A stretch of DNA of 64,000 nucleotides, taken from assembly GCA_030613025.1 (NCBI GenBank), contig JAUWMT010000004.1, positions 1 through 64,000 on the forward strand, given 5' to 3'. Position numbers and translations under genes: made by a program. The notes beneath the pieces are model-generated. The model did no database searches and was not told where the DNA came from. It saw only the letters and a program-made list of their open reading frames with translations. Origin of the DNA: Candidatus Cloacimonadota bacterium (GTDB taxonomy: Bacteria > Cloacimonadota > Cloacimonadia > JGIOTU-2). This document shows, in pieces, positions 1 through 64,000 of the stretch (positions within the stretch are counted from its first letter, which is position 1; the number at the start of each line of letters is the position of its first letter).

Positions 1-3000
1 AGCTATCTCTGCTACGGTCGTATCGGAATATACGGTATCTACAGTAATGGGCATGTAATCGACGGTCTCTTCATAGGTGAAGTACTCGGTCTTTTCTCTT
101 ATGTATGGTTCAACACCACCGCCTGAATTGTTCCAGATGAGCTGGCAATCATTTTCTACTCTGATAATGTATAATTCTCCCGGATTTACTGTACCTCTTA
201 TATTTGGTGTTTCTCCGGAGTCACGAGTAATTGCCCAGTGTTCGGATCTTATAGAAATCCATTCATCCCATATTGATTCAAAGGCATCTTCTCGAGATGC
301 GGATTCTTCAAGGAAACATCCTACCCAGTTTCCCTGACCCTGATTTGCATAAAGCTGGATCGGTGTACTTTCATTTTCCCATGTACCGGATATACCCTTC
401 ATTGGTATGTCATCGTAATCTTCCTGAAGTACAACTTTATATCCCTGCTTACTGTCGAAATCACCTAGAATATTCTGCCATTCGCCATTTTCGAACATTA
501 TTACATCATCATCTTCATACAGCACATGATCGAGGATGTCATCGGATTGAGTGGTATTAAAGTTTAACAATTCTTGTCTATAGAGAACACTATCTGCAAC
601 CATATAATTATTTGTAGTTCTGTTCAGTGCAGGGAAGGATATCCATTCTATTCTATCGAACACTTCACCATCATACTGGTTAACAAAGTAATCGTGGGAA
701 ATTGCGGGTATAGCACCCATATCAGAAGGAGTTCCATCAGGATCGTTGTATTGCTCATCAGGGTCGCCGGTGTCTATGCAGGGGGAGAAGTTGGTGGCGT
801 CCCAGAGGAGGGAGTAGTCGCCGTAATAAGGATCTGCAAAGAGCGGGGGTTCGGAGATGCAGCCATCACCAGCAGAGCAATTACTGTAATTTGTTCCATT
901 CTCAACCACATTACAATACTCGATAGTTTCATTACAGCCATAGACTGAGATGCCATATTCGTTTCCTGTAATAATATTGTTCTTGATTATTGATGTTCCA
1001 CCTTCTGCCCTGATAGCCATTAAATCAATATTGTGTGCTATAGTATTGTTTTCTACTAACGAATTTGAGTCATGATCTAAATAGATCACATATGAACAAT
1101 AGTTATCAGTGTTATTATATATACAATTGTTTGAAATTGTAAGTTGATTAGTACAATGGTCAGCATAGATACTGGCACAATCACCTGAATTTAATTCCAA
1201 AACAGATACGGTATTTTCATATATGTGATTACCTTTAATTTCGATCTCACCATCTCCCGTGCAGAATATTGCACCACCTTCATAAGCACTGTTGCTGTAA
1301 ATCTGATTGTTTTCGATGATTACATGCTCTTCGGAATCGCCAGAAATGTTAACATAAATTCCACCACCGTAACTATAATCGAATCCATCAAAAGTTATAA
1401 TATTATTACGAATAATGTTGTTTTTTATCAACGAAGAACTTCCGCAATATATACCTGCACCATTTATTTGACCACCACTAAGAACAACCTCGCAATCTTC
1501 AATTATGTTGTCCTTGATCTCAAAATAAAACGAGCACTCATCGGGTATTTCTATTCCATGTCTTGTATACCTTTTTATAATATTTCCTTGTAAGGTTATT
1601 GTGCCTTCTCCCGATTCAAGTAAGTCGGGACTAAATAGAGTTCCACTAGAATTTTCACCATCAAATGTAAGGTGCCGGATATCTAAGTTCAGCTCTTCAA
1701 AAGAGCAAATATCAATAATGCCGGCAATAATAGTATTTTCAGGATGCGATTGGGAAGCTCCTCTCACGGTAATATTAAATGGGGAAGTATATGGGCAAAA
1801 CCATAGATCATCCTCATAGTATCCTTCGTCGATAACGACTGTCTCATTATTCAGAGCTGCTTCTATAGCATGACTTGGTTGCGAGAAGTGTGCTACATCA
1901 TCTTGACTCACAATGATGTACCCATTATAATTTAAACTGAAATCAACAGTTGTTGGATTGGATGGCGTAACTTCAACATCATTTTCTTGCCCGATTCCGT
2001 ATCCGGGCACTATTGCATAAACATCGTAGGTTCCTTCTGGTATGTCTAAGGAATAATATCCATTCTCATCGGGATTTGTCGTATAATCACCTGCTTTTAT
2101 TGTAACTTCAGTAACAGGACGAGCATTGTCTCCACCTCCGGAGAGTGTTATATGTCCAGATACATTACAGAGAGGTTGTAACACAACAACTGGCAAATAA
2201 AGAGTTTCTTCATTACCATAAATTTCAATATCTTGTAGTGTAACTGTTTCATAGTTATCAAGAGTATAGATTATATCGTAATTGCCAAATTGCTCATAGA
2301 ACAAAGTAATTGAGAAATTTCCATCTGCGTTTGGATTTATGGTAAAATCATCACTAGAACTATGTTTATCGAATGTAACTGAAACATCTGTAATATTCCC
2401 GGAGCCACCGTTAAGAGTGACGTGACCAGCCACAAGTCTATAGTAGACAGCGATTGGAGTAAAATTATTTATTTGTGCATACCATTCTAAGAAAGTAGCA
2501 ATTCCTCTAATGGAAGTAGGAATACAGAAGTCTCTAATCGCTTCTCTTTCTCCAGTGTCCGTAATTTCATGGTCATTTTGAATATTAGGAAAATTAGGAA
2601 GAACCTCATTTTCAAATTTATCTTGCATTTCTTGTATAAAGGGATATTCACTAAAAGGATGGTCAGGATGTGTATCAAAATCTCCATCAAGGTCATCACT
2701 TGCAAACATATCTGTAACCTGATTTATTGAATAGAATAAATCAAAAAGAAAGTCCTCATCTTCATAATCTGATGGAATATCTATAAGACCACCATATTCT
2801 TGCAAAGTCATATCAGCATCCCAATATACATTATCTAAATTATTTCTTAGATATCCTCCATAACCTGTTGGTTTTGGCCAATTATTATCTGTAAAGTCCC
2901 AGCCCTCATATTGATCACAGTTGCCATAATCCCATGTCGGCCCCCCTACCCAGACAAGTTCTGGAGCATGACCATCATTATGCGTATGAGCTGGAACATC

Positions 3001-3780
3001 CATATCAGCAATCAAGTGTATTATCCTTCCAAGATATGAATATTCCCAATCAGGATTTTGTGATGTAAAGTGATCCCACATAGCATCTCCCATATGAACA
3101 TAATATGGTGGGTCATAATCATATAGTTGCCCATTATTAGCAATGTGCGCTACAATATAAACATTATGTTGATTTATAAAATCATCTAAGGATTCTATTG
3201 AGACCTTATATAGTTTTCCTAATGACGAAAGGGTTACCGTTCCGCCATTGACTAACTGAAATTGTTGATAGTCGCTCCAAGAAGTATAATCTACTCGTTT
3301 ATAATGAATTTCATGGTTATGTCCAAACAATGTTGTGTAAGCTTTTGTAACAGCACTTGGTATATCGTGAATTATGAATTCGTTTCCCCATAGATATCCT
3401 GAAACAATATCATGGTTAGTTGTTTCATAAACATAAAAATTATCAGCATCCCAGAAATGTGTAATACTCTGCAACTCATTTTCGATAAACCATTCTCCTA
3501 AATCATCAACTCCTGTAACATATACTGTAGGACCGTCAGGTTCAGCATATCCATATACCCAATCACTCTCATCTTCTTTCCATGAGCCTTCCTTCATTTT
3601 ATTATATCTCGGGTTTTCCACCCCAGCATTATATTCTTGATATTCTTCATATACTTTATAGTGTTCAAGAAAGTTAACACCTTCTTGAAATAAGTATTTA
3701 TGAATATTTGAATAATATTTTTGTGCCTGTAAATTTGCACAAATCAATAATACTATGATTATTATGACTATCTTTTTCAT
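1..3780 (-). CDS. Secreted zinc-phospholipase-C-like / beta-helix surface protein, partial
   Basis: The frame is open from an ATG at 3780 to the window edge (1260 codons, no stop seen), so the ORF track lists only its shadows. An AAGGAG-like ribosome site lies just upstream of the ATG. The N-terminus is a signal peptide (hydrophobic run ending LQAQ). Residues about 100-290 resemble the prokaryotic zinc-dependent phospholipase C / S1-P1 nuclease fold, with HFWDAD and a metal-ligand stretch IIHLIADMDVPAH. Two carboxypeptidase-regulatory-like (CNA-B-like) beta domains follow at about 450-620, each starting GH-TL-GG. A right-handed parallel beta-helix (NosD/pectate-lyase-like, recurring N-N-I) covers about 640-960, then a region ending beyond the window. 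Extracellular or surface location is inferred; a sorting tail is expected off-window. Substrate unknown. It lies 13 nt after the small outer-membrane gene upstream, so the two are probably co-transcribed. Confidence 0.85.
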   Translation of the reverse strand, partial: MKKIVIIIIVLLICANLQAQKYYSNIHKYLFQEGVNFLEHYKVYEEYQEYNAGVENPRYNKMKEGSWKEDESDWVYGYAEPDGPTVYVTGVDDLGEWFIENELQSITHFWDADNFYVYETTNHDIVSGYLWGNEFIIHDIPSAVTKAYTTLFGHNHEIHYKRVDYTSWSDYQQFQLVNGGTVTLSSLGKLYKVSIESLDDFINQHNVYIVAHIANNGQLYDYDPPYYVHMGDAMWDHFTSQNPDWEYSYLGRIIHLIADMDVPAHTHNDGHAPELVWVGGPTWDYGNCDQYEGWDFTDNNWPKPTGYGGYLRNNLDNVYWDADMTLQEYGGLIDIPSDYEDEDFLFDLFYSINQVTDMFASDDLDGDFDTHPDHPFSEYPFIQEMQDKFENEVLPNFPNIQNDHEITDTGEREAIRDFCIPTSIRGIATFLEWYAQINNFTPIAVYYRLVAGHVTLNGGSGNITDVSVTFDKHSSSDDFTINPNADGNFSITLFYEQFGNYDIIYTLDNYETVTLQDIEIYGNEETLYLPVVVLQPLCNVSGHITLSGGGDNARPVTEVTIKAGDYTTNPDENGYYSLDIPEGTYDVYAIVPGYGIGQENDVEVTPSNPTTVDFSLNYNGYIIVSQDDVAHFSQPSHAIEAALNNETVVIDEGYYEDDLWFCPYTSPFNITVRGASQSHPENTIIAGIIDICSFEELNLDIRHLTFDGENSSGTLFSPDLLESGEGTITLQGNIIKRYTRHGIEIPDECSFYFEIKDNIIEDCEVVLSGGQINGAGIYCGSSSLIKNNIIRNNIITFDGFDYSYGGGIYVNISGDSEEHVIIENNQIYSNSAYEGGAIFCTGDGEIEIKGNHIYENTVSVLELNSGDCASIYADHCTNQLTISNNCIYNNTDNYCSYVIYLDHDSNSLVENNTIAHNIDLMAIRAEGGTSIIKNNIITGNEYGISVYGCNETIEYCNVVENGTNYSNCSAGDGCISEPPLFADPYYGDYSLLWDATNFSPCIDTGDPDEQYNDPDGTPSDMGAIPAISHDYFVNQYDGEVFDRIEWISFPALNRTTNNYMVADSVLYRQELLNFNTTQSDDILDHVLYEDDDVIMFENGEWQNILGDFDSKQGYKVVLQEDYDDIPMKGISGTWENESTPIQLYANQGQGNWVGCFLEESASREDAFESIWDEWISIRSEHWAITRDSGETPNIRGTVNPGELYIIRVENDCQLIWNNSGGGVEPYIREKTEYFTYEETVDYMPITVDTVYSDTTVAEIA

Positions 3781-3793
3781 TTTTTATCTCCTT

Positions 3794-4414
3794 TTAAAAA
3801 ACAAATGATAGTGTTACACTTGCAAGGATCGCTTTTAGACCAAGATCACCCGATATTCTGAAAAATGAACTTCTGCCAATTTGAAAACTATAACCAAGAC
3901 CAAAAGAAACGTATGGAAATAAAAATTCTTTCGAATGTACGTCGCCTCCACCAGGTTCAACTCCTGCAATAAGAACATAGTCTAAGCCAATATTGTAGCA
4001 GGTATAAAATCCTTTTCTTTCAGATGACTTGAAAGTATTAATTTTTGAATGTATGCCGGCAGTAAATACCGGCCATATTCCTCCAAAATTTGCATGAGCA
4101 ATAAAAATCTTTTCCATGGTTGAGGTAGAATCCCGTTTGATAAATCCATAGCCAATTTGAATTCCAGGCATTACAATCGTATCAAGAGCAAAAAAGAAAC
4201 AATCTCTGGGTCTCTTAATCGGTTCTGGTAAATTAACACTATCATTTTTTGTTGATTTAGTATAATAAGATTCGATTATATAGTTATCATTTTTTGTAAC
4301 AATTACAGTTTGGGGATAATTTGAATTGTAGATATTTTGTTCCTGCCATCTTTCATCAGAATATAAATTACTGATAGAAAGTATTGTAAATACTATCGCA
4401 ATTAATTGCTTCAT
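3794..4414 (-). CDS. Hypothetical outer-membrane beta-barrel-like protein
   Basis: 206 aa with a Sec signal peptide (about residues 1-19) and a C-terminal half of alternating short beta-type segments rich in G, Y and F, ending in SFVF. A terminal aromatic residue is typical of outer-membrane barrels. GAGGAT sits a few bases before the ATG and supports this start. It is followed after 13 nt by the large secreted phospholipase-like gene, so the pair may work together at the cell surface. I do not recognise a specific family; 'conserved outer-membrane protein' is the safest name. Confidence 0.7.
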   Translation of the reverse strand: MKQLIAIVFTILSISNLYSDERWQEQNIYNSNYPQTVIVTKNDNYIIESYYTKSTKNDSVNLPEPIKRPRDCFFFALDTIVMPGIQIGYGFIKRDSTSTMEKIFIAHANFGGIWPVFTAGIHSKINTFKSSERKGFYTCYNIGLDYVLIAGVEPGGGDVHSKEFLFPYVSFGLGYSFQIGRSSFFRISGDLGLKAILASVTLSFVF

Positions 4415-5225
4415 TTTATCCTCTTCATACTGTAATATTCTATAAATTTAAATACGCTACTCCCTCAACTCCAGCTTCTATCGATATTTCTGCGCATTTC
4501 ATTTCATTATTCAATATTCATATCAACATACCTCACTATCCCGGGATATGAATAGAGAGGTTTTCATAAAATAAACTTATTTTTTTCCTTACAATTGGTT
4601 CTAGAGATGTCAATATTTAATTTCAGATATTCTACATCTCTTTGTTTATAAGCAAGTCTTCCTTCGCTATAAACCATTATCCTGTATGCTTTTGCACACA
4701 TCCTTGAATTATATTTCTTCATAATATATATTCCAAAAATACTATCTCTACTTATATATCATTAAAAGTGCCAAATTGTGACGCCATCAGACGAAAAAAA
4801 TAAAATTTTCTTTATCTTTGCGAAAGTTTTAAACCTTTCGCAAAGTTTTATTGCTTGCACAAAGGTTAAGGTCATAGTATCGAATAACACCTGATACCCT
4901 TACAATAACTCACATAATATAAATCTTTCATCTTCATTTTACACCTTTCAAAACTTTCTCTACATATATATATCATAAAAATACCCATTTTGTGACGACA
5001 CCACTCAAAAAAGTTTAAATTATTTCTTTTTTTGGAAGTTTAGTTAAGATTTGTTTTTCTTTGCGTCCTCCAAGTGGTAGCAGTTAAATTTGCTTTGCAT
5101 TTAACGTCCTAAAGCTTTGTGAACGAGATTATTATAGTGCTTTGAGTCTCAGAAAGCTATATTCAATCTTATGATATGACGACTGAGACTTCTATTCCAA
5201 ATACATTAATAACAAAGAATTTGAA
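4415..5225. other. 811-bp intergenic region with two similar promoter-like segments
   Basis: No gene was found on either strand. Two related segments lie at about 4755-4792 and 4966-5008. Read on the minus strand both follow the pattern GTCACAA..TGG...TTTT.ATGATATATA..GTAGAGA, pointing toward the outer-membrane gene that starts at 4414. They may be tandem promoters or a duplicated regulatory segment. The region also holds a palindromic repeat (4816-4845) and a 'tttctttgcg'-type low-complexity stretch near 5050. Confidence 0.45.
4816..4845. repeat. Palindromic repeat, TTGCGAA family
   Basis: Perfect 11-bp arms CTTTGCGAAAG and CTTTCGCAAAG with an 8-nt loop. Related palindromes occur at 21128-21153, 34041-34076 and 58611-58688, all built on TTGCGAA...TTCGCAA. 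Confidence 0.75.
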
Positions 5226-6518
5226 TTAGATTGATAAACTCTTTTGATGATACCCCAGTACTTCACCAATAGTATATAAAGAACCACTCACGCAGATGAG
5301 GTCTTCCCTGTCTGCAATATTTTTTGCACGTTCAAAAGCAGAAATGCTATCGGGTTCTTTGTAATATCTTATTCCTGTTTTATGAACTTCTTTCTCCAGA
5401 GTTTCAACTGCAGCAGCCCTGTGAGATTGGGATTTACTGATGACAATAATGTCAGCTATCTCGGAGATCGAACGCACCATCTTTTTGATTTCCTTATCAT
5501 AAAGTATGCCAAGCACAACGATGAGCCGTTTGTATGTATATATCGATTTGATGTTCTGGACGAACTGTCTCATTCCGGCAGGATTATGAGCTCCATCGAG
5601 AATAATTGCAGGATTTTCTCCAATCTTTTGAAGGCGTCCATTCCATACAACAGAGTGCATTGCTTTCCTTATTTTATCCTCATCAAGTTTAAATCCATAC
5701 ATTTTTGAAAGAACAGCGCAAACGAGAAGCCCGAGTGCAGTATTTCCAACCTGATGTGCTCCCGCAAGATTGCAGTACACTTGCTTCCAGTTTATATCGT
5801 ATGATGGAATCGAGATATCATAATAAACACCTTTCTCATCATACCTTTCATTTGTAACAGTAACCAATTCTGGATATTCAATAACAGAACAAGCAAGGGA
5901 TTTTGCTCTATGCAGAATTGCCTTTCGTGCTGAAGGACGTGTCGTGCCAAGCACAAGCGGAATTCCCCGTTTTAGGATTCCTGCTTTTTCCAGTGCGATC
6001 TTCGGAAGAGTTTTGCCCAGTGATTTCGTGTGATCATATTCTATATTTGTGATGACTGTTATAATCGCATTAAGCAGAACACTGGCATCGAGCCGTCCCC
6101 CAAGCCCGACTTCCATGATCGAAAAATCTAATCCCTTTTGATAAAAAAGCTCGAATGCAAGTGCGGTGGAAATCTCGAAGTAAGTTGTATCATATTTTTC
6201 GTGAATGTCTTTTCTCTTGAGATACAATTCAAGCAGATCTTCAGGATTAACTTCCTCTTTATTAATGCGGAAGCGTTCTTTGTAATCAACAAGGTGCGGA
6301 GAGGTATTGAGTCCAACTGTGAAACCGTGAGCATGTAAAATTGATTCAACAGCAGCACAGGTGGAACCTTTACCATTCGTGCCTGCAACATGAATTCCCT
6401 GAATTTTCTTTTCCGGATTGCCGATCTCATCAAGAAATTTCTTGATCCTTGTGAGTTCGATTTTTCTGTCTGTTGCAGTTTTTGCAAATATTTCTTCTAA
6501 AAATTTATTATAATTCAT
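5226..6518 (-). CDS. folC: Bifunctional folylpolyglutamate synthase / dihydrofolate synthase
   Basis: 430 aa, the usual length for FolC, an ATP-dependent Mur-ligase-family enzyme that adds glutamate to dihydropteroate or folate in the cytoplasm. The P-loop GTNGKGST is near residue 46, followed by the Mur-ligase motif region (EVGLGGRLDAS, NIEYDHTKSLG) and the C-terminal domain with LDGAHNPAGM. No other folate genes are adjacent. A repeat-rich stretch separates it from the B12 locus upstream, so it is probably its own transcription unit. Confidence 0.95.
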   Translation of the reverse strand: MNYNKFLEEIFAKTATDRKIELTRIKKFLDEIGNPEKKIQGIHVAGTNGKGSTCAAVESILHAHGFTVGLNTSPHLVDYKERFRINKEEVNPEDLLELYLKRKDIHEKYDTTYFEISTALAFELFYQKGLDFSIMEVGLGGRLDASVLLNAIITVITNIEYDHTKSLGKTLPKIALEKAGILKRGIPLVLGTTRPSARKAILHRAKSLACSVIEYPELVTVTNERYDEKGVYYDISIPSYDINWKQVYCNLAGAHQVGNTALGLLVCAVLSKMYGFKLDEDKIRKAMHSVVWNGRLQKIGENPAIILDGAHNPAGMRQFVQNIKSIYTYKRLIVVLGILYDKEIKKMVRSISEIADIIVISKSQSHRAAAVETLEKEVHKTGIRYYKEPDSISAFERAKNIADREDLICVSGSLYTIGEVLGYHQKSLSI

Positions 6519-6550
6519 AAGTTCAATCTAAAAAGTCAAATTTAAGAAAT

Positions 6551-6612
6551 CGAGAAACCGTTCCCAGTGAAATAAAAAAGAAAAGCATTTCACGGGATAA
6601 ATAAAACGGTTA
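6551..6612. repeat. Nested palindrome / hairpin
   Basis: Inner arms AGTGAAAT / ATTTCAC and CCC / GGG flank an A-rich loop, and outer arms AACCGTT / AACGGTT enclose them. It may form a long hairpin in RNA from either strand. It lies in the 289-bp gap between folC and the B12 locus, where the 92-codon minus ORF (6528-6806) is built largely from repeats. Confidence 0.55.
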
Positions 6613-6650
6613 TTGCGTTTTTTTGTTTTCATTATCCACCAACTTCTACT

Positions 6651-6722
6651 CTCGTTACCAAGCCCCTGCTTGGTAACGGAAGACGATAAGACATTGCGTT
6701 CCCAAAGTGGGCTTTGGGAACG
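6651..6722. repeat. Pair of 26-bp palindromes (CGTTnCCAA family)
   Basis: Copy 1 (6654-6679) is CGTTACCAAGC-CCCT-GCTTGGTAACG. Copy 2 (6697-6722) is CGTTCCCAAAG-TGGG-CTTTGGGAACG. Each has 11-bp perfect arms and a 4-nt loop. The same ordered pair recurs at 21002-21090 and a single copy sits inside the BtuG-like gene (6931-6956). Confidence 0.85.
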
Positions 6723-6807
6723 AGAGGAGGATAGTAATGGTTTCCAAATATTTGATACATTTTCTAACATATCTACAATCATAACCTTTTTAAAGTAGCT
6801 CTTCATA

Positions 6808-8121
6808 TTATTTCAAATAGATCATTTTATGAAATGCCGTTTCTACATTTTCAGAAACTATCTTGTAAAGATATACACCACCGGAAACTATCCTGCCATT
6901 CTCATCTTTCCCATCCCAGACTGCTTGAAGCGTTCCCAAACTGGGGTTTGGGAACGAGGTAATGATTTTGGTAAGTTGTCCCTTTATGTTGAAAATATTA
7001 ATCTCTGTGTTCTCTGCCTGCCACGGCGTAGCGCAGTGAAGCCGGGTGGTTAGATTGAAGTATATTGTGGTCGAGTTTGAGAATGGATTGGGATAATTGT
7101 AGGCAATTACACTTTCATAATGAGGAATATCCACAGCAATTCCGGGATAGTAAAATCCAGCATCTTGCGGATTGACACCGACCGTAAGTGTGTGAAGAAG
7201 CTCCTCGTTTTCAGAATAGATATATACTTTCCCATTATTGATCCAGTCAACAGAATCACCGAGATAGAGTATGCCGTTCTCATCGAAGTGAATGAAACTC
7301 CCGCCGCTTGCCCATAGGTCTGTTGAGGAGTGAATAATTGAAAGATCAATCGAATTATACGCCATGAACCCGAGTCCGAAACCATCACAAAGATAGGCAG
7401 TGCCGTTTGGATGGATAGCAATTTTAGTTGGAGAGCCGCCAATTTCCATGGTTGTGATCACTTCATGGGTTGTAGTATTTATTATGTAAATTTTTCCATA
7501 AACAGCAGGATTACCGTAGCCGTAATTTCCGGTACAGACCACATGCAATCTTCCCATTGCATCGACCGCACCAAACTGCGGATTGTTCCCGACAGGAATT
7601 TGGTCAAGTACAGAATCATTATTCACATCTATTACTGTTACGCTTCCTGTGGGCGAACCATAAGAGGAATTCATAACGAATAATTTATCATCAAATAAAA
7701 CCATCCCCTCTGGAATAGAACCAACAGAAAGCGAGTTTACAACGATTTTATTTATCAGATCGATCACATAAACAGTATTAGTAAAAAGACCGGATACATA
7801 CGCTTTATCACCGCCCGGATGAAGCGCCATCCAGTAAGGATTTGAGCCATTCGGACACTGAATGTGATCAAGTGTAGTTTCAGTTTCCAGATCGATGATC
7901 TGTATGTTGTGCACACCGGAATTTACAACGTATGCCATGCTGTTCTGTATGACAATTTGATTAGCATACTGCCCGAGCTGGAGTATGTGATTTTCTAAAA
8001 TTTCCGTGACCGTATCATAATGGGAGAGTGTTTCGTCATTGCTGTTCACAATATACACGTCATGACCATAAAGGGGTGAAAATAAGATGAGCAAGCTAAT
8101 AAGAAGCAATAATTTTTTCAT
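6808..8121 (-). CDS. BtuG-like beta-propeller with FlgD/type IX-like sorting tail
   Basis: The ORF track starts at 8214, but the ATG at 8121 has an AAAGGA ribosome site and begins a signal peptide (MKKLLLLISLLILF), so I use it (437 aa). Residues about 25-320 are YVTN/YncE-type propeller blades (YVVNSG, HPGGDKAYVSG, VPEGxx/NPQ turns). The C-terminus (about 345-437) is a FlgD/type IX-like sorting domain: NYPNPFSNSTTI, then VWDGKDENGR and SGGVYLYKI. It follows the TonB receptor by 10 nt. In Bacteroides, BtuG is a surface beta-propeller that captures cobalamin beside BtuB; by position and fold this is the likely counterpart, anchored by the sorting tail rather than as a lipoprotein. Two insertions in the sorting domain are encoded by repeat elements. 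Confidence 0.8.
   Translation of the reverse strand: MKKLLLLISLLILFSPLYGHDVYIVNSNDETLSHYDTVTEILENHILQLGQYANQIVIQNSMAYVVNSGVHNIQIIDLETETTLDHIQCPNGSNPYWMALHPGGDKAYVSGLFTNTVYVIDLINKIVVNSLSVGSIPEGMVLFDDKLFVMNSSYGSPTGSVTVIDVNNDSVLDQIPVGNNPQFGAVDAMGRLHVVCTGNYGYGNPAVYGKIYIINTTTHEVITTMEIGGSPTKIAIHPNGTAYLCDGFGLGFMAYNSIDLSIIHSSTDLWASGGSFIHFDENGILYLGDSVDWINNGKVYIYSENEELLHTLTVGVNPQDAGFYYPGIAVDIPHYESVIAYNYPNPFSNSTTIYFNLTTRLHCATPWQAENTEINIFNIKGQLTKIITSFPNPSLGTLQAVWDGKDENGRIVSGGVYLYKIVSENVETAFHKMIYLK
6931..6956. repeat. 26-bp palindrome inside the BtuG-like coding sequence
   Basis: CGTTCCCAAAC-TGGG-GTTTGGGAACG, perfect 11-bp arms. Read in frame it encodes most of the SFPNPSLGTLQ segment between two strands of the sorting domain. 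Same family as 6651-6722 and 21002-21090. Confidence 0.85.
7014..7050. repeat. GGCGTAGCG repeat inside the BtuG-like coding sequence
   Basis: The core GGCGTAGCGCAGTGAAG resembles GGCGTAGCGTAGCGAAG at about 13513-13530 in the intergenic region after nifU. In frame on the minus strand it encodes the unusual stretch TRLHCATPWQAE in the first loop of the sorting domain. Confidence 0.6.
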
Positions 8122-8131
8122 TGTGTCCTTT

Positions 8132-10261
8132 CTAAAGAAAATGCGTTGAGAATGATGCTTCGAAATTTCTTCCTGATGATGGAACATTTCTTGAAGTTTC
8201 ATATTGTACATCAAAGATATTATTTATCCGAAAAGTGATCGAAGTTTTGATTTTTTTGGCTATTGGAGATGTTAAATGCAAGCCCGCATCATAAGTGGTA
8301 TAACCATCAATTACAACTGTATTGCTGAAATTATCATATTGTTTTCCTACATTCAGCACCGATGCAAAGAGTTTAATATTCATAAATGAGTATGAAACCT
8401 TTCCCTGCACTTTATGGAGAGGTTTATTTGTAAGAAATTTATTATAATGGTCTGCCGAAGTGGTCTTGTTTATCGGATAATTCTTTGAGCCAGACAGTTC
8501 AATTTCGAGATCGCTGATTATGTGCCAGTTCAATGATCCTGAAAAGCCGTAAAGTTCTGCATCAGCAAGATTTTCGGGTTTCCATACTCCAAGCGCGCTT
8601 CTGTACCAATATATTAGATTTTCAATTCGATTAAAATATGCTTCCCCGGTAAGAGCGAATGTGCCAATTTTCCATTTTAGATTGCTGCTTATCCCATAAG
8701 AACGTTCGGGGTCAAGGTCCGGGTTTCCCTGCACGCGTGAGTCACCTTTCCAAAAGAGAGAACTGAATTCCGGCATCGCAAAAGAGTTTCCTCCTGAAAT
8801 GCTCATCTGAATAGTATCAGATTTTGCTGGATATTCAAGAGTAAGATGAGATGACAGATAGACATCCTCGTCGATAAAATAGTCAGCACGAAGAGAAGGA
8901 ATGAGCGAAAATTCCTGCTGTCCAAAAGAAAACGGAATTAAGGTTTCGTTTGATAAATAAAGGAAAGTTCTATTTTTTTGAGAGATCGAATTTTCCGGGT
9001 GTAGATGGTCGTCATATTTGTAGTTTTCATATCGCAAGCCACAATTAGAGATAGAAGACAGACTAGAACCTTTTGTATTCAGTTTTGCCCGCGCTTCGAA
9101 GACAGAAGTTGTATTTGCAGAATTATAGGCATAAAAGGGGTTTTCGGTATTATTTTCATAATTACTTTTATTAAATTGATAAAAGAGAGAACTTGTGAAA
9201 TCGTTTTTCCCAAACGGAATGTGCAATTCATTTTTTATATGTACTCTATCTGCTCTTGCCCGTGCATTTTCAAACCACATATAGTCGGTGGATTGCCCGG
9301 GAATGCCCTTCTCGGCTTTATAATAAAGAAATGAAAATTCAGAATATGTGTTCTTTTTCAGGGTTATTCGAGATTGTAGAGATAAAGAACCCTCCGTAAT
9401 GTCATTATTCGAACGTGTGACCGTTTTTTCTTCCTGTTCATTATAATAACTGAAATTGTTTTTTGCTGAACGTCCATAAATATTGCATAAAAAAGAAGAA
9501 TTTCCCAAAGCAAAATTATTTTGATAATTTAGTGAATAATTTGCCCAACTTCCGGAATGAAAGGTGAGTTCATGATTCTGAAGATGTGAGCGAGAATTTT
9601 TCAGTACTATGTTCACAATGCCGCCAATTGCCGATTCTCCAGATGTGCTACCTGCATTATGGGAGATAACTTCCACATGATCGATCATGTTTATGGGAAT
9701 TGAAGCAACTGTGTTTCCCGTTGAATTGTCAGCTTTCATGCCGTCTATAAGATAGACACAATGACGTGGTTCATAAGCATAAAGCTGAAGTTGTTTCTCG
9801 CCGGTTGCACTTTCTTTTAGAAGTAAACCCGGATGAGATGAAACAAATTCCTGTGTGTAATTTTGTCCGAGATTATCTGGAGTTAGTATTTCAACATCTG
9901 CAGAGGATAATTTGAGCGAGGTTCCTTCTTCTGTGATTACTTTCAGTCCCTGTATTCTGATGGGGTCAATTGAAAGAAAAATAGTATTGTCTTTTGGGTC
10001 GTTAACAGTAAATTCTTTTGTCTCATAACCTTGCGATGATATAATTATTCTGCATGGAATTTCGCTGCTGCGCAACAAGAACCAGCCATTATTATCTGAA
10101 AGTGTAATATGATCGGCATGAGCAGTTTTTACTAACGCATACTGTATCGGCTTGCCTGTTTTTCCGCTGAGGACGCGCCCCTGAATATCTGCCAAAACAA
10201 GCGCAGGTAGTATGAAAAGAATAGAAATGATAATAAATAATTTACTCATCTTGGCTTTCAT
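8132..10261 (-). CDS. btuB: TonB-dependent outer-membrane receptor, BtuB-like
   Basis: 709 aa. A signal peptide (about 1-24) is followed by a carboxypeptidase-regulatory-like domain (about 25-105), a TonB plug (about 115-230, with IDHVEVISHNAGST and GGIVNIV) and a 22-strand-type barrel to the C-terminus. TonB receptors pull bound ligands across the outer membrane. Cobalamin is inferred because the gene sits between btuD and a BtuG-like propeller, near a cobalamin riboswitch and btuFC. It overlaps btuD by 20 nt if MKAK is the start, or 8 nt if MSKL (10249) is; neither has a strong ribosome site. Confidence 0.85.
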   Translation of the reverse strand: MKAKMSKLFIIISILFILPALVLADIQGRVLSGKTGKPIQYALVKTAHADHITLSDNNGWFLLRSSEIPCRIIISSQGYETKEFTVNDPKDNTIFLSIDPIRIQGLKVITEEGTSLKLSSADVEILTPDNLGQNYTQEFVSSHPGLLLKESATGEKQLQLYAYEPRHCVYLIDGMKADNSTGNTVASIPINMIDHVEVISHNAGSTSGESAIGGIVNIVLKNSRSHLQNHELTFHSGSWANYSLNYQNNFALGNSSFLCNIYGRSAKNNFSYYNEQEEKTVTRSNNDITEGSLSLQSRITLKKNTYSEFSFLYYKAEKGIPGQSTDYMWFENARARADRVHIKNELHIPFGKNDFTSSLFYQFNKSNYENNTENPFYAYNSANTTSVFEARAKLNTKGSSLSSISNCGLRYENYKYDDHLHPENSISQKNRTFLYLSNETLIPFSFGQQEFSLIPSLRADYFIDEDVYLSSHLTLEYPAKSDTIQMSISGGNSFAMPEFSSLFWKGDSRVQGNPDLDPERSYGISSNLKWKIGTFALTGEAYFNRIENLIYWYRSALGVWKPENLADAELYGFSGSLNWHIISDLEIELSGSKNYPINKTTSADHYNKFLTNKPLHKVQGKVSYSFMNIKLFASVLNVGKQYDNFSNTVVIDGYTTYDAGLHLTSPIAKKIKTSITFRINNIFDVQYETSRNVPSSGRNFEASFSTHFL

Positions 10262-11036
10262 TTTGAGTATAATTATAAAGTATGTTTGGTTTTCCCGTGA
10301 AAGGATTTGCAGTTACCTCGATTGGAATCCTGAAGACCTTTCTAAGTTCTTCCTTTTTCAAAACTTTCTCGGTTTCGCCGAAAGCAACAATGCGTCCTTC
10401 ATCCATGATTAGGATCTTATTACAAAATTCTGCTGCGAGATTTATATTATGAGAAACTGCGAGAATGGTTTTGTTCTGTTCCTTATTTTGTTTTTGTAAG
10501 AGTGAGAAAATTCCTATCTGATGATGAATATCGAGATGTGATGCCGGCTCGTCAAAAAGAAGAATATCCGTATCCTGATTAAGCGCCCTGGCGATCATGA
10601 CAAGTTGGAATTCACCGCCGCTCAGTTCACTTAGATACCGATCGGAAAGATGATCAATATTGAGTTCTTTAAGAATGTTATCGGTTTCTACGATTTGATC
10701 CCGTGAATAATTCTGCCAGAATCCAAGATAGGGGTATTTTCCCATGAGCACAACATCGCGAACTGTAAAATCAAATTCAAAATGGGGCTGTTGCACCACG
10801 ACGGAAACCTGACGTGCTCGTTCAATGTCCGAGTGATCAGAAAGCGGGATATTATGGAAGTAAACATCTCCCTGATAGTCTTTTATGTAATTGCACAAGC
10901 ACTTGATCAGCGTTGATTTCCCTGCGCCGTTAGGTCCGATCAATCCAACAAAATCAGTACTGTTTACAGTAAATGAAATATCATTTAGAACAGGTTTTTC
11001 GGAGTAAGAATATTTTAAGTTTGAAATTCTTAACAT
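10242..11036 (-). CDS. btuD: Cobalamin/siderophore ABC transporter ATP-binding protein
   Basis: 264 aa FecE/BtuD-type ATPase. Walker A is GPNGAGKST (about residue 36), then Q-loop VVVQQPHFEF, signature LSGGEFQLV (about 137), Walker B ILLFDEPASHLD and the switch histidine in AVSHN. It should energise import with the BtuC-like permease encoded at 13809-14756. That permease lies on the same strand but across the inserted plus-strand rrf2-nifS-nifU cassette, so btuD cannot be on the btuFC transcript unless it reads about 2.8 kb through. It is divergent from rrf2, and their promoters share about 60 bp. Confidence 0.9.
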   Translation of the reverse strand: MLRISNLKYSYSEKPVLNDISFTVNSTDFVGLIGPNGAGKSTLIKCLCNYIKDYQGDVYFHNIPLSDHSDIERARQVSVVVQQPHFEFDFTVRDVVLMGKYPYLGFWQNYSRDQIVETDNILKELNIDHLSDRYLSELSGGEFQLVMIARALNQDTDILLFDEPASHLDIHHQIGIFSLLQKQNKEQNKTILAVSHNINLAAEFCNKILIMDEGRIVAFGETEKVLKKEELRKVFRIPIEVTANPFTGKPNILYNYTQNESQDE

Positions 11037-11042
11037 TTTTTA

Positions 11043-11071
11043 TTGACGTTCACATACTGGTTTTGTATGTT
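11043..11071 (+). promoter_or_regulatory. Sigma70-like promoter of rrf2-nifS-nifU
   Basis: -35 TTGACG (11043-11048), a 17-nt spacer and -10 TATGTT (11066-11071). GGAGG precedes the ATG at 11100 with good spacing. Confidence 0.7.
11052..11070 (+). promoter_or_regulatory. Operator-like palindrome between -35 and -10
   Basis: ACATAC-TGGTTTT-GTATGT is a perfect 6-bp inverted repeat over 19 bp, lying in the spacer and -10. Rrf2-family repressors often bind such sites in their own promoters, so autoregulation by the adjacent gene is inferred. Confidence 0.5.
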
Positions 11072-11099
11072 TTAGTAAAATATGATCATGGAGGTCATA

Positions 11100-11513
11100 A
11101 TGAAAATTTCGATAGATACCGACTACTGTTTGCGAGCTCTTCAGGAACTTGCATACCAGGATAGGGACAAGCCCTATTCCATTGTAAAAATAGCAACAAA
11201 GAGGAAAATTCCTCACAAATATCTCGAGAAACTTTTCAGAAGATTGAGAATAGCCGGAATCGTTAAATCTGTAAAGGGGCGTAAGGGCGGCTATATGTTT
11301 ACCCGCGATCCCGATAAGATAACTGCTAAAGATATCATCAAAGCAGTTGACGGCAGAACTAATATTCATAACTGTACTGATCGTAAAACCGAAAAGCTTT
11401 GTGAATTTCTCGATAACTGCTCGTTTAAGGATTTCTGGACTGATTTTAATACTCATATTAATGACTTTCTTGAATCTTATACACTTGATGACTTTATTAA
11501 AAAAGGAAAATAA
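11100..11513 (+). CDS. Rrf2-family Fe-S/cysteine-metabolism regulator
   Basis: The start is set at 11100 (MKISIDTDYCL) because GGAGG lies just upstream; the track start at 11082 adds six residues. 137 aa with the winged helix-turn-helix typical of Rrf2 (IPHKYLEKLFRRLRIAGIV, then GRKGGY). The C-terminal half has three cysteines in NC..., LCEFLDNC, suited to bind a [2Fe-2S] or [4Fe-4S] cluster as in IscR and NsrR. It heads a cassette with nifS and nifU, as IscR heads isc operons, so it probably senses iron-sulfur status and controls this operon. Confidence 0.9.
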   Translation: MKISIDTDYCLRALQELAYQDRDKPYSIVKIATKRKIPHKYLEKLFRRLRIAGIVKSVKGRKGGYMFTRDPDKITAKDIIKAVDGRTNIHNCTDRKTEKLCEFLDNCSFKDFWTDFNTHINDFLESYTLDDFIKKGK

Positions 11514-11524
11514 CTGAGTGTTCG

Positions 11525-12706
11525 ATGAGCAGTAAGGAAGTTTATCTCGACAGTTGTAAAACATCTCGACTGGCGCCCGAAGTGCTGGATGCAATGATGC
11601 CATATTTGACAGAGAAATACTGGTATCCCGGCTCTTTTACCAGCATTGGAACTGAGATCGCAGAAGTGATAGAGGAAGCACAGGAAACAGTTGCCCGTTC
11701 GATGAATGCTAAGCCGGAGGAAATCACTTTTACTTCCGGCGGAACAGATGCCAATAATATTGCAATTCAGGGAATTCTACAGGCAAACAGGGAAAGGGGT
11801 AGGCACTTCATCTGCTCAAATGTGTCCCATCCCTCCGTTCTGGCAGTATTTCAGGGAATGGAAAAACAGGGCTTTGAAGGAACCTACATTTCTGCCAACA
11901 AAGATGGCTATCTCAATCTTGATGAATTGAAAGCAGCGATCAGACCGGATACGATCCTGGCAGCTTTTACGCATGTCAATCATATTCTCGGTACAATTCA
12001 GGATGTAAAAGCAATTCGAAATATTCTTGATCAGGCAGATCATAAGATATACCTTTTCATGGATTCCTGTGAAGCTTATACCAAAATACCACTCGATGTC
12101 GAGGAGCTTGGCATTGACTCGCTTTCAATCTCTGTGCATAAATTCAACGGACCAAAAGGTATGGGAATTCTCTATGTAAAAAAAGGAACAGAGATCGTCC
12201 CAACACAGTTTGGAATTACAAGATTGTACAAACTGAAACCCGGGGCAATCAATGTGCCGGGAATAGTTGGTACCGCAAAAGCTGTTGAGATAGCATTTAC
12301 CAATTTTGATCAGAATACCAGGAGCTTGAGAGAACTTCAGAAATTGCTGTATGACGAGATTATGAAGAGAATTCCTGATGCAGTTCTCAACGGACCACCT
12401 CTTGAAGAACGAAGTCCAGCTCATCTGAATGTGACATTCCGCTATATCGAGGGCGAGGCAATAATGATGATGCTCGATTTCAATAAGATTCATGTTGAAA
12501 CCGGCTCTGCATGCTCATCTAAGGATCTTCGACCAAATTATATTCTGATGAATACAGGCAGAACTCATGAAGAATCCCACGGTTCGGTACGTTTTACACT
12601 CGACAGATTTGTCACAAAAGAGGATATTCCCAAAACAGTTGATGCGCTGGAAAAAACAGCAAAAGAGCTTCGGCGCAGAAGTCCGCTTGGTAAGAAGGAG
12701 CAATAA
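11525..12706 (+). CDS. nifS: Cysteine desulfurase, NifS/IscS-like
   Basis: 393 aa PLP-dependent class V aminotransferase that takes sulfur from cysteine for iron-sulfur cluster assembly. The PLP lysine lies in SVHKFNGPKG (about residue 205) and the catalytic cysteine in GSACSSKD (about 327). The nucleotide-fold motif TSGGTDANN is also present. It starts 11 nt after rrf2 and its TAA overlaps the nifU ATG (TAATG), giving translational coupling. Confidence 0.95.
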   Translation: MSSKEVYLDSCKTSRLAPEVLDAMMPYLTEKYWYPGSFTSIGTEIAEVIEEAQETVARSMNAKPEEITFTSGGTDANNIAIQGILQANRERGRHFICSNVSHPSVLAVFQGMEKQGFEGTYISANKDGYLNLDELKAAIRPDTILAAFTHVNHILGTIQDVKAIRNILDQADHKIYLFMDSCEAYTKIPLDVEELGIDSLSISVHKFNGPKGMGILYVKKGTEIVPTQFGITRLYKLKPGAINVPGIVGTAKAVEIAFTNFDQNTRSLRELQKLLYDEIMKRIPDAVLNGPPLEERSPAHLNVTFRYIEGEAIMMMLDFNKIHVETGSACSSKDLRPNYILMNTGRTHEESHGSVRFTLDRFVTKEDIPKTVDALEKTAKELRRRSPLGKKEQ

Positions 12707-13341
12707 TGGCAATAAAATATTCGGAATTGGTGATCGAGCATTTCAAAAATCCACACAATGTAGGAACAATAGATAAACCGGATGCTTCTGCTACCGAGGG
12801 AAGTCCTGCATGCGGGGATCAGCTCACAGTGTATCTCAAAGTGAATTCGGAAACGCAGATCATAGAGGATATCAAATTTCAATCCTATGGATGTGCATCC
12901 AATATCGCCACCGCTTCGATAATTACTGATCTTGCAATGGGTAGAAATATAGAAGCAGCAAAACAGATAACCTGGAAACAGGCAGCTGACGAACTTGGCG
13001 GTCTGCCACCCATAAAAATGCACTGCTCTGTACTTGCAGTCGATGCGCTTCGTTCAGCGATCAAAAATTGGGAGCATAAACATCTTGGTAAGGAAATTGA
13101 TGATAGTCTCAATAAAAAGAACATTGTGAAAGAACTTCAAAAAGTGATTTATGGGCAGGTGGGCGTTGATATCGTGAGTTTGAAATTGCTTAAATATATT
13201 GGCGTTGACGAGAAAAATAATGTACTTCTCGAGCTTGCCATCAAAAAGGACGATCCGTTTCTTGATGATGTGAAGAATGAGATCAATGAACGCATGGAGA
13301 AATTTCCGAAGATAGCTTCAGTTAAGATTTCGCTGGTTTAG
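12706..13341 (+). CDS. nifU: NifU/IscU-like scaffold with extra C-terminal domain
   Basis: 211 aa. Residues 1-125 are an IscU/NifU-N scaffold with the three ligand cysteines in ACGDQ, YGCASNIA and MHCS. The rest (about 140-211) is a second domain resembling the MIP18/DUF59 fold (helix, VGVDIVSL, beta strands, PKIASVKISL), but it lacks the usual DPE and CP motifs, and it is not a CxxC Nfu domain. An AAGGAG site sits inside the end of nifS. It should assemble clusters with NifS. Confidence 0.88.
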   Translation: MAIKYSELVIEHFKNPHNVGTIDKPDASATEGSPACGDQLTVYLKVNSETQIIEDIKFQSYGCASNIATASIITDLAMGRNIEAAKQITWKQAADELGGLPPIKMHCSVLAVDALRSAIKNWEHKHLGKEIDDSLNKKNIVKELQKVIYGQVGVDIVSLKLLKYIGVDEKNNVLLELAIKKDDPFLDDVKNEINERMEKFPKIASVKISLV

Positions 13342-13808
13342 CGAAACCTAACTCGGATAACCCCCAGTTAAATAGTGAAAAATGATTTAACGGGGTGAAC
13401 CGAAACCAAAAAGAATTCACCATCCGTCTTCATTTCATTACGCCGAGACAGGCGAAATAATACGAATGGAAAAGTTGATGATAAATTTTGACCGTGTGAA
13501 TCCTCCCTGTCAAGGCGTAGCGTAGCGAAGACTGATTCCAATAAAGGTTTCACAGAGACTGATGAAAATATTTTACCAAAATATAACAGAATCATAGAAT
13601 TAAGTGCCTAAATTTTTATCTAAGTCAAGCTTAGAAAAAGAGCCACTCTCCGAGTGTGTATATTTTCTTTTTTTCCTTTGCGCTTTTTATGTCTTTGTTT
13701 CTCTGCGCCTTTGCGTGACCTTTTTTGTTTTCACGACAACTTGTTGGTAAATTTTATTAGTTAAGCAACTAATGCTCATCTACACTCTATAAATATATAA
13801 AGAACGAT
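13342..13808. other. 467-bp intergenic region with repeat fragments
   Basis: Lies between convergent nifU and btuC. It contains a GGCGTAGCGTAGCGAAG element (13506-13534) related to 7014-7050, an AGGCGAAATAA-type motif and a 'ctttgcgc...ctctgcgcctttgcgtg' stretch near 13676-13716. The 75-codon minus ORF at 13368-13595 looks like a repeat shadow. No gene supported. Confidence 0.6.
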
Positions 13809-14756
13809 TTATTTTCTTTTTAACAGATAAACAAAAAATGGCGCACCGAAAAGTGCTGTCACCACTCCGACAGGAATTTCAATAACCATTACAGATCGGG
13901 CAATTGTATCGCACAGCACGAGAAAGCTCGCTCCAAGTAAGGCGGAAAGCGGAAGCAAATATCGATTGTCGGATCCGATAAGGAGTCGGGTTATATGAGG
14001 AATGATAAGTCCTACAAATCCTATAATTCCTACAAAAGATACAACAATTCCGACCAGAAATGAGGTTAGAATAAATAGTAATTTCCTCGTTTTATAAACA
14101 TTTACTCCAAGCGTTTCTGCAGAATAATCTCCAACTGAAAGAATATTCAGTTTTACTGAGAAGAAATAGAGAATGATGACTCCAAGAATTGAGAGACCTG
14201 CGATAGTCCAGAGTAAAAATGATGTAGATTGTGAAAAGATAAATCCAAGATTTCCCATGAGGATTGAGAATATTTGAGCGAGGTCTTTATGGAACACGCT
14301 CATCAGGAAAGCAATGATAGCTGAGAAGAACATATTCACCACAACACCTGCAAGAATGAGTTTGGTTTTATCGATGTGGCGTTGTTTTTGGGCGATCTGC
14401 CAAACAAGTATCATTGTAAGAAGCGCACCGAGAAATCCGAAAAGCGGCATCAAAAAAATCTTGTTAAGAAGGAGTCCGATAATACTTCCCAACGCTGCAC
14501 CGGAAGAAATTCCCAGAAGATATGGTTCTGCAAGAGGATTGTGCAGCATTCCCTGAAGCACTCCACCACTCGATGCAAGCACAAGACCAGCAACGATACC
14601 AAGAACAATTCGTGGTATTCGTATGTTGAAAAGGATATTTCTGCTGCTTTCCGTAAGTGAAAAAAGGTTGATGGAACTGCTGCCAATCTGTAATGAAATG
14701 AACACGACAATGATCAGCGCGATAAAGCCAATTAGAATAGCTAATTTCTTATTCAT
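13809..14756 (-). CDS. btuC: FecCD-family ABC permease (B12-type)
   Basis: 315 aa inner-membrane permease with about ten hydrophobic segments. Family signatures are HNPLAEPYLLGISSGAALG and the GFVGLIIPHITR coupling region. It overlaps the btuF stop by 8 nt, so the two are translated together under the cobalamin riboswitch. A matching ATPase is missing immediately downstream; the btuD-like ATPase is 2.8 kb further on the same strand beyond the inserted rrf2-nifS-nifU genes. Confidence 0.93.
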   Translation of the reverse strand: MNKKLAILIGFIALIIVVFISLQIGSSSINLFSLTESSRNILFNIRIPRIVLGIVAGLVLASSGGVLQGMLHNPLAEPYLLGISSGAALGSIIGLLLNKIFLMPLFGFLGALLTMILVWQIAQKQRHIDKTKLILAGVVVNMFFSAIIAFLMSVFHKDLAQIFSILMGNLGFIFSQSTSFLLWTIAGLSILGVIILYFFSVKLNILSVGDYSAETLGVNVYKTRKLLFILTSFLVGIVVSFVGIIGFVGLIIPHITRLLIGSDNRYLLPLSALLGASFLVLCDTIARSVMVIEIPVGVVTALFGAPFFVYLLKRK

Positions 14757-15582
14757 GATATTGAGCAGCTATATGTGATAATTTTTGTATTCCTTCTACA
14801 ACCCGCGGACCGGATCGAAGAATTAAATCAGGATCGATATTTTTAGTAGTAAAGACCTTATCGTTTTTCACGGCAGTAATAGAATCCCATCCCAATCGCT
14901 CTTTGATGTCATTCTTATCTACACCCGGATACGTGATCAGGATTATATCGGGATCGAGCTCAACCACTTTTTCTGAGGAAACGGCGCAGTACTCGCGTGG
15001 TAGTTCGGGAAAGATATTTATCAAACCTGCTTCTTGAAGAACATCACCCACAAAGGAATCAGAAGAAGCGGTCATAAGCGGTTTGTTGTAGATCTCGATG
15101 TAAATCGTCGGGCTTTTTGTAGATTTTGGAGTAGAGACGATAGCTTGTTGCATGTATCGTATCAGTGAATCTGCATTTTCTTTTCTATTAAGAAGTTCTC
15201 CAAGTTCAAAGATTGTTTCATAAAGTGCTTGAATTGATGAGGGAAAAAATTGGTGGACGGGGATATTGAGATTTTGCAATTTCTGTTTGATCATTTCCTG
15301 CTCCATGCCCGTGAGAAGGACCGCATCAGGTTCAAGAGCAACGATCTTTTCTATATTTGGAGCGCTGAAACTGCCGACCATGTTTTTTTCATAAAGTGCG
15401 TTTGGATAGTTACATTCATGTGTGATGCCGATGATATGCTCTTCTGCTCCAAGCGCACAGACTATTTCCGCAAGCTCGGGAGAGAGCACTGCGATTCTTG
15501 GATGAGGAGCATCATCTTTTTCAAGAGGCATACTGCAGCTAATGATCAGGATCAGCACAAACAGGGGGATACATTTTTTCAT
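14749..15582 (-). CDS. btuF: Cobalamin-binding periplasmic lipoprotein
   Basis: The track start at 15696 would run through the riboswitch and its terminator. The internal ATG at 15582 begins a lipoprotein signal (MKKCIPLFVLILIISC) and is the sensible start (277 aa). The family pattern is clear: RIAVLSPELAEIVCALGAE, VDKNDIKERLG and a final helix typical of BtuF/FepB-type binding proteins. It delivers ligand to BtuCD. The start codon sits two bases after the terminator T-tract and has no ordinary ribosome site apart from GGG inside the terminator stem. Confidence 0.9.
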   Translation of the reverse strand: MKKCIPLFVLILIISCSMPLEKDDAPHPRIAVLSPELAEIVCALGAEEHIIGITHECNYPNALYEKNMVGSFSAPNIEKIVALEPDAVLLTGMEQEMIKQKLQNLNIPVHQFFPSSIQALYETIFELGELLNRKENADSLIRYMQQAIVSTPKSTKSPTIYIEIYNKPLMTASSDSFVGDVLQEAGLINIFPELPREYCAVSSEKVVELDPDIILITYPGVDKNDIKERLGWDSITAVKNDKVFTTKNIDPDLILRSGPRVVEGIQKLSHIAAQYHE

Positions 15583-15583
15583 T

Positions 15584-15614
15584 AAAAAAACCCAATCTCG
15601 GTGAAAATTGGGTT
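15584..15614 (-). terminator. Intrinsic terminator of the cobalamin riboswitch
   Basis: On the minus strand AACCCAAT (15614-15607), a 10-nt loop, ATTGGGTT, then seven Ts, ending two bases before the btuF ATG. This is the expected off-state structure of a transcriptional B12 switch. Confidence 0.8.
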
Positions 15615-15666
15615 CTCGTAGTATGAGAATTATTTTTTCCACCGAAAAATAATTGTCTAATATATA

Positions 15667-15858
15667 AGGCAGGTTTCCTGGCTTACAGCCGAACAAGGAT
15701 GCCTTCCCATTCCCGACCGTCCTCCGCCAGCTGGCGGATTGGGGATCGGGATCAGTGACGTCTCCTTAGAAAAGATGCTGATTACAGTGGCGGGGACCGC
15801 TTCCGCTTTTCACGGAATTCCCTATTGGTATTGTGCCAATGGCACGCACACAAGCACC
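15667..15858 (-). promoter_or_regulatory. Cobalamin (B12) riboswitch
   Basis: On the minus strand, in order: GGTGC, GGGAATTCCGTGAAAAGCGG, TCCCCGCCACTGTAA, GTCACTG, GGGAAGGC and the B12-box region GTAAGCCAGGAAACCTGCCT. These are the conserved blocks of the cobalamin riboswitch. A 16-bp perfect palindrome, TCCGCCAGCTGGCGGA, lies in the variable stem between CACTG and GGGAAGGC. It controls btuFC through the terminator at 15584-15614. Confidence 0.95.
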
Positions 15859-16035
15859 TTATATATTACACACTATGACAAAAATGTTGAGGGTTGGAAA
15901 ATGCCTGTCAAATAAAATGGAAATTTATCTTGAATATGCAAAAAATAGTAAATGTGTGTCTAAATTTTGGGGGTATCCCTGTTATTTGGTGGATTCTGCC
16001 GGAACTTAGTGAAATCTTTTAATATATTATTCCAT

Positions 16036-17724
16036 TTACATCTTCCCATGCTTCAAAATCGAAATAAGCAACCAAAATCCCATTATTCCTGCAGCAATAT
16101 ATCCCACAATTCCAATAATAGGAATTCCTTGCCATAGGGGCGGAATTTTGGAAAGCACAATTAAGGATGAACCGATAATGAGGGCGGCGAGAACAATTGC
16201 AAAAGCAATCCGGTTACTGATCTGATCGTGTTTGGTGAGCATTGGTTCTAAGCCCTTATGCACGAATTCTACTTTTAATTCACCGGTTTTAATCTGCCGA
16301 ATAATTTCCCTGATATCAAAAGGAAAATCCTTGATTAAAAGACGAAATTCCGCAACAGATGAATATAGATCTTTTACCAGTTTAACAGGATCCAAACGCT
16401 TTTTCAGTAAGTTTTTCGCAAAAGGTTCAATATGTGAAACCATATCGAAATCAGGATCTAATTTTGTTCCTACTCCCTCGATGGTTATCAATGCTTTTGA
16501 GAGTAAATAAAAATCTGAAGGTAATCTCAATTTGAAATCTATCAACATTCTAAAAAGTTTGTTTAATAACTCACCTACTTTTATCTCTTTCAAAGAAATA
16601 TAAGCATATTGATTAATCAGTTCAGAAACCCGATATTCCAATTGATCACGATTTTCGACATTATAAGTGCCGGTTAAATGGAGTAGTGTTTCGGTTATTT
16701 TATTTGAATCTTTATTCACGACTCCCACGACAATATTTCCCAAGTAATCCTGATATTTCGGTAACAAAGTTCCCATCATTCCGAAATCGAGGAAACAGAT
16801 AATATTATCTTTCAGGATCAGAATATTCCCGGGATGTGGGTCAGCGTGGAAAAAACCTTGTTCAAAGATTTGTTTAAGAACAAGATCACAACCTTGTCCG
16901 GCAATAAGCAAGGGATCGTTTCCTGCTTTGATCAAACCATTCAGATTCGATACTTTGATGCCGTCGATAAATTCCATTGTCAGAATTTTTTTCGTAGAAT
17001 AATCTTTATAAACTTCAGGAACATAAATAGACAAATCAGTTTGAAAATTCCGTGCGAACCTCTCAATATGCGAAGCTTCAATACTAAAATCAATTTCTTT
17101 ATGGATAGAGCGTTCAAATTCTTTCACCATTTCGACCGGATTTAATATCTCAATTTCAGTTATGTGTTTTTCCATTAAAAGTGAAAGGTGAAACATTATT
17201 TCCAAGTCTGTTTCGATAATTTTTTGAATTCCAGTGCGTTGCACTTTAACCGCAACTTTTTCTCCGCTGAATAATTCGGCTCGATAAACTTGAGCTATGG
17301 AAGCAGAAGCAATCGGATTTGGATCTATATTTTTGAAAAGCTCTGAAATCGGTTTTCCCAACTCATGCTCGATCATTTTTATTGCTGCTTCATTCGGCAT
17401 TGGAGGAACTGAATCCTGAAGTTTTTCAAGTTCAAATAGCAGAGGTTCCGGTAAAATATCAGGTCGATTACTCATAATTTGACCGAATTTGATGAAAGTC
17501 GGACCAAGTTCCTCAAGAACCATCCTAACCCGTTCCCAACGTGATAGAGAAATTGGTTTCTCCATTTTTTTATTAGGAATGAACTTCTTTCCAAAATCGA
17601 GGTATTTTTCGATTTGAGAATTGGTGATCAAATCACCGAACCCGTGTTTAAAAAGAACGGTTATGATCTCTCGATAACGATTTATATGGCGATAAGTACG
17701 TCCGATCAATCCGATTTTTCGCAT
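16036..17724 (-). CDS. ubiB: ABC1/UbiB/AarF-family atypical kinase
   Basis: 562 aa. It carries the family KxGQ segment (IKFGQIMSNRPDILPEPL), the A-rich loop ASASIAQVYRA, AVKVQR with the ATP lysine, and HADPHPGN with the metal-binding region. Two hydrophobic helices close the C-terminus (about 500-555). UbiB-type proteins are membrane-bound ATPase/kinases that help handle quinone or other isoprenoid lipids. It shares a base with the stop of the phasin-like gene upstream and sits in a lipid-flavoured operon, so lipid handling rather than ubiquinone synthesis is inferred. Confidence 0.9.
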   Translation of the reverse strand: MRKIGLIGRTYRHINRYREIITVLFKHGFGDLITNSQIEKYLDFGKKFIPNKKMEKPISLSRWERVRMVLEELGPTFIKFGQIMSNRPDILPEPLLFELEKLQDSVPPMPNEAAIKMIEHELGKPISELFKNIDPNPIASASIAQVYRAELFSGEKVAVKVQRTGIQKIIETDLEIMFHLSLLMEKHITEIEILNPVEMVKEFERSIHKEIDFSIEASHIERFARNFQTDLSIYVPEVYKDYSTKKILTMEFIDGIKVSNLNGLIKAGNDPLLIAGQGCDLVLKQIFEQGFFHADPHPGNILILKDNIICFLDFGMMGTLLPKYQDYLGNIVVGVVNKDSNKITETLLHLTGTYNVENRDQLEYRVSELINQYAYISLKEIKVGELLNKLFRMLIDFKLRLPSDFYLLSKALITIEGVGTKLDPDFDMVSHIEPFAKNLLKKRLDPVKLVKDLYSSVAEFRLLIKDFPFDIREIIRQIKTGELKVEFVHKGLEPMLTKHDQISNRIAFAIVLAALIIGSSLIVLSKIPPLWQGIPIIGIVGYIAAGIMGFWLLISILKHGKM

Positions 17725-18032
17725 TATTTTTTGTCTTTTTTAGCTCTTAAATTTTCCAGCTTTTTAATCCGTTTTTCCAATCTGTTAAAATCTTCACGTG
17801 TTGGAATATCTAATTTTTCCAAAGCATTTTTTACAAACTTCTGAACTTGTGCTTCCAAATTCTCTCTTGCTTTTTCAGATTGTTTCAGCAGGTCGTTGAC
17901 AAATTTTTTTCCTTCTTCAGCGGTAAGTTTACTTTCTTCCGAGATTTTTTTTCCTAATTTCTCGATTTTGTCTTTGGTCATAGAAGCGATGCCAATTCCT
18001 GTTAGAATTGTTTTTTTTAATAGATCAAACAT
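17724..18032 (-). CDS. Phasin-family / granule-associated coiled-coil protein
   Basis: 102 aa. A short hydrophobic N-terminus (LLKKTILTGIGIASM) is followed by charged heptad-type helices rich in K and E. This matches the phasin family (PhaI/PhaF-type, poly-hydroxyalkanoate granule-associated), although small UbiB-linked phasin-like proteins are common without PHA genes and none are visible here. It overlaps the end of the DUF2156 gene by 8 nt and the start of the UbiB gene by 1 nt, so it is tightly coupled to both. Confidence 0.75.
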   Translation of the reverse strand: MFDLLKKTILTGIGIASMTKDKIEKLGKKISEESKLTAEEGKKFVNDLLKQSEKARENLEAQVQKFVKNALEKLDIPTREDFNRLEKRIKKLENLRAKKDKK

Positions 18033-18633
18033 TTTTGTCCTCCTGTTTAGTTTGATATTTTTTACTTTTTATTCTACTTGGGATTTTATGTAAAGTCTTT
18101 TTTGTAGTTGAAACTGCTTTATGACTTTTTTCTCTAATACCTTTAATTACACTTCCGGAAGTTGAACCAATAAAATCGATAGTTCCATCTTTTATTTTGG
18201 TAATACTTTTCCATGCAAAGTTTAGCTGATTTAAAAGTTTTTTGGTTACACTGGTTGGATCATAAACTTTTAGGAGGGCATACAAAATAACGGGATTGAA
18301 TCGTGATGATGAATAAGCTAAATAACGACCTTCCCAGGAAGTTGGTCCGAATTGTCTCTTAAATTTATAAAGCGGTTTGAATCTATGAAAATATCCCAGA
18401 TGGTTAAACGCTAATTTTAGTGCTGTTTTAATTATTATACTTTGCTCCTGATCAGTTGTATGTTCGTATGATAAAGGAGCTGTGCCCAGAGTTGCCATAG
18501 CGTATCCTTGTTCTTTCAGAATGCGAAAAGATTCGGTGAACAACAATTGACTTGTGCCACTTATCGTTTTTTCTTTACGACGCATCACATCGAAATAAAT
18601 ACCGTTTCTCGTATAAATGGGTGTGCAAACCAC
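18025..18633 (-). pseudogene. DUF2156 / lysyl-phosphatidylglycerol synthase C-terminal-like, 3' part of frameshifted gene
   Basis: The ORF begins at a non-ATG codon (MVCTPIYTRNG), but the same frame reads upstream to the C-run at 18705-18709 as EPSLDNPKERKYFIALIDN, continuing the 5' part at 18692-19246. Together they form a MprF-like aminoacyl-transferase C-terminal domain (DUF2156, about 400 aa). Family landmarks here are YFDVMRR and the GYAMATLGTAPLS block. Its last ~35 residues are basic. Its stop overlaps the phasin-like start by 8 nt. Confidence 0.75.
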
Positions 18634-18691
18634 AAATGCCTCTACTTTGTTATCAATGAGTGCTATAAAATATTTTCTTTCTTTTGGATTA

Positions 18692-19246
18692 TCAAGAGAA
18701 GGCTCCCCCTATCAGAAAAGCAAATTCTCCGGAACCTTTGAAATTTTTCCAAGTGGCGGAAAGTTCTTCCATATCCCTTTCCCATTCCGGTTGCCGTTTT
18801 ATCAATGGACAATATTCTTCAACTGTCAGACCTCGTTTCTTTGCCTGGTTTATATTTTTCCGTAAACTTCGGAACTTGCTTCCTTCCAGAGAAAACTTTT
18901 TCAAATCAAAAATTGGCTCCTCTCCAATCTTGATTATTCCAAAGCCCATATCTTCGAGTATATCTTTGCAACGCTCCGTGACAGATTGGAAGCAACAAAG
19001 CCATTTATGCTCTTTACAGAATTGTTTAAATTCAGTTACGAACTCGCGAATATCAGAAGGATCGCATACCGGATCAGCCGCCGCCATAGCAACATTTGCT
19101 TTGACTACATAAGCGATCACTCCATCGATACCGGAAGGTGAATAGAAGTATGATTTGTCCCTGGGCAGGATGTTATATGATTGTGAATGATAGCCATATT
19201 TTTTCAGTAATTCAAGCACACGAACGGCTTCATTTTCTTTACGCAT
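18692..19246 (-). pseudogene. DUF2156 / lysyl-phosphatidylglycerol synthase C-terminal-like, 5' part of frameshifted gene
   Basis: 184 aa ending GGAFS at a TGA. The start MRKENEAVRVLEL, the DKSYFYSP and AYVVKANVAMAAADPVCDP blocks, and LRKNINQAKKRG are the expected N-terminal half of MprF-type DUF2156. Removing one G from the five-G run (plus-strand CCCCC, 18705-18709) restores a single frame with the downstream ORF. This may be real decay, phase variation or an assembly error. The start overlaps the preceding small ORF by 8 nt. Confidence 0.78.
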
Positions 19247-19424
19247 TTATGATTCTCCTTTTGTTTTCAGTAGTCATAATTGGACTGGACTCATGAAACT
19301 TTTGCAGGAAATCGATGTTTGAATATTTCTCTTTAAAACCGGTAGCTTTACGCAAATAGAAGACAACGACTCCTTCCAAATGAGCCATTGCAATACTAAA
19401 AATTGCAAGTAAAATAAATTTCAA
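19239..19424 (-). CDS. Short membrane protein fragment (VVxYLR motif)
   Basis: 61 aa. One hydrophobic helix, then HLEGVVVFYLRKATGF. The (L/A)E-xx-VVVYLR motif is typical, as I recall, of the first helix of a longer multi-helix membrane protein, so this looks like a truncated copy. A second stub with FLEEAVVVYLRK occurs at 27557-27649. It overlaps the DUF2156 start. Confidence 0.5.
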   Translation of the reverse strand: MKFILLAIFSIAMAHLEGVVVFYLRKATGFKEKYSNIDFLQKFHESSPIMTTENKRRIINA

Positions 19425-19437
19425 CCAAATAGTTGAA

Positions 19438-19635
19438 CTATTCCAAAAGGATTATTAATAACATAAATAATCCTATGAAACCAAGAAAATAACCAATTAA
19501 GCAAAATAAATTAGTTGGCAATTCAGAGCATTTTTTCAGCCAGTTTTTTACTTTTTCTGGAATAATTGTTATAAGAACTCCACAAACAAAAAGCATAGAT
19601 GAGAATATTATCAATATAATTTTTGTAAATATCAT
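19438..19635 (-). CDS. Small two-helix membrane protein
   Basis: 65 aa with hydrophobic helices at about 1-24 and 42-65 separated by a short basic loop (PEKVKNWLKKC). It resembles the DUF2065 type in size and topology, but I cannot confirm the family. It sits in the run between the DUF1302-like porin and the lipid genes, with small gaps. Confidence 0.6.
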   Translation of the reverse strand: MIFTKIILIIFSSMLFVCGVLITIIPEKVKNWLKKCSELPTNLFCLIGYFLGFIGLFMLLIILLE

Positions 19636-19645
19636 AATAAACCTT

Positions 19646-20977
19646 TTAAAAACTTACCTTTACTTTGAAATAAATTTCATCATTACCCTTCAAATTACTG
19701 AACATATTGCTTCCTTTTCCATCGATAATGTAAGCTCCAAACAACAATTCGATATTATCATACGGGCAATAAATTATTTCCGGATTTGCAACGAATCCAT
19801 AATTGTTTTTATAATCATCCCAATCGGTTACAGAAATTGCTCCACCGATTGGAACAATTTTCAATTCATCATTAAAGAATTTCTTTTCAATGCGAAGAGT
19901 TAAATAATCATTCAGGTCATCATTTCCTCTTTCGTGAATAAAACCGTGTAGAAATTGAGTATTCAGATATATTCCATTTTTGAAAGTATAATCTCCACCA
20001 ATAACGAATTTGCAATACGGATCATTTTTCAAGGCAATTGATTTTGTTATGGAATCCCCAACTATAGTCTGCATTTCAACTTCATTAGGAATCGTGAGAG
20101 CAGCTTCTCCCCAAATTCCAACATCGAGAAGACTGCCAGCAAAGTCGGCACCAATAATCTGCATTTTTGGATAGATCATCTCTACTGACGCATCTACAGT
20201 TCCCAATGTATCGACAGGATTAATAATTACTTTATTAAGCAAAGGTAAATCGTCTCTGCCGTAATAATAACTTACCGATAGATCATAATCGAATAAATTA
20301 GTGCCAATCTTAAAGGCTGCCTGCGACGATTCTGTAAATTTTTGTTCCGGTAAGATTATTTTGTCCCAATACTTACGAAGCGTCATTCCCTCCGGAAATT
20401 CCATCGGTTCGGATAGAGCAGAAGCAAAAATGCCGGAAGGTAAAACTGCCGGAGTAAAGGTAGGCACATATACTCCGGAAAAAGTGAAATTTTCCAAGTA
20501 ATAAGTTGCCAAAACAGAATTTACGCCCGATTGTTCACCAAAATTGAAAATATCTTCCAGATCTTCAGGGCAAATATTGCTAGTCGGATTCAGTCTGTCC
20601 GCAGTTCCCCAAGTAATTATCTGACGTCCGATCCTGACATCCAAATCTTGTAAGCCAAACTGGTATAGATCAAGATATGCTTCCCGAAATTCTAATTGCC
20701 ATTTATCGACTTTATCTTTGCTCTGCAAATCTGCTGCTTGATATATTTCAGGAAAGCCGAATCCTCTTAAACGAACTTCACTGAATAGATGATAATTGTC
20801 GGAATAAGAACCTTCAAATTTGAGCCCTAATTGATTTTCATTCCATGTAAAAGAATTATCATCTATGAGCATACGGTTATCTGTTTTCAGATATCCATTG
20901 ATACTGAAATCTGCTTGAGCATAAGAATTGCTGAATATCGCAACTAATATGCTGATGAATAGAATTATTTTTTTCAT
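19646..20977 (-). CDS. DUF1302-like outer-membrane protein
   Basis: 443 aa. A signal peptide (about 1-20) is followed by many amphipathic beta segments and a typical terminal phenylalanine (KVKVSF). The block VRIGRQIITWGTADRLNPTS matches my recollection of the DUF1302 porin-like family, often found beside MMPL exporters. It probably forms the outer-membrane exit or a lipid-binding barrel for the exporter encoded at 23046-25991. Confidence 0.75.
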   Translation of the reverse strand: MKKIILFISILVAIFSNSYAQADFSINGYLKTDNRMLIDDNSFTWNENQLGLKFEGSYSDNYHLFSEVRLRGFGFPEIYQAADLQSKDKVDKWQLEFREAYLDLYQFGLQDLDVRIGRQIITWGTADRLNPTSNICPEDLEDIFNFGEQSGVNSVLATYYLENFTFSGVYVPTFTPAVLPSGIFASALSEPMEFPEGMTLRKYWDKIILPEQKFTESSQAAFKIGTNLFDYDLSVSYYYGRDDLPLLNKVIINPVDTLGTVDASVEMIYPKMQIIGADFAGSLLDVGIWGEAALTIPNEVEMQTIVGDSITKSIALKNDPYCKFVIGGDYTFKNGIYLNTQFLHGFIHERGNDDLNDYLTLRIEKKFFNDELKIVPIGGAISVTDWDDYKNNYGFVANPEIIYCPYDNIELLFGAYIIDGKGSNMFSNLKGNDEIYFKVKVSF

Positions 20978-21001
20978 AATAAATTTCTCTTTTTATCTTC
21001 T

Positions 21002-21090
21002 CGTTACCAAGCCCCTGCTTGGTAACGCAATTTGTTGTGAAACCCTGTTTCACATTTTGTAATTATGTTCCCAAAGAGGGCTTTGGGAAC
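21002..21090. repeat. Palindrome cluster, CGTTnCCAA family
   Basis: CGTTACCAAGC-CCCT-GCTTGGTAACG (21002-21027), a hairpin TGTGAAA-CCCTG-TTTCACA (about 21036-21054) and GTTCCCAAAG-AGGG-CTTTGGGAAC (21067-21090). The outer two appear in the same order as at 6651-6722. Confidence 0.85.
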
Positions 21091-21127
21091 AAGAATCGGT
21101 AATGGTCGGTGTTTCATGATTCAATCA

Positions 21128-21153
21128 TTGCGAAGGTCTTCGACCATTCGCAA
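21128..21153. repeat. Palindrome, TTGCGAA family
   Basis: TTGCGAAGGT-CTTCG-ACCATTCGCAA, arms matching with one unpaired base. Lies just after the end of the LolA-like gene on the minus strand. Confidence 0.65.
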
Positions 21154-21166
21154 GGTTTTGGATAAT

Positions 21167-21913
21167 CTATTTAGCTCTTTTTAGATTTCTTTTAGTGAAA
21201 ATCTTATCTGAAAGACCTTTATCCAATTCTATTTTTTCAGTGATCATTTTGGTGCTGTGCTGTTTCTTTATATCTGTCATTTCTGCTTCTGATGCAATCC
21301 AATATTCACCGTGTTTTTTGATGTTTCGACTTTCAAATAATTTCCAAAGAGTTGAATTCTTATCATAAAATTCCACTTTTACAGGATAAAAATTATCCTG
21401 CCTTACCCACATTTTCAGTTTGCTGTAACTCTTTTCCACACCCGGTTTGGGAATAAGTTCGAGAATATACAGAATATCGGTTTTTTCTAGAAGAGTGGCA
21501 TCATGTTCTTCTGCATATTTGCTGGCACTCATATCGTCATAACTAAAATCGGTTCCTGCAAAATTATCATTTTTGATGTGAGAAGCGATTCGTCTTACCT
21601 TATTAAATGCAGGAAGGTATATATACTGAATATCATCAGGAAGTGATAAAAAGCTGACGCCTTTCTGGTCTGCCGGTGAGAGAAAGCGTACTAAACGCAT
21701 TTCATCACCTTTCTGATACATCTTCATCTCTCGAATTTTCTCATTTCCGCCTTTGTCCGTTAAGGTCATTTTCAGGGATATTTCCTGATCTTGCGGTGCA
21801 TTCACGACTGCATCTGCATTTTTGAGAATGTCTTCTGCTAAGTGTGTTTGAGCATAAACGCTTCCACATGCCAAAATCAGAAGCATTGTAATGGTTATTG
21901 CCTTTTTTTTCAT
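21167..21913 (-). CDS. LolA-like outer-membrane lipoprotein-sorting family protein (COG2834)
   Basis: 248 aa with a signal peptide ending SVYAQ. The body has the family's beta pattern: LKMTLTDKGGNEKIREMKMYQKGDEMRLVRFLSP, then YLPAFNKVRRI and the SASKYAEEHD region, then VKVEFYDKNSTLWKLFE. Members bind lipid in the periplasm and are often encoded with MMPL/RND exporters. It sits with patatin and MMPL in the cluster, so it probably ferries the exported lipid. It is separated from patatin by a 180-bp repeat region. Confidence 0.85.
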   Translation of the reverse strand: MKKKAITITMLLILACGSVYAQTHLAEDILKNADAVVNAPQDQEISLKMTLTDKGGNEKIREMKMYQKGDEMRLVRFLSPADQKGVSFLSLPDDIQYIYLPAFNKVRRIASHIKNDNFAGTDFSYDDMSASKYAEEHDATLLEKTDILYILELIPKPGVEKSYSKLKMWVRQDNFYPVKVEFYDKNSTLWKLFESRNIKKHGEYWIASEAEMTDIKKQHSTKMITEKIELDKGLSDKIFTKRNLKRAK

Positions 21914-21979
21914 TTTTGTATCCTTTGTTTTTTTTTATCTTTTTTAAGGGTTTTGCATAATTGGTGAATTTTTATCAAC

Positions 21980-22066
21980 CAACCTCATCCCCTATCCCTT
22001 CTCCTAAAAAGAGAAGGGGGAATTCTGACTTCCTCTCCTTTTTTAGGAGAGGATTGAGGTGAGGTA
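21980..22066. repeat. Palindromic intergenic repeat (CCTCATCCCC type)
   Basis: Outer ACCTCA...TGAGGT arms with inner hairpins such as CTCTCCTTTTTTAGGAGAG. Occupies most of the gap between the LolA-like and patatin genes and may end or stabilise the transcript. Confidence 0.6.
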
Positions 22067-22093
22067 AAAAACGCTCCATTTTGCAGAACTCAT

Positions 22094-23035
22094 TTATTTT
22101 TCTTTTAAAATTTTTTCGGCAGCATGATATCCTTTTTCGATTATTTTTTCTGCATTGTAAAATTCAAACATATTTACGCTATCAACTTCCGGTTCGATCA
22201 AAACATCTGGTTTGTATAATTCGATAGATTGCTTTATCATTTTTTCTTGAGCTATCTTAATCGATTGATTGAATATTTTTTTCATGCTGGGTAGATCTTC
22301 TTTCTCTTTGTGTTTGATGAAATTCCTTATCCATTTCTTATCGACAATCAAGTCTTCGAGTTTTCTTTGCAGAGTAGGAATAATTTCGAGAGGTTTCTCT
22401 AAATTTATTTTATTGTCACTCTTTTTATCGCGTTTAATGTCCGACATGTTTTTTGACGACAAAACATTAACTGCAATAATATGATTTGCACCCATTTCAC
22501 TTGCTACATTAATTGGAACAGGACTAACGAGACCGCCGTCAACGAGAATAATATTATTCCAGATTACCGGTTGAAATACAATAGGGATTGAAATACTGGC
22601 ACGAATTGCTTCTACGAGATCGCCTTTACTAAAATGGATTTCCTGCCCTGTGAGCAGATCGGTTGCTAATGCCGTAAAAGGAATTTGTAGATTTTCTATC
22701 TTTTTTTCACCTAATATTGAGGTTAAAAATTCCTGAACTTTTGTTCCTGAGACCAAACCTGATTTGCCAAATCCGGGTGAAAAAAGCTTTGCAGTGGATG
22801 CCAGATCGGCTTCCAAAGCTATATCCTCAATCTCTTTGATACTTAATCCGCCGGCGTAAGCACCTCCGATCAAAGCTCCAATACTTGAACCGGCAATAAA
22901 ATCAATTTTTACATTCATTTCTTCTAAATATTTTATAACGCCGATATGAGATAGCCCTTTTGCGCCACCGCAGCCAAGAACCAAACCCACTTTTTTCTTT
23001 TTAAAGTGCTTCATCAATTTGTCTTTCCATTCCAT
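22094..23035 (-). CDS. Patatin-like phospholipase (RssA/YchK-like)
   Basis: 313 aa. The oxyanion-hole GCGGAKGLSHIGV is at about residue 20, the nucleophile serine in GSSIGALIGG at about 50, and the second catalytic residue in DGGLVSPVP. These are the Ser-Asp dyad of the patatin family, which hydrolyses acyl ester bonds of lipids, probably at the inner face of the membrane. The following 120 residues are helical and lack known motifs. It is 10 nt from the MMPL gene, so it should act with it in lipid turnover or remodelling. Confidence 0.92.
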   Translation of the reverse strand: MEWKDKLMKHFKKKKVGLVLGCGGAKGLSHIGVIKYLEEMNVKIDFIAGSSIGALIGGAYAGGLSIKEIEDIALEADLASTAKLFSPGFGKSGLVSGTKVQEFLTSILGEKKIENLQIPFTALATDLLTGQEIHFSKGDLVEAIRASISIPIVFQPVIWNNIILVDGGLVSPVPINVASEMGANHIIAVNVLSSKNMSDIKRDKKSDNKINLEKPLEIIPTLQRKLEDLIVDKKWIRNFIKHKEKEDLPSMKKIFNQSIKIAQEKMIKQSIELYKPDVLIEPEVDSVNMFEFYNAEKIIEKGYHAAEKILKEK

Positions 23036-23045
23036 AATTATTTCC

Positions 23046-25991
23046 TCATTTTTTATCTTTAAAATTATTCACTTTCTGTTTTATGTTTGCTTTGATATTT
23101 ATTGCCCGTCTCAACGCCATATGTTTCAAGTCTCCAATGAAGGAAGCGTGTGTGATCAAAAGAAGTGAAGGCAAAAATGTTAAGGATGCTGTAGCACTAA
23201 CTACCATTGTAAGTGCAATTAACCAGCCGAATCTTTGCATCGGAACAATACTACCCAATAATAATGTCAGGAAACCGAGCATTACAGAAAAAGCATTAAT
23301 TATGATGCCTTTACCAGTTGTTTGTAATGTGGTTTCAAGAGCATTTTCCACGCTGTTTTTCTTGCCGATCTCAAAATGAAAACGGTTATTAAAGTGAATT
23401 GTATAATCGATTCCAATTCCCACGGCAACACTCCCGATCATCACCGTGGCAGCATCTAAGGGGATTTTAAAAATCCACATAATTGCAAAATTGAAAAGAA
23501 CAGTGAGAACAATTGGCAAAATGGAAATCAAACCACCAATGAACGATTTGAACTGAATTGCTAACAAAATAAACACAAGTCCAATCGCAAAAAGAAGACT
23601 GTATGTCTGGCTGGAAACGATGTTGTTGTCGATGTCTTTATAAATTATCGGCATACCTGTTTGCTGTAAATCGAGAGAGATCGTTGGATTCTGATCATCT
23701 TTATTTATGTTTTTAAATTTTGTATTGGAAATGAAGATTTGAGTGTCATTAATTTCCCAGACATCACCGATCAGATTCTTTTTAAAATCAGGATTTTGCT
23801 GAATATCTTTTGAGAATAACGGGGTTATTTCTTTTATCAGGCTATTAACTTTATTCCATTTTATCTCATTCTCGATGATAGATACAATCGACATCGCTGC
23901 ATAATCCAGCATTTCAGGATCATCTTCATAATATGAATTTGGAACAATTTTCTTTAAGTTAGAAACAATTCCTTTTTCAGAATGATCCTGATTTTTCTCA
24001 AAATATTTCAGGAGAGAATTTATCACTTTATTCTGCAGAGCTGAAGATTCTATCAGCAGATCACTGTCCTCGTCATTCATATAATCTACCAATTTAATAG
24101 TTATGCTGGAAGTTGGAATTTCCTGATCATCTTGAGTTAGATGTTCATGCAGGATTTCTTCTAACGCATCTCGATCTTTTATTTCAAAACCATAATGAGT
24201 AGCATCATAAAAAATCATATTAGAAATATTTACCACTCTTTTTTGATTTATCTCTTTTAGATTGGAATTTGCTTCTGTTAAATCTATCGTCAAAATATCA
24301 GAATTTATATTTTCGGAAATAAACCGATCTATTTGGCCAGTTATTAGATTTGCTTTTTTTGTATTAACAGTTCCCAGTTTTGCCTGAATTAATCCTTCAT
24401 TATTTTGCGAATTGATTAATTGTGGGAGAATTTCATTTCCCTCTAAAAAGAACCAGAGATTTGCCACTCCTTCGCGGGTTTCGGGGATGCAATAACTGTC
24501 ATTCATCACATCGTTCATTTCGCAGATCAGATCGGCAATAGATTGAGGACTGTTCACATCCGGCAAACTTTTCAAGTATTTTTCCAATTTTACAATCTCT
24601 TTTAAGACAGCAGGTTCCTGCAGATCACCTTTTACTAAGATCTGGATAGGAATGGAACCGCCGAGTTTTGATTCCATCATATCCTCTGCCTGACGAATTT
24701 CACTATCCTTCTTAAAATAATCCACCATATTTACTTCTCTGCTAATATTGAAAATAGAAAAAATGCCGATTGCACAAATAGAGAATCCTACAAGCACGAT
24801 TCCAACTTTTCTTTTTATAATGACTCCACTTAACCTTTTCATAAAACGATTCGTTGAGGTGTATTGGGTAGATTTCTGATTCTTTCTGATTTTAGGCGGA
24901 GGCATAAATGAAAGCAAAGCCGGCAAAAAAGTGATTGAAACAATAAAGGCGAACATAACTCCGATTGCCGTGAAAATTCCGAATTCTTTGATAATCGTTA
25001 GATTAGAAACTAAAAATGCCAAAAACCCGATGGATGTGGTCAATCCTGCCAGAAAAATCGGCACACCGACTTCGCTGATAGTATTTTTGATAGCTTCTAT
25101 TTTATTATCACCTTTGCGGATATCTTCTAAATATTTGTTTACCATATGAATTCCGTAAGCACTGCCTATAGCAAGCAGCAAGATAGGCATTCCGTCAGAA
25201 GCGATTGTAAGTTTGATCCCAAACAAAGACATTAGCCCCAAACCCCAGATTGTGCTGATGATCACAGTTGCGAGTGGTAATATCACTCCTCGCTTACTGC
25301 GGAAACTTATTGCCAAAGTTATGATCAATAAAAGAAGAACTACAGGAAGTAATTTGGCAACATCGGAATTAATAACATCTGTCAGATAAATCATCTGGAA
25401 GGGAATACCGGCAAAGTATAATTTTTCGTTTCCTTCTGTGGATTGAACCAATTCTTTCATTTCTCGCCCAACAACAAGCCGGTCTGCATCTTCATTTAAT
25501 CGGGCAATAACTACTGCTATAGTTCCATCATCCGAAACGATATTTCCACGATACATTTCTTTGGATAATGTGTAATTCTTGATTTTTCCCAACTCTTCTT
25601 TATTTGATGGAATATTTCGCTCATCAACCAATTTTCCGACTTCCAAGCCATCTTCCATCTTCTTAATATCGATAACATCTGTAAGACTGGTTACATAAGA
25701 TATTTCCGGCATTTCTTTCAATTGTTGAGTTATCGTGTTTATCCGGTTTAAGGTATTTGGATTGAACACATCATCTGTTTCCAAAGCGATCATTGCCAGA
25801 GAATTGCCTCCGAATTTATCTCCGACTTCATTGAATAAAACCACATTCGGATCTTCCTGCGGTAAGTATTCCAGGATGTCACTGCTTATTTCCAGTTTTC
25901 GTAACTGGAATGCCATAAATACTGTTATAATGATAGTTACAATAATTATCGGAACACGATATTTCAGCACCAATTCTGCGAATTTTCTCAT
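23046..25991 (-). CDS. MMPL/RND-superfamily exporter
   Basis: 981 aa with about 12 transmembrane helices in two blocks, each preceded by a large periplasmic domain (about 40-200 and 430-745). RND-type motifs are present, such as GSAYGIHMVNKY and VAVGIGIDYTIHF, the latter like the GXXXDY proton-relay region of MmpL and HpnN proteins. The family exports hydrophobic lipids. Patatin, a LolA-like protein and a DUF1302-like porin follow downstream on the same strand, suggesting a lipid export line. Confidence 0.92.
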   Translation of the reverse strand: MRKFAELVLKYRVPIIIVTIIITVFMAFQLRKLEISSDILEYLPQEDPNVVLFNEVGDKFGGNSLAMIALETDDVFNPNTLNRINTITQQLKEMPEISYVTSLTDVIDIKKMEDGLEVGKLVDERNIPSNKEELGKIKNYTLSKEMYRGNIVSDDGTIAVVIARLNEDADRLVVGREMKELVQSTEGNEKLYFAGIPFQMIYLTDVINSDVAKLLPVVLLLLIITLAISFRSKRGVILPLATVIISTIWGLGLMSLFGIKLTIASDGMPILLLAIGSAYGIHMVNKYLEDIRKGDNKIEAIKNTISEVGVPIFLAGLTTSIGFLAFLVSNLTIIKEFGIFTAIGVMFAFIVSITFLPALLSFMPPPKIRKNQKSTQYTSTNRFMKRLSGVIIKRKVGIVLVGFSICAIGIFSIFNISREVNMVDYFKKDSEIRQAEDMMESKLGGSIPIQILVKGDLQEPAVLKEIVKLEKYLKSLPDVNSPQSIADLICEMNDVMNDSYCIPETREGVANLWFFLEGNEILPQLINSQNNEGLIQAKLGTVNTKKANLITGQIDRFISENINSDILTIDLTEANSNLKEINQKRVVNISNMIFYDATHYGFEIKDRDALEEILHEHLTQDDQEIPTSSITIKLVDYMNDEDSDLLIESSALQNKVINSLLKYFEKNQDHSEKGIVSNLKKIVPNSYYEDDPEMLDYAAMSIVSIIENEIKWNKVNSLIKEITPLFSKDIQQNPDFKKNLIGDVWEINDTQIFISNTKFKNINKDDQNPTISLDLQQTGMPIIYKDIDNNIVSSQTYSLLFAIGLVFILLAIQFKSFIGGLISILPIVLTVLFNFAIMWIFKIPLDAATVMIGSVAVGIGIDYTIHFNNRFHFEIGKKNSVENALETTLQTTGKGIIINAFSVMLGFLTLLLGSIVPMQRFGWLIALTMVVSATASLTFLPSLLLITHASFIGDLKHMALRRAINIKANIKQKVNNFKDKK

Positions 25992-26062
25992 TGATTTTCT
26001 CCTACATATCCATTTTTTATATTTTTTTTCGTGAATTTTATTTTGATTAATATCTTCATCAA

Positions 26063-26491
26063 TTATGGCAATTGATAAAGTGTTGTAATGTCAATATTTT
26101 CTAAATCATCTCCCTTGTTGATATGGAGAGTTTGTGGAATCGTAACACCTGTAAGTGTATCAACCACACCATAATAGCCAACTCTATCAGTATCAAGATC
26201 GAAAATAAAGTTATGATTAGCATCATCAATAGCTGCTACATAATGGTCGCCAGCACTTACTGCAACCATTGTATAATTTCCATTAGAATTTGTTATCATT
26301 CCATTGGAAAGCGAAATACCCTGGGTTACTTCATCCCCTGCTTCTAATAATATGACATAGGCACCTGAAACTGGCTCTCCATCATTGCTTACGTTCCCTG
26401 AAATAGTTGTAGTTATCGCTTTCACGATATCGTCACAACCGGATATTGTGATAACTATCAAAACTGCTAATACATAAAATCTTTTTTTCAT
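26063..26491 (-). CDS. Lipoprotein with carboxypeptidase-regulatory-like domain
   Basis: Start chosen at MKKRFY (26491) because AAAGGA sits at the correct spacing; the track's MIK start is too close to it. 142 aa. A lipobox (VITISGC) is followed by a single CarboxypepD_reg-like domain with SGNVSNDGEPVSGAYV and an NSNGNYTMVAVSAGDHYVAA strand pair. Such domains sit on the outer-membrane surface or in the periplasm. Specific role unknown; it is between the SRPBCC and MMPL genes. Confidence 0.75.
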   Translation of the reverse strand: MKKRFYVLAVLIVITISGCDDIVKAITTTISGNVSNDGEPVSGAYVILLEAGDEVTQGISLSNGMITNSNGNYTMVAVSAGDHYVAAIDDANHNFIFDLDTDRVGYYGVVDTLTGVTIPQTLHINKGDDLENIDITTLYQLP

Positions 26492-26511
26492 TTTAATCAT
26501 CCTTTTTTTGT

Positions 26512-27132
26512 TTAAGATAGCTCTGCTCTATCTTTTATTGCTTTAATGTTGATTCTTAGAGGAGACAGATACAATGGAAATTCCATCTCCGGTTTTTTAT
26601 TGATCAAAAATTTTGCAGCACCTGTAAAGTTGTCTCCATCAACTTCCTTTGTCCGAAAAAGCACAACACGCTTCCCTTGGTCAATCGGAATTAATTTATA
26701 ACGCCCTGTCTCCCTATTTATTTCGGTATCTATGATAATAAGTTCGGGTTTTTTTAAAATATATTTGGTAGTATATCTAACAGTAGAACCAATAACCATA
26801 AATTTAAATTCTACAGCAGATTCAACTGTAATCTCATTATTGTCTTTCTTTATAATTTTACAATCTTTATGTCCTGGTATAAATTCAGGATAGTTTTCAA
26901 AATCAGTTAATACCTTCCATACTTTATCCAACGGTGCATCAATTAGGATAGCCAATGTTATGTATTTAATTTCTCCATTTATTTCTTCAAGATGAATTAA
27001 TTCACCTTTGTTTAGTAATATTTTTAAAGTTGATTCATCCAATTCTTGCTCTAATATATTTGCAAAAGTACTATTTGCAACCAAAATAATTAAACTCATG
27101 GTTAATATAATTGCTGATGTTTTTTTAATCAT
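26512..27132 (-). CDS. Secreted SRPBCC (START/Coq10-like) lipid-binding-fold protein
   Basis: 206 aa. A signal peptide (about 1-26) is followed by a polyketide-cyclase/Coq10-type SRPBCC domain with APLDKVWKVLTDFENYPEFIPGHKDCKI and a long amphipathic helix near the C-terminus. The fold binds hydrophobic ligands in a deep cavity. Export to the periplasm is unusual for Coq10-like proteins and fits a carrier of a lipid between membrane proteins of this cluster. It shares one base with the GtrA stop. Confidence 0.85.
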   Translation of the reverse strand: MIKKTSAIILTMSLIILVANSTFANILEQELDESTLKILLNKGELIHLEEINGEIKYITLAILIDAPLDKVWKVLTDFENYPEFIPGHKDCKIIKKDNNEITVESAVEFKFMVIGSTVRYTTKYILKKPELIIIDTEINRETGRYKLIPIDQGKRVVLFRTKEVDGDNFTGAAKFLINKKPEMEFPLYLSPLRINIKAIKDRAELS

Positions 27133-27542
27133 TATTTATTATCCTCTTTTTTAAATATATACTTCTCATTTGCAAAAAAGCTAAAAATTCCGGAAAAACA
27201 TAATGCTATAACATTACAGATAACGATATGAAAATGGAAAAGTTCATTGATTACAGCTAATAATCCTATTTTCAAGACAAGAGAAATTAATAATGCAAAA
27301 TTATAACCTAGAAAAAGTCTTAAAAAATCAGATCTATCATTATGAACTCTATGATTCCATATCCAGAAATAGCAGATAATATAGGTTACAACAATTCCTA
27401 ATTCATAGGAGATTGCCGGAGATAATATATATTTTGTGAAATAGGAATGAAAAAAAAGTGTTGTAAGTAACCATAACATAGATGTATCGACAATTGCTCC
27501 GGCAACTCCTCTTATTACAAACTTTATGAAATTTTGCAGCAT
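27132..27542 (-). CDS. GtrA-family membrane protein
   Basis: 136 aa with four transmembrane helices and a basic tail. The N-terminus FIKFVIRGVAGAIVDTSMLWLLT and the ANEKYIFK end are the GtrA signature. GtrA-like proteins are thought to help flip polyprenyl-phosphate-linked sugars or act as small membrane adaptors. It overlaps the following SRPBCC gene by one base. A cluster-specific role is inferred. Confidence 0.9.
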   Translation of the reverse strand: MLQNFIKFVIRGVAGAIVDTSMLWLLTTLFFHSYFTKYILSPAISYELGIVVTYIICYFWIWNHRVHNDRSDFLRLFLGYNFALLISLVLKIGLLAVINELFHFHIVICNVIALCFSGIFSFFANEKYIFKKEDNK

Positions 27543-27556
27543 ATTAATTCACTAAT

Positions 27557-27649
27557 TCAGGCAATGATTTTTCTTAAATAAACAACAACCGCTTCCTCAA
27601 GGAATTTCTTTGATATGCCGGAATTTGATAGAGGGTTAATTTTTTTCAT
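27557..27649 (-). CDS. 30-codon ORF/stub with VVVYLR motif
   Basis: Too short for the ORF track. The ATG overlaps the stop of the radical SAM gene as ATGA (27646-27649), so coupling is possible. The 30 residues contain FLEEAVVVYLRKI, the same motif as the 61-aa fragment at 19239-19424. It is probably a remnant of a longer membrane protein, or a real small protein; I cannot tell. Confidence 0.35.
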   Translation of the reverse strand: MKKINPLSNSGISKKFLEEAVVVYLRKIIA

Positions 27650-29037
27650 TCTAAATAATCGGCATTAAACAAAGTTATCCAATCGCCTTCTTGCCATGCT
27701 TTATCATATATCTTCTTTACTCCTTTAGCATATTTATCCAATTCATCTTTAAATGGGGATGAAAAAAGGCAATCTCCCCCTGGATATGATGGATGGGCAC
27801 CAAATCTTTTTACATGTTCCCGTAAAATTTCAGGACGGTCAACTACCATACAAGGACGAAGAAGATTTCCATCGTATGGAATACCTTCTCTTATTGCCTT
27901 AAAAAATGGTGATTTCAGTGCCTCGGTTATTGTTTTATTTCTAATATTATCAATGGCAAACTGGGCAAATGCACAGGGTTCAATATCACCAAGTGGATTT
28001 ATATGCAGATATGATTTCCCACCAGCCATACAACCATTCATTAAAGGACCATCATTCCAGAAATCGACAAGAAAAATTGGTTTTGTATTCCTTAATTTAT
28101 AAATTCTTTTCCGTAAATAATTTCTCTGCTCAGGTGTAATCATTAGAGAGGTATCGGGATTTCTTCCAATGGGAATATACTGAAAATACCATCCATTCAA
28201 ACAACCTTTTTCAATTAGATCATCAATAAATTCATCAGAAGTTATTTCCTCTACATTGTAGCGGGTAGCGGTCACTGAAAAACCAAAAGGGACTCCTTCA
28301 TTTTTCAGATTATTCATTGCCTTTATTCCCTTTCTATAAACACCTTTTCCCCTTCTTGAATCAGTTTTTTCTTCACCGCCTTCTACACTTATCATCATAG
28401 CAGCATTACCTATTTCACCAAGTCTTTTTGCTACTTCTTCACTGATCAGTGTCGCATTTGTATAAATCTGGAAGTATACATCAGGATATTTTTCATAAAG
28501 ATCAAAAAGGTCTTTTCTGATAAATGGTTCCCCACCAGTAATTGTAATAAAGTTGACCCCCATCTCTCTTACTTCTTCAATAATTCTTTCTAACAAGCAC
28601 ATTTCAAGGTCAGGAACTTTTTGGAATTTTCCAGCCCAGCATCCTTCACAGCGGAGATTACACTTCATTGTTGGACTAACCACTATGTTTGTAGGACCTT
28701 CAAAACCTTCTCTTTTGGCAAATTTGTTTTTCTTTTTCTTCCAGTATAATGCTTTTAAAAATATATTCATAAAAAGCAGATTCCTGCAATGTGGATTTAA
28801 TTCGCCATTTATTCTTTTTATCCACCTTTTTACAGGATGTTTCGCTTCACCCAATTTTTTGAAATAGTCAAATTGCTCTTTGCCTTCCTTCGTTCCTCCA
28901 AGAATCAATGCCAGTTTTTGCATAATTTCTATTTCCCTGATAAAATTCTTATCTGAGGAATTTACAACAAGTTTAATTGCCTGATTCTCCATTAACTCCA
29001 TCAAGTGGTTTTTTATTTTTTTAACCTCTTTTTTCAT
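27646..29037 (-). CDS. Radical SAM / SPASM-type protein
   Basis: 463 aa. The radical SAM motif is CNLRCEGCWAG (CX3CX2C), followed by the GGEPF motif and a SPASM-like C-terminal region with several cysteines (GCMAGGKSYLHINPLGDIEPCAF, then RPC and DCLF). The N-terminal ~110 residues form a helical family-specific domain. AdoMet radical chemistry with auxiliary clusters is expected. It and the related 30178-31635 gene flank a GNAT-like gene. Substrate unknown; GAGGA precedes the start. Confidence 0.9.
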   Translation of the reverse strand: MKKEVKKIKNHLMELMENQAIKLVVNSSDKNFIREIEIMQKLALILGGTKEGKEQFDYFKKLGEAKHPVKRWIKRINGELNPHCRNLLFMNIFLKALYWKKKKNKFAKREGFEGPTNIVVSPTMKCNLRCEGCWAGKFQKVPDLEMCLLERIIEEVREMGVNFITITGGEPFIRKDLFDLYEKYPDVYFQIYTNATLISEEVAKRLGEIGNAAMMISVEGGEEKTDSRRGKGVYRKGIKAMNNLKNEGVPFGFSVTATRYNVEEITSDEFIDDLIEKGCLNGWYFQYIPIGRNPDTSLMITPEQRNYLRKRIYKLRNTKPIFLVDFWNDGPLMNGCMAGGKSYLHINPLGDIEPCAFAQFAIDNIRNKTITEALKSPFFKAIREGIPYDGNLLRPCMVVDRPEILREHVKRFGAHPSYPGGDCLFSSPFKDELDKYAKGVKKIYDKAWQEGDWITLFNADYLE

Positions 29038-29065
29038 ATCAAATCCTCATTTTTAAAATGTGTTT

Positions 29066-30181
29066 TCATATTTCCATTTCATAAATTCTATATTTCTTAT
29101 AGATCTTTGCACCAATCGCTATCTCAAACTGGTTTATTAAATCATTATCTTCTAAAATCCAGCTGTGTTCACCCCATTTGTAACCTAATCGTACAGCATT
29201 CATTTCTGTCTCATAATACAAAACAGCAACTATTCCTGTGTTGCGATATTCTTTTTTAACTCCACCGATAAGTGAGCGTGTTCCATCAATTTTCTTCTTA
29301 TAATGAAGGAACTTCAAAATTTCAACTGGTCCTAATCTACCATTTAATTTTTTCAATACTTGATTTATATCAGGTATTGTAACAGAAACTCCTAACGGCT
29401 GATTATCAATTTCAGCAAATAAACCCAGTTCTGGTTCGGCAAATTGTTTAAACTTTTTTGCGGATAAATCCATCTCCTTATCTGTCATTGGGACAAATCC
29501 CCAGTTCTTTTCCCAGGCGGAATTATAAATATCTTTAAGAAATTGAGTATCTCTTTTGAAGTTTTTCATATCAAAAGGGCGAATTTTCACTCCTGTTTTC
29601 TTCTTTATTCTTTCTACTATCTTTTCAATCCGTTCAGGAACACCATCTTCTGTTTTTTTTATGAAAGCATTAAGGTCTTTTGCTTTATGAAAACCATATC
29701 GTTCCGCAAACTCTAAATAGTAAGGTAGTGTATAAGGCATCATTACTGTCGGTGGTTTATCAAACCCTTCCAAAAGAAATCCACATTCATCATTTAAGCT
29801 TGGACTTGCCGGTCCACGCATAATGTTCATCCCATTTAGTTGTAGCCATCCTTTTGCCTCATCCCATAATAATCGTGCTACTTCAAATTCATTTATACAT
29901 TCAAAAAAACCAAAAAATCCAGTTTTTTCCTGATGGAAATTATTATGATTATCATCAATAATAGCCACAATTCTTCCAATAGGTTCACCATCTTTTCGGG
30001 CTAAAAATATTTTCTTCCTTGCATGCTCCCAAAAAGGATTTTTATTCTTATTAAGAGTGTCTCTTACTTCACTTAAAAGAGGTGGAACCCAATATGGATT
30101 ATTTTTATAGATTTTCCATGGCAATTTAAGAAAGGGTTTCACGTCTTTTATGGTTTTTAATTGAACAATCTCAATATTCAT
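29066..30181 (-). CDS. GNAT-type N-acetyltransferase-like protein
   Basis: 371 aa. The N-terminus (LPWKIYKNNPYWVPPLLSE) and the block GRIVAIIDDNHNNFH are typical of a large GNAT-related family. The C-terminal half repeats the fold, with a GVKKEYRNTGIVAVLYYE segment like the acetyl-CoA P-loop. It probably acylates an amine on a substrate acted on by the two neighbouring radical SAM proteins, with which it shares ATGA coupling (30178-30181). Substrate not predictable. Confidence 0.8.
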   Translation of the reverse strand: MNIEIVQLKTIKDVKPFLKLPWKIYKNNPYWVPPLLSEVRDTLNKNKNPFWEHARKKIFLARKDGEPIGRIVAIIDDNHNNFHQEKTGFFGFFECINEFEVARLLWDEAKGWLQLNGMNIMRGPASPSLNDECGFLLEGFDKPPTVMMPYTLPYYLEFAERYGFHKAKDLNAFIKKTEDGVPERIEKIVERIKKKTGVKIRPFDMKNFKRDTQFLKDIYNSAWEKNWGFVPMTDKEMDLSAKKFKQFAEPELGLFAEIDNQPLGVSVTIPDINQVLKKLNGRLGPVEILKFLHYKKKIDGTRSLIGGVKKEYRNTGIVAVLYYETEMNAVRLGYKWGEHSWILEDNDLINQFEIAIGAKIYKKYRIYEMEI

Positions 30182-31635
30182 TTTTTACTTTCCTTATCAC
30201 CAGGTTCCAAATAGTTATTCTCCCAAATTGGATCAAGAAGTTCGGCAAGCTCATCGTCGTATTTAATCATTGCATCGTAGTATTCCGGGTCACGAAGGCA
30301 GAGAGCAGATGGATATCCAGGTTTGGATTCAGTCTTCACAAACAAATCATGTGCTTCTTTGTGGTGATCTCGGATAAAGCAGGGTCTGATTTCATTACCG
30401 CGTGTATTGGGTGGACACATATAATTATATGATAATTGCCAGTTACGAACTCCTTTGAATAAATCAGAAAATAAAGCATCTGTTAATGTTTTTCCTTGTG
30501 AGAAGAGATCATGAATATTATCCTTCCAGAATGGAACAAAAACGCAAGGATAGATATTCCCATTCCAATCGATATAGAGATAACCTTCGGGGCGTGCACC
30601 AGCAATGCAACCTGAAGAAAAAGTACCACCATTCCAGAAATCAGCAAAAAATAAACGCTCTTTTCGTACTATCTCTTGTTCCCGTTCCCACATTTTAGTT
30701 CGTACTAAAGGAGAGACTTGGTGATCAACATCCGCACCTCTTCCAATTGGCATATATTGGAAAAGCCATTCATAAAGTGCTCCCTGCTCATCGAAGTAGA
30801 ATTTGATCATTTCTTTAGAGATAAGAAGTTCTGCATTCTCGGGTGTGGCAGTAACAGAAATGCCAAAAGGAACACCGGCATTACGCAGATTTTCAAAGGC
30901 AGAAAGAATTCTTTTGTATGTTCCCTTTCCTCTTCGTTCGTCGGTTTCCTTTTCAAATCCTTCTACAGAGATAGCTGGAGTTATATTTCCAACTTCTGCA
31001 AGTCTTTTTGCTTTTTCTTTATCAATGAGAGTGCCATTTGTATAAACGAGAAAATATTGTTCCGGATGAAGTCTTGCGATCTCAATGATATCCACATCTC
31101 CATCTTGCCAGAGAAATGGTTCTCCACCGGAAATAACAGTGAACCAGCTTCCCCATTTCTCGTACTTCTCGTGGAGCACACTTTCTAAATCCTCCGCAGA
31201 TAGTGATGGCAATCCCTTTGGAATACTTACAGCGTAGCAATCCTTACACCGCAGGTTGCATTTTCCCCCAGGCGAGATAGTCAGGAAACCGGGTGGTTTT
31301 ACACCGTATTCATCTTCATATTTTTTCATCTTTTCTTTTCTGTTTACCCTAGTCAGAAACTCTTTTAGAAATAAATTGATCATTCGATCTCGCACAGCGG
31401 GGGAGCCGTTGTCGTACGCCTTGAGAGCTGCTCGCACTACATTTGACGCTATATAAAACTTGTCCTCTCTTTGTCGTCTTGGGCCAATCTTAATTGGATC
31501 ACCTTTATTAACATACAATCTATATGCAACCTTTTCAAGCGGTGGCAAAGTTACCTTCCATGCTTTTGTGATCGAACTTAGATTTGCGACTTGCTTTGCG
31601 ATAAATTCGCTGAGTTTCAATGTACTCGTTTTCAT
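30178..31635 (-). CDS. Radical SAM / SPASM-type protein
   Basis: 485 aa, larger than its sister gene at 27646. Motif CNLRCKDCYAVS, then ISGGEPFLWQ and a cysteine-rich SPASM-type tail (GCIAGARPEGYLYIDWNGNIYPCVF, MCPPNTRGNEIRPC, CLRDPEY). The N-terminal ~110 residues are basic and helical. AGGAG precedes the ATG at 31635. A 47-codon ORF ends 12 nt upstream, so they are probably co-translated. Confidence 0.9.
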   Translation of the reverse strand: MKTSTLKLSEFIAKQVANLSSITKAWKVTLPPLEKVAYRLYVNKGDPIKIGPRRQREDKFYIASNVVRAALKAYDNGSPAVRDRMINLFLKEFLTRVNRKEKMKKYEDEYGVKPPGFLTISPGGKCNLRCKDCYAVSIPKGLPSLSAEDLESVLHEKYEKWGSWFTVISGGEPFLWQDGDVDIIEIARLHPEQYFLVYTNGTLIDKEKAKRLAEVGNITPAISVEGFEKETDERRGKGTYKRILSAFENLRNAGVPFGISVTATPENAELLISKEMIKFYFDEQGALYEWLFQYMPIGRGADVDHQVSPLVRTKMWEREQEIVRKERLFFADFWNGGTFSSGCIAGARPEGYLYIDWNGNIYPCVFVPFWKDNIHDLFSQGKTLTDALFSDLFKGVRNWQLSYNYMCPPNTRGNEIRPCFIRDHHKEAHDLFVKTESKPGYPSALCLRDPEYYDAMIKYDDELAELLDPIWENNYLEPGDKESKK

Positions 31636-31647
31636 GATTAACTCCTG

Positions 31648-31791
31648 TCATGAAATTTTATTATTTTTACTTTGTAAATCAAATATGTTTGATAAAACTT
31701 CTTCTTTTATGATTTTTTCAGCTTCATAACCCAAAAATATATTCGACCATATTGGTTCTGGGTTCGAGTTCTTATTAAAAAAATATATCAT
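31648..31791 (-). CDS. 47-aa small protein between TetR and radical SAM genes
   Basis: Not in the ORF track. The ATG (31791-31789) overlaps the TetR stop as ATGA and the TGA is 12 nt before the radical SAM ATG. The peptide starts MIYFFNKNSNPEPIW, continues with GYEAEKIIKEEVLSN and ends in a charged stretch. It has no cysteine, so it is not a sactipeptide or ranthipeptide precursor of the usual kind. Its tight coupling suggests a real gene: a possible leader, chaperone or RiPP-like substrate for the adjacent enzymes. Function unknown. Confidence 0.6.
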   Translation of the reverse strand: MIYFFNKNSNPEPIWSNIFLGYEAEKIIKEEVLSNIFDLQSKNNKIS

Positions 31792-32366
31792 CTTTTTACG
31801 ATTCCATTGAAAAGAATTTCCATGAGTTTATCAATATTTGATTCAATTTCAGGAAAAGAAATACCTGTTGACCAAGGATACTCCATACCTTTTAAAGCGG
31901 AAGCAATTGCAAAAGCTGTTAATTCTATATCGTTAATATCAAAGATTCCGTTATCTTCTCCTTCCTGCAAAATTTCCCGGATTGTAAACAGTTCTTCTTT
32001 ACTGTTCTTTTCCCGTATTTTTTCAATGAAGGCATAATGCTCCAGATACTCATCTTTAAGGGCACTATTGATATTAACAAGTTCTTTGAGATATTCCATT
32101 TTCTTCAAAATGTAGATTTTCATTTTCTTTTGTGGAGTATCTTCATTGTTTATCACGTCTCTTATTTTTTCTTTGAGATATTTGTTTTCTTGCTCAACAA
32201 CTTCTTTAAATATATCTTCTTTGCTTTGGAAATAATGATACAAAGAAGCTTTTCCCATTCGGGCTGCCTTGGCAATCTCATCAACTGTTGTTTTTATTAA
32301 ACCATATTTTGAAAATATATTTTGAGCAACCTGGGTAATGATTTTCTTTTTTTCATTTCCTTTCAA
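31788..32366 (-). CDS. TetR-family transcriptional regulator
   Basis: 192 aa. N-terminal helix-turn-helix (YGLIKTTVDEIAKAARMGKASLYHYFQSKEDIF) is the TetR DNA-binding domain; the C-terminal ligand domain is all-helical. It is the first gene of the minus-strand cluster leading to the radical SAM, MMPL and porin genes, so it should repress that operon until a lipid-like ligand binds. A palindrome in its promoter (32405-32424) is a candidate operator. Confidence 0.95.
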   Translation of the reverse strand: MKGNEKKKIITQVAQNIFSKYGLIKTTVDEIAKAARMGKASLYHYFQSKEDIFKEVVEQENKYLKEKIRDVINNEDTPQKKMKIYILKKMEYLKELVNINSALKDEYLEHYAFIEKIREKNSKEELFTIREILQEGEDNGIFDINDIELTAFAIASALKGMEYPWSTGISFPEIESNIDKLMEILFNGIVKR

Positions 32367-32404
32367 ACAAACCGCCTATTTTTCGAACAATTAAGTTTTA
32401 GGGT

Positions 32405-32434
32405 CGAATAATATTTCGTATTCGGTTGTGTCAA
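32405..32434 (-). promoter_or_regulatory. Promoter and candidate TetR operator
   Basis: On the minus strand TTGACA (32434-32429) is followed after 15 nt by TATTAT (32413-32408). CGAATA-N8-TATTCG (32405-32424), a perfect 6-bp inverted repeat over 20 bp, covers the -10. It lies 39-68 nt before the TetR ATG. Confidence 0.55.
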
Positions 32435-32604
32435 TATTATTTATTTATTTTTCTGCATGTCCCCAAAAACTTAAAGAAACATGGCAATTTCAGAGAGTGT
32501 AATATGGAGAAAGGAAAATGGAGAACGGAGAAATTTTTCAATGTTCAATTTTCTTGACTGATTTAAAGATATATAATGATTAAAGGAAAACAAAGGAGTC
32601 AGAT

Positions 32605-33327
32605 ATGAAAAATTATGTAAAAATATTACTTATACTATTATTAGTGGGGTCAGCATTCATGCTTACCAATTGTGATTCACCTCTTTCGGACGAACGGCTG
32701 AACGATCCTTCAAAGATCTCGCCCACTCTTACGATTGAACGCACCTATGACAATTCGAAAAACCTCAAAGGTGAGGCAATTGCTCATCTTTTTGATAAAA
32801 ATCTTGCCCTTGTAAGAATTAAAGACGGCGGAGTTTATGTGAATGGAACAGCTCTTACTCTTGAGTATTATATAACCGGGGGACCATATTATGAAACCAC
32901 CGGCAATTACCCGATTAATCATAATACGGTCTACACTATGACCGTCAAAATGAGCAATGGAGATGAGTATGACTCTGAAGTGAGAACACAATTTCAGGAT
33001 TTGCACACTTTTAACATTCCAGGCACATTTAATAATACAGATGATGTTCAGATAAGCTGGGAAGAAATTATTCCGGATCATCCTATGTGCCTCGAGTTCT
33101 CTTATGAAGACGATTCAGGAGTCGGTTCAGTATATATTGACATTCCTGAAGATAGCGTAAATACAGGCAGTTATACGATACCTCATGAAAATTTTGCAAC
33201 ACTTGCAGGCAAGACAGTTCAGGCAAAAATAGTGTCAGAAAAATTCGGCACAGCGAATGAGCATTTTAAAACAACTGCCTCGATATCTTCACAATTTGCT
33301 GTTATTGTAGAATGTCATATTAATTAG
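32605..33327 (+). CDS. Hypothetical lipoprotein
   Basis: 240 aa. Lipobox AFMLTNC at about residue 23. The rest is beta-rich with an Ig-like or adhesin-like look (FNNTDDVQISW, VYIDIPEDSV). A strong AAGGAG site precedes the ATG. No family recognised. Divergent from the TetR gene and followed closely by PAP2. Confidence 0.8.
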   Translation: MKNYVKILLILLLVGSAFMLTNCDSPLSDERLNDPSKISPTLTIERTYDNSKNLKGEAIAHLFDKNLALVRIKDGGVYVNGTALTLEYYITGGPYYETTGNYPINHNTVYTMTVKMSNGDEYDSEVRTQFQDLHTFNIPGTFNNTDDVQISWEEIIPDHPMCLEFSYEDDSGVGSVYIDIPEDSVNTGSYTIPHENFATLAGKTVQAKIVSEKFGTANEHFKTTASISSQFAVIVECHIN

Positions 33328-33344
33328 TAACGTTGCTCTCACTC

Positions 33345-33950
33345 ATGTTTCATTTTCTCATTCAGGTTGATAGATCCGTATTCCTGTTTTTCAATAAAAC
33401 TCTAGCAAATTCGTTTTTTGATACGATATTTCCAATCATTACCGAGCCGAGAAACTGGCTTATCGTTGGGCTGATAGTAATGATCTTCTTCATTTTCAAA
33501 GAGAAGAAAAAGGCGATTGGGATCATAGCTCTTGTACTTGTTGCTGCAGCGCTTTCCGACCTGATCGCATACCGAATATTAAAACCACTTTTCAGTCGGC
33601 TTCGACCATGTCATCCTGAATTTTTTATTGAAGGTGGCAGATTTCTGATTGGTATGAAAACCTCATTTTCCTTTCCTTCTAACCATGCAATGAATATGTT
33701 CACTGCTGCAACAGTTCTCTCTTATTTTTATCAAAAATACTCCGGCTACTTCTTCGGCTTTGCAGCTCTGATAGGCTTTTCCCGAATTTATGTAGGCGTT
33801 CATTATCCCCTCGATATAATCGGAGGAGCGGTCTTCGGTATAATTCTTGGCAGCGGTGTGTATTGGAGTTATGTTGGTATAAAAGTGTGTATAAGAAGGA
33901 GAGCGAATCCCAAAAAAGATAATGAAGCTCATGCAGAAGCAGATAAATGA
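33345..33950 (+). CDS. PAP2-family phosphatase
   Basis: The track start is TTG at 33333; the ATG at 33345 (MFHFLIQVDRS) is more likely, giving 201 aa. Catalytic motifs are LKPLFSRLRPC (KX6RP), SFPSNHAMN (PSGH-like) and SRIYVGVHYPLD (SRX5HX3D), with five to six membrane helices. PAP2 enzymes remove phosphate from lipid phosphates such as undecaprenyl pyrophosphate or phosphatidate. The lipoprotein upstream may share the transcript. Confidence 0.9.
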   Translation: MFHFLIQVDRSVFLFFNKTLANSFFDTIFPIITEPRNWLIVGLIVMIFFIFKEKKKAIGIIALVLVAAALSDLIAYRILKPLFSRLRPCHPEFFIEGGRFLIGMKTSFSFPSNHAMNMFTAATVLSYFYQKYSGYFFGFAALIGFSRIYVGVHYPLDIIGGAVFGIILGSGVYWSYVGIKVCIRRRANPKKDNEAHAEADK

Positions 33951-34040
33951 TTTTTAGTTTGATATTTTACAATTATGAGTTTATTCTAAAAAAGCAATCA
34001 ACCACGAAAGTCACGAAAATACACGAAAAAAGAAATTTAA

Positions 34041-34076
34041 ACCTTGCGAATGGTTGTTAAACCTTCGCAATGGTTG
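34041..34076. repeat. Palindrome, TTGCGAA family
   Basis: ACCTTGCGAATGGT...ACCTTCGCAATGGT, with TTGCGAA/TTCGCAA arms. Preceded by a CACGAAAgTCACGAAAATACACGAAA tract (about 34001-34028). In the gap between convergent genes. Confidence 0.65.
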
Positions 34077-34086
34077 GGAACCTAGA

Positions 34087-35367
34087 TCACGTTTTCAGCT
34101 TTTTCTTCTTTGCGGCAGGGAAGAGAATATTATTGAGGATCAATCTATAGCCGGGTGAGTTTTTGTGCAGTTCAAGAAGAGTGGGAGGGTCTCCGATACG
34201 GTGTTGATAATCTTCCGGATCATGCCCACCATAAAAAGTGAATGTGCCTCTTCCGAAATTCCCATGTAGATATTTAACCTCATTTGCTCCCTCAACTTCG
34301 CCAAGTATAATGACGCTATTTTTCACAAATTCTTTATGATAGGATGTTGTTTGCCCGAGAAAGCCGTTTACAACATTTACATGGCACTGCGTGAGCATGG
34401 TGGGAACAGGGTCATACTTTGCGGAAAATTGGAAAAGCGTAAAATAGTCCGCTTCAGCACCCCTTATTTGCGCATAGTTACTTGCGTCTATGCTCGAGAA
34501 TTCATACTCATAAGGATTTTTCACAAGTGAAAAATTTTCAAAAGCAAATGTTCTTTCAAAATTGAGTTTTTGCTCAGCTTGGAAGTCCATAGGATCACCG
34601 TCAAAAGGTACATCGCAAATATCAATTGCTTGAGCTGCCTGGGCAATATCATAGGTATCTGTGGCAGCACACATTGCAAAGAGGAATCCCCCGTTTTTTA
34701 CATAATCCCTGATCATCTGCACAACTGCATGCTTTAGCTGCCAGACTTTGCCGAAACCAAGCTTGTGAGCAAGCTCTTCATCGATCTGCTGTATTTCTTG
34801 GTACCAGTTCGTGCTGTGGAAGCCGGCATAGAATTTTCCGAACTGTCCTGTAAAATCTTCATGATGGAGATGAAGCCAATCATAGTCTTCCAGTTTTCCT
34901 TGCAGAACCTCAGTATCATACACAGTATCATAGGGAATTTCAGCATAAACCAGCGCAAGTGTGACCGCATCGTCCCAGGGCTCTCCGGCGAATCCGTGAA
35001 GCTGCCCTGCTTTACTCTCCGGCAGTGTATATACTACGATCTTTGGAGCTTTTTCAAGATGGACGATATCCATATTGGATTTTTCAATTGTCTGCTCAAT
35101 AGCAAGATAATCCATTGGAGAAATATGCTCGTAGGAAACACCTTTCATGCGGCACAGGGCTTCAAGTTCATCAGTTTCGGGTATTAAAAATGAGCCACCC
35201 CTGTAATTAAGAAGCCATTTGCCGTCGTAACCGTTTTCCAGTGTTTTATAAACTACGCCGTATGCTTTGAGGTGGTCGGTCTGAGAGAAATCCATCGGGA
35301 TGAGAAGGTCTGAATATACCAAAATTGGAATGAAGATAATGAGAATAAAAACCGCTATTTTTTTCAT
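34087..35367 (-). CDS. Secreted 'asparagine synthetase B'-like conserved protein
   Basis: 426 aa with a signal peptide (IIFIPILVYS). The opening LLIPMDFSQTDHLKAYGVVY, then WLLNYRGGSF and HLHHEDFTGQFGKFY match a family often labelled 'asparagine synthetase B' in Bacteroidetes-type genomes. It lacks the N-terminal glutaminase cysteine and ATP-pyrophosphatase motifs of real AsnB and is exported, so that label is probably wrong. A class-I-amidotransferase-like fold is possible. True role unknown. It begins one base after hemW ends. Confidence 0.75.
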   Translation of the reverse strand: MKKIAVFILIIFIPILVYSDLLIPMDFSQTDHLKAYGVVYKTLENGYDGKWLLNYRGGSFLIPETDELEALCRMKGVSYEHISPMDYLAIEQTIEKSNMDIVHLEKAPKIVVYTLPESKAGQLHGFAGEPWDDAVTLALVYAEIPYDTVYDTEVLQGKLEDYDWLHLHHEDFTGQFGKFYAGFHSTNWYQEIQQIDEELAHKLGFGKVWQLKHAVVQMIRDYVKNGGFLFAMCAATDTYDIAQAAQAIDICDVPFDGDPMDFQAEQKLNFERTFAFENFSLVKNPYEYEFSSIDASNYAQIRGAEADYFTLFQFSAKYDPVPTMLTQCHVNVVNGFLGQTTSYHKEFVKNSVIILGEVEGANEVKYLHGNFGRGTFTFYGGHDPEDYQHRIGDPPTLLELHKNSPGYRLILNNILFPAAKKKKLKT

Positions 35368-36501
35368 TTATACAAACTCGCTTAAAATTTCATCGGAAAC
35401 AAAGAATGCTTTTTTTGTAAGTTTCAAATGATCATTTTCAACTGTCAAATATCCGAGCTTCGAATACTTATTTATTATTTCAGAATACTCATCAGTTACA
35501 TCAAAATTAAATTCCTTTTTAAGATATGATAAAGAAACTCCCTGGCTCAAGCGAAGCCCAAGAAAGATCAGGTCGGAGATGTATTCTCTTTCTGAAATAA
35601 CCTTCTTGGTTTTACATACAGATTGATCATTTTGCATGTATGTAATGTAGCGGTGAACATCTGCAATATTATCTCTACGGGTCATGTCATAAAAAGTGTG
35701 AGCAGCAGCACCGCATCCGATATATTCTTTTCCTTTCCAACATGAAATATTGTGTTGAGATCCATATCCCTTTTTCGAAAAGTTCGAAATCTCATATTGA
35801 AAAAAGCCATTGATTTCCAGGAATGATAACATCCTAAAATACATCTCTTTTTGCACGTCTTCAGAAGGAAAGGTGTATTGATCCTGCGCATCAAAAAGTG
35901 GCGTTCCCTTTTCCAGAGACAGGCAGTATGATGAAATGTGTTTTGGTTCGAGCTCGATCGCTTTTTGAAGACTTTTCATCCATGCTTCATATGTTTGTCC
36001 GGGAATTCCATACATCAAATCGAGTGAAATATTTTCTGTGCAATGATCTCTTACCATTTCGACTGCCGGGCGGATTTCTCTTTCGGAATGAATCCTTCCA
36101 AGAATTTTAAGCTCATCATCATTAAAGGATTGCACGCCAATGCTCACGCGGTTTATACCAAGGATTTTCCAGTTTTGTGCTGCTTCTTTTGTGATAGTTG
36201 CCGGATTTACTTCGATGGTTACTTCAATATTGGGAGGAGTAGAGAAAGTGTCATTGATTGCAGAAAAAAGTGAGAGGAGATGCGGAAAGGATAGAAGAGA
36301 AGGTGTTCCTCCGCCAAGGTAGATAGAAGTTAATGTATTGTTTCTGTTTTTGTATTGGGAAATCTCTTTTGCGAGTGAACGTATATAGTTTTCTGTCAGT
36401 TTAGCATCATAAGGAATTGAGTAGAAATTACAATAACTGCACTTTTTATTACAAAAGGGAATATGTATATAGAGAGAAATTTCTTTCACAGGTGGGAACA
36501 A
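35368..36501 (-). CDS. hemW: HemW-type radical SAM protein (heme chaperone)
   Basis: 377 aa. The motif YIHIPFCNKKCSYCNFYS (CX3CX2C plus an extra cysteine) and GGGTPS are the HemN/HemW signature, followed by SIGVQSFND and a HemN C-terminal domain. HemW inserts heme into respiratory proteins; it lacks the N-terminal and Cys residues of HemN coproporphyrinogen dehydrogenase. Probably transcribed from its own promoter after lepB. Confidence 0.9.
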   Translation of the reverse strand: MFPPVKEISLYIHIPFCNKKCSYCNFYSIPYDAKLTENYIRSLAKEISQYKNRNNTLTSIYLGGGTPSLLSFPHLLSLFSAINDTFSTPPNIEVTIEVNPATITKEAAQNWKILGINRVSIGVQSFNDDELKILGRIHSEREIRPAVEMVRDHCTENISLDLMYGIPGQTYEAWMKSLQKAIELEPKHISSYCLSLEKGTPLFDAQDQYTFPSEDVQKEMYFRMLSFLEINGFFQYEISNFSKKGYGSQHNISCWKGKEYIGCGAAAHTFYDMTRRDNIADVHRYITYMQNDQSVCKTKKVISEREYISDLIFLGLRLSQGVSLSYLKKEFNFDVTDEYSEIINKYSKLGYLTVENDHLKLTKKAFFVSDEILSEFV

Positions 36502-36519
36502 ACTATTGATGCAATTCAG

Positions 36520-37248
36520 CTATTTCGGGATTTTGAGTATCCTGCTCCACCGGATCTTATGATGATCTCCCATTGACCAGTAAATGATCATCGGAACACC
36601 CTTTATATACTCCCGTTCAAGGAATCCCCAATATCGGGAATCATTACTGTTATCCCGATTATCACCCATTACGAAATAGCAGCTGTCCGGCACAACAATA
36701 GGACCAAAATTATCCCTGCTTCCCATAAATTCATTATTGATATACAGGCGTCCCTGCTCGCGCGGAATTATCCTGAAATCCGTATGTTGCGAGTAATTTT
36801 CTTTAATATATTTCCCGTTGATATAGATATTTTTGTCTATGATCTGCAGGGTGTCACGTGGTACACCGATGATACGTTTTATGAAATCTCTGCGCTTATA
36901 GAATTTGAAGAAGAAGTTCTTTTTATCCCAGTAGATCGGACGGATCAATTTTGCATATCTTTCTGCGGGTTCAGGATGATAGGAATCAAAGGGATATTTA
37001 AAGATAACGGGTTCGAACTGCTTTGGTTCTCTAAACCAGTAAATGAATTTATTTGCTACAAGCTGATCACCTTTTAGAAAAGTACTCTCCATAGATTCAG
37101 ATGGTATGAGGAAGGTTTCGATCAGAAAAGTCCGAATAATTATCGCTGCAATGCCTGCGAAGATTATCGCTTCGATCCATTCGCGAAGTACGGATTTCTT
37201 TTTCTTTTTTCCTTTTAATTCAGCTTTTTTATCCTTAGGTTTTGCCAT
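36520..37248 (-). CDS. lepB: Signal peptidase I
   Basis: 242 aa type I signal peptidase. An N-terminal transmembrane anchor (about 24-45) is followed by the catalytic serine in IPSESMESTF, the catalytic lysine in RDFIKRIIGVPRD and the conserved GDNRDNSNDSRYWGFL box. It cleaves Sec signal peptides on the outer face of the inner membrane, which the many exported proteins in this window need. Basic N-terminus (KKAELKGKKKKK). Confidence 0.95.
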   Translation of the reverse strand: MAKPKDKKAELKGKKKKKSVLREWIEAIIFAGIAAIIIRTFLIETFLIPSESMESTFLKGDQLVANKFIYWFREPKQFEPVIFKYPFDSYHPEPAERYAKLIRPIYWDKKNFFFKFYKRRDFIKRIIGVPRDTLQIIDKNIYINGKYIKENYSQHTDFRIIPREQGRLYINNEFMGSRDNFGPIVVPDSCYFVMGDNRDNSNDSRYWGFLEREYIKGVPMIIYWSMGDHHKIRWSRILKIPK

Positions 37249-37271
37249 TCAGTTCGTCTCCATCCTATGTA

Positions 37272-38810
37272 TTATGATTTATGTTTTTTGCCATTATCGA
37301 GATATTCGCGGCAGATATGTTCAACTTCTCTGAAATTCACCTTTCCGGTTCCCATCATTGGGATATCCTCGATAACATGGTAATCTTTTGGTATGGCGAT
37401 AGAGGGAAGATCCTTTGCCATCTGTTTCTGTATTTTTTTGAAATCGACTTCAGCCGTGGTGAGTGCCGCAACGATATCTGCGCCCTTTGTGGGATTCGGG
37501 ACATCAACAACACAGCAGATCACGTCATCCGGAAGCAGTTTATTAAGCACGTCTTCGACCTTTACAAGGGAGACCATCTCACCGCCGATCTTCACGAATC
37601 TGCGCAAGCGTCCACGATGCCACAGGAAGCCATCTTCATCCATAACGCCCATGTCGCCAGTATCATACCAGCCGTTATGAATACGAAGTGTAGTTTCTTC
37701 GATATCGCCATAGTAGCCCTTCATAACAAGGTCACCCTTAACTATTATTTTGCCCTCTTTGCCCCGAGGAAGTTCTTCATCGGTTTCTCGGTCGAGAATT
37801 TTGACCTGAACTCCAGGCATGGGCTTTCCTATACTGCCGGGTTTGTTTGCTTCTTTTGTATTAACTGAGATTACAGGACTTGTCTCGGTTGTACCGTATC
37901 CCTCGAGAAGTTCTATACCATGCTGCTTTTTATATCCTTCACGAAGTTGATCTGTAAGCTTGTCCGCACCTGCACATGCAATTCTAACTGAAGAGAAATC
38001 TCCCGGGTGAGAACGCTTTAAGTAGCCGAAGAAGAAAGAAGGAGTGCCAATCATGATGGTAATTTTATATTTTTTGATTGAATCAATGATGTTTTTATAT
38101 TCGAGTGGATTTGCATGAGCAACGACCGCAGAACCAACAAAAAGAGGTATCCAGAAATTAGTGGTAAGTCCAAAAACATGGAAGAGTGGAAGATTGCCTA
38201 AAAATATATCTTCATGAGAAAACTCAAATACCTCAGTAATTGCATGAATATTATGAAACAGATTTTTGTGAGTGAGCTGTACTGCTTTGGGGTCTTTTTC
38301 GCTACCACTTGTAAAAAGAATGACGGAAGTCTCATCTTCATCTCCGTGCTGAACAGATTTTTGCAACATATCTGTGGGCAGCTTGGAACGGAGAGCAGCC
38401 TTGAGCTTATCTCCTGTTGTGAGGGATGCCATGATATCCTCAAGAAAAACCATGCCATCAACAAATTCAATGTTGAGCTTTTCAAGTAATTTTTTACTTG
38501 TGATGATGGTCTTGAAACTGCATTTTTCCTGCGCGTATATGCAGTTTTTAGCAGCTCCTGTCGAATAATTTATCATCACGGGTATTTTTCCGCTCATTAA
38601 TGAACCAATTATCGAAAGCATGCATCCGGCTGAGGTTGGGACCATTATTCCGATATATTGTCCGCGGTAAGCTGAGAATTTCTTTGCTAATATGAAAGAG
38701 GCGATAAGCATTTTATCAAAAGTAATGTCTTTTTCGGTGGCTTGATCGTAGATTGCGATCTTTTTGGAGTATTTTTTCGCCGTTGAAATAAACGCTTGTT
38801 GTAATTGCAT
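37272..38810 (-). CDS. AMP-forming acyl-CoA/acyl-ACP synthetase
   Basis: 512 aa ANL-superfamily ligase. A3 motif is TSGSEKDPK instead of TSGTTGxPK, as in the Aas-type acyl-ACP synthetases; then GYGTTETSPVI, YDTGDMGVMDEDG and the final lysine region TGKVNFREVE. It activates a fatty acid for transfer to CoA or ACP. AAGGAGC precedes the ATG. A second ligase lies at 42564-44258. Confidence 0.9.
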   Translation of the reverse strand: MQLQQAFISTAKKYSKKIAIYDQATEKDITFDKMLIASFILAKKFSAYRGQYIGIMVPTSAGCMLSIIGSLMSGKIPVMINYSTGAAKNCIYAQEKCSFKTIITSKKLLEKLNIEFVDGMVFLEDIMASLTTGDKLKAALRSKLPTDMLQKSVQHGDEDETSVILFTSGSEKDPKAVQLTHKNLFHNIHAITEVFEFSHEDIFLGNLPLFHVFGLTTNFWIPLFVGSAVVAHANPLEYKNIIDSIKKYKITIMIGTPSFFFGYLKRSHPGDFSSVRIACAGADKLTDQLREGYKKQHGIELLEGYGTTETSPVISVNTKEANKPGSIGKPMPGVQVKILDRETDEELPRGKEGKIIVKGDLVMKGYYGDIEETTLRIHNGWYDTGDMGVMDEDGFLWHRGRLRRFVKIGGEMVSLVKVEDVLNKLLPDDVICCVVDVPNPTKGADIVAALTTAEVDFKKIQKQMAKDLPSIAIPKDYHVIEDIPMMGTGKVNFREVEHICREYLDNGKKHKS

Positions 38811-38946
38811 TTTGGCTCCTTACGGGCTATTATTTTATTTGCGAAAACAAAATTCCGTTAGGACATATGCAATGTCAATATTTTCATTTATTGAAAGCAA
38901 GTGTGGAAAAAATTGACACTACATCAGTGCAGCTTAAATTTCTAAT

Positions 38947-39573
38947 ATGAATATTTTACAGCAGTTCTTTATTTTAATATTTCCTATACTCTTTGCATTG
39001 ACCATCCATGAATTCTCACATGGATACGCTGCATACAAGTTAGGAGATGATACCGCCAAAAGAGCGGGACGACTGACGCTCAATCCGTTAAAACATCTCG
39101 ATCCTATCGGGACGATAATGCTTTTTATTGCAAAAATAGGATGGGCAAAACCTGTTCCAATTAACCCATATAATTTTAAAAATATGAAAAGAGACATAGC
39201 AATCGTTTCTCTTGCAGGTCCCTTTGCGAACTTTATCAGTGCAATTGCTTTCAGCATAATTTTTAATCTTTTATACTCCCCGACCGCCCCACAAAATATT
39301 TTTATTCTGATAATATTTTATACAATTTTTATTAACATTGCTTTGGGATTATTTAACCTGATCCCAATTCCACCTCTCGATGGCTCGAAGATATTCGGTG
39401 CGCTTCTTCCCGACAGGTTATATTACAAATATCAGCAGTTTGAGCGAAAAGGCATGTTCCTTTTTATAGCAATAATTTTGATCAGTAACTTTGCAGGGCT
39501 GAATATCATTGGAGGGGTTATTCTTCCTCCTATCAGATTTTTTGTGAGATTACTTACAGGGGTTTCAATATAA
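38947..39573 (+). CDS. Site-2-protease-family (M50) membrane protein
   Basis: 208 aa, five to six helices. The zinc site TIHEFSHGYAAYKLGD (HEXXH) is near residue 21 and the second metal ligand lies in IPPLDGSKIF. It is the short YwhC/Rv2869-like group without a PDZ domain. Such proteases cleave transmembrane segments to release regulators or clear signal peptides. Followed after 5 nt by scpA, a common pairing. Confidence 0.92.
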   Translation: MNILQQFFILIFPILFALTIHEFSHGYAAYKLGDDTAKRAGRLTLNPLKHLDPIGTIMLFIAKIGWAKPVPINPYNFKNMKRDIAIVSLAGPFANFISAIAFSIIFNLLYSPTAPQNIFILIIFYTIFINIALGLFNLIPIPPLDGSKIFGALLPDRLYYKYQQFERKGMFLFIAIILISNFAGLNIIGGVILPPIRFFVRLLTGVSI

Positions 39574-39578
39574 CAAAT

Positions 39579-40328
39579 ATGATAGAAGAAGCAGCTCAGG
39601 TCGAACAAAAAGATAAGTATAATATCAAACTGCCGAATTTTGAAGGTCCCCTCGACCTTCTTCTTTATCTAATACGTAAACATAAGATTGATATTTACGA
39701 TATACCGATCGCATTTATGCTTGAAGAATATCTAAAATACCTTTCCGTGATGGAAGATCTGGATATTTCTATTGAGGGCGAATTCATGGAGATGGCTGCA
39801 ACGCTTATTCAGATAAAATTGCGTTCACTTCTGCCAAAGTCTGTTGAGGAAGATTTGGAAGATCCACGTACTGAGCTTGTGAACAATCTTCTTGCATACC
39901 AGAAAGTGAAAGAAACGACAGAAATACTTTCTGAGCTCGCAGAAGAGAATAGGTATTATTTTTACAGATCAATGGATGATGATGCACGAAAAGAAATACA
40001 GCAGTCGGCAGTGAGCTATGTATTGGAACAGAAAGATGTTGACTTGTACGATCTCATAAAAGTGTTGCAAAAATTCATCATTCAAAAACCGCAAGAGATC
40101 TCTGAAAATATTTCTCTTGATGAATATAAAATAGAGGTAAAAATAAAAGAGCTAAGAAAGCTCCTTCGCAGTCATAAAAAAATTCTCTTTTCAGACCTCA
40201 TCAAGCATAGCAGCAGGGTCGAAGTTATAGCTTTTTTCCTAGCGATCCTCGAGCTGATGAAGCGGAAAAAGGTGAGCGTATTTCAAAGCAAACAGTTTTC
40301 AGAAATACATATAAATAAAAATTTCTAA
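39579..40328 (+). CDS. scpA: Segregation and condensation protein A
   Basis: 249 aa, kleisin of the SMC complex. LPNFEGPLDLLLYLIRKHKIDIYDIPI and MEMAATLIQIKLRSLLP are the ScpA N-terminal blocks; the C-terminal winged helix is in RVEVIAFFLAILELMKRKKV. It should link an SMC dimer to chromosome segregation. The partner scpB, often adjacent, is not in this window. Confidence 0.95.
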   Translation: MIEEAAQVEQKDKYNIKLPNFEGPLDLLLYLIRKHKIDIYDIPIAFMLEEYLKYLSVMEDLDISIEGEFMEMAATLIQIKLRSLLPKSVEEDLEDPRTELVNNLLAYQKVKETTEILSELAEENRYYFYRSMDDDARKEIQQSAVSYVLEQKDVDLYDLIKVLQKFIIQKPQEISENISLDEYKIEVKIKELRKLLRSHKKILFSDLIKHSSRVEVIAFFLAILELMKRKKVSVFQSKQFSEIHINKNF

Positions 40329-40709
40329 ATCCTAATTTCTAATTACAAATAAAATGTCAAAACTTAAATGTCAAAGTAATTTTTTTTGTTTTAATTATAA
40401 CTGATAAAAATTCAATTAAGTTAATATGCTTCTTTCCGATAAATTAATTTTTCATCTTTTAATTATGGAACTGGTTTTGAAATCATTCTCAACTAATGCC
40501 TTGAGTCTTCAGACTCTTTTCTGCAAATAATCATTTTATTTTCTCAATCTCTTTTTAATTGGAATCAGCCAGTGAACAGACAAGTAATGCCATTTGAAAT
40601 TTTATTAGAAATTAGATATTTGGTTTTAGTTATTCAAGTTTCTCAGGATGGGAATTACTTAAAAAATCATATTTAAACTTTTTAATATCTACTACGAAAC
40701 CCGAGTAAG
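40329..40709. other. 381-bp intergenic region, no gene seen
   Basis: Between convergent scpA and the Spy-like gene. It starts with a low-complexity 'cctaatttctaattacaaat' tract and AAATGTCAAA twice (about 40351-40376). No terminator or coding ORF was convincing. Confidence 0.5.
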
Positions 40710-41210
40710 CTATTTATTCTGAAAATTCTTGGGATGTCCCTGGAATTGTTTGATGTCTTTCATCATTTTTATCTTATCCTGCAACTCTCTTCCAAATCTT
40801 TGTATAAATATGAGATAACGAGCAAATTGATCTTCTGTTAGTTCATCCCGGAGCTTTTTGTATAGTACAGCTTTCTTTTTATTGAGCTCTACTTGCTGCA
40901 TAAGCAGCTTGTCGATATTCTTTGAAATTTCTTTCTTGTCATTATTATCGAGCGCAGTTTCAAGTTCTTTCATAATTTGATGATGAGTATCATAGAAGTT
41001 GCCCATAAGTTTATCAATATCTTTGATAATTGGAAGCACTCTCATGCTTTGCTCTTCATTAAGATCGAGGATTTTGAGGAGCTCTAGATTCCGAAGCTGT
41101 ATGATGATCTTCTTATGCTCACTCATGGGGCGAGACATCCACGGCTGAGCAAATACAACTGTGGAAAATATCAACATGCCCGCAACAAGTATTAAGATTT
41201 TTTTATTCAT
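40710..41210 (-). CDS. Spy/CpxP-like periplasmic protein
   Basis: 166 aa. Signal peptide (to VVFAQP), then an all-helical body with LTXXQ-type motifs (DLNEEQSMR and LTEDQFARYL) typical of Spy/CpxP/heavy-metal-sensor proteins. It may act as a periplasmic chaperone or stress sensor. It is the last gene after the sigma and anti-sigma genes, 14 nt away, so it is probably a target of that sigma factor. Confidence 0.8.
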   Translation of the reverse strand: MNKKILILVAGMLIFSTVVFAQPWMSRPMSEHKKIIIQLRNLELLKILDLNEEQSMRVLPIIKDIDKLMGNFYDTHHQIMKELETALDNNDKKEISKNIDKLLMQQVELNKKKAVLYKKLRDELTEDQFARYLIFIQRFGRELQDKIKMMKDIKQFQGHPKNFQNK

Positions 41211-41224
41211 TGTAACTCCTAAAA

Positions 41225-41806
41225 TTACGTCACACTATTATTATACATATTTTTTATTAATTCCTCTAATTCATCTTGATCGAGATTGTCCAGAACTTCT
41301 TCATAATACTGCCAATCACCGTATAAGATATCATCTGTTAATTCATCGTTTGCATATATTTCTTGAAGATAAATATTCTCAAGATCCTCGAGATATTCAT
41401 CGTTGAGATAGATTTCTTCTGTGTAGGCAATATTGTCGATCACGTAGTAGTTTCTATCAATTGATGGCACAGATTTAGGAGAAAGAAAAAATATTATAAG
41501 AGAAGCAAAGAGAACTGCAGCGGTTGCAAGCGCCGGCTTTGCCCAGTATCTTACCCAGAAATATCTCTCGGTTTTTTGTGGGATATTTTCAAATCTTTGT
41601 GTGATATGGGCGTGTGGAGGTGCAGGATGAATTTTAACATCCTGATCGATAAATTGTTGGGTAATATTCAAAACCTTTTCCCATTCTGCAAGCTGTTTTC
41701 TGCAATGCTCACACTCTAAAAGATGAGCGGCGATCTGCTTTTGCTTTCGTGCTGAAAGCTCATTGTTCAAATAATCGAATAATATTTTTTTATTTATACA
41801 TTTCAT
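41225..41806 (-). CDS. Zinc-finger anti-sigma factor
   Basis: 193 aa. An N-terminal zf-HC2 domain (ISH...HLLECEHCRKQL) is the ZAS-type anti-sigma fold that holds an ECF sigma. One transmembrane helix (ATAAVLFASLIIFFL, about 94-110) places the acidic C-terminus outside. The acidic Y/L/E-rich tail may sense envelope stress. It overlaps-neighbours the sigma gene by 2 nt. Confidence 0.88.
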   Translation of the reverse strand: MKCINKKILFDYLNNELSARKQKQIAAHLLECEHCRKQLAEWEKVLNITQQFIDQDVKIHPAPPHAHITQRFENIPQKTERYFWVRYWAKPALATAAVLFASLIIFFLSPKSVPSIDRNYYVIDNIAYTEEIYLNDEYLEDLENIYLQEIYANDELTDDILYGDWQYYEEVLDNLDQDELEELIKNMYNNSVT

Positions 41807-41808
41807 AG

Positions 41809-42333
41809 TTACTCCCGAAATTCAATCAGGTTTTGATCCTGTAAATTATTTTTTATCTTTTTCATTGCAAAGAAATAATTACTTTTCACGGTTCCAAGTT
41901 TTTTTTTCAGTATCTGTGCGATCTTTTTAAAGGGAAGCTGATTATAATACCGCATTACAAAGACTTCTTTCTGACGTGGAGAAAGAGAATCGATGACTTT
42001 TTCCAGGGATTCAAAAAGCTCCTTTTCCAGAAGTACAGATGATGGATTTTCATTCATTTCCGTGCGCACTTCGTGAGCTTCAGGAAGCTGATTAAATTCT
42101 CTGTTTTTCTTTGTGTTCATATAATAAATATGATTAAGTGCGATCCTGTATATCCAGGTCGTGAACTTTGCTTCTTGCCGAAATGAGTTAATATTTGCAT
42201 AGACTTTCAAAAAAATTTCCTGTGTAGCATCTTCTGCATCTTCATAATTTTTCAACATCTTTAATGCAAGCAAAAAGATCTTTTGATAATTTTCTTCAAT
42301 CAGTTGATTAAGCCGAATAGAATCCATTTTCAA
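41809..42333 (-). CDS. ECF RNA polymerase sigma factor
   Basis: 174 aa sigma-70 group 4. Region 2 is LLALKMLKNYEDAEDATQEIF, with FTTWIYRIALNHI; region 4 is LSPRQKEVFVMRYYNQLPFKKIAQIL plus a helix-turn-helix. It heads a three-gene envelope-stress operon (sigma, membrane anti-sigma, Spy-like). Confidence 0.93.
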   Translation of the reverse strand: MKMDSIRLNQLIEENYQKIFLLALKMLKNYEDAEDATQEIFLKVYANINSFRQEAKFTTWIYRIALNHIYYMNTKKNREFNQLPEAHEVRTEMNENPSSVLLEKELFESLEKVIDSLSPRQKEVFVMRYYNQLPFKKIAQILKKKLGTVKSNYFFAMKKIKNNLQDQNLIEFRE

Positions 42334-42563
42334 TTTTCGTTTATTTTCTTAGATGTGTTAGCCGGTAAAAAGTTTAAATTCATTTTTTTCATGATTTTTT
42401 TGATACTCAAATTTGCAAGAACCGCACTTTTACTGCAAGAAAAATATTAATTACTTTTACATTGACAGGAATATCATATTTTTTCGAGGATGATTTCAGT
42501 TCGCATGTGTTTGCAAATCTAATTGTAAAATTTATCATCGCATGACGACAAATAAGGATAAAT

Positions 42564-44258
42564 ATGAAAAAAAATGAACAAAAAACCTTCAAGAATGTAC
42601 TTCAAAACAGTGTCATACAATACGGAAGTAATATTGCGCTTTCAATGGTAAATGGTGAGCCAATTACCTATAGGCAATTCGGGAAAAAAGTGGATATTAT
42701 CTCAAAAATATTACAAAAAAGAGGAATCGTAAAAGGCGATAAAGTCGCTATATTATCTGAAAACAAGCCCCAATGGGGTATTGCGTATTTTGCGATCACG
42801 ACACTTGGGGCAGTAGCTGTTCCAATCCTTCCGGAATTCCATGCAAATGAAATTCGTCATATTCTCAGGCATTCCGAAGCAAAAGCAGTTTTCATCTCAC
42901 AGGAGCAGTATAATAAACTGGAAGATGTGGAGCTAGAGAGTTTGAGCACAATATTTCATATCGATGATTTCAGTATTATTCCCCCAAACACTACAACGGA
43001 TAAACTCAAAGAAATAATAAAGGAAGGAGAGGTTGAATTTGCCAAGCTAAGAGATTCCGCAATGAAACTTCTATATCCTACACAGAGTTATCTCAAAGAA
43101 GACGATATTGCGTCTATTATTTATACATCCGGTACAACCGGTCATTCAAAAGGCGTTGAGCTCACTCACAAGAATTTTATTTTTGATGCAGAAGCAACAC
43201 TGAAAATTCAGAACGTTACGGAAGATGACAGATTGCTCTCGATCCTTCCACTCTCCCATTCCTATGAATTCACGATCGGCTTTCTAATTCCCATTATACG
43301 CGGCGCTTCAATATATTATCTTGATAAACCACCGGTTGCACGTGTGTTACTTCCGGTATTACAAAAAATAAGACCCACAATGATGCTTACAGTCCCTCTG
43401 GTCATAGAGAAAATATATAAAGTCAGGATTGCTCCTCAATTATCCAAAAGTGGACTGATCAGGCAATTAATGAAAGTGCCTGTAGTGCGAAAAAAACTTC
43501 ATAGGGTCGCAGCGAAGAAAGTGATGAAGTTCTTCGGAGGAGAGATGAAATTCTTCGGCATAGGTGGCGCCGGGTTAATCGGTGATGTTGAGAAGTTTTT
43601 AAGGGAAGGCAAATTTCCCTATGCGATAGGATACGGCCTGACAGAAACCTCGCCGCTGATTGCAGGTAGTGGAGCACACAATACCAGATTCCGCTCTACA
43701 GGCATAGTTATTCCCGACGTAGATGTAATAATAAATAATCCTGATGAAAAAACAGGCGAAGGTGAAATCTGGGTAAAAGGCGATAATGTGATGAAAGGGT
43801 ATTATAAAGACCCGGAAAGAACCAAAGAGGTGTTTTCCGAGGACGGATGGCTGAAAACAGGCGATCTTGGCTATATGGACAAAGATGGCTACCTATATAT
43901 AATTGGAAGATTAAAGAATGTGATAGTCGGACCGAGTGGTGAGAATATCTATCCAGAGGAAATAGAATCACAATTGAATCAATATGACAATGTGCTCGAA
44001 TCTCTGGTTTTTCAAGAAAACAGACAGATTGTTGCGCGTGTTCATCTCAATTATGAAGAATTGGATAAAGAATTTAAACATAAAAAAATGACAGAAACGC
44101 AGATCGCAAAACGAATCGAAGAAATGCTTGAAGAATTAAGAAATAAAGTGAACAGTAAAATGTCATCATTCTCCAGAATTTCCAGAATGATCGAGCAAAC
44201 CGAAGCATTTGAAAAGACGCCAACTAAGAAAATCAAGAGATATTTATATACGAATTAG
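42564..44258 (+). CDS. Long-chain acyl-CoA ligase, FadD/FAA1-like
   Basis: 564 aa. Motifs IIYTSGTTGHSKGVELTHKNF, GYGLTETSPLIAG, TGDLGYMDKDGYLYI and GRLKNVIVGPSGENIYPEEIE place it in the long-chain (FAA1/AMP-binding) group; the C-terminal catalytic lysine is in PTKKIKRY. It loads fatty acids onto CoA. Start ATG has AAGGATAA upstream. Independent of the neighbouring sigma operon, which is divergent. Confidence 0.92.
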   Translation: MKKNEQKTFKNVLQNSVIQYGSNIALSMVNGEPITYRQFGKKVDIISKILQKRGIVKGDKVAILSENKPQWGIAYFAITTLGAVAVPILPEFHANEIRHILRHSEAKAVFISQEQYNKLEDVELESLSTIFHIDDFSIIPPNTTTDKLKEIIKEGEVEFAKLRDSAMKLLYPTQSYLKEDDIASIIYTSGTTGHSKGVELTHKNFIFDAEATLKIQNVTEDDRLLSILPLSHSYEFTIGFLIPIIRGASIYYLDKPPVARVLLPVLQKIRPTMMLTVPLVIEKIYKVRIAPQLSKSGLIRQLMKVPVVRKKLHRVAAKKVMKFFGGEMKFFGIGGAGLIGDVEKFLREGKFPYAIGYGLTETSPLIAGSGAHNTRFRSTGIVIPDVDVIINNPDEKTGEGEIWVKGDNVMKGYYKDPERTKEVFSEDGWLKTGDLGYMDKDGYLYIIGRLKNVIVGPSGENIYPEEIESQLNQYDNVLESLVFQENRQIVARVHLNYEELDKEFKHKKMTETQIAKRIEEMLEELRNKVNSKMSSFSRISRMIEQTEAFEKTPTKKIKRYLYTN

Positions 44259-44476
44259 TTGATGTAATTAGTTTTCATCTTTGTGATAATGGTAAATTAA
44301 GAGATTTATCTTGAAAATCCTACTCATCAGGAAAATCTTATGAAACATTTTAATAAAATCACTGCACTGTTTTGTGCATGTATTGACAGAGAATCAGGGC
44401 GCCCGATTTTACATGAAATAATTTATATTGGTTTTTAAAATTAATAAATTAAACTAAGAAATGATAATCCATAAAA

Positions 44477-46333
44477 ATGAACAAAATTAAAACAAACAAG
44501 TTTGAATTGTTATTTTTAACAATTTCCGTAATTATTATTTTGCCGTTATTGTACTTAACCAAAACGATCGATCCGGTGATGACCATAAGAATTTTATTTC
44601 TAGCATTTATTTTGTTTTTTGTGAATATGATATTACTTATCAGGTCGAATATTTACAAAGAAAAATCTTGTATTTTAAGGCAAATTATCTTTATTGCTTT
44701 TTTAGGATACACAATTTTTTCGGCTCTTTCGCTAATAAACGCGATAAATATTACAGAGGGAATTTTTGATTTATCAAAAGTTGTTTTATTTTTAATTCTG
44801 TTTATTTCTACTGTTTTAATTTTAAATTATAATGAGAATAACATTAAAATCGTATGTAAAACAATAATTATCAGTTCCATAATTCTTGCAAGCATTGGAT
44901 TAATACAATACTTTTTCAATTGTTTGTACTTCATTCCTGGTGTTGATGTAGTTTATTCAACTTTTACCAATAGAAATCTTTTTTCATCCATCCTTTTCCT
45001 GACATTACCTTTTGTGTTTTATGGATTTTCAACATTTTCAAAAAAATGGATAATCCTAAGTTTTTTCTCGATTTGTTTTTCAATTTTTATAATAATAATT
45101 ATAAAAGCAAGATCAGTATGGCTGGCTATTATTATTTCGTTTTTCTCATTATTGTGTATCACCTTTTTTTCTAAAAACAAATTATTCTATAGAAAAATTT
45201 TATTTTCAAAAAAGTTTATACTGTTGAGCTTATTCATTATTATAGTGATAATTAGCGCATTCGTATTACCCAAGCCAATGATAAGTTCTTATATGAGCAG
45301 AAAGAAAATAACCGCTACTGGAACCTTAATTGAGGTCCGCCTGAAAGCATGGGAGAAAACAATCCCAATGATAAAAGAATATCCCCTTTTGGGGGTTGGG
45401 ATAGGAAATTGGAAAATAATGCTCCCCAAATATGGTGTAACAGGAATGAAAACAGAGCATGGTGCTTACCAGTATATCAGGCCCCATAATGATTTTTTCT
45501 GGGTTTTAGCCGAAATAGGTATATTCGGATTTATATTCTATTTATCAATCTTTATTATAATATTTTACTATATTTTGAAAATCCTGTCAAAAAACACAAA
45601 AAGAGACGATAAATTACTTTTGTTTTTTTTACTTTTTGGATTAATTGGTTATATAATTATTTCATCATTCAGTTTTCCCAAAGAAAGAATTTTTCATTCG
45701 ATTATATTTATTTTTATAATTTCAATAGTTACTGTTATTTATCACAAATATTTTCCTGCCAAAAATCCGGTTAAACATTTTTATTCAATTGGTATCATAA
45801 TATTAAACTTAGTTGTTTTATCAACCATACTATGGTTTGGATATCATCGCCTGAAATCAGAAGCCCATCTCTTTTTTGCCTTACAAGCAAGACGGGTAAT
45901 GGATCTGAAAACACAAATTATAGCAATTTCGGAAATAGATCCAAGATTTTACAATATGTCTCCAACTGGTATTCCGGTTCTTTGGCATAGGGGAATTGCC
46001 TATTATGAGCTTAATCAAATTGAACTGGCTTTTAAAGATTTTAATGAAGCTTATTCAAAACATCCTCATCATATTTACATAATAAATAATCTTGCATCCT
46101 GTTATGAAATATTGGATAATCATCAAAAAGCAATTGATTATTATAATGAAGTTCTACAAATTTCACCAAAATTCGAAGAAGCACTTATCAATCTTAGTGC
46201 TGTATATTATAATATAAAAGATTACAAAAAGGCATACGAAGTTATTCGGCGTTGCAGTTCAGAAACTAATAATCCCAAATACTTCATATATAAGAAAAAA
46301 ATTGAGGAAAAGTTAAGAGTGATGACAGAATAA
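44477..46333 (+). CDS. O-antigen ligase family protein with TPR repeats
   Basis: 618 aa, about 11-12 membrane helices in residues 1-450 with the Wzy_C block LLGVGIGNWKIMLPKYG...RPHNDFFWVLAEIGIFG. Residues about 500-600 form two or three TPR repeats (AYYELNQIELAFKDFNEAYSKHP, AIDYYNEVLQISPKFEEALINL). It ligates or polymerises a surface glycan at the periplasmic side; the TPR end may bind partners. Base composition is unusually AT-rich even for this window. Confidence 0.9.
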   Translation: MNKIKTNKFELLFLTISVIIILPLLYLTKTIDPVMTIRILFLAFILFFVNMILLIRSNIYKEKSCILRQIIFIAFLGYTIFSALSLINAINITEGIFDLSKVVLFLILFISTVLILNYNENNIKIVCKTIIISSIILASIGLIQYFFNCLYFIPGVDVVYSTFTNRNLFSSILFLTLPFVFYGFSTFSKKWIILSFFSICFSIFIIIIIKARSVWLAIIISFFSLLCITFFSKNKLFYRKILFSKKFILLSLFIIIVIISAFVLPKPMISSYMSRKKITATGTLIEVRLKAWEKTIPMIKEYPLLGVGIGNWKIMLPKYGVTGMKTEHGAYQYIRPHNDFFWVLAEIGIFGFIFYLSIFIIIFYYILKILSKNTKRDDKLLLFFLLFGLIGYIIISSFSFPKERIFHSIIFIFIISIVTVIYHKYFPAKNPVKHFYSIGIIILNLVVLSTILWFGYHRLKSEAHLFFALQARRVMDLKTQIIAISEIDPRFYNMSPTGIPVLWHRGIAYYELNQIELAFKDFNEAYSKHPHHIYIINNLASCYEILDNHQKAIDYYNEVLQISPKFEEALINLSAVYYNIKDYKKAYEVIRRCSSETNNPKYFIYKKKIEEKLRVMTE

Positions 46334-46353
46334 AAAAAATTCTTGACAATGTT

Positions 46354-46458
46354 ATGAAAAAAAAGCGAAAAATGATTTTGGTAATCTTATACATTATAAG
46401 TCTGTATTATGCAGTTTTTATTAGTAAGATATCGAAAGTAAATATCTATGAAAATTAG
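46354..46458 (+). CDS. Possible 34-aa small membrane peptide
   Basis: ATG followed by KKKRKMILVILYIISLYYAVF and a short tail. One membrane helix with a positive start. No ribosome site, and the frame stays open upstream through ILDN, so it may be decay or a frameshift remnant of the preceding gene. Weak. Confidence 0.25.
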   Translation: MKKKRKMILVILYIISLYYAVFISKISKVNIYEN

Positions 46459-46504
46459 TGAAGTTAAAAACAAATTAAATAACTAAAAAAAAGGAGAAAT
46501 TCTT

Positions 46505-48844
46505 ATGAAAAAAACGTTATTTGTTTTATTAATCCTACTACTTATTTCTCAAATTTGTTTGGGAAATCCCAATGTCGGAGAACAGCAAGATAGACTTGGT
46601 GTTAGTATTATTGGCTCTTACCTTCAAAGAGACAAATATGATGTTTATTCTGCTACTTTTGTTACACCAAACAATCTTCCCTTAGTTTGCACGGATACCT
46701 ATGTTTATGGCACTGTTCCTGTTACACATACTCTTACTACATTAGAGGAGGTTTATTTATGGAGTCTTGGTTCGAATAGTTGGATTGCTGATAGCTGGGG
46801 TGTAACTACACCACATAGTTTTACTGCTACTTTTAGTACTTCGTCATACACTATTCCCACAGGTCCAACTACATTATATGCAGCAGGTCCAGGTTACGCT
46901 TATGAATTTGTAGCAGATTTTATGGTTACTAACAGTGTTCCTACTATTTGCTCATTATGGCCCGCAAGTGCTGATAGAGGTACTACAGCAAATACATGGG
47001 TTTATACTATGGGAGTTAACCCTACCAGTACTCTTGTTACAGACGAAACTCCATTTGGGCTTACGAAAGATGGTGATTTTGTCACAGCAACAGGTTGGAG
47101 CACTGAGGATCCTGGATATTGTTATCAGGTCACAACTACTCTTCCGGAAACAATGGCAACAGGTGATTGGCTTTTTTATATGATATTCAATCAGGATAAT
47201 TTCAGATATAATATCAATAAACCTTTTGCAGTGACTGATCCTACCGTTACATGGGTCGGAACTTATAGTTCATGCTGGAACTATCCAAATAATTGGAATC
47301 CGGCAGGTGTCCCTAATTCCAGTTCTAATATTATTGTGCCTTCCGGGGTTCCCAATAATCCTGGACTAAATGAAAATGGTTTTTGTAACAATCTGGAAGT
47401 TAACAGCGGTGGATATTTAAGTATCCCCGACTATACACTTTATGTTTACAATGATCTTATCAATAATGGATATGTTTATCAGACTGGTGGTACTTTAGGG
47501 TTATATGGAACTATTACAAATACAGGAACATATGATGCAGATGATGGTACGTTTTTATATGGAGGTACTGCTATTAGCCAAACGATTGCCCCATCAATTG
47601 ATTATAATAATTTAAAGGCAACTGGTGAAAATAAAGTTCTATCCGGTAATACCTCTGTGTATGGAAGCACCTATTTAGATGGTGCCAGTATTGACATTGG
47701 TGATTATGATTATACTAGTTATAGTCATCAATTCACACAAACTATTCCTACTCAAGATTATATTATAACAAGCGGAACGGGTGCTTTAAGGTATAGCTCA
47801 GTCAGCACACCCACTGTTGTAAGTGGAACCTTCCCCGTAGGTCCTGATGCAAATAATTACAATCCTGTAAGCATTAACAACAATGGCGTTGCCCTCAACT
47901 GGTTCGAAACCTATGTTCAACCAGGGATCGTTCCGAGTCATCCTAATGCTCCTTGGTGCTTGCCACTTACGTGGGATATAAAATGCGATCCGCTTAGTTT
48001 ATGGAATGCAACTATAGGATTTGAATGGAGTCTTTCTCAAGAGAATGCTCTGTTTACTGCGGCAAGGCAAAGCAATAATGGTGTATTAAATATTTGTGAA
48101 GAGAATGCCTGGCAATCTCTTGGGCCTGTTTCTTTTACATCATTAGGTGATGCTCGTTATTCTGCAGGATTTAATAATTTAATGCTTGTCTCGGGTTGCG
48201 CTATAGGTGATGGTGATCATACTCTTCCTGTTGAACTTTCCTCTTTCACCGCAGTCTATTCAAACGATTTCGTAACCATTCAGTGGGCAACTGCATCAGA
48301 AACTGATGTCATTGGTTTCAATCTATATCGTTCTTGTGAAGATAACTTCGCAGATGTGGAACAAGTGAATATGTCACTGATTCCCGGGCACGGAACCACA
48401 AACCAACCCAATGAATACTCTTTTATTGACGAAACCGCCGATGCTTATTTCACAACTTATTATTACTGGCTTGAAACCGTAAACTATGGTGGAACTTCAA
48501 ATATTTATGGTTCCATTCAATATGATCCTGTTGATGTGGATGGCGACGGACAGCTCAATACAGTTGTGCACTCCATTCTTAATAAATCTTTTCCGAATCC
48601 TGTTAAGGTTGGCGAGAACATTACTTTCAACTTCATGATCGGTGGACTTGAAGGAACGATGCATGCAGTTTCTCTTAATATCTATAACATTAAAGGTGAA
48701 CTGGTAAAAGAAATCATTAATGAAGACATGATGGTGAATGACTATACGGAAACCTGGCTCGTAGATGATATCGCAAACGGTGTATATTTCTATCAGCTCA
48801 AAACTGAAAATTATCAGGAAACAAAGAAACTGCTTATTCAATAA
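46505..48844 (+). CDS. Secreted multi-domain protein with type IX-like sorting tail
   Basis: 779 aa. Signal peptide (to ICLG), then several beta domains; the middle carries the autotransporter-like W-G-TY-S and G-N-NN patterns (about 255-400). LPVELSSFTAVYSNDFVTIQWATASE-type segment near 580 and a FlgD/type IX-like tail (SFPNPVKVGENITFNF ... YNIKGELVKEI ... NGVYFYQLKT) end it. AAGGAG precedes the ATG. Surface or secreted; function unknown. A terminator follows. Confidence 0.88.
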   Translation: MKKTLFVLLILLLISQICLGNPNVGEQQDRLGVSIIGSYLQRDKYDVYSATFVTPNNLPLVCTDTYVYGTVPVTHTLTTLEEVYLWSLGSNSWIADSWGVTTPHSFTATFSTSSYTIPTGPTTLYAAGPGYAYEFVADFMVTNSVPTICSLWPASADRGTTANTWVYTMGVNPTSTLVTDETPFGLTKDGDFVTATGWSTEDPGYCYQVTTTLPETMATGDWLFYMIFNQDNFRYNINKPFAVTDPTVTWVGTYSSCWNYPNNWNPAGVPNSSSNIIVPSGVPNNPGLNENGFCNNLEVNSGGYLSIPDYTLYVYNDLINNGYVYQTGGTLGLYGTITNTGTYDADDGTFLYGGTAISQTIAPSIDYNNLKATGENKVLSGNTSVYGSTYLDGASIDIGDYDYTSYSHQFTQTIPTQDYIITSGTGALRYSSVSTPTVVSGTFPVGPDANNYNPVSINNNGVALNWFETYVQPGIVPSHPNAPWCLPLTWDIKCDPLSLWNATIGFEWSLSQENALFTAARQSNNGVLNICEENAWQSLGPVSFTSLGDARYSAGFNNLMLVSGCAIGDGDHTLPVELSSFTAVYSNDFVTIQWATASETDVIGFNLYRSCEDNFADVEQVNMSLIPGHGTTNQPNEYSFIDETADAYFTTYYYWLETVNYGGTSNIYGSIQYDPVDVDGDGQLNTVVHSILNKSFPNPVKVGENITFNFMIGGLEGTMHAVSLNIYNIKGELVKEIINEDMMVNDYTETWLVDDIANGVYFYQLKTENYQETKKLLIQ

Positions 48845-48870
48845 AAAAAAATAATAAAGCTTTAACTCAT

Positions 48871-48902
48871 AGCCCTTCTGACCATTTCGGGAGGGCTTTT
48901 TA
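48871..48902 (+). terminator. Intrinsic terminator
   Basis: AGCCCT(tc)...(gg)AGGGCT stem with a short loop and a T-run, 27 nt after the stop of the secreted-protein gene. Confidence 0.8.
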
Positions 48903-49072
48903 TAATCGAATTCTACTGAATTCCGTTTCCAATCAATCTAAACGAATATAATATTTTCATACAAAAATTGACCAATCTTAAGAGAAACAAATAATGCTCA
49001 AAAAAGAAATTCCGATTTAGGTTTCAGCATAAAATATTTGTTTAAATCACGAACTCGGCTATTTTTTAAATA

Positions 49073-49870
49073 ATGAAAAAGCATTTTAATAAATTCAAAA
49101 TCCGAAAGATAATCCAGCTTGTTTCGCTGGGCATATCTGTATCTCTATTTGTTCTGCTGATACAGGGAACCCTGCCTATCGCGCACGAGTACTGTCCTTA
49201 TGCTTCAGTATGTTTCGGTGTGTGGAAGATCGGGGCAAGATTTGCGCCTTTCCTTTTTCCGGTTGCTGTTATTGTTGGCGCTGTAATTGCATTCTGTTCG
49301 TTATTTTTCGGAAGAGGGTTTTGTGGGTATATATGCCCTATCGGAACCATTCAGGAACTTATCTACTCTGCGAAAAAGTCAAAGAAAAAGTTTGATCAAT
49401 TAATTCCCTACAAAATTCATAAATTCATGAATTTTCTTAAATATATAATATTCCTATTTACTGCAATTACAGCTTTTCTTGGAGCCCAGTATCTTTATAT
49501 GAAATTTTGTCCCGTTTTTGCGATAGCACATATTCAAAATGTTACTATTGCCGGAATTGTAGTGCTTTCGATAATAATATTTTTAGGATATTTTGTTGAG
49601 CGATTCTGGTGCAGATACCTTTGTCCTTATGCAGCACTGATGAATATTTTTCAGAAGATCGCAGACCTTATCAGAATAAAAAGATATAAGATATTCAGAA
49701 ATATTCACACCAGCATAAATTGTTTTAATTGCCTGAATTACTGCCCTATGAACATTGACATAGGATATAACAAAAAAATTTCTGACATTAATTGTATCAA
49801 GTGTATGAGCTGTGTGCGCCAGTGCTCAAAAACTGATAAAGAGAAAAGTAAATGTATTTATCGAGATTGA
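49073..49870 (+). CDS. NapH/NosR-type membrane Fe-S protein
   Basis: 265 aa, about five membrane helices. Two CXXXCP motifs (CGYICPIG and CRYLCPYA) are the NapH/MauN/RdxA signature, and the C-terminus has two [4Fe-4S] motifs (CFNCLNYCP, CIKCMSCVRQC). Such proteins pass electrons from a quinol or cytoplasmic donor to periplasmic partners. It opens a tight block of exported iron-sulfur proteins, so it likely feeds them. Next gene starts 10 nt after the stop. Confidence 0.9.
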   Translation: MKKHFNKFKIRKIIQLVSLGISVSLFVLLIQGTLPIAHEYCPYASVCFGVWKIGARFAPFLFPVAVIVGAVIAFCSLFFGRGFCGYICPIGTIQELIYSAKKSKKKFDQLIPYKIHKFMNFLKYIIFLFTAITAFLGAQYLYMKFCPVFAIAHIQNVTIAGIVVLSIIIFLGYFVERFWCRYLCPYAALMNIFQKIADLIRIKRYKIFRNIHTSINCFNCLNYCPMNIDIGYNKKISDINCIKCMSCVRQCSKTDKEKSKCIYRD

Positions 49871-49880
49871 GGTTTATAAG

Positions 49881-50393
49881 ATGAAAAAAAAATATTCAAT
49901 AGTAATATTCATTGTAATGATTGCACTTCCACTTATAATATTTGCTCAGGATACAACGAAGGTGTATGAAGTAGATGCATCAAAATGTGTCGGCTGCACG
50001 ATCTGTGTGCGAAGTGGTGAGTGTCCGACCAATGCGATAGAGATGAAGAATGGAAAAGCGGTCATTGATCCAAGCAAGTGCATTGGCTGCGGAATTTGTG
50101 CAAAAAAATGTCCTTTTGCAGCTATTCATGAAGTAGAGTTTGTTGATAGTACCACAACGATAGATGAGGAGATCATTCCCGAACAAGCAGATTCGAGTGA
50201 GGTTCAACAATCAGTTTATGTAGTTGATGAAGGATGTATCGGGTGTAAGATATGTGTTCGTAAATGTCCTGTTGGTGCGATTACAATGAAAGATGGGAAA
50301 GCAGTTATAGACTCGACAAAATGTATATCCTGTGGGATATGTGCCAAAAAATGCCCGGTCAAAGCAATACACAAGACTGATGAAAAAAAGTAA
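49881..50393 (+). CDS. Exported polyferredoxin, four [4Fe-4S]
   Basis: Track start is 49812; GAGG upstream and a signal peptide (MKKKYSIVIFIVMIALPLIIFAQ) support ATG 49881 (170 aa). Two 2[4Fe-4S] domains at about 30-82 and 108-162. The first motif is CVGCTICVRSGECPTNA (CX2CX2CX5CP, a longer loop); others are CX2CX2CX3CP. With a cleavable signal and no twin arginine, periplasmic ferredoxin is inferred; how the clusters are inserted outside the cytoplasm is unclear. Gene ATGs overlap downstream. Confidence 0.9.
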   Translation: MKKKYSIVIFIVMIALPLIIFAQDTTKVYEVDASKCVGCTICVRSGECPTNAIEMKNGKAVIDPSKCIGCGICAKKCPFAAIHEVEFVDSTTTIDEEIIPEQADSSEVQQSVYVVDEGCIGCKICVRKCPVGAITMKDGKAVIDSTKCISCGICAKKCPVKAIHKTDEKK

Positions 50394-50508
50394 AAAATAT
50401 AGCATATATATTCTCGCTATTGTTTCTTTATTCTTCATCCTTCTGCACTGCTCGGATAAAACAAAAAAGCTTCTCATTTATGATGGTGATGTCCGAATCG
50501 AGTACTAA
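50380..50508 (+). pseudogene. 5' fragment of the ferredoxin-FN3 lipoprotein gene, ending in TAA
   Basis: ATG at 50380 overlaps the end of the polyferredoxin gene. 42 codons give a lipoprotein signal (SLFFILLHC) and DGDVRIEY, then TAA (50506-50508). The frame then goes on without a break as GCTGCYECINDFECP and into the 50623 ORF, so this is the true start of the giant gene interrupted by one nonsense codon. Confidence 0.7.
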
Positions 50509-50622
50509 GGATGCACCGGCTGTTATGAGTGTATCAATGATTTTGAATGTCCACAGAATGCGATCATAAAAGATAATAAACACCTCACTGCGTATATTGA
50601 TCCCGATAAATGTATTCAATGT

Positions 50623-53600
50623 ATGAAGTGTATCGATGTCTTTACCTGCAAAGAAAATGCGATCACAATTAAAAAGGATGTTATTGCGCCTTGTGAAATA
50701 AAGGATTTCTACACATGTTCGGATTCTGCAGGACGCCTAGAGATCCAATTCACTGTTCCTGGTGATGATTCTACCGAGGGAAGGGCATATAACTATTCAC
50801 TGATCATTACCTCGAATAATGACATTATTGAGTATGATTTTGAAGTGCCTATTCCTTCAGAAGCCAACACTTTGGAATATTGGCGGATTGATGATCTTCC
50901 TTTTAATGAAATCGTAACTGTAAAGCTCGATGCTTATGACGAAGTAGGTAATGAATCGGGAAGCGTGCAGGAAACACTTACTATTGCAGACGTTGATACT
51001 ATTGCTCCTGCTGCGATAACGGATTTGGAATCCACTCCACAGCTTACAACAATAGAACTGCAATGGACATCCCCTGACGATGACGGATACAAAGGCAATG
51101 CAGTTTCCTATGAGATAAAAAAAGCCGAGCAGTATATAACTGAAGAGATTTGGCAGGATGCAGAAATTTTGAATAATGTCCCCATTCCGGGAGAGCCCAA
51201 TACTCTTCAAACCTTTGTGGTAGATGACAGTCTCGTGCAGGATATTATATATTATTTTGCGATAAAAACCACCGATGATTCCGGGAATATTTCAGAACTT
51301 TCGAATTGTACATATAATGAAATCATTGGTGATACCATACAACCCGCTACGATAACCGATCTCGAGGTAACCTCAACAGGCATTTACACCGTGCATATTC
51401 GCTGGACTGCCCCGGGAGATGACGGCTTGGAGGGATCTGCCGAATACTATGTGATCAAAATTGCACAGGATGTGATAACTGAAGACAATTGGAGTTCTAT
51501 TGAAGAGTATGCCAATACAATTATTCCTCAATCTGCAGGAGGTACGGAGAATTTCCTCTTCGATGGTCTTGAAGGAAATACAGAATATTATATTTCCATA
51601 AAAGCTGTAGATGAAATTGGAAATATATCCGGGCTTTCAAATGTTGTACAAGCGGTTACACAGGAACTTCCCGACGAGACGCCGCCAAATCCTATTAGCG
51701 ATCTTGCAGCAGAAGAATCAGAGACGGAAATCACCCTATCATGGACAGCACCCGGCGATGATGGGAACGTGGGTACAGCTTCATTTTATGTGTTGAAATA
51801 TAGTGAAGAGTTCATCACTTCCGATAACTGGAGCGCAGCACTAACTCTGCCAAACGCACCGATTCCCGAAGAATCCGGCTCAGTACAGGAATATGTAGTG
51901 AACGAGCTCAATTCCGGGATTGAATATTATTTTGCGATCCGATCTTATGATGATGTGTTGAATATTTCTGATTTATCGAATGTGGTTTCTGCATCTCTCC
52001 TTCAGGACACAACTCCGCTGGCAGATATAACCGATCTGCAGGCAGAATCAGCAGAAACCGAAATCGTCTTACAATGGTCAGCACCCGGTGATGATGGAGA
52101 TGTCGGAACTGCAACCTTATATGATTTACGGTATTCTTTGGTGGTTATTTCAGAAGCGAACTGGCAGGATGCGACAATGATCGACGATGTGCCCGACCCT
52201 CTTCCCGCAGGCACAGTTCAGTCATATGTTTTTAATGACGGCTCCGTAGGAACGGACTATTTCTTTGCTATAAAATCTATAGATGATAACGAAAATGTTT
52301 CGGGAATATCAAATGTAGTGACAGGTCAGATTCTTGGAGATATTAATCCTCCGTCTGCCGTTCAAGACCTCTCAGCGAATGCAACCGAAGAGACCATTAC
52401 ACTTAGGTGGACAGCGCCCGGCGATGATGGGAATATCGGGACTGCTCAATCCTATGATATCAGATATAGCACAGAACAGCTTGATGATACAAATTGGGAT
52501 GATGCAATTCAGTGCGATGACGAGCCGGCACCGTTGCTTTCCGGAACAGAGCAGCAATATGTATTAAACAATTTAATACCAGGAGAAATATATTATTTCG
52601 GCTTGAAAACTGCTGATGAGAATGGAAATATTTCACTCCTTTCAAATGTTGTTTCGTCAGCACTGTTACAGGATACCACACCCCCGGCAGCTATTGATGA
52701 TCTTTTAATCATAAATGTTTCATCCTACTCAATTCAGATTCGGTGGACTGCGGTTGGTGATGATGGTAATGAGGGAACTGCGGATTCCTATGTAATTAAG
52801 ATAAATAACGAAGAAATAAATGACAGCAATTGGGAAAGCATTCCTGAATATGATCAGAATATCACACCACAGCAATCGGGTATGGAAGAAACATTACTTA
52901 TTTCGCAGATACAGCCGGAGACTGAATATTATATCGGCATGAAAGTGTTCGATGAAGCACAGAATATTTCCGGTCTCTCAAATATTGTAAATGCTACTAC
53001 AACTGCGACCCTTGATACTATCCCGCCTGCACAAATTACCGATCTGTCAGCCAATTCAACAGAAATAGATATCACACTTTCCTGGACAGCAGTTGGCGAT
53101 GATGGGGATGAAGGATTAGCTGCACTTTATGAGATGAAAAGAAATACAGAAACGATCACGCCGGAGAATTGGGATGCATCCGAACTTTTATCGAACCTAC
53201 CTTTGCCTGCAGAACCCGGAACGATACAGTCTTACGTAGTCACAGACGCAGAACCCGGGCAAACCTATTATTTTGCACTCATAACCTATGATGATGCGTC
53301 AAATGCTTCATTGATTTCCAATAATGCCTCGGGCGCTCTTCTTCAGGATACTATCCCGCCTGCACAAATTACTGATCTGTCAGCCAATTCAACAGAAATA
53401 GATATCACACTTTCCTGGACAGCACCCGGCGATGATGGGAATACCGGAACTGCCGAGTCCTACGATATGCGTTATGCTTTAGAAGAGATCACAGAAACAA
53501 ACTGGCAAAACGCAATTGTAATTAATGATGTGGCGGCACCTTCTTCGGCAGGAACCGTCCAATCCTATATTTTTGATGATGGACCTATCGCACTTGATCT

Positions 53601-54876
53601 ATTCTTTGCGATCAAGACAACGGATGAAAACAGCAATGAGTCCGGGCTATCAAATGTGGTATCGGGACAAATTCTTGGTGATCTCACACCCCCTTCAGCA
53701 GTTAACAACCTTATCATTACTAATGTCACATATGAAAGTATGACGCTTTCATGGACAGCAGTCGGAGACGATGGTCTCTCGGGTACTGCATCAGAATATG
53801 TAATAAAAATCCATACTGAAGAAATTACAGAGCAGAACTGGAATTCAATTCCGGAATATTCTCAAAACATGACACCCCAGCCATCCGGTTCATTAGAAAT
53901 GCTGCAGGTTGAAAATCTTTCACCCGAGACTGAATATTTTGCAGCGATGAAAGTCCTTGATGAGAATCAGAATATTTCCGAGCTCTCAAATGTGCCGAAT
54001 GCCACTACACTTGAAGAGCCGGATATTATTCCTCCGGATGCGATTACCGATCTGGATAGTGAAGCCGATGAAACTACGATCACATTGAGCTGGACTGCAC
54101 CGGGAGATGATGGCAGCACCGGAACTGCTGCGTTTTATGAAATTCGAAGATCAGAAGAGCTGATCACAGAAGCGAACTGGTCTGATGCGACACTTCTCGA
54201 TAACCCACCTTCACCTCAACCTGCTGGAACTGTGCAATCCTATGATGTGACAGGTTTGGCAAGCGGGATCGTCTATTATTTTGCAATAAAAACCTTTGAT
54301 GATGCAATGAATGTATCTGATCTTTCAAATGTCATTTTTGATATGCTCGAAGAAGATACTACTCCACCTGCACAGATCACCGATCTTATGGTTATAACTG
54401 GTTATGCAATTAATAATTCCACGATAAAGATCCAATGGACAGCACCCGGTGATGATGGCAACGTTGGAACTGCCGATCATTATGAGATACGCTATGCAAC
54501 CTTTGAAATAAATGAATTGAATTGGGGTTCAGCTCAAATATATCCAATTCCTCCCACTCCTCAACCTGCAGGAACGATTCAGACATGTAGCGTTACGGGA
54601 TTGAGCGCTGCAACGATTTATTACTTTGCAATTAAAGCATATGATGAAAATAATAATGCAGGCAGTGCTTCGAATTCGCCCAGCGGAAAAATTGTTTATC
54701 AAATCAATGCAGGTCCCTGCAATGGTTGTGGTAACTGCGTGAGTCATTGCCCGGAAAATGCGATCACAGATCATGGCTCCTATGCATCCATTGATCCGGA
54801 TTTGTGTGTAGCTTGCGGCGTTTGCGTCAATTGGTGCCCGAGAAATGCAATTCATTTGTATGTGGTGAGTTATTAA
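50623..54876 (+). CDS. Giant ferredoxin / 12x FN3-repeat protein (5'-truncated by in-frame stop)
   Basis: 1417 codons from the first internal ATG; the frame is continuous from the stop at 50506. The ORF therefore starts in mid-domain, in the second half of an N-terminal 2[4Fe-4S] pair (CIQCMKCIDVFTCKENA, upstream CTGCYECINDFECPQNA; both CX2CX2CX5C). Twelve FN3-like repeats of about 110 aa follow, each with a W(T/S)APGDDG...GTA motif and a YYFAIK..DE..N.S-LSN end. The C-terminus is another 2[4Fe-4S] pair (CNGCGNCVSHCPENAI, CVACGVCVNWCPRNAI). With the lipoprotein start it is probably a long periplasmic or surface rod with iron-sulfur centres at both ends. Neighbour gene ATG begins directly after its stop. 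Confidence 0.85.
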   Translation: MKCIDVFTCKENAITIKKDVIAPCEIKDFYTCSDSAGRLEIQFTVPGDDSTEGRAYNYSLIITSNNDIIEYDFEVPIPSEANTLEYWRIDDLPFNEIVTVKLDAYDEVGNESGSVQETLTIADVDTIAPAAITDLESTPQLTTIELQWTSPDDDGYKGNAVSYEIKKAEQYITEEIWQDAEILNNVPIPGEPNTLQTFVVDDSLVQDIIYYFAIKTTDDSGNISELSNCTYNEIIGDTIQPATITDLEVTSTGIYTVHIRWTAPGDDGLEGSAEYYVIKIAQDVITEDNWSSIEEYANTIIPQSAGGTENFLFDGLEGNTEYYISIKAVDEIGNISGLSNVVQAVTQELPDETPPNPISDLAAEESETEITLSWTAPGDDGNVGTASFYVLKYSEEFITSDNWSAALTLPNAPIPEESGSVQEYVVNELNSGIEYYFAIRSYDDVLNISDLSNVVSASLLQDTTPLADITDLQAESAETEIVLQWSAPGDDGDVGTATLYDLRYSLVVISEANWQDATMIDDVPDPLPAGTVQSYVFNDGSVGTDYFFAIKSIDDNENVSGISNVVTGQILGDINPPSAVQDLSANATEETITLRWTAPGDDGNIGTAQSYDIRYSTEQLDDTNWDDAIQCDDEPAPLLSGTEQQYVLNNLIPGEIYYFGLKTADENGNISLLSNVVSSALLQDTTPPAAIDDLLIINVSSYSIQIRWTAVGDDGNEGTADSYVIKINNEEINDSNWESIPEYDQNITPQQSGMEETLLISQIQPETEYYIGMKVFDEAQNISGLSNIVNATTTATLDTIPPAQITDLSANSTEIDITLSWTAVGDDGDEGLAALYEMKRNTETITPENWDASELLSNLPLPAEPGTIQSYVVTDAEPGQTYYFALITYDDASNASLISNNASGALLQDTIPPAQITDLSANSTEIDITLSWTAPGDDGNTGTAESYDMRYALEEITETNWQNAIVINDVAAPSSAGTVQSYIFDDGPIALDLFFAIKTTDENSNESGLSNVVSGQILGDLTPPSAVNNLIITNVTYESMTLSWTAVGDDGLSGTASEYVIKIHTEEITEQNWNSIPEYSQNMTPQPSGSLEMLQVENLSPETEYFAAMKVLDENQNISELSNVPNATTLEEPDIIPPDAITDLDSEADETTITLSWTAPGDDGSTGTAAFYEIRRSEELITEANWSDATLLDNPPSPQPAGTVQSYDVTGLASGIVYYFAIKTFDDAMNVSDLSNVIFDMLEEDTTPPAQITDLMVITGYAINNSTIKIQWTAPGDDGNVGTADHYEIRYATFEINELNWGSAQIYPIPPTPQPAGTIQTCSVTGLSAATIYYFAIKAYDENNNAGSASNSPSGKIVYQINAGPCNGCGNCVSHCPENAITDHGSYASIDPDLCVACGVCVNWCPRNAIHLYVVSY
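53014..53438 (+). repeat. 333-bp-period direct repeat within the FN3 array
   Basis: About 92 bp at 53014-53105 recur nearly identically at 53347-53438 (period 333 bp = 111 codons), encoding the PPAQITDLSANSTEIDITLSWTA starts of two adjacent FN3 repeats. Points to recent duplication or conversion. Confidence 0.8.
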
Positions 54877-55125
54877 ATGAAGACAAAAAAGAGAAAATCA
54901 ATCATAATAGTCATTGCTGTTTTGGCGATTATGCTGGTGATCATTGCTGCAACAGAATCGAAACCAATTGTGTGGAAAGAGAGTTGCACCGGATGTGGAG
55001 ACTGTGCAAATTACTGTCCTGTAAATGCGATTAAAGTGATAAATGGCAAAGCAGTCATCGATCATGAAAGGTGCGTCAACTGCAAGTTGTGTATCACCAC
55101 CTGCACATTTGGAGCGCTTGAATAG
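54877..55125 (+). CDS. Membrane-anchored or secreted 2[4Fe-4S] ferredoxin
   Basis: 82 aa. A basic start (MKTKKRKS) and a hydrophobic helix (IIIVIAVLAIMLVIIAA) look like a signal anchor, then two [4Fe-4S] motifs (CTGCGDCANYCPVNA, CVNCKLCITTCTFGA). Begins directly after the giant gene stop. Positive-inside predicts the ferredoxin domain outside the cytoplasm. Short partner for the neighbouring exported ferredoxins. Confidence 0.88.
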   Translation: MKTKKRKSIIIVIAVLAIMLVIIAATESKPIVWKESCTGCGDCANYCPVNAIKVINGKAVIDHERCVNCKLCITTCTFGALE

Positions 55126-55126
55126 T

Positions 55127-55372
55127 ATGAAAAAATTAGTACGAATTTTGATATTCATAATCTGCGTACTTATACTCTTCTGGGGGTGTAAAAATTTTAT
55201 CGGTATCAAGTACACGGTTGATGAAGCAAGCTGTATCGGTTGCGGTCGCTGCTATGATGCCTGTCCTCATAATGCAATATTTTATAATGCGGGAAAAGCA
55301 GTCATAATTCAGAGCAAATGCAAACAGTGCGGACTGTGTGTGCCCGTATGTCCTAATGATGCGATCCATTAA
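55127..55372 (+). CDS. Lipoprotein 2[4Fe-4S] ferredoxin
   Basis: The ORF track starts at 55043, but ATG 55127 begins MKKLVRILIFIICVLILFWGC, a lipobox, and lies 1 nt after the previous stop (81 aa). Two clusters: CIGCGRCYDACPHNA and CKQCGLCVPVCPNDA. Expected to be tethered to a membrane outside the cytoplasm. Confidence 0.88.
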   Translation: MKKLVRILIFIICVLILFWGCKNFIGIKYTVDEASCIGCGRCYDACPHNAIFYNAGKAVIIQSKCKQCGLCVPVCPNDAIH

Positions 55373-55378
55373 GAGTCT

Positions 55379-56542
55379 ATGAAGAAATATTTTCTTTTTA
55401 TCATACTATTTCTCATTGCACAAATCTTATATGCAGAAGTGCAGCTTTCTTATGATTTTACATATGATGAGAGTGAAGGTGTTAGTCATAGGATCGCTTC
55501 GTATATAACCACACTCTCACAATCGTGGCTTATTGAAAATATCACAAACGGCTCATTTCATCCTGAAGCTGATAAAGAAAAGCAGAATGATGATACACAA
55601 TATTATTTATTGAATTACATCAGGAACAAAATTATTGCAAGTCACTTTTCTGATAATTATATCATCTCTGCATATCTTTCGGGAGAGTATGATTTTGGGA
55701 AAAATATTAAGACCAATATTGCAGGATTGCCCTATCAATATACACTTCAGCACGGACTTTATCCAGGTTTCAGGGCAAATTATACATATTCAAATCTTGA
55801 AACGGATCTTTCTGTGGATTACGACTCAAAAAAATTCAGATATGAAACTGCCGACAGCACCGAAGAATATTACACTGAGGCAAATGTTCAGGGAAGGATT
55901 AAAACCTCACTTTCATTATCCAATCCGCTAAAAGCATACTTCGAAGCGTATCATTATAATGACTTGAATGAAAGCAGCCAATTTGATTATTCCCAATTAT
56001 TTGCCGGCTTATCTTTTGATAAAAAGCTCAATCATATTCATTATCTCAGCATGGATGTTGCTGGTGGATACTCGGATATAGATTCGTTATTCCCTTATAC
56101 TTTCCGCTCTGAAGCACGGTTGACAAGCAAGTTCATTCATAACTGGATGATGGTCACTAAACTTTCTTATGATGTGTGGGCAAACAAAGAAATTGATGGG
56201 ATTTATGTCGGAAAGCATTTTGCCGAACTGCTTGTTCAGAAGAATTTCTCGTTCACGCCAAATAATGAGGTGAGCAAACTGCAACTATCAGCAGCACATT
56301 ATTTTCTGAATAATTATACTTTATTGAAAACAAAACTGGAATTTTATATCAAAAAAATGATGTTCTCGATTTCCTACAGACGATATATTGGCAAGAACTC
56401 GCCTTATGATAATAAATTCATCGGGAAGATTTGCTATCCTATTTTCTCCAATGTTCGGTTATCCTATAGCTATCATTTTCAGGATAATCATGTGATTCCT
56501 GAAGTCAATGCTCATTCATGCGGGATCGATGTATTCTTTTAG
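55379..56542 (+). CDS. Outer-membrane beta-barrel, partner of exported ferredoxins
   Basis: 387 aa. Signal peptide (to LYAE), then many amphipathic beta segments with Y/F edges to a terminal FF, with no known family motif. Its place, 6 nt after a lipoprotein ferredoxin and 3 nt before a CcdA-like gene, recalls porin-cytochrome conduits, with ferredoxins in place of cytochromes. That role is inference from context. Confidence 0.8.
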   Translation: MKKYFLFIILFLIAQILYAEVQLSYDFTYDESEGVSHRIASYITTLSQSWLIENITNGSFHPEADKEKQNDDTQYYLLNYIRNKIIASHFSDNYIISAYLSGEYDFGKNIKTNIAGLPYQYTLQHGLYPGFRANYTYSNLETDLSVDYDSKKFRYETADSTEEYYTEANVQGRIKTSLSLSNPLKAYFEAYHYNDLNESSQFDYSQLFAGLSFDKKLNHIHYLSMDVAGGYSDIDSLFPYTFRSEARLTSKFIHNWMMVTKLSYDVWANKEIDGIYVGKHFAELLVQKNFSFTPNNEVSKLQLSAAHYFLNNYTLLKTKLEFYIKKMMFSISYRRYIGKNSPYDNKFIGKICYPIFSNVRLSYSYHFQDNHVIPEVNAHSCGIDVFF

Positions 56543-56545
56543 ATT

Positions 56546-57544
56546 ATGCTAAAAACACTTGCAGAGGGATTCATGCTTGGGCTCGCAACCGGTTCTGTTT
56601 GTCTTGTAACCTGTACTCCCATATATTTGCCATATCTGCTTTCTGAAGAACGCAGGTTGATAAAAAGTATTGGTGTTGTCGCAGAAATTTCTGTCGGAAG
56701 ATTTTTTTCTTACATTGCCTTTGGTGCTATTGCCGGTTATGTAGGCGCGAATATTTCACAGATAAATAGAACAATTTTTACTTCAATTGCATACGTTCTG
56801 CTTTCGGTTTATTTAATTCTAAATGCAGTTCGTGCACGTCAGCACGATAAGAAATGTCATATTTCAAAATTTGCAAATATTACAAAAAGTGCCTTTATCC
56901 TGGGAATTCTTACCGGAATAAGTTTCTGTCCCGCATTTCTAATTGCTCTTTCCAAAGCAGTAAATCTTGGGGGAGTGGTAAGCGGCATGATGCTTTTTCT
57001 CGGATTTTTTGCAGGTACGACGCTCTATCTAATACCAATTGCATTTATCGGTCTGCTATCACGAATTCAGATAATGAAAAAGATCGGACAGGTTGCTTCT
57101 CTGGTCATAGCAGCATGGTTTATTTTCAGTGGTATAAGAGGATTGATCCAACTAAATAAGCAACATAGCTACGCAGAAATCCAGCTAAAAGGCAATGAGC
57201 GGTTAGTAGATGTCTTTGCACCTGATCAACAAATAATAATTTTATCTTCTGATGAAGATGCTGAGTATTTTATGTCTTTGCAGGATTCCTTTAAACTACG
57301 AAATAAACAACATGTCCTTTTTCTGCAGAATAACGCAGAATCTGCGGATTCATTACTAAAATACGAAAAGAGTATCGTGTTTTATGATAAGGGAATTGAT
57401 GATGAAAAATTCAAATCCCTTCTTCATAATTTTGATGTATTTTATATAGAAAAAAAATATCCGATCAGCCGAATGCTAACTTTTTTGAATAAATTTACCT
57501 TTAAGACAGAAACAACGCTTCAGTGGGATTTCAAAGAAAAGTAA
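56546..57544 (+). CDS. CcdA/DsbD-like membrane protein
   Basis: 332 aa, about six membrane helices in 1-205 with cysteines in VCLVTCTPIYLPYL and ISFCPAFLI, the CcdA/DsbD (also UreH/TauE-like) redox pair positions. The C-terminal ~125 residues are soluble (DVFAPDQQIIILSS...) with no motif I know. It may carry electrons to extracytoplasmic partners, or help mature the iron-sulfur proteins. Ends one base before the convergent HD gene. Confidence 0.8.
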   Translation: MLKTLAEGFMLGLATGSVCLVTCTPIYLPYLLSEERRLIKSIGVVAEISVGRFFSYIAFGAIAGYVGANISQINRTIFTSIAYVLLSVYLILNAVRARQHDKKCHISKFANITKSAFILGILTGISFCPAFLIALSKAVNLGGVVSGMMLFLGFFAGTTLYLIPIAFIGLLSRIQIMKKIGQVASLVIAAWFIFSGIRGLIQLNKQHSYAEIQLKGNERLVDVFAPDQQIIILSSDEDAEYFMSLQDSFKLRNKQHVLFLQNNAESADSLLKYEKSIVFYDKGIDDEKFKSLLHNFDVFYIEKKYPISRMLTFLNKFTFKTETTLQWDFKEK

Positions 57545-58351
57545 TTACAGATACTGCATCATATCTTTATTTTTGACTTGTCCGTAAAGTTCGATATAGG
57601 GCTTCACCGGACTTGAAATGATCTTTGGGAATAGCACTTCTTCGATCTGGAAGAAACCGGCAGACTGCGACATTTCTATCAAAATTTTAATAGGTTTCTT
57701 ATCTCCCGGAAGAATATTCACTTTTTGAATCGAGCTTGCTGAATACTTGTGAATATCTCCTACTCGCGGTTGCTGAGATAGGAGTGTGGTGATGCGTGAG
57801 CGACCTTTTTCCATATCACAGCCATCACCGATAAGAACAAGACCTGCTTCAAGAGAATATATCTTTTCTGAAGCCATGTGTCCGAAAATGCCTTCTATGA
57901 TCATTGCTTTCAAAATTGTTTTTTTGTGGATGTTATCCTTATAAACTGTGTCGAGAATACGCCGGATGATCGGTTCGGCAAAGATAATTCCAATAATCTC
58001 ATGATGATCACGAGTAGCGGTCATGCCTACGTCATGAAGCAGTGATGCGGTCAATACGCATACTTCACTATCCTCATAAGTGCCCAGTTTTTCAGATTCA
58101 AGATTGAGCTTAATGCCTGCACCATGAAGCAGATCGAACATGATGAGTGCATTCAAGGCGGCAGTTCTCATGTGAACGGGACCGTGATCATTGAAACCGA
58201 GACGCTTTATGGAAACAGTATTTGCATAGTCCTGAAGCGCTTGTATCTCAGGATCATTAAAAATATAGTTCGCTACTTTGGTGGATTTTCCTTCAAGGTG
58301 AGAGAGAATTGCTTTTTCAAGAGCAATTTGTTTATGAGTTTTCTTAAACAT
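57545..58351 (-). CDS. HD-domain metal-dependent phosphohydrolase
   Basis: 268 aa. HD motif in SLLHDVGMTATRDHHEI, first His near HGPVHMRTA and the Asp in IGDGCDMEKGRSR. Family removes phosphate from nucleotides or second messengers. Convergent with the CcdA-like gene, no clear operon. Confidence 0.88.
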   Translation of the reverse strand: MFKKTHKQIALEKAILSHLEGKSTKVANYIFNDPEIQALQDYANTVSIKRLGFNDHGPVHMRTAALNALIMFDLLHGAGIKLNLESEKLGTYEDSEVCVLTASLLHDVGMTATRDHHEIIGIIFAEPIIRRILDTVYKDNIHKKTILKAMIIEGIFGHMASEKIYSLEAGLVLIGDGCDMEKGRSRITTLLSQQPRVGDIHKYSASSIQKVNILPGDKKPIKILIEMSQSAGFFQIEEVLFPKIISSPVKPYIELYGQVKNKDMMQYL

Positions 58352-58494
58352 AATAAGTTATCTTTTCCATTTATTTTTTTCATTGATAGTTTAGTGTTTA
58401 TGCAAATCGTGTCAATAAGATTGTGATGAGTAAGTGCTATATTTAAAAAAATGGTTCCTTTTATTTATAAGTAGGTCGATATACTTAAAATCTG

Positions 58495-58525
58495 AATATC
58501 CAATATCCAACACGGAATATCCAAT
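58495..58525. repeat. Left 31-bp inverted repeat
   Basis: AATATCCAATATCCAACACG... exactly matches the reverse complement of 58911-58941. The pair brackets a 447-bp segment with the decayed S23-like gene. Confidence 0.85.
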
Positions 58526-58610
58526 ATCCATCTCCCGTAATAAAGGGGACAATTTTGTTGAAGGTTGAATTAATTTTGCCTTTACTATTATCTTCAACCA
58601 CAATTCGGTT

Positions 58611-58688
58611 ACCTTGCGGATGGTTGAAAACCTCCGCAATGGTAATCCGCTCACAACCATTGCGAAGATCAAGACCATTCGCAAGGTT
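58611..58688. repeat. Nested palindrome, TTGCGAA family
   Basis: Outer arms ACCTTGCGGATGGT / ACCATTCGCAAGGT and an inner pair CCTCCGCAATGGT / ACCATTGCGAAG. It directly abuts the truncated end of the four-helix-bundle pseudogene. Confidence 0.75.
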
Positions 58689-58892
58689 TCAGAGTGTTTC
58701 AGCACTTTGTGCCTCTCCGTAATTTGGAGCAGGTGAAATTCCGCTTAGTATTTGAGAAAAGATGTGTTTACCTTCTTTTGTTTCAGGTAGCTGTTCAGAA
58801 ACGTTAATAATTTTAACCGCATAATCACTAAGACGTTCCTGCAAGTTGAACTTCTTTTACTTTTTCTCTTTATTCTTTTCTTTCTCACTCAT
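58689..58892 (-). pseudogene. Decayed four-helix-bundle (S23-like) protein gene
   Basis: From ATG 58892: MSEKEKNKEKK, then TAA, then in frame KKFNLQERLSDYAVKIINV, GKHIFSQIL and SPAPNYGEAQSAETL stop. This is the N-terminal half of the S23/IVS-type four-helix-bundle family. The usual second half is absent and a palindrome starts at the cut. Two lesions make it non-functional. Confidence 0.8.
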
Positions 58893-58910
58893 TTATTTTT
58901 TTCCTTCATT

Positions 58911-58941
58911 ATTGGATATTCCGTGTTGGATATTGGATATT
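58911..58941. repeat. Right 31-bp inverted repeat
   Basis: Perfect inverted copy of 58495-58525, next to the start of the four-helix-bundle remnant. Confidence 0.85.
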
Positions 58942-58980
58942 ATTAACTTAACCACTCAATTCTCAAAAGAGTTAAAAAAA

Positions 58981-59916
58981 TTAAGTAGCAACCTGATATG
59001 TCTTATTATTCCAAATAGTTAGTTGTTTTAATCCGAAATCAATTTTATTAAAAGGTTCAAAATTCAGAATTATAGCTTCCTTTATAGAATTACGGTTTAT
59101 TTCTTTAGCTCCAATATGATAAAAATGTTCTCTTGTTAAGATTTTAAAATTACTCCACAGTTTTTCAATATTTGGATTTTTTCTATACTTATTACTGTGC
59201 CAGGTGGAGAGAATAAAATTGGTTTTTGATGATTTTAATAATTCATATAATTTTAATTCACTACTTTCGTTCCAGGAATTGTAATAATCAACATGTCTTC
59301 CATAATATGGAGGATCACAATATATGAAGTCGTTAGATTTTGCGGAAGTGATAATCGCTTCAAAATCTTTATTCGTGAATTTCCATGAATTTCTTTGTAT
59401 AATAAACTGAATTGCTGAAACTTGATTCACTATTTTAGTTATATAGCTTTTTGAAAATCTATTTGGTTTTTTACAAAAAGGTATATTAAATAACCCGTGG
59501 GAATTAAATCTCATTACACCATTAAAGCCAGCTCTGGATAAAAAGAGAAAATCAAGCGGATCATGTTTAGCATTAAAGCGATCCCTGATTTTATAATAAT
59601 GAGACTCACCCTTTGTGCTTAAAAAGTAGCCCTCTTTTTCCAAGTATTCCCTAATGATGAATTCATTAATTAAATTTGATTGCAAGGATATATAAAAATT
59701 TATTATATGTGGATTTATATCGTTCATGAGTGCATGTCGAGCTCCAGAATTAAAACCAACTACACCTGATCCCAAAAAAGGTTCGACCCAAGTTGATTCT
59801 TTATGCAGTATTGAATTGGATAATATCCATTGAACCAATTTTGTTTTAATTCCCTGACATTTAATTGGAGGAATTGTAACTTTATCTAGGAATTTTGGCA
59901 ATATATAGTCATTCAT
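58981..59916 (-). CDS. EcoRV-type adenine-N6 DNA methyltransferase
   Basis: 311 aa Dam/D12-class enzyme. AdoMet site FLGSGVVGFNS, catalytic motif YCDPPYYGRHVDYYNSW (DPPY). From memory it closely follows M.EcoRV (PPIKxQGIKTKLV at start, FCKKPNRF, STWHxNxYR, REHFYHIGA). It protects GATATC if paired specificity is kept. Begins 5 nt after the endonuclease stop, so R precedes M in one operon. Confidence 0.9.
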   Translation of the reverse strand: MNDYILPKFLDKVTIPPIKCQGIKTKLVQWILSNSILHKESTWVEPFLGSGVVGFNSGARHALMNDINPHIINFYISLQSNLINEFIIREYLEKEGYFLSTKGESHYYKIRDRFNAKHDPLDFLFLSRAGFNGVMRFNSHGLFNIPFCKKPNRFSKSYITKIVNQVSAIQFIIQRNSWKFTNKDFEAIITSAKSNDFIYCDPPYYGRHVDYYNSWNESSELKLYELLKSSKTNFILSTWHSNKYRKNPNIEKLWSNFKILTREHFYHIGAKEINRNSIKEAIILNFEPFNKIDFGLKQLTIWNNKTYQVAT

Positions 59917-59921
59917 AATGC

Positions 59922-60614
59922 TTAATAATTTTTCCAGTAAGTATCAAATTTCTCTTTCGATGAAAATCCTTTATCTCCGTTTTGGAAATCTTCAACTGTA
60001 TTACTTTTTATCGATCCAATGTTGGTTGTATTTCCACTTCCAGGTTTTCTTCCGGCAATTTTATATTTCTTTTGAACAAAGTATTCAATGTCACTAAATG
60101 GTGATTTAAGTTGAGATGCTTCTATTACTTGTTTTATTTCTGTAATTTTGCATTCAGGATTTCTTGAATATAAAAAACCAATGATCCAATGCTCTTTATA
60201 TTCATGATAAGGATAAAGTATATTTTTCTTGCCTTTGGGATCACGAAGATAAGACTTGTAAGAGCCAAGTGTGTAGCTGAAATTTTTCACACTTCCGTTT
60301 TTATTATATTTTCTATACGTTGACTTAACCTCAACAGCAATTTTTTTTGTATCATCTTGTTTTCTGAATAGTGTAAAATCCGGATATGCTGTTTGAGATG
60401 ATTTTTCAACGACAAGATCATTTTTCTCTGCAATTTTCATAACTATAGGTTCACAAAAAATTTCAAACATACCAGATAATATTTTTGAGTCATATGAAAG
60501 CGTATAAACTTTTGACTGTTTGGTCAAAATACCTACCAAGCCCCACTCTAATCCATCTGGGTATTGTTCTGAAATAATTTTATTGAACTCCGATATAAAA
60601 TTCATTTTAACCAA
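59922..60614 (-). CDS. EcoRV-like type II restriction endonuclease
   Basis: 230 aa (EcoRV is 245). PD-(D/E)XK site: YPDFTLF (D79) and AVEVKS (E95, K97; EcoRV uses D). YTLGSYKSYLRD, LYPYHEYKEHWIIGFLYSR and IAGRKPGSGNTTNIGSI also match EcoRV, including the base-contacting loop GSGNTTN. Cuts DNA probably at GATATC. No controller gene was found; the methylase follows. Confidence 0.9.
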   Translation of the reverse strand: MVKMNFISEFNKIISEQYPDGLEWGLVGILTKQSKVYTLSYDSKILSGMFEIFCEPIVMKIAEKNDLVVEKSSQTAYPDFTLFRKQDDTKKIAVEVKSTYRKYNKNGSVKNFSYTLGSYKSYLRDPKGKKNILYPYHEYKEHWIIGFLYSRNPECKITEIKQVIEASQLKSPFSDIEYFVQKKYKIAGRKPGSGNTTNIGSIKSNTVEDFQNGDKGFSSKEKFDTYWKNY

Positions 60615-60714
60615 CTTCTTGTTTATATTCTCATCCCAAGAATGAAATACTTGTTATATTTTTGTCAAAAAAATTAATAAAATTTAAAGGTTTTATATTG
60701 AACAAAGGAGTATC

Positions 60715-60801
60715 ATGCTTTTAAAATATTTTTTACTGGCTTTGTTTGGGATTGATGATAAGTTTAAAGGAGTGATTAATGTTCCTCTTATTGTTTTTTG
60801 A
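60715..60801 (+). CDS. Possible 28-aa small ORF
   Basis: AAAGGAG and ATG with fair spacing; MLLKYFLLALFGIDDKF, one hydrophobic stretch. In the gap between restriction and RadC-methyltransferase genes. Not like a C-protein. Weak. Confidence 0.25.
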   Translation: MLLKYFLLALFGIDDKFKGVINVPLIVF

Positions 60802-60827
60802 AAATCATTAAAATCTTTATTCATAAT

Positions 60828-62804
60828 TTATTTCCTTTCTAAAATAATAATAAATTCTTCAAGCATTGTATTCACAGTTTTTCCAATAATATTTGTTGGG
60901 CTATTTTTTCTCGGCATTCTCTTATTTGGAATTTCTCGAACAATTGTCTTGTGATGAAGAAAGTCTTTTTTACAAAGCTCAACTATAATTTCATCGGTTG
61001 GTATTTGAATTTCTTTTACTGTTCTATTTCCTACAACAATACCCACAAACCCATTTTTCTTCAGCACACGAGCGAATTCTTTCAGACATCTATTTAAATC
61101 ATAAAAAAAGGCAAAAACATCATTGCTTCTTTTTTTATCTTGTTTTGAAATATTATCAACAACATCAAAAAGTAATTCTGAATAAATATCATAAACAGGT
61201 TGATTAATAATTTTTCCACCTAAACTTTCTCTATCGACATTGACATTATCTAATTCTAACCATTCTATTGCAAATCTGGAGAATTGTCCGTAAGCAACAG
61301 TTGTTTTGCTATCTCCATAAGGGGGTGAGGTTACGATCAAATCAATTTTTTTATCATCTATTTCAGAAGTATTATTCAAAATTTTATACCAATGTTTTTT
61401 TGAAATTGTATTTTTTAAAGAATCTAATCTGCCAATATTACCGATCGATTTTTTTTGGAATAATTCTTTCACATTCGGATTGTGTTTGATTAAATCTTTT
61501 TCGGAATATCTATGTAATTTGAACCCATTTCTGCAATTTGAAGTAGAGCGGATAATTTCACTTAAAACAATTTTATAAAAATCTCTTATATCTGAATTAT
61601 CTAATTCCCAAATAATTTTTTTGAGTTTGCCTAACTCAATTATTACATCATCTTTAAACCAGAAGTGTATGTTTTTAACTGTTGCAATATCGGGTTCTGT
61701 TTCTTCAATTTTAGCTAAAATATCATTCAGGGTTTTATTCAATAATTCTGTTCTTATAGGAGTTAATTTCACTTTTGTAATTAATTCCGCTAAAGGATTA
61801 ATATCTATTCCAAAAGAATATCTCTTCTTTATATTTGCTTCGACAATCGTTGTTCCTGCTCCCATAAACGGATCTAATATGATATCATCTTCGTTGCTAT
61901 ATTCATCAATGAGAAAATCAGCAATAGGATAAGCCATTACGGCCGGATAAATATGCATCCCGTGTATTCCGTTTGTTTGTCGAATTTTTTTAAAATCAAA
62001 AGAAGTATCTTTATATTTTCTATTTATTATTGTTGATTCTTTTTTTTCTATAAAAGAAGGATAATATTCTGATAAAGTAATTTGTTCATAACCACTTTTA
62101 AAGTAATTGATTTTCCTGTTTTGGTTATAGTTTTCTAACAAACTGAAATAACCTTCTTTTGAAATTATGATGTGATCGATTATATTAATACCGGATAAAT
62201 TTTCTACTTTTAACAATTTCGCTGTTATTTCCTGATCTTCTTTGGAGGGATTAAAATCTCCATCAGGATGATTATGAACAATAACAATTGCTGTCGCATT
62301 ATATAAATAAGCAGGAGCAAAAATTTCTCTGGGATGAACAATACTGGAATTTACTGTTCCAATAGATATTGTTTCCTTTTTGATCAATTGATTTAACGAG
62401 TCTAAATATAATACAACCAAATGTTCTTTTCTTTTATTTATTAAATCTTTGCAAAGATTAAAAACATCACTTGAATTTAAAATTTTTATTTTGCTTTTAT
62501 CTTCATTAATGATTCTTTTTGCTAATTCCAAAGCTGCTACAATTTGTTCGGCTTTTACTTTTCCTATCCCCTTTATTTCTGTTAAATCTTTCACAGTTGC
62601 GGTTAAAATGTGTTTTCCGAATTTCTTTAAAATGTTTTCAGATAATCTTTTTACATTTATCCCTTTGACACCACTTCCTAATAAAATTGAAAGTAATTCA
62701 GAATTAGTCAAAAAATTTATATTTGTTTTTTCTAATTTTTCTCTCGGTCTTTCAAATTCCGGTAGATCTTTTATTCTTATATTTCTTTTCATTCCTCTTG
62801 CCAC
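60828..62804 (-). CDS. RadC/JAB domain fused to a DNA methyltransferase
   Basis: 658 aa. Residues 1-225 are a full RadC: helix-hairpin-helix IKGIGKVKAEQIV and the JAMM site VHNHPDGDFNPSKED. Residues about 240-658 are an N6-adenine/N4-cytosine methyltransferase with DPFMGAGTTIVEA (about 310), FGIDINPLAE and TSPPYGDSKTTVAYGQFS (about 490). The AdoMet motif precedes the catalytic motif. Role of the fusion is unknown; the neighbourhood is a restriction-modification island. Confidence 0.9.
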   Translation of the reverse strand: MARGMKRNIRIKDLPEFERPREKLEKTNINFLTNSELLSILLGSGVKGINVKRLSENILKKFGKHILTATVKDLTEIKGIGKVKAEQIVAALELAKRIINEDKSKIKILNSSDVFNLCKDLINKRKEHLVVLYLDSLNQLIKKETISIGTVNSSIVHPREIFAPAYLYNATAIVIVHNHPDGDFNPSKEDQEITAKLLKVENLSGINIIDHIIISKEGYFSLLENYNQNRKINYFKSGYEQITLSEYYPSFIEKKESTIINRKYKDTSFDFKKIRQTNGIHGMHIYPAVMAYPIADFLIDEYSNEDDIILDPFMGAGTTIVEANIKKRYSFGIDINPLAELITKVKLTPIRTELLNKTLNDILAKIEETEPDIATVKNIHFWFKDDVIIELGKLKKIIWELDNSDIRDFYKIVLSEIIRSTSNCRNGFKLHRYSEKDLIKHNPNVKELFQKKSIGNIGRLDSLKNTISKKHWYKILNNTSEIDDKKIDLIVTSPPYGDSKTTVAYGQFSRFAIEWLELDNVNVDRESLGGKIINQPVYDIYSELLFDVVDNISKQDKKRSNDVFAFFYDLNRCLKEFARVLKKNGFVGIVVGNRTVKEIQIPTDEIIVELCKKDFLHHKTIVREIPNKRMPRKNSPTNIIGKTVNTMLEEFIIILERK

Positions 62805-62970
62805 ATTATATTTTTTTATTACTTGTCAAAATATTGATTTTCTTTGTCAAGTTCAAAACATGAAGTCGGGTTCTAAATTACTTTGTCAGATTTTTTTATA
62901 ATTTATTATACTTGAATTCATATCATTGTGAATAAGGTAATACCGGAAGAAGAAAAAACACACAAAATCA

Positions 62971-64000
62971 TCACTTCATATCGACAGTCTTCATTAATTC
63001 AAGATAGGGAAGATAGTTCGGGTTTTCCAGGGAATACGCCTCGATCATTTCAAATACCTGTTTCCACTTTGCATCGAACTCTTGAATTTCCATAAAAGCA
63101 TTCTGCGGATTGAGAGTAATCCTATGCCCTGTTTGAGCAGCATTTACCACCACATCATTTGAATATTTTGTTTTATCCCAATTGTTCTTTGCCAGGAATT
63201 TCATAAATTTCTGAAGCTTGCTGATCTGTCCTTTTTTGCCGGAGAGCAACTCAATATCGTATTCGGGGAATGTAATTTCAACTTCCACTTTTTGGTGTAC
63301 GCTGAATTCCGGTGTGGATATGTAAGTGGCCAATTCATCGCCGTTATATGTCCATGAACCGGCTTTTAAATCTTTTTCATAATTTATCATTTTACCGTTT
63401 ACTTCAATTTTTTCCGGTGGGAAAGTAAGAGGTAATTTCAGTTCGTAAGTTCTCGATTCCGGCATTCCCGGAAAGCTTCCCTGCACAGGTTCGATCACAA
63501 TTTCCATTTTACTTTTTTTCTCGAAACGGATCTCCGTAAAAGTATAAGCTCCTGTTTTATAATTATTGGTATTTCCTTCATCGTCATATACTTTTGTAGT
63601 ACCCGACTTTCCCGGGAAAATTGTAAGGATCAAAGGATTGACCGAATTCTCTTTGCCACTCTTTATTTGCTGCTGCATGGGAATGACAGCTCCTGATTTG
63701 AGATAGACAGGAATTTCATCCAGAGCAAAAGCTCTTTCAATTATCTTCCCGCCAGATAATATCGTACCGGAACACCATTCTGTCCACTCACCTTGCGGCA
63801 GCCATATTTTCTTGGAGACGAAAAGAGTATCCTCGCCCATCGGCTGTGTTACAGGGGCTGCCAACATATCATTCCCGAACATATACTGGTTTGGGAAACC
63901 GTATGCTTCTTCTGCTTTTGGATGGTCATAATACATCGGTCTGCAAATTGAAACGCCGGTATCATAGGCTTCTCTGGCAGCAGAATAAATGTAGGGAATA
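62971..64000 (-). CDS. Glycoside hydrolase family 31 C-terminal part (partial)
   Basis: The track starts at an internal ATG (63936), but the frame reads on to the window edge as IPYIYSAAREAYDTG and CRPMYYDHP, the GH31 barrel end. Then FGNDMLAAPV, WLPQGEWTEWCSG and the beta-sandwich (DUF5110-like, YDDEGNTNNY). Enzyme removes alpha-glucosyl or alpha-xylosyl units. 5' part lies outside the window. Confidence 0.93.
   Translation of the reverse strand, partial: IPYIYSAAREAYDTGVSICRPMYYDHPKAEEAYGFPNQYMFGNDMLAAPVTQPMGEDTLFVSKKIWLPQGEWTEWCSGTILSGGKIIERAFALDEIPVYLKSGAVIPMQQQIKSGKENSVNPLILTIFPGKSGTTKVYDDEGNTNNYKTGAYTFTEIRFEKKSKMEIVIEPVQGSFPGMPESRTYELKLPLTFPPEKIEVNGKMINYEKDLKAGSWTYNGDELATYISTPEFSVHQKVEVEITFPEYDIELLSGKKGQISKLQKFMKFLAKNNWDKTKYSNDVVVNAAQTGHRITLNPQNAFMEIQEFDAKWKQVFEMIEAYSLENPNYLPYLELMKTVDMK

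Follow-up and report, generated by a model that had tools for sequence, protein, structure and literature searches.

How might a bacterium outside the Bacteroidetes fix a vitamin B12 capture protein on its surface? BtuG has been described as a surface lipoprotein (PMC6143338, PMC10404256) and reported as exclusive to Bacteroidetes (PMC6143338). The question is raised by a stretch of 64,000 nucleotides from a Candidatus Cloacimonadota bacterium (hereafter the window), in which a preliminary description had placed a BtuG-like propeller with a type IX-like tail beside a TonB-dependent receptor. Both genes are indeed there, on the minus strand (Table 1). It is quite probable that the window protein is a homologue of BtuG that captures cobamides, is mounted on the surface by the type IX secretion system (T9SS), and feeds the adjacent BtuB-like transporter. 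Within this reading, we infer cobamide binding, export with surface attachment, and docking on BtuB.

Table 1. Features of the B12 locus of the window and of the propeller protein that it encodes
Feature	Position	Strand	Remarks
BtuG-like propeller gene with T9SS tail	6808..8121	-	437 aa, start ATG 8121
Sec signal peptide, no lipobox cysteine	8062..8121	-	translation MKKLLLLISLLILFSPLYGH
Seven-bladed YVTN-type propeller, residues 21-325	7147..8061	-	AlphaFold, Foldseek, hhalign
Tyr200, aligned with BtuG2 Tyr239 (cobalamin contact)	7522..7524	-	aromatic in 90/90 homologues
Trp293, aligned with BtuG2 Tyr335	7243..7245	-	aromatic in 90/90 homologues
C-terminal type A T9SS sorting domain (YPNPF..., FlgD_ig / Por_Secre_tail), residues ~339-437	6808..7107	-	
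BtuB-like TonB-dependent receptor	8132..10261	-	709 aa, domain matches and context
BtuD-like ABC ATPase	10242..11036	-	profile matches
BtuC permease (FecCD)	13809..14756	-	PF01032 E 9e-85; best NCBIfam model BtuC
BtuF-like periplasmic binding protein	14749..15582	-	PF01497 E 2e-32; start ATG 15582
Terminator hairpin AACCCAAT...ATTGGGTTTTTTT	15584..15613	-	sequence read, between riboswitch and btuF start
Cobalamin riboswitch RF00174	15651..15876	-	93.2 bits

The locus is larger than the pair of genes seen at first: the preliminary description recognized the receptor and the propeller, and missed the cobalamin riboswitch, btuD, btuC, and btuF. The genes btuF and btuC lie downstream of the riboswitch on the minus strand, and an rrf2-nifS-nifU cluster in the opposite orientation stands between them and btuD-btuB-propeller. 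The propeller ORF had been listed as 6808-8214, from a TTG; its true start is the ATG at 8121, which has AAAGGA upstream and lies 10 nt past the stop codon of btuB. The next gene after the propeller is folC. The receptor contains TonB_dep_Rec_b-barrel (E 7e-19), Plug (E 1.4e-5), and CarbopepD_reg_2 domains, and its best NCBIfam model is TIGR01779, TonB-B12 (E 5e-23). Because it reaches 81 bits against an equivalog cut-off of 599.7, it is named only BtuB-like, by context. For the BtuD-like ATPase, the top scores go to haem/FecE models. Control by premature termination usually relies on an intrinsic terminator hairpin, and the hairpin at 15584..15613 is, to judge from its sequence, the likely expression platform of the btuF riboswitch. 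Since this riboswitch stands at btuF and the opposite-strand cluster intervenes, its direct control of the window propeller is only putative.

The window has a single riboswitch, at btuF. Between 10242 and 15696, btuF-btuC and btuD-btuB-propeller are co-stranded and split by rrf2-nifS-nifU, and the same split orientation is found in all 35 related loci that hold btuD, btuB, propeller, nifS, and rrf2 (31 with btuC visible). The two blocks could possibly be one non-contiguous operon whose transcript crosses nifSU in antisense; in the window, terminator-like sites near 13856 and 13656 speak against this.

The kinship of the propeller with BtuG is seen in fold and in sequence. The AlphaFold model, computed from an input alignment of 90 homologues, has a pLDDT of 91, mostly 90-98 in the propeller, with the signal peptide modelled as a helix (residues 2-13). 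YVTN repeats are matched in the propeller domain (E 1e-16). When the model is compared with the PDB using Foldseek, every match from rank 2 to rank 17 is a BtuG structure (E 4e-20 to 2e-16), with a target TM of 0.76-0.85 to isolated BtuG propellers and an rmsd of about 2.7-3.8; the next distinct match is the beta subunit of hydrazine synthase (5c2v, TM 0.61). The archaeal YVTN protein 1l0q takes Foldseek rank 1 and precedes BtuG by E-value in both sequence and Foldseek searches. With an rmsd of 19, this match is an effect of the repeats. Identity to BtuG is 20-24%. Nevertheless, phmmer matches BtuG2 and BtuG3 along the full extent of the propeller (E 5e-12 to 2e-10; residues 59-349 when counted from the TTG), and hhalign of the homologue profile against a BtuG2/3 profile built from named Bacteroidales aligns 273 columns at 99.1% (E 7e-19). 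Only two proteins of B. faecis are matched by the family profile: the product of the BtuG locus and a 665-aa protein of the size of BtuG1. With BtuG1/2/3 of Bacteroides thetaiotaomicron (8BMX, 8BMY, 8OKV, 8BLW, 8P97; 3DSM), the window propeller has in common the seven-bladed fold, and its family also has the btuB-adjacent gene, the B12-riboswitch regulon, and the full-length profile match. Two other approaches were discarded. In a tree with other YVTN propellers, these are not excluded from the neighbourhood of the window clade, and rooting by them is uninformative because of long branches. Net negative charge is no hallmark of BtuG, other YVTN propellers being just as acidic.

Five aromatic residues of BtuG2 line or contact the bound cobalamin, Trp194, Tyr239, Trp272, Tyr316, and Tyr335, the last of which contacts the upper ligand of AdoCbl (PMC10404256). 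BtuG2 also makes 13 hydrogen bonds; our comparison covers the five named aromatics, and BtuG2 numbering is the alignment position plus 61. At the positions of Trp194, Tyr239, Tyr316, and Tyr335, the aligned BtuG sequences have an invariant or nearly invariant Trp/Tyr; the position of Trp272 varies, several of the sequences having Trp there. Among the 127 well-filled loop columns of the window family, two are at least 90% aromatic; both are 100% aromatic, and they are the positions of Tyr239 and Tyr335 (chance about 0.001). The second of the motifs, D-x-x-[DN]-[YFW], also has its aromatic in 47/47 lipoprotein relatives. Trp194, Trp272, and probably Tyr316 of BtuG2 are not conserved as aromatics in the window family. 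Hence the pocket is not the same as that of BtuG2; as read from the alignments, it is related but not identical.

The propeller is present in 98 of 118 related genomes, many of which are fragmented assemblies, and in 67 of the 71 of good quality; a chance pairing of genes is thus excluded. Apart from weak repeat matches, nearly all carriers have one full-length copy. A BtuB-like receptor also occurs in 93 of these 98 genomes, and in 55, the window included, the propeller directly follows it. In 37 of the 98, mostly members of a family (f3) in which btuB is usually elsewhere, the propeller gene has a cobalamin riboswitch of its own directly upstream, for 0.01 expected. This independent riboswitch is the strongest functional evidence, since even a propeller gene that stands alone is thereby connected with B12. 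One genus (g8; G018, G020, G027, and G042) keeps the propeller far from BtuB, and the search of these near-complete genomes gave no cobalamin riboswitch; it seems that this regulation was lost there, or that the riboswitch is too divergent.

These results bear out most of what the preliminary description had put forward. Structure prediction places the propeller with BtuG, and structure, profile-profile comparison, gene context, and riboswitches agree on this identity. The expected co-occurrence with BtuB is clear (Fisher p 7e-9). It had also named two findings that would speak against it. One was a propeller lacking a cobalamin-binding face, and both alignable contact aromatics are kept in all 90 homologues. 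The other was pairing with non-B12 receptors, and a non-BtuB TonB receptor beside the propeller was found at none of the loci, although the BtuB-like profile was built from the same loci and is not fully independent.

In the way it would be held at the surface, the protein differs from BtuG1/2/3. The window propeller has neither lipobox nor lipoprotein export signal, and ends instead in a T9SS tail. It was rejected as a lipoprotein because no Cys follows the signal peptide. A convincing lipobox is absent from all 94 homologues whose N-termini could be read; the lone match to the lipobox pattern is inside a signal peptide for which AHA is the more likely end. The FlgD/type IX-like sorting domain claimed for the C-terminus is recovered by FlgD_ig in the window protein (E 4e-8, passing the cut-off), which scores below the cut-offs of Por_Secre_tail (E 6e-4) and TIGR04183. 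TIGR04183 is matched by 88 of the 90 homologues (best 2.4e-15) and Por_Secre_tail by 85, and among sorting domains of solved structure the tail profile matches 8glj (E 1e-7) and PorU 6za2 (E 2e-6). The genome of the window codes for SprA (570 bits), PorV (258 bits), and PorU (532 bits), each scoring higher than its curated cut-off. Signal peptide and Ig-like C-terminal sorting domain are shared with T9SS type A cargo (TIGR04183 / PF18962; Porphyromonas C-terminal domains of the RgpB and PorU type), but what is carried here is a propeller associated with a nutrient transporter of the TonB type. This 2.8-Mb genome has a very large type IX secretome, FlgD/T9SS-type tails being present at the ends of more than 100 frames.

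In place of the lipobox there would then be a Sec signal peptide that is cleaved off, and the T9SS, with SprA as translocon, PorV as shuttle, and PorU as sortase, would take the propeller through the outer membrane, cut away its tail, and fix it on the outside of the cell. There the protein would capture cobamides and pass them to the BtuB-like TonB transporter encoded next to it, from which BtuF and BtuCD would move them inward. The name "BtuG lipoprotein" is unsuitable, as a lipobox was looked for and not found; in its way of working the protein most likely resembles BtuG, which has a very high affinity for cobalamin and caps BtuB.

Not all T9SS cargoes stay attached; some are released. A BtuG-type propeller that binds B12 could therefore, by analogy with haemophores, be a "cobalophore", released or loosely bound to the surface and not a lid of BtuB. 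The f3 genes, usually away from btuB and yet with a cobalamin riboswitch of their own, fit this picture, and at least in that family the propeller might be a released or shuttling B12 scavenger made under B12 starvation. We regard this last proposal as doubtful. For the family at large, the cobalophore is rather unlikely, since the propeller comes right after btuB in the 55 genomes, as does the lid-forming BtuG, and since the sortase is present that attaches type A cargo in Porphyromonas, PorU.

The other two readings abandon B12 capture altogether. It is very unlikely that the propeller is a generic T9SS-exported YVTN surface protein that is a partner in the btuB operon and binds no cobamide: the single copy per genome throughout the class, the riboswitch owned by the gene where it is away from btuB, and structure matches that centre on BtuG, with loop aromatics at BtuG contact positions, weigh more than the commonness of YVTN propellers, the abundance of T9SS-type tails in the genome, and the first place of 1l0q by E-value. 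The distance of the receptor from the BtuB equivalog cut-off and the haem/FecE resemblance of the ATPase would suit the uptake of a related ligand (haem, another tetrapyrrole, or an iron complex) through a receptor that is no true BtuB. Yet the best NCBIfam models of receptor and permease are the B12 ones, and cobalamin riboswitches are found at btuF of the window, at the propellers of 37 genomes, and at all Bacteroidota loci tested (see following), which leaves this reading hardly credible.

The T9SS-tailed propeller is not confined to the class of the window. The profile of window-class propellers, run on 346 Bacteroidota genomes with a threshold of E below 1e-20, matches 79 of them, and a BtuB-like gene is adjacent in nearly all of the 60 loci read. 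The Bacteroidota propellers show a clean split between tailless lipoproteins, mostly of 340-385 aa, and T9SS-tailed, lipobox-free proteins of 436-553 aa; the cobalamin riboswitch is present in 20/20 loci tested, tailed and lipoprotein alike. The second way of fixing the propeller, which the preliminary description proposed for an unrelated phylum, would thus not be peculiar to that phylum, as the T9SS-tailed form occurs in Bacteroidota too. Across the BtuG-like family, lipid anchor and T9SS tail are mutually exclusive alternatives. Bacteroides species have no T9SS (PMC11285876), so those of the gut are confined to the lipid anchor.

The tailed propellers of Bacteroidota (L248, L250, L256, L300, and L302-L307) resemble that of the window in BtuB-like gene, cobalamin riboswitch, and lack of lipobox. 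Except for L248, they cluster on the tree with lipoprotein BtuGs, unlike the window clade. In the 93-row tree, the window class forms one clade (98/88), with L248 as its sister (100/100), perhaps a deep branch or a transfer. L248, from genome G459, is T9SS-tailed, far closer to the window class (216 bits) than other Bacteroidota propellers, and has btuF/btuD/btuC-like genes downstream. The best tree requires five or more changes of anchor, and the starred branches force four changes for the Bacteroidota tailed group; the careful tree omits the tail-bearing paralogues found beside lipoprotein BtuGs (L257-L261, L267). Uniting the tailed proteins in a single clade worsens the fit by 28 log units, and the AU test does not reject the resulting tree (p 0.069). 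Repeated switching of the anchor is likely, though not proven. In tandem at L257, L258, L259, L261, and L267, a lipoprotein BtuG-like propeller is followed by a divergent T9SS-tailed one, giving two differently anchored propellers in one B12 locus.

Nearly all genomes of a second class have a BtuG-type propeller, and tailed forms exist in Bacteroidota; this implies a capture device older or more mobile than thought, with a surface anchor that is a replaceable module. It becomes testable whether BtuG is needed as a lid of BtuB or merely requires an extracellular position. For anaerobes that have been little cultured, the locus is a concrete system of B12 scavenging, and it connects T9SS export with the TonB-dependent uptake of a vitamin; the pairing of a T9SS cargo with a TonB transporter for B12 is not described in the papers searched. 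Nor did the literature searched hold a prior report of BtuG with type IX secretion or Flavobacteri, or of a cobalamin riboswitch with a propeller.

As for the use of B12 in the genome of the window, methylmalonyl-CoA mutase, a candidate reason for needing it, was not found. Three proteins have a B12-binding domain, one of them MetH-sized (1228-aa frame). The sole GATase_3 match is a 233-aa frame, too small for CbiA or CbiP.

At riboswitch loci of Bacteroides, the surface proteins BtuH and BtuJ (DUF4465) also bind B12 in an accessory role (PMC8941943, PMC13398666), and in this they would resemble the window propeller. Their folds are different, and they are lipoproteins. Some Bacteroidota lipoprotein propellers of 656-694 aa (L281:6646-8616, L284:5949-8033, L287:5237-7231) are extended at the C-terminus, much as BtuG1 is by its BtuH domain.

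Follow-up and report, generated by a model that had tools for sequence, protein, structure and literature searches.

The stretch of DNA analysed here, which we call the window, comprises 64,000 nucleotides from a Candidatus Cloacimonadota genome, and two different repeat elements were found within one minus-strand open reading frame at 6808-8214. The likely start at 8121 gives a protein of 437 aa (468 aa at full extension of the reading frame) and places the gene at 6808..8121 (-). Orthologues were identified in six Cloacimonadota genomes, with 87, 89, 88, 76, 68 and 51% identity. The predicted product is a secreted beta-propeller protein, with a signal peptide beginning MKKLLLLISLLILF, YVTN/YNCE-like beta-propeller repeats and a terminal FlgD-Ig / Por secretion sorting domain. 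This T9SS / FlgD-Ig C-terminal sorting domain (CTD), at 6820..7095 (-), was recognised by PF13860 (33.5 bits, cut-off 27), by PF18962 (20.4 bits alone, and 30.8 with same-frame neighbours in the genome search), weakly by TIGR04183, and by the strands of an AlphaFold2 model. A profile search of the source genome, a 2.83 Mb draft that is 98% complete, returned 141 Por_Secre_tail matches, and a PorU sortase is also present (NF033707, 532 bits against a cut-off of 420, at C36:19009). The removal of the CTD by PorU is established for Bacteroidota, and the sorting domain is probably cleaved off after export in this organism as well. All genomes compared in this study are draft metagenome assemblies.

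The first repeat in the CTD is the 50-bp GGCGTAGCG element (GGCG element; 7002..7051, minus strand; AACCACCCGGCTTCACTGCGCTACGCCGTGGCAGGCAGAGAACACAGAGA), which is read as TTRLHCATPWQAENTE in the loop beta2-beta3. The second is a REP-like hairpin (6931..6956, minus strand; CGTTCCCAAACCCCAGTTTGGGAACG), read as SFPNPSLGT in the loop beta4-beta5 and assigned from pattern counts, orthologues, fold and the AlphaFold2 model. In this model the GGCG peptide lies between the strands 351-357 and 372-378, in a region of very low confidence (<50), and the palindrome peptide lies between the strands 383-387 and 397-402. An earlier note on this DNA had proposed that both repeats are translated in frame in a single protein, that both fall in loops between beta strands and that both families also occur outside genes, and our analysis bears out the three proposals. 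The second repeat had also been described as a perfect 26-bp palindrome, a slight overstatement, since a 4-nt centre separates its two perfect 11-bp arms.

The window contains six hairpins with 11-bp arms, five of which belong to the REP-like family, against 0 or 1 in Markov simulations of 64 kb. Besides the copy in the CTD, a non-coding pair is formed by the copies at 6653..6678 (TTACC variant) and 6697..6722, and an intergenic pair in the same arrangement is formed by those at 21002..21027 (TTACC variant) and 21066..21091, all of them unstranded. Another non-coding inverted repeat with 11-bp arms, at 4816-4845 (CTTTGCGAAAGTTTTAAACCTTTCGCAAAG), is outside the family. In the whole genome the family pattern was detected at about 45 distinct sites and the backwards pattern at none, and the fold of the hairpin has a z-score of -7.8. 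Copies of the hairpin were located on both sides of a RAYT (Y1 transposase) gene at C60:24129-24407 (32.9 bits, cut-off 23), and a RAYT-like gene of the relative G109 (L329) is likewise bracketed by hairpins. No GTAG or CGTC tag was seen at the foot of the hairpins, which at the listed sites reads CTC/GAG or GC. The palindrome in the CTD is a REP-like element, probably spread by a RAYT transposase, the tie between the CTD copies and RAYT being one of sequence. A second RAYT gene (L018:1237-1981; G000:C35) is bracketed by a different hairpin, TTTACCAATTTAGGAATTGGTAAA. Two other open reading frames, one of 317 aa with an N-terminal hairpin (L025) and one of 203 aa with two hairpins (L330), were judged to be non-coding extensions.

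The GGCG element has about 30 genomic copies. Its fold is no better than that of shuffled sequences and a strong hairpin was not found, and a hairpin role for this element was rejected. Two non-coding copies are present in the window, a diverged one at 13421..13447 (-) and another at 13511..13537 (+). The copies in long open reading frames (5/30, plus one CTD remnant) are all in the loop beta2-beta3, in one orientation and one frame (TTRLxxxTPWQA), with P about 2e-5 for five of 30 copies in this loop when relatedness is ignored, and the remaining copies inspected in the source genome are non-coding. The remnant is a CTD of 62 aa (L063:1501-1532; G000:C24:84286) that bears the element in the usual loop and frame. 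It would suit an origin of the repeats in the CTDs themselves, with the intergenic copies being decayed CTD genes, but the other intergenic copies are without CTD flanks in the context inspected and the hairpins flank RAYT genes, so that we regard this origin as very improbable. In the CTD at G000:C2:16435, a GGCG-like sequence is nested in frame within a GGATTNN heptanucleotide array in the loop beta4-beta5.

Comparison of the orthologues revealed gain or loss of both repeats. The window gene, L130 and L132 carry the GGCG element, L134 carries a variant of it, and L131 and L133 lack it. The hairpin is found in the same orientation in the window gene, L130, L131, L132 and L134, and in the opposite orientation in L133, where it keeps the same codon frame (TTC CCA AAT AGG GGT TTA GGA ACA). 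The most distant orthologue, L135, is without the hairpin and its loop, KITNYKLKI, resembles the A+T-rich repeat type. The alignment of homologues, which the earlier note had recommended, showed that the residues accompany the repeat DNA and that homologues without repeat DNA are also without the residues; the same residues in the absence of a DNA repeat were therefore not encountered. The palindrome of the window gene shows 0-3 differences in 27 bases from those of L130, L131, L132 and L134, against 36-70% of the four-fold sites of the passenger, and this low divergence, which concerns few sites, suggests that the hairpin is refreshed by recombination or constrained at the DNA level.

To the extent that the earlier note dealt with a single gene, the target is broader, being one domain family with about 140 paralogues and with several repeat types in its loops. 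Loop and strand DNA from the 141 CTDs, together with reversed controls, was matched against 729 kb of the same genome, about a quarter of it, in which the CTDs had been masked. Matches that beat every reversed control were obtained for nine beta2-beta3 loops and 12 beta4-beta5 loops, and numbered 2, 1 and 0 in the three strand segments. Other repeats detected in the loops are 7-bp arrays of the GGATTNN and AAAATTN types and CCCGTCTC-type repeats, and the CTDs of other Cloacimonadota display further repeat-like peptides at the two loop positions. Given how short the loops are, and the low complexity of those rich in A+T, such resemblance could be thought to arise by chance, or from convergent peptides without repeat DNA. 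The reversed controls, the hairpin counts (about 45 sites against none for the reversed pattern) and the Markov simulations led us to reject this explanation, to which we give almost no credence, and in-frame repeat peptides in CTD loops are well supported.

The two loops differ in how the repeats are accommodated. The beta4-beta5 loop has 13-14 aa in 103 of the 141 CTDs and 12-14 aa where it is coded by a repeat, with one nested exception of 20 aa, whereas beta2-beta3 loops with the GGCG element have 17-29 aa versus 8-11. Thus, the repeats in beta4-beta5 replace the loop rather than lengthen it, and the GGCG element lengthens beta2-beta3. Because the beta4-beta5 length is unchanged, simple insertion alone does not explain the palindrome there and was rejected; from the insertion proposed earlier the in-frame repeat stands, but the added residues do not, the loop having its normal length of 13-14 aa.

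A frame-blind DNA scan of four relatives yielded 51 hairpin sites, nine of them in beta4-beta5 loops of CTDs. All nine are read as FPN..LG, six in one orientation and three in the other, and they are partly non-independent, given that two are in orthologues of the window gene and that paralogues may share descent. None of the other sites inspected, all but four, is inside a recognisable gene of these relatives, and searching with the hairpin's two other frames recovered no such CTD. The search for further genic copies and for a frame preference, also recommended in the earlier note, gave CTD-loop copies with a single frame for each element in the source genome and the four relatives, although common ancestry or conversion, and not repeated selection, may account for part of this uniformity. 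Outside the CTDs, the hairpin is present in frame in the interdomain linker of an AddA-like nuclease-helicase (L095:2004-2030; G000:C89:13664), where it is read in a different frame (VPKQGVGNE), and four congeners whose sequences can be aligned across this position lack the whole segment. In the closest relative, G115 (L302), a GGCG-like sequence lies inside this linker hairpin with the frame kept. The linker copy, like the intragenic REPs known in other bacteria (PMC3733652), is what would be expected from selfish elements that enter any gene in frame and persist wherever its product can bear them, in the manner of Rickettsia palindromic elements (RPEs). We find such insertion unlikely as a general account, as every other copy found within a recognisable gene of the source genome and the four relatives is in a CTD loop and the beta4-beta5 loop has kept its length.

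Analysis of the CTD paralogues indicates that their loops are mosaic. The window gene (C24:6820) and C31:316 match at 94% in the beta2-beta3 loop and at 62% in the next strand, C16:30440 and C16:1552 match at 100% in the beta4-beta5 loop and at 50% in the next strand, and loop types are combined differently among closely similar CTDs. Orthologous passengers with 82-86% identity bear different CTD halves, and towards its C-terminal end the window CTD almost matches that of L131 (one 30-codon block reaches 99%), with 74-96% elsewhere in the gene. These comparisons suggest that loops move between CTD paralogues by recombination. In a NIOZ-UU1 metagenome genome (L150:3-4282), two adjacent genes have more than 1300 identical passenger bases and different CTD loops, which reflects either a recent CTD exchange or an assembly artefact. 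The combinatorial mosaics, the L150 pair and the small number of changes in the palindrome relative to the passenger would all agree with a cassette site in the CTD loops, where repeat-coded segments would be exchanged among about 140 sorting domains with the REP hairpins and other repeats serving as recombination handles, so that the secretion signal would vary quickly and perhaps to advantage. We judge this quite improbable, and the same holds for its stricter form, in which the handles would serve an adaptive diversification of the loops: neither an enzyme nor selection for diversity came to light in its favour, and fast turnover in tolerant loops would look alike.

A further possibility is that each repeat was captured once, long ago, and was spread by CTD duplication or conversion alone, so that the hot spot would reflect the CTD copy number. 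The GGCG copies in CTDs do share orientation, frame and similar upstream strands, and CTDs recombine freely. However, both hairpin orientations occur at one codon position, as a comparison of L133 with the other orthologues already shows, several unrelated repeat families are found in the same loops, and the hairpin is also in the unrelated nuclease-helicase, again in frame but in another frame, and we consider single ancient captures possible but rather doubtful. The explanation that we favour, and believe to be likely, is that dispersed repeats were captured in frame in two permissive CTD loops and then redistributed among paralogues. In the T9SS sorting domain, intergenic dispersed repeats would enter the loops beta2-beta3 and beta4-beta5. 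The palindrome would probably have arrived via a RAYT transposase, and the GGCG element, the 7-bp arrays and the CCCGTCTC-type repeats would have entered as well. A copy would persist only if it preserves the reading frame and forms a compatible loop, since secretion depends on the strands beta3-beta7 and on the very end of the C-terminus, and the loops would be tolerated because they are variable and because the PorU sortase probably cleaves the domain off. In P. gingivalis CTDs the C-terminus and the loop beta3-beta4 are essential and the remaining loops vary greatly (PMC11285876), which fits change being tolerated in beta2-beta3 and beta4-beta5 and not elsewhere. Once in a CTD, a repeat-coded loop could pass between the paralogous CTDs, about 140 in number, through recombination over short tracts, with gene conversion as the putative shuffler.

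The parallel with RPEs drawn in the earlier note holds in part. As in Rickettsia, a palindromic repeat is in frame in functional genes and has intergenic copies, but here it is a RAYT-associated REP-like hairpin, it is accompanied by a GGCG element without a strong hairpin, and the genic copies lie mostly in two loops of one domain family. The elements are also shorter (26-50 bp), their sequences are probably different and the host is of another phylum; the beta4-beta5 loop is replaced and several unrelated repeat families share the site. The repeats work like RPEs, but the RPE pattern of lengthening many unrelated proteins was not observed. Cyanobacterial heptanucleotide short tandem repeats (STRR) resemble the 7-bp repeats that are read as protein in several CTD loops, the difference being that here the genic copies are in sorting-domain loops. 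With the REP/RAYT (TnpA-REP) REPtrons the hairpin shares its short length, many intergenic copies, an arrangement in pairs and an adjacent Y1 transposase gene, and with the intragenic REPs of Di Nocera et al. 2013, which in other bacteria are known from repair genes, it shares few genic copies that include DNA-repair genes (PMC3733652). In contrast to those systems, the GTAG/CGTC foot tag was not seen and the genic copies concentrate in T9SS sorting domains. Published T9SS CTDs have the same seven-strand Ig-like domain with variable loops, among them the extended beta2-beta3 appendage of the Tannerella mirolase CTD, but their loop variation was not traced to dispersed repeats (PMC11285876). 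In the open-access literature nothing relevant was found on repeats in T9SS sorting domains.

The Cloacimonadota CTDs offer a clear example, open to counting, of repeats from non-coding DNA that have turned into protein, clustered at sites where a domain tolerates them, and the secretion tag seems able to host this change without harm. With about 140 CTDs in a genome and a large number of related species, the choice of frame, the tolerance and the turnover become directly measurable. In addition, two loops of the T9SS signal are probably able to accept foreign peptides, and in Cloacimonadota the annotation of sorting domains and the masking of repeats get in each other's way.

We also detected two minor features among the CTDs. 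The CTD at G000:C82:30343 has an in-frame TAG stop in its beta4-beta5 region. The CTDs of L097 (G000:C90:13405) and L121 (G000:C49:293) share their first half, with 86% over the preceding stretch, and are wholly different from strand beta5 onward, which looks like an exchange of the second half.
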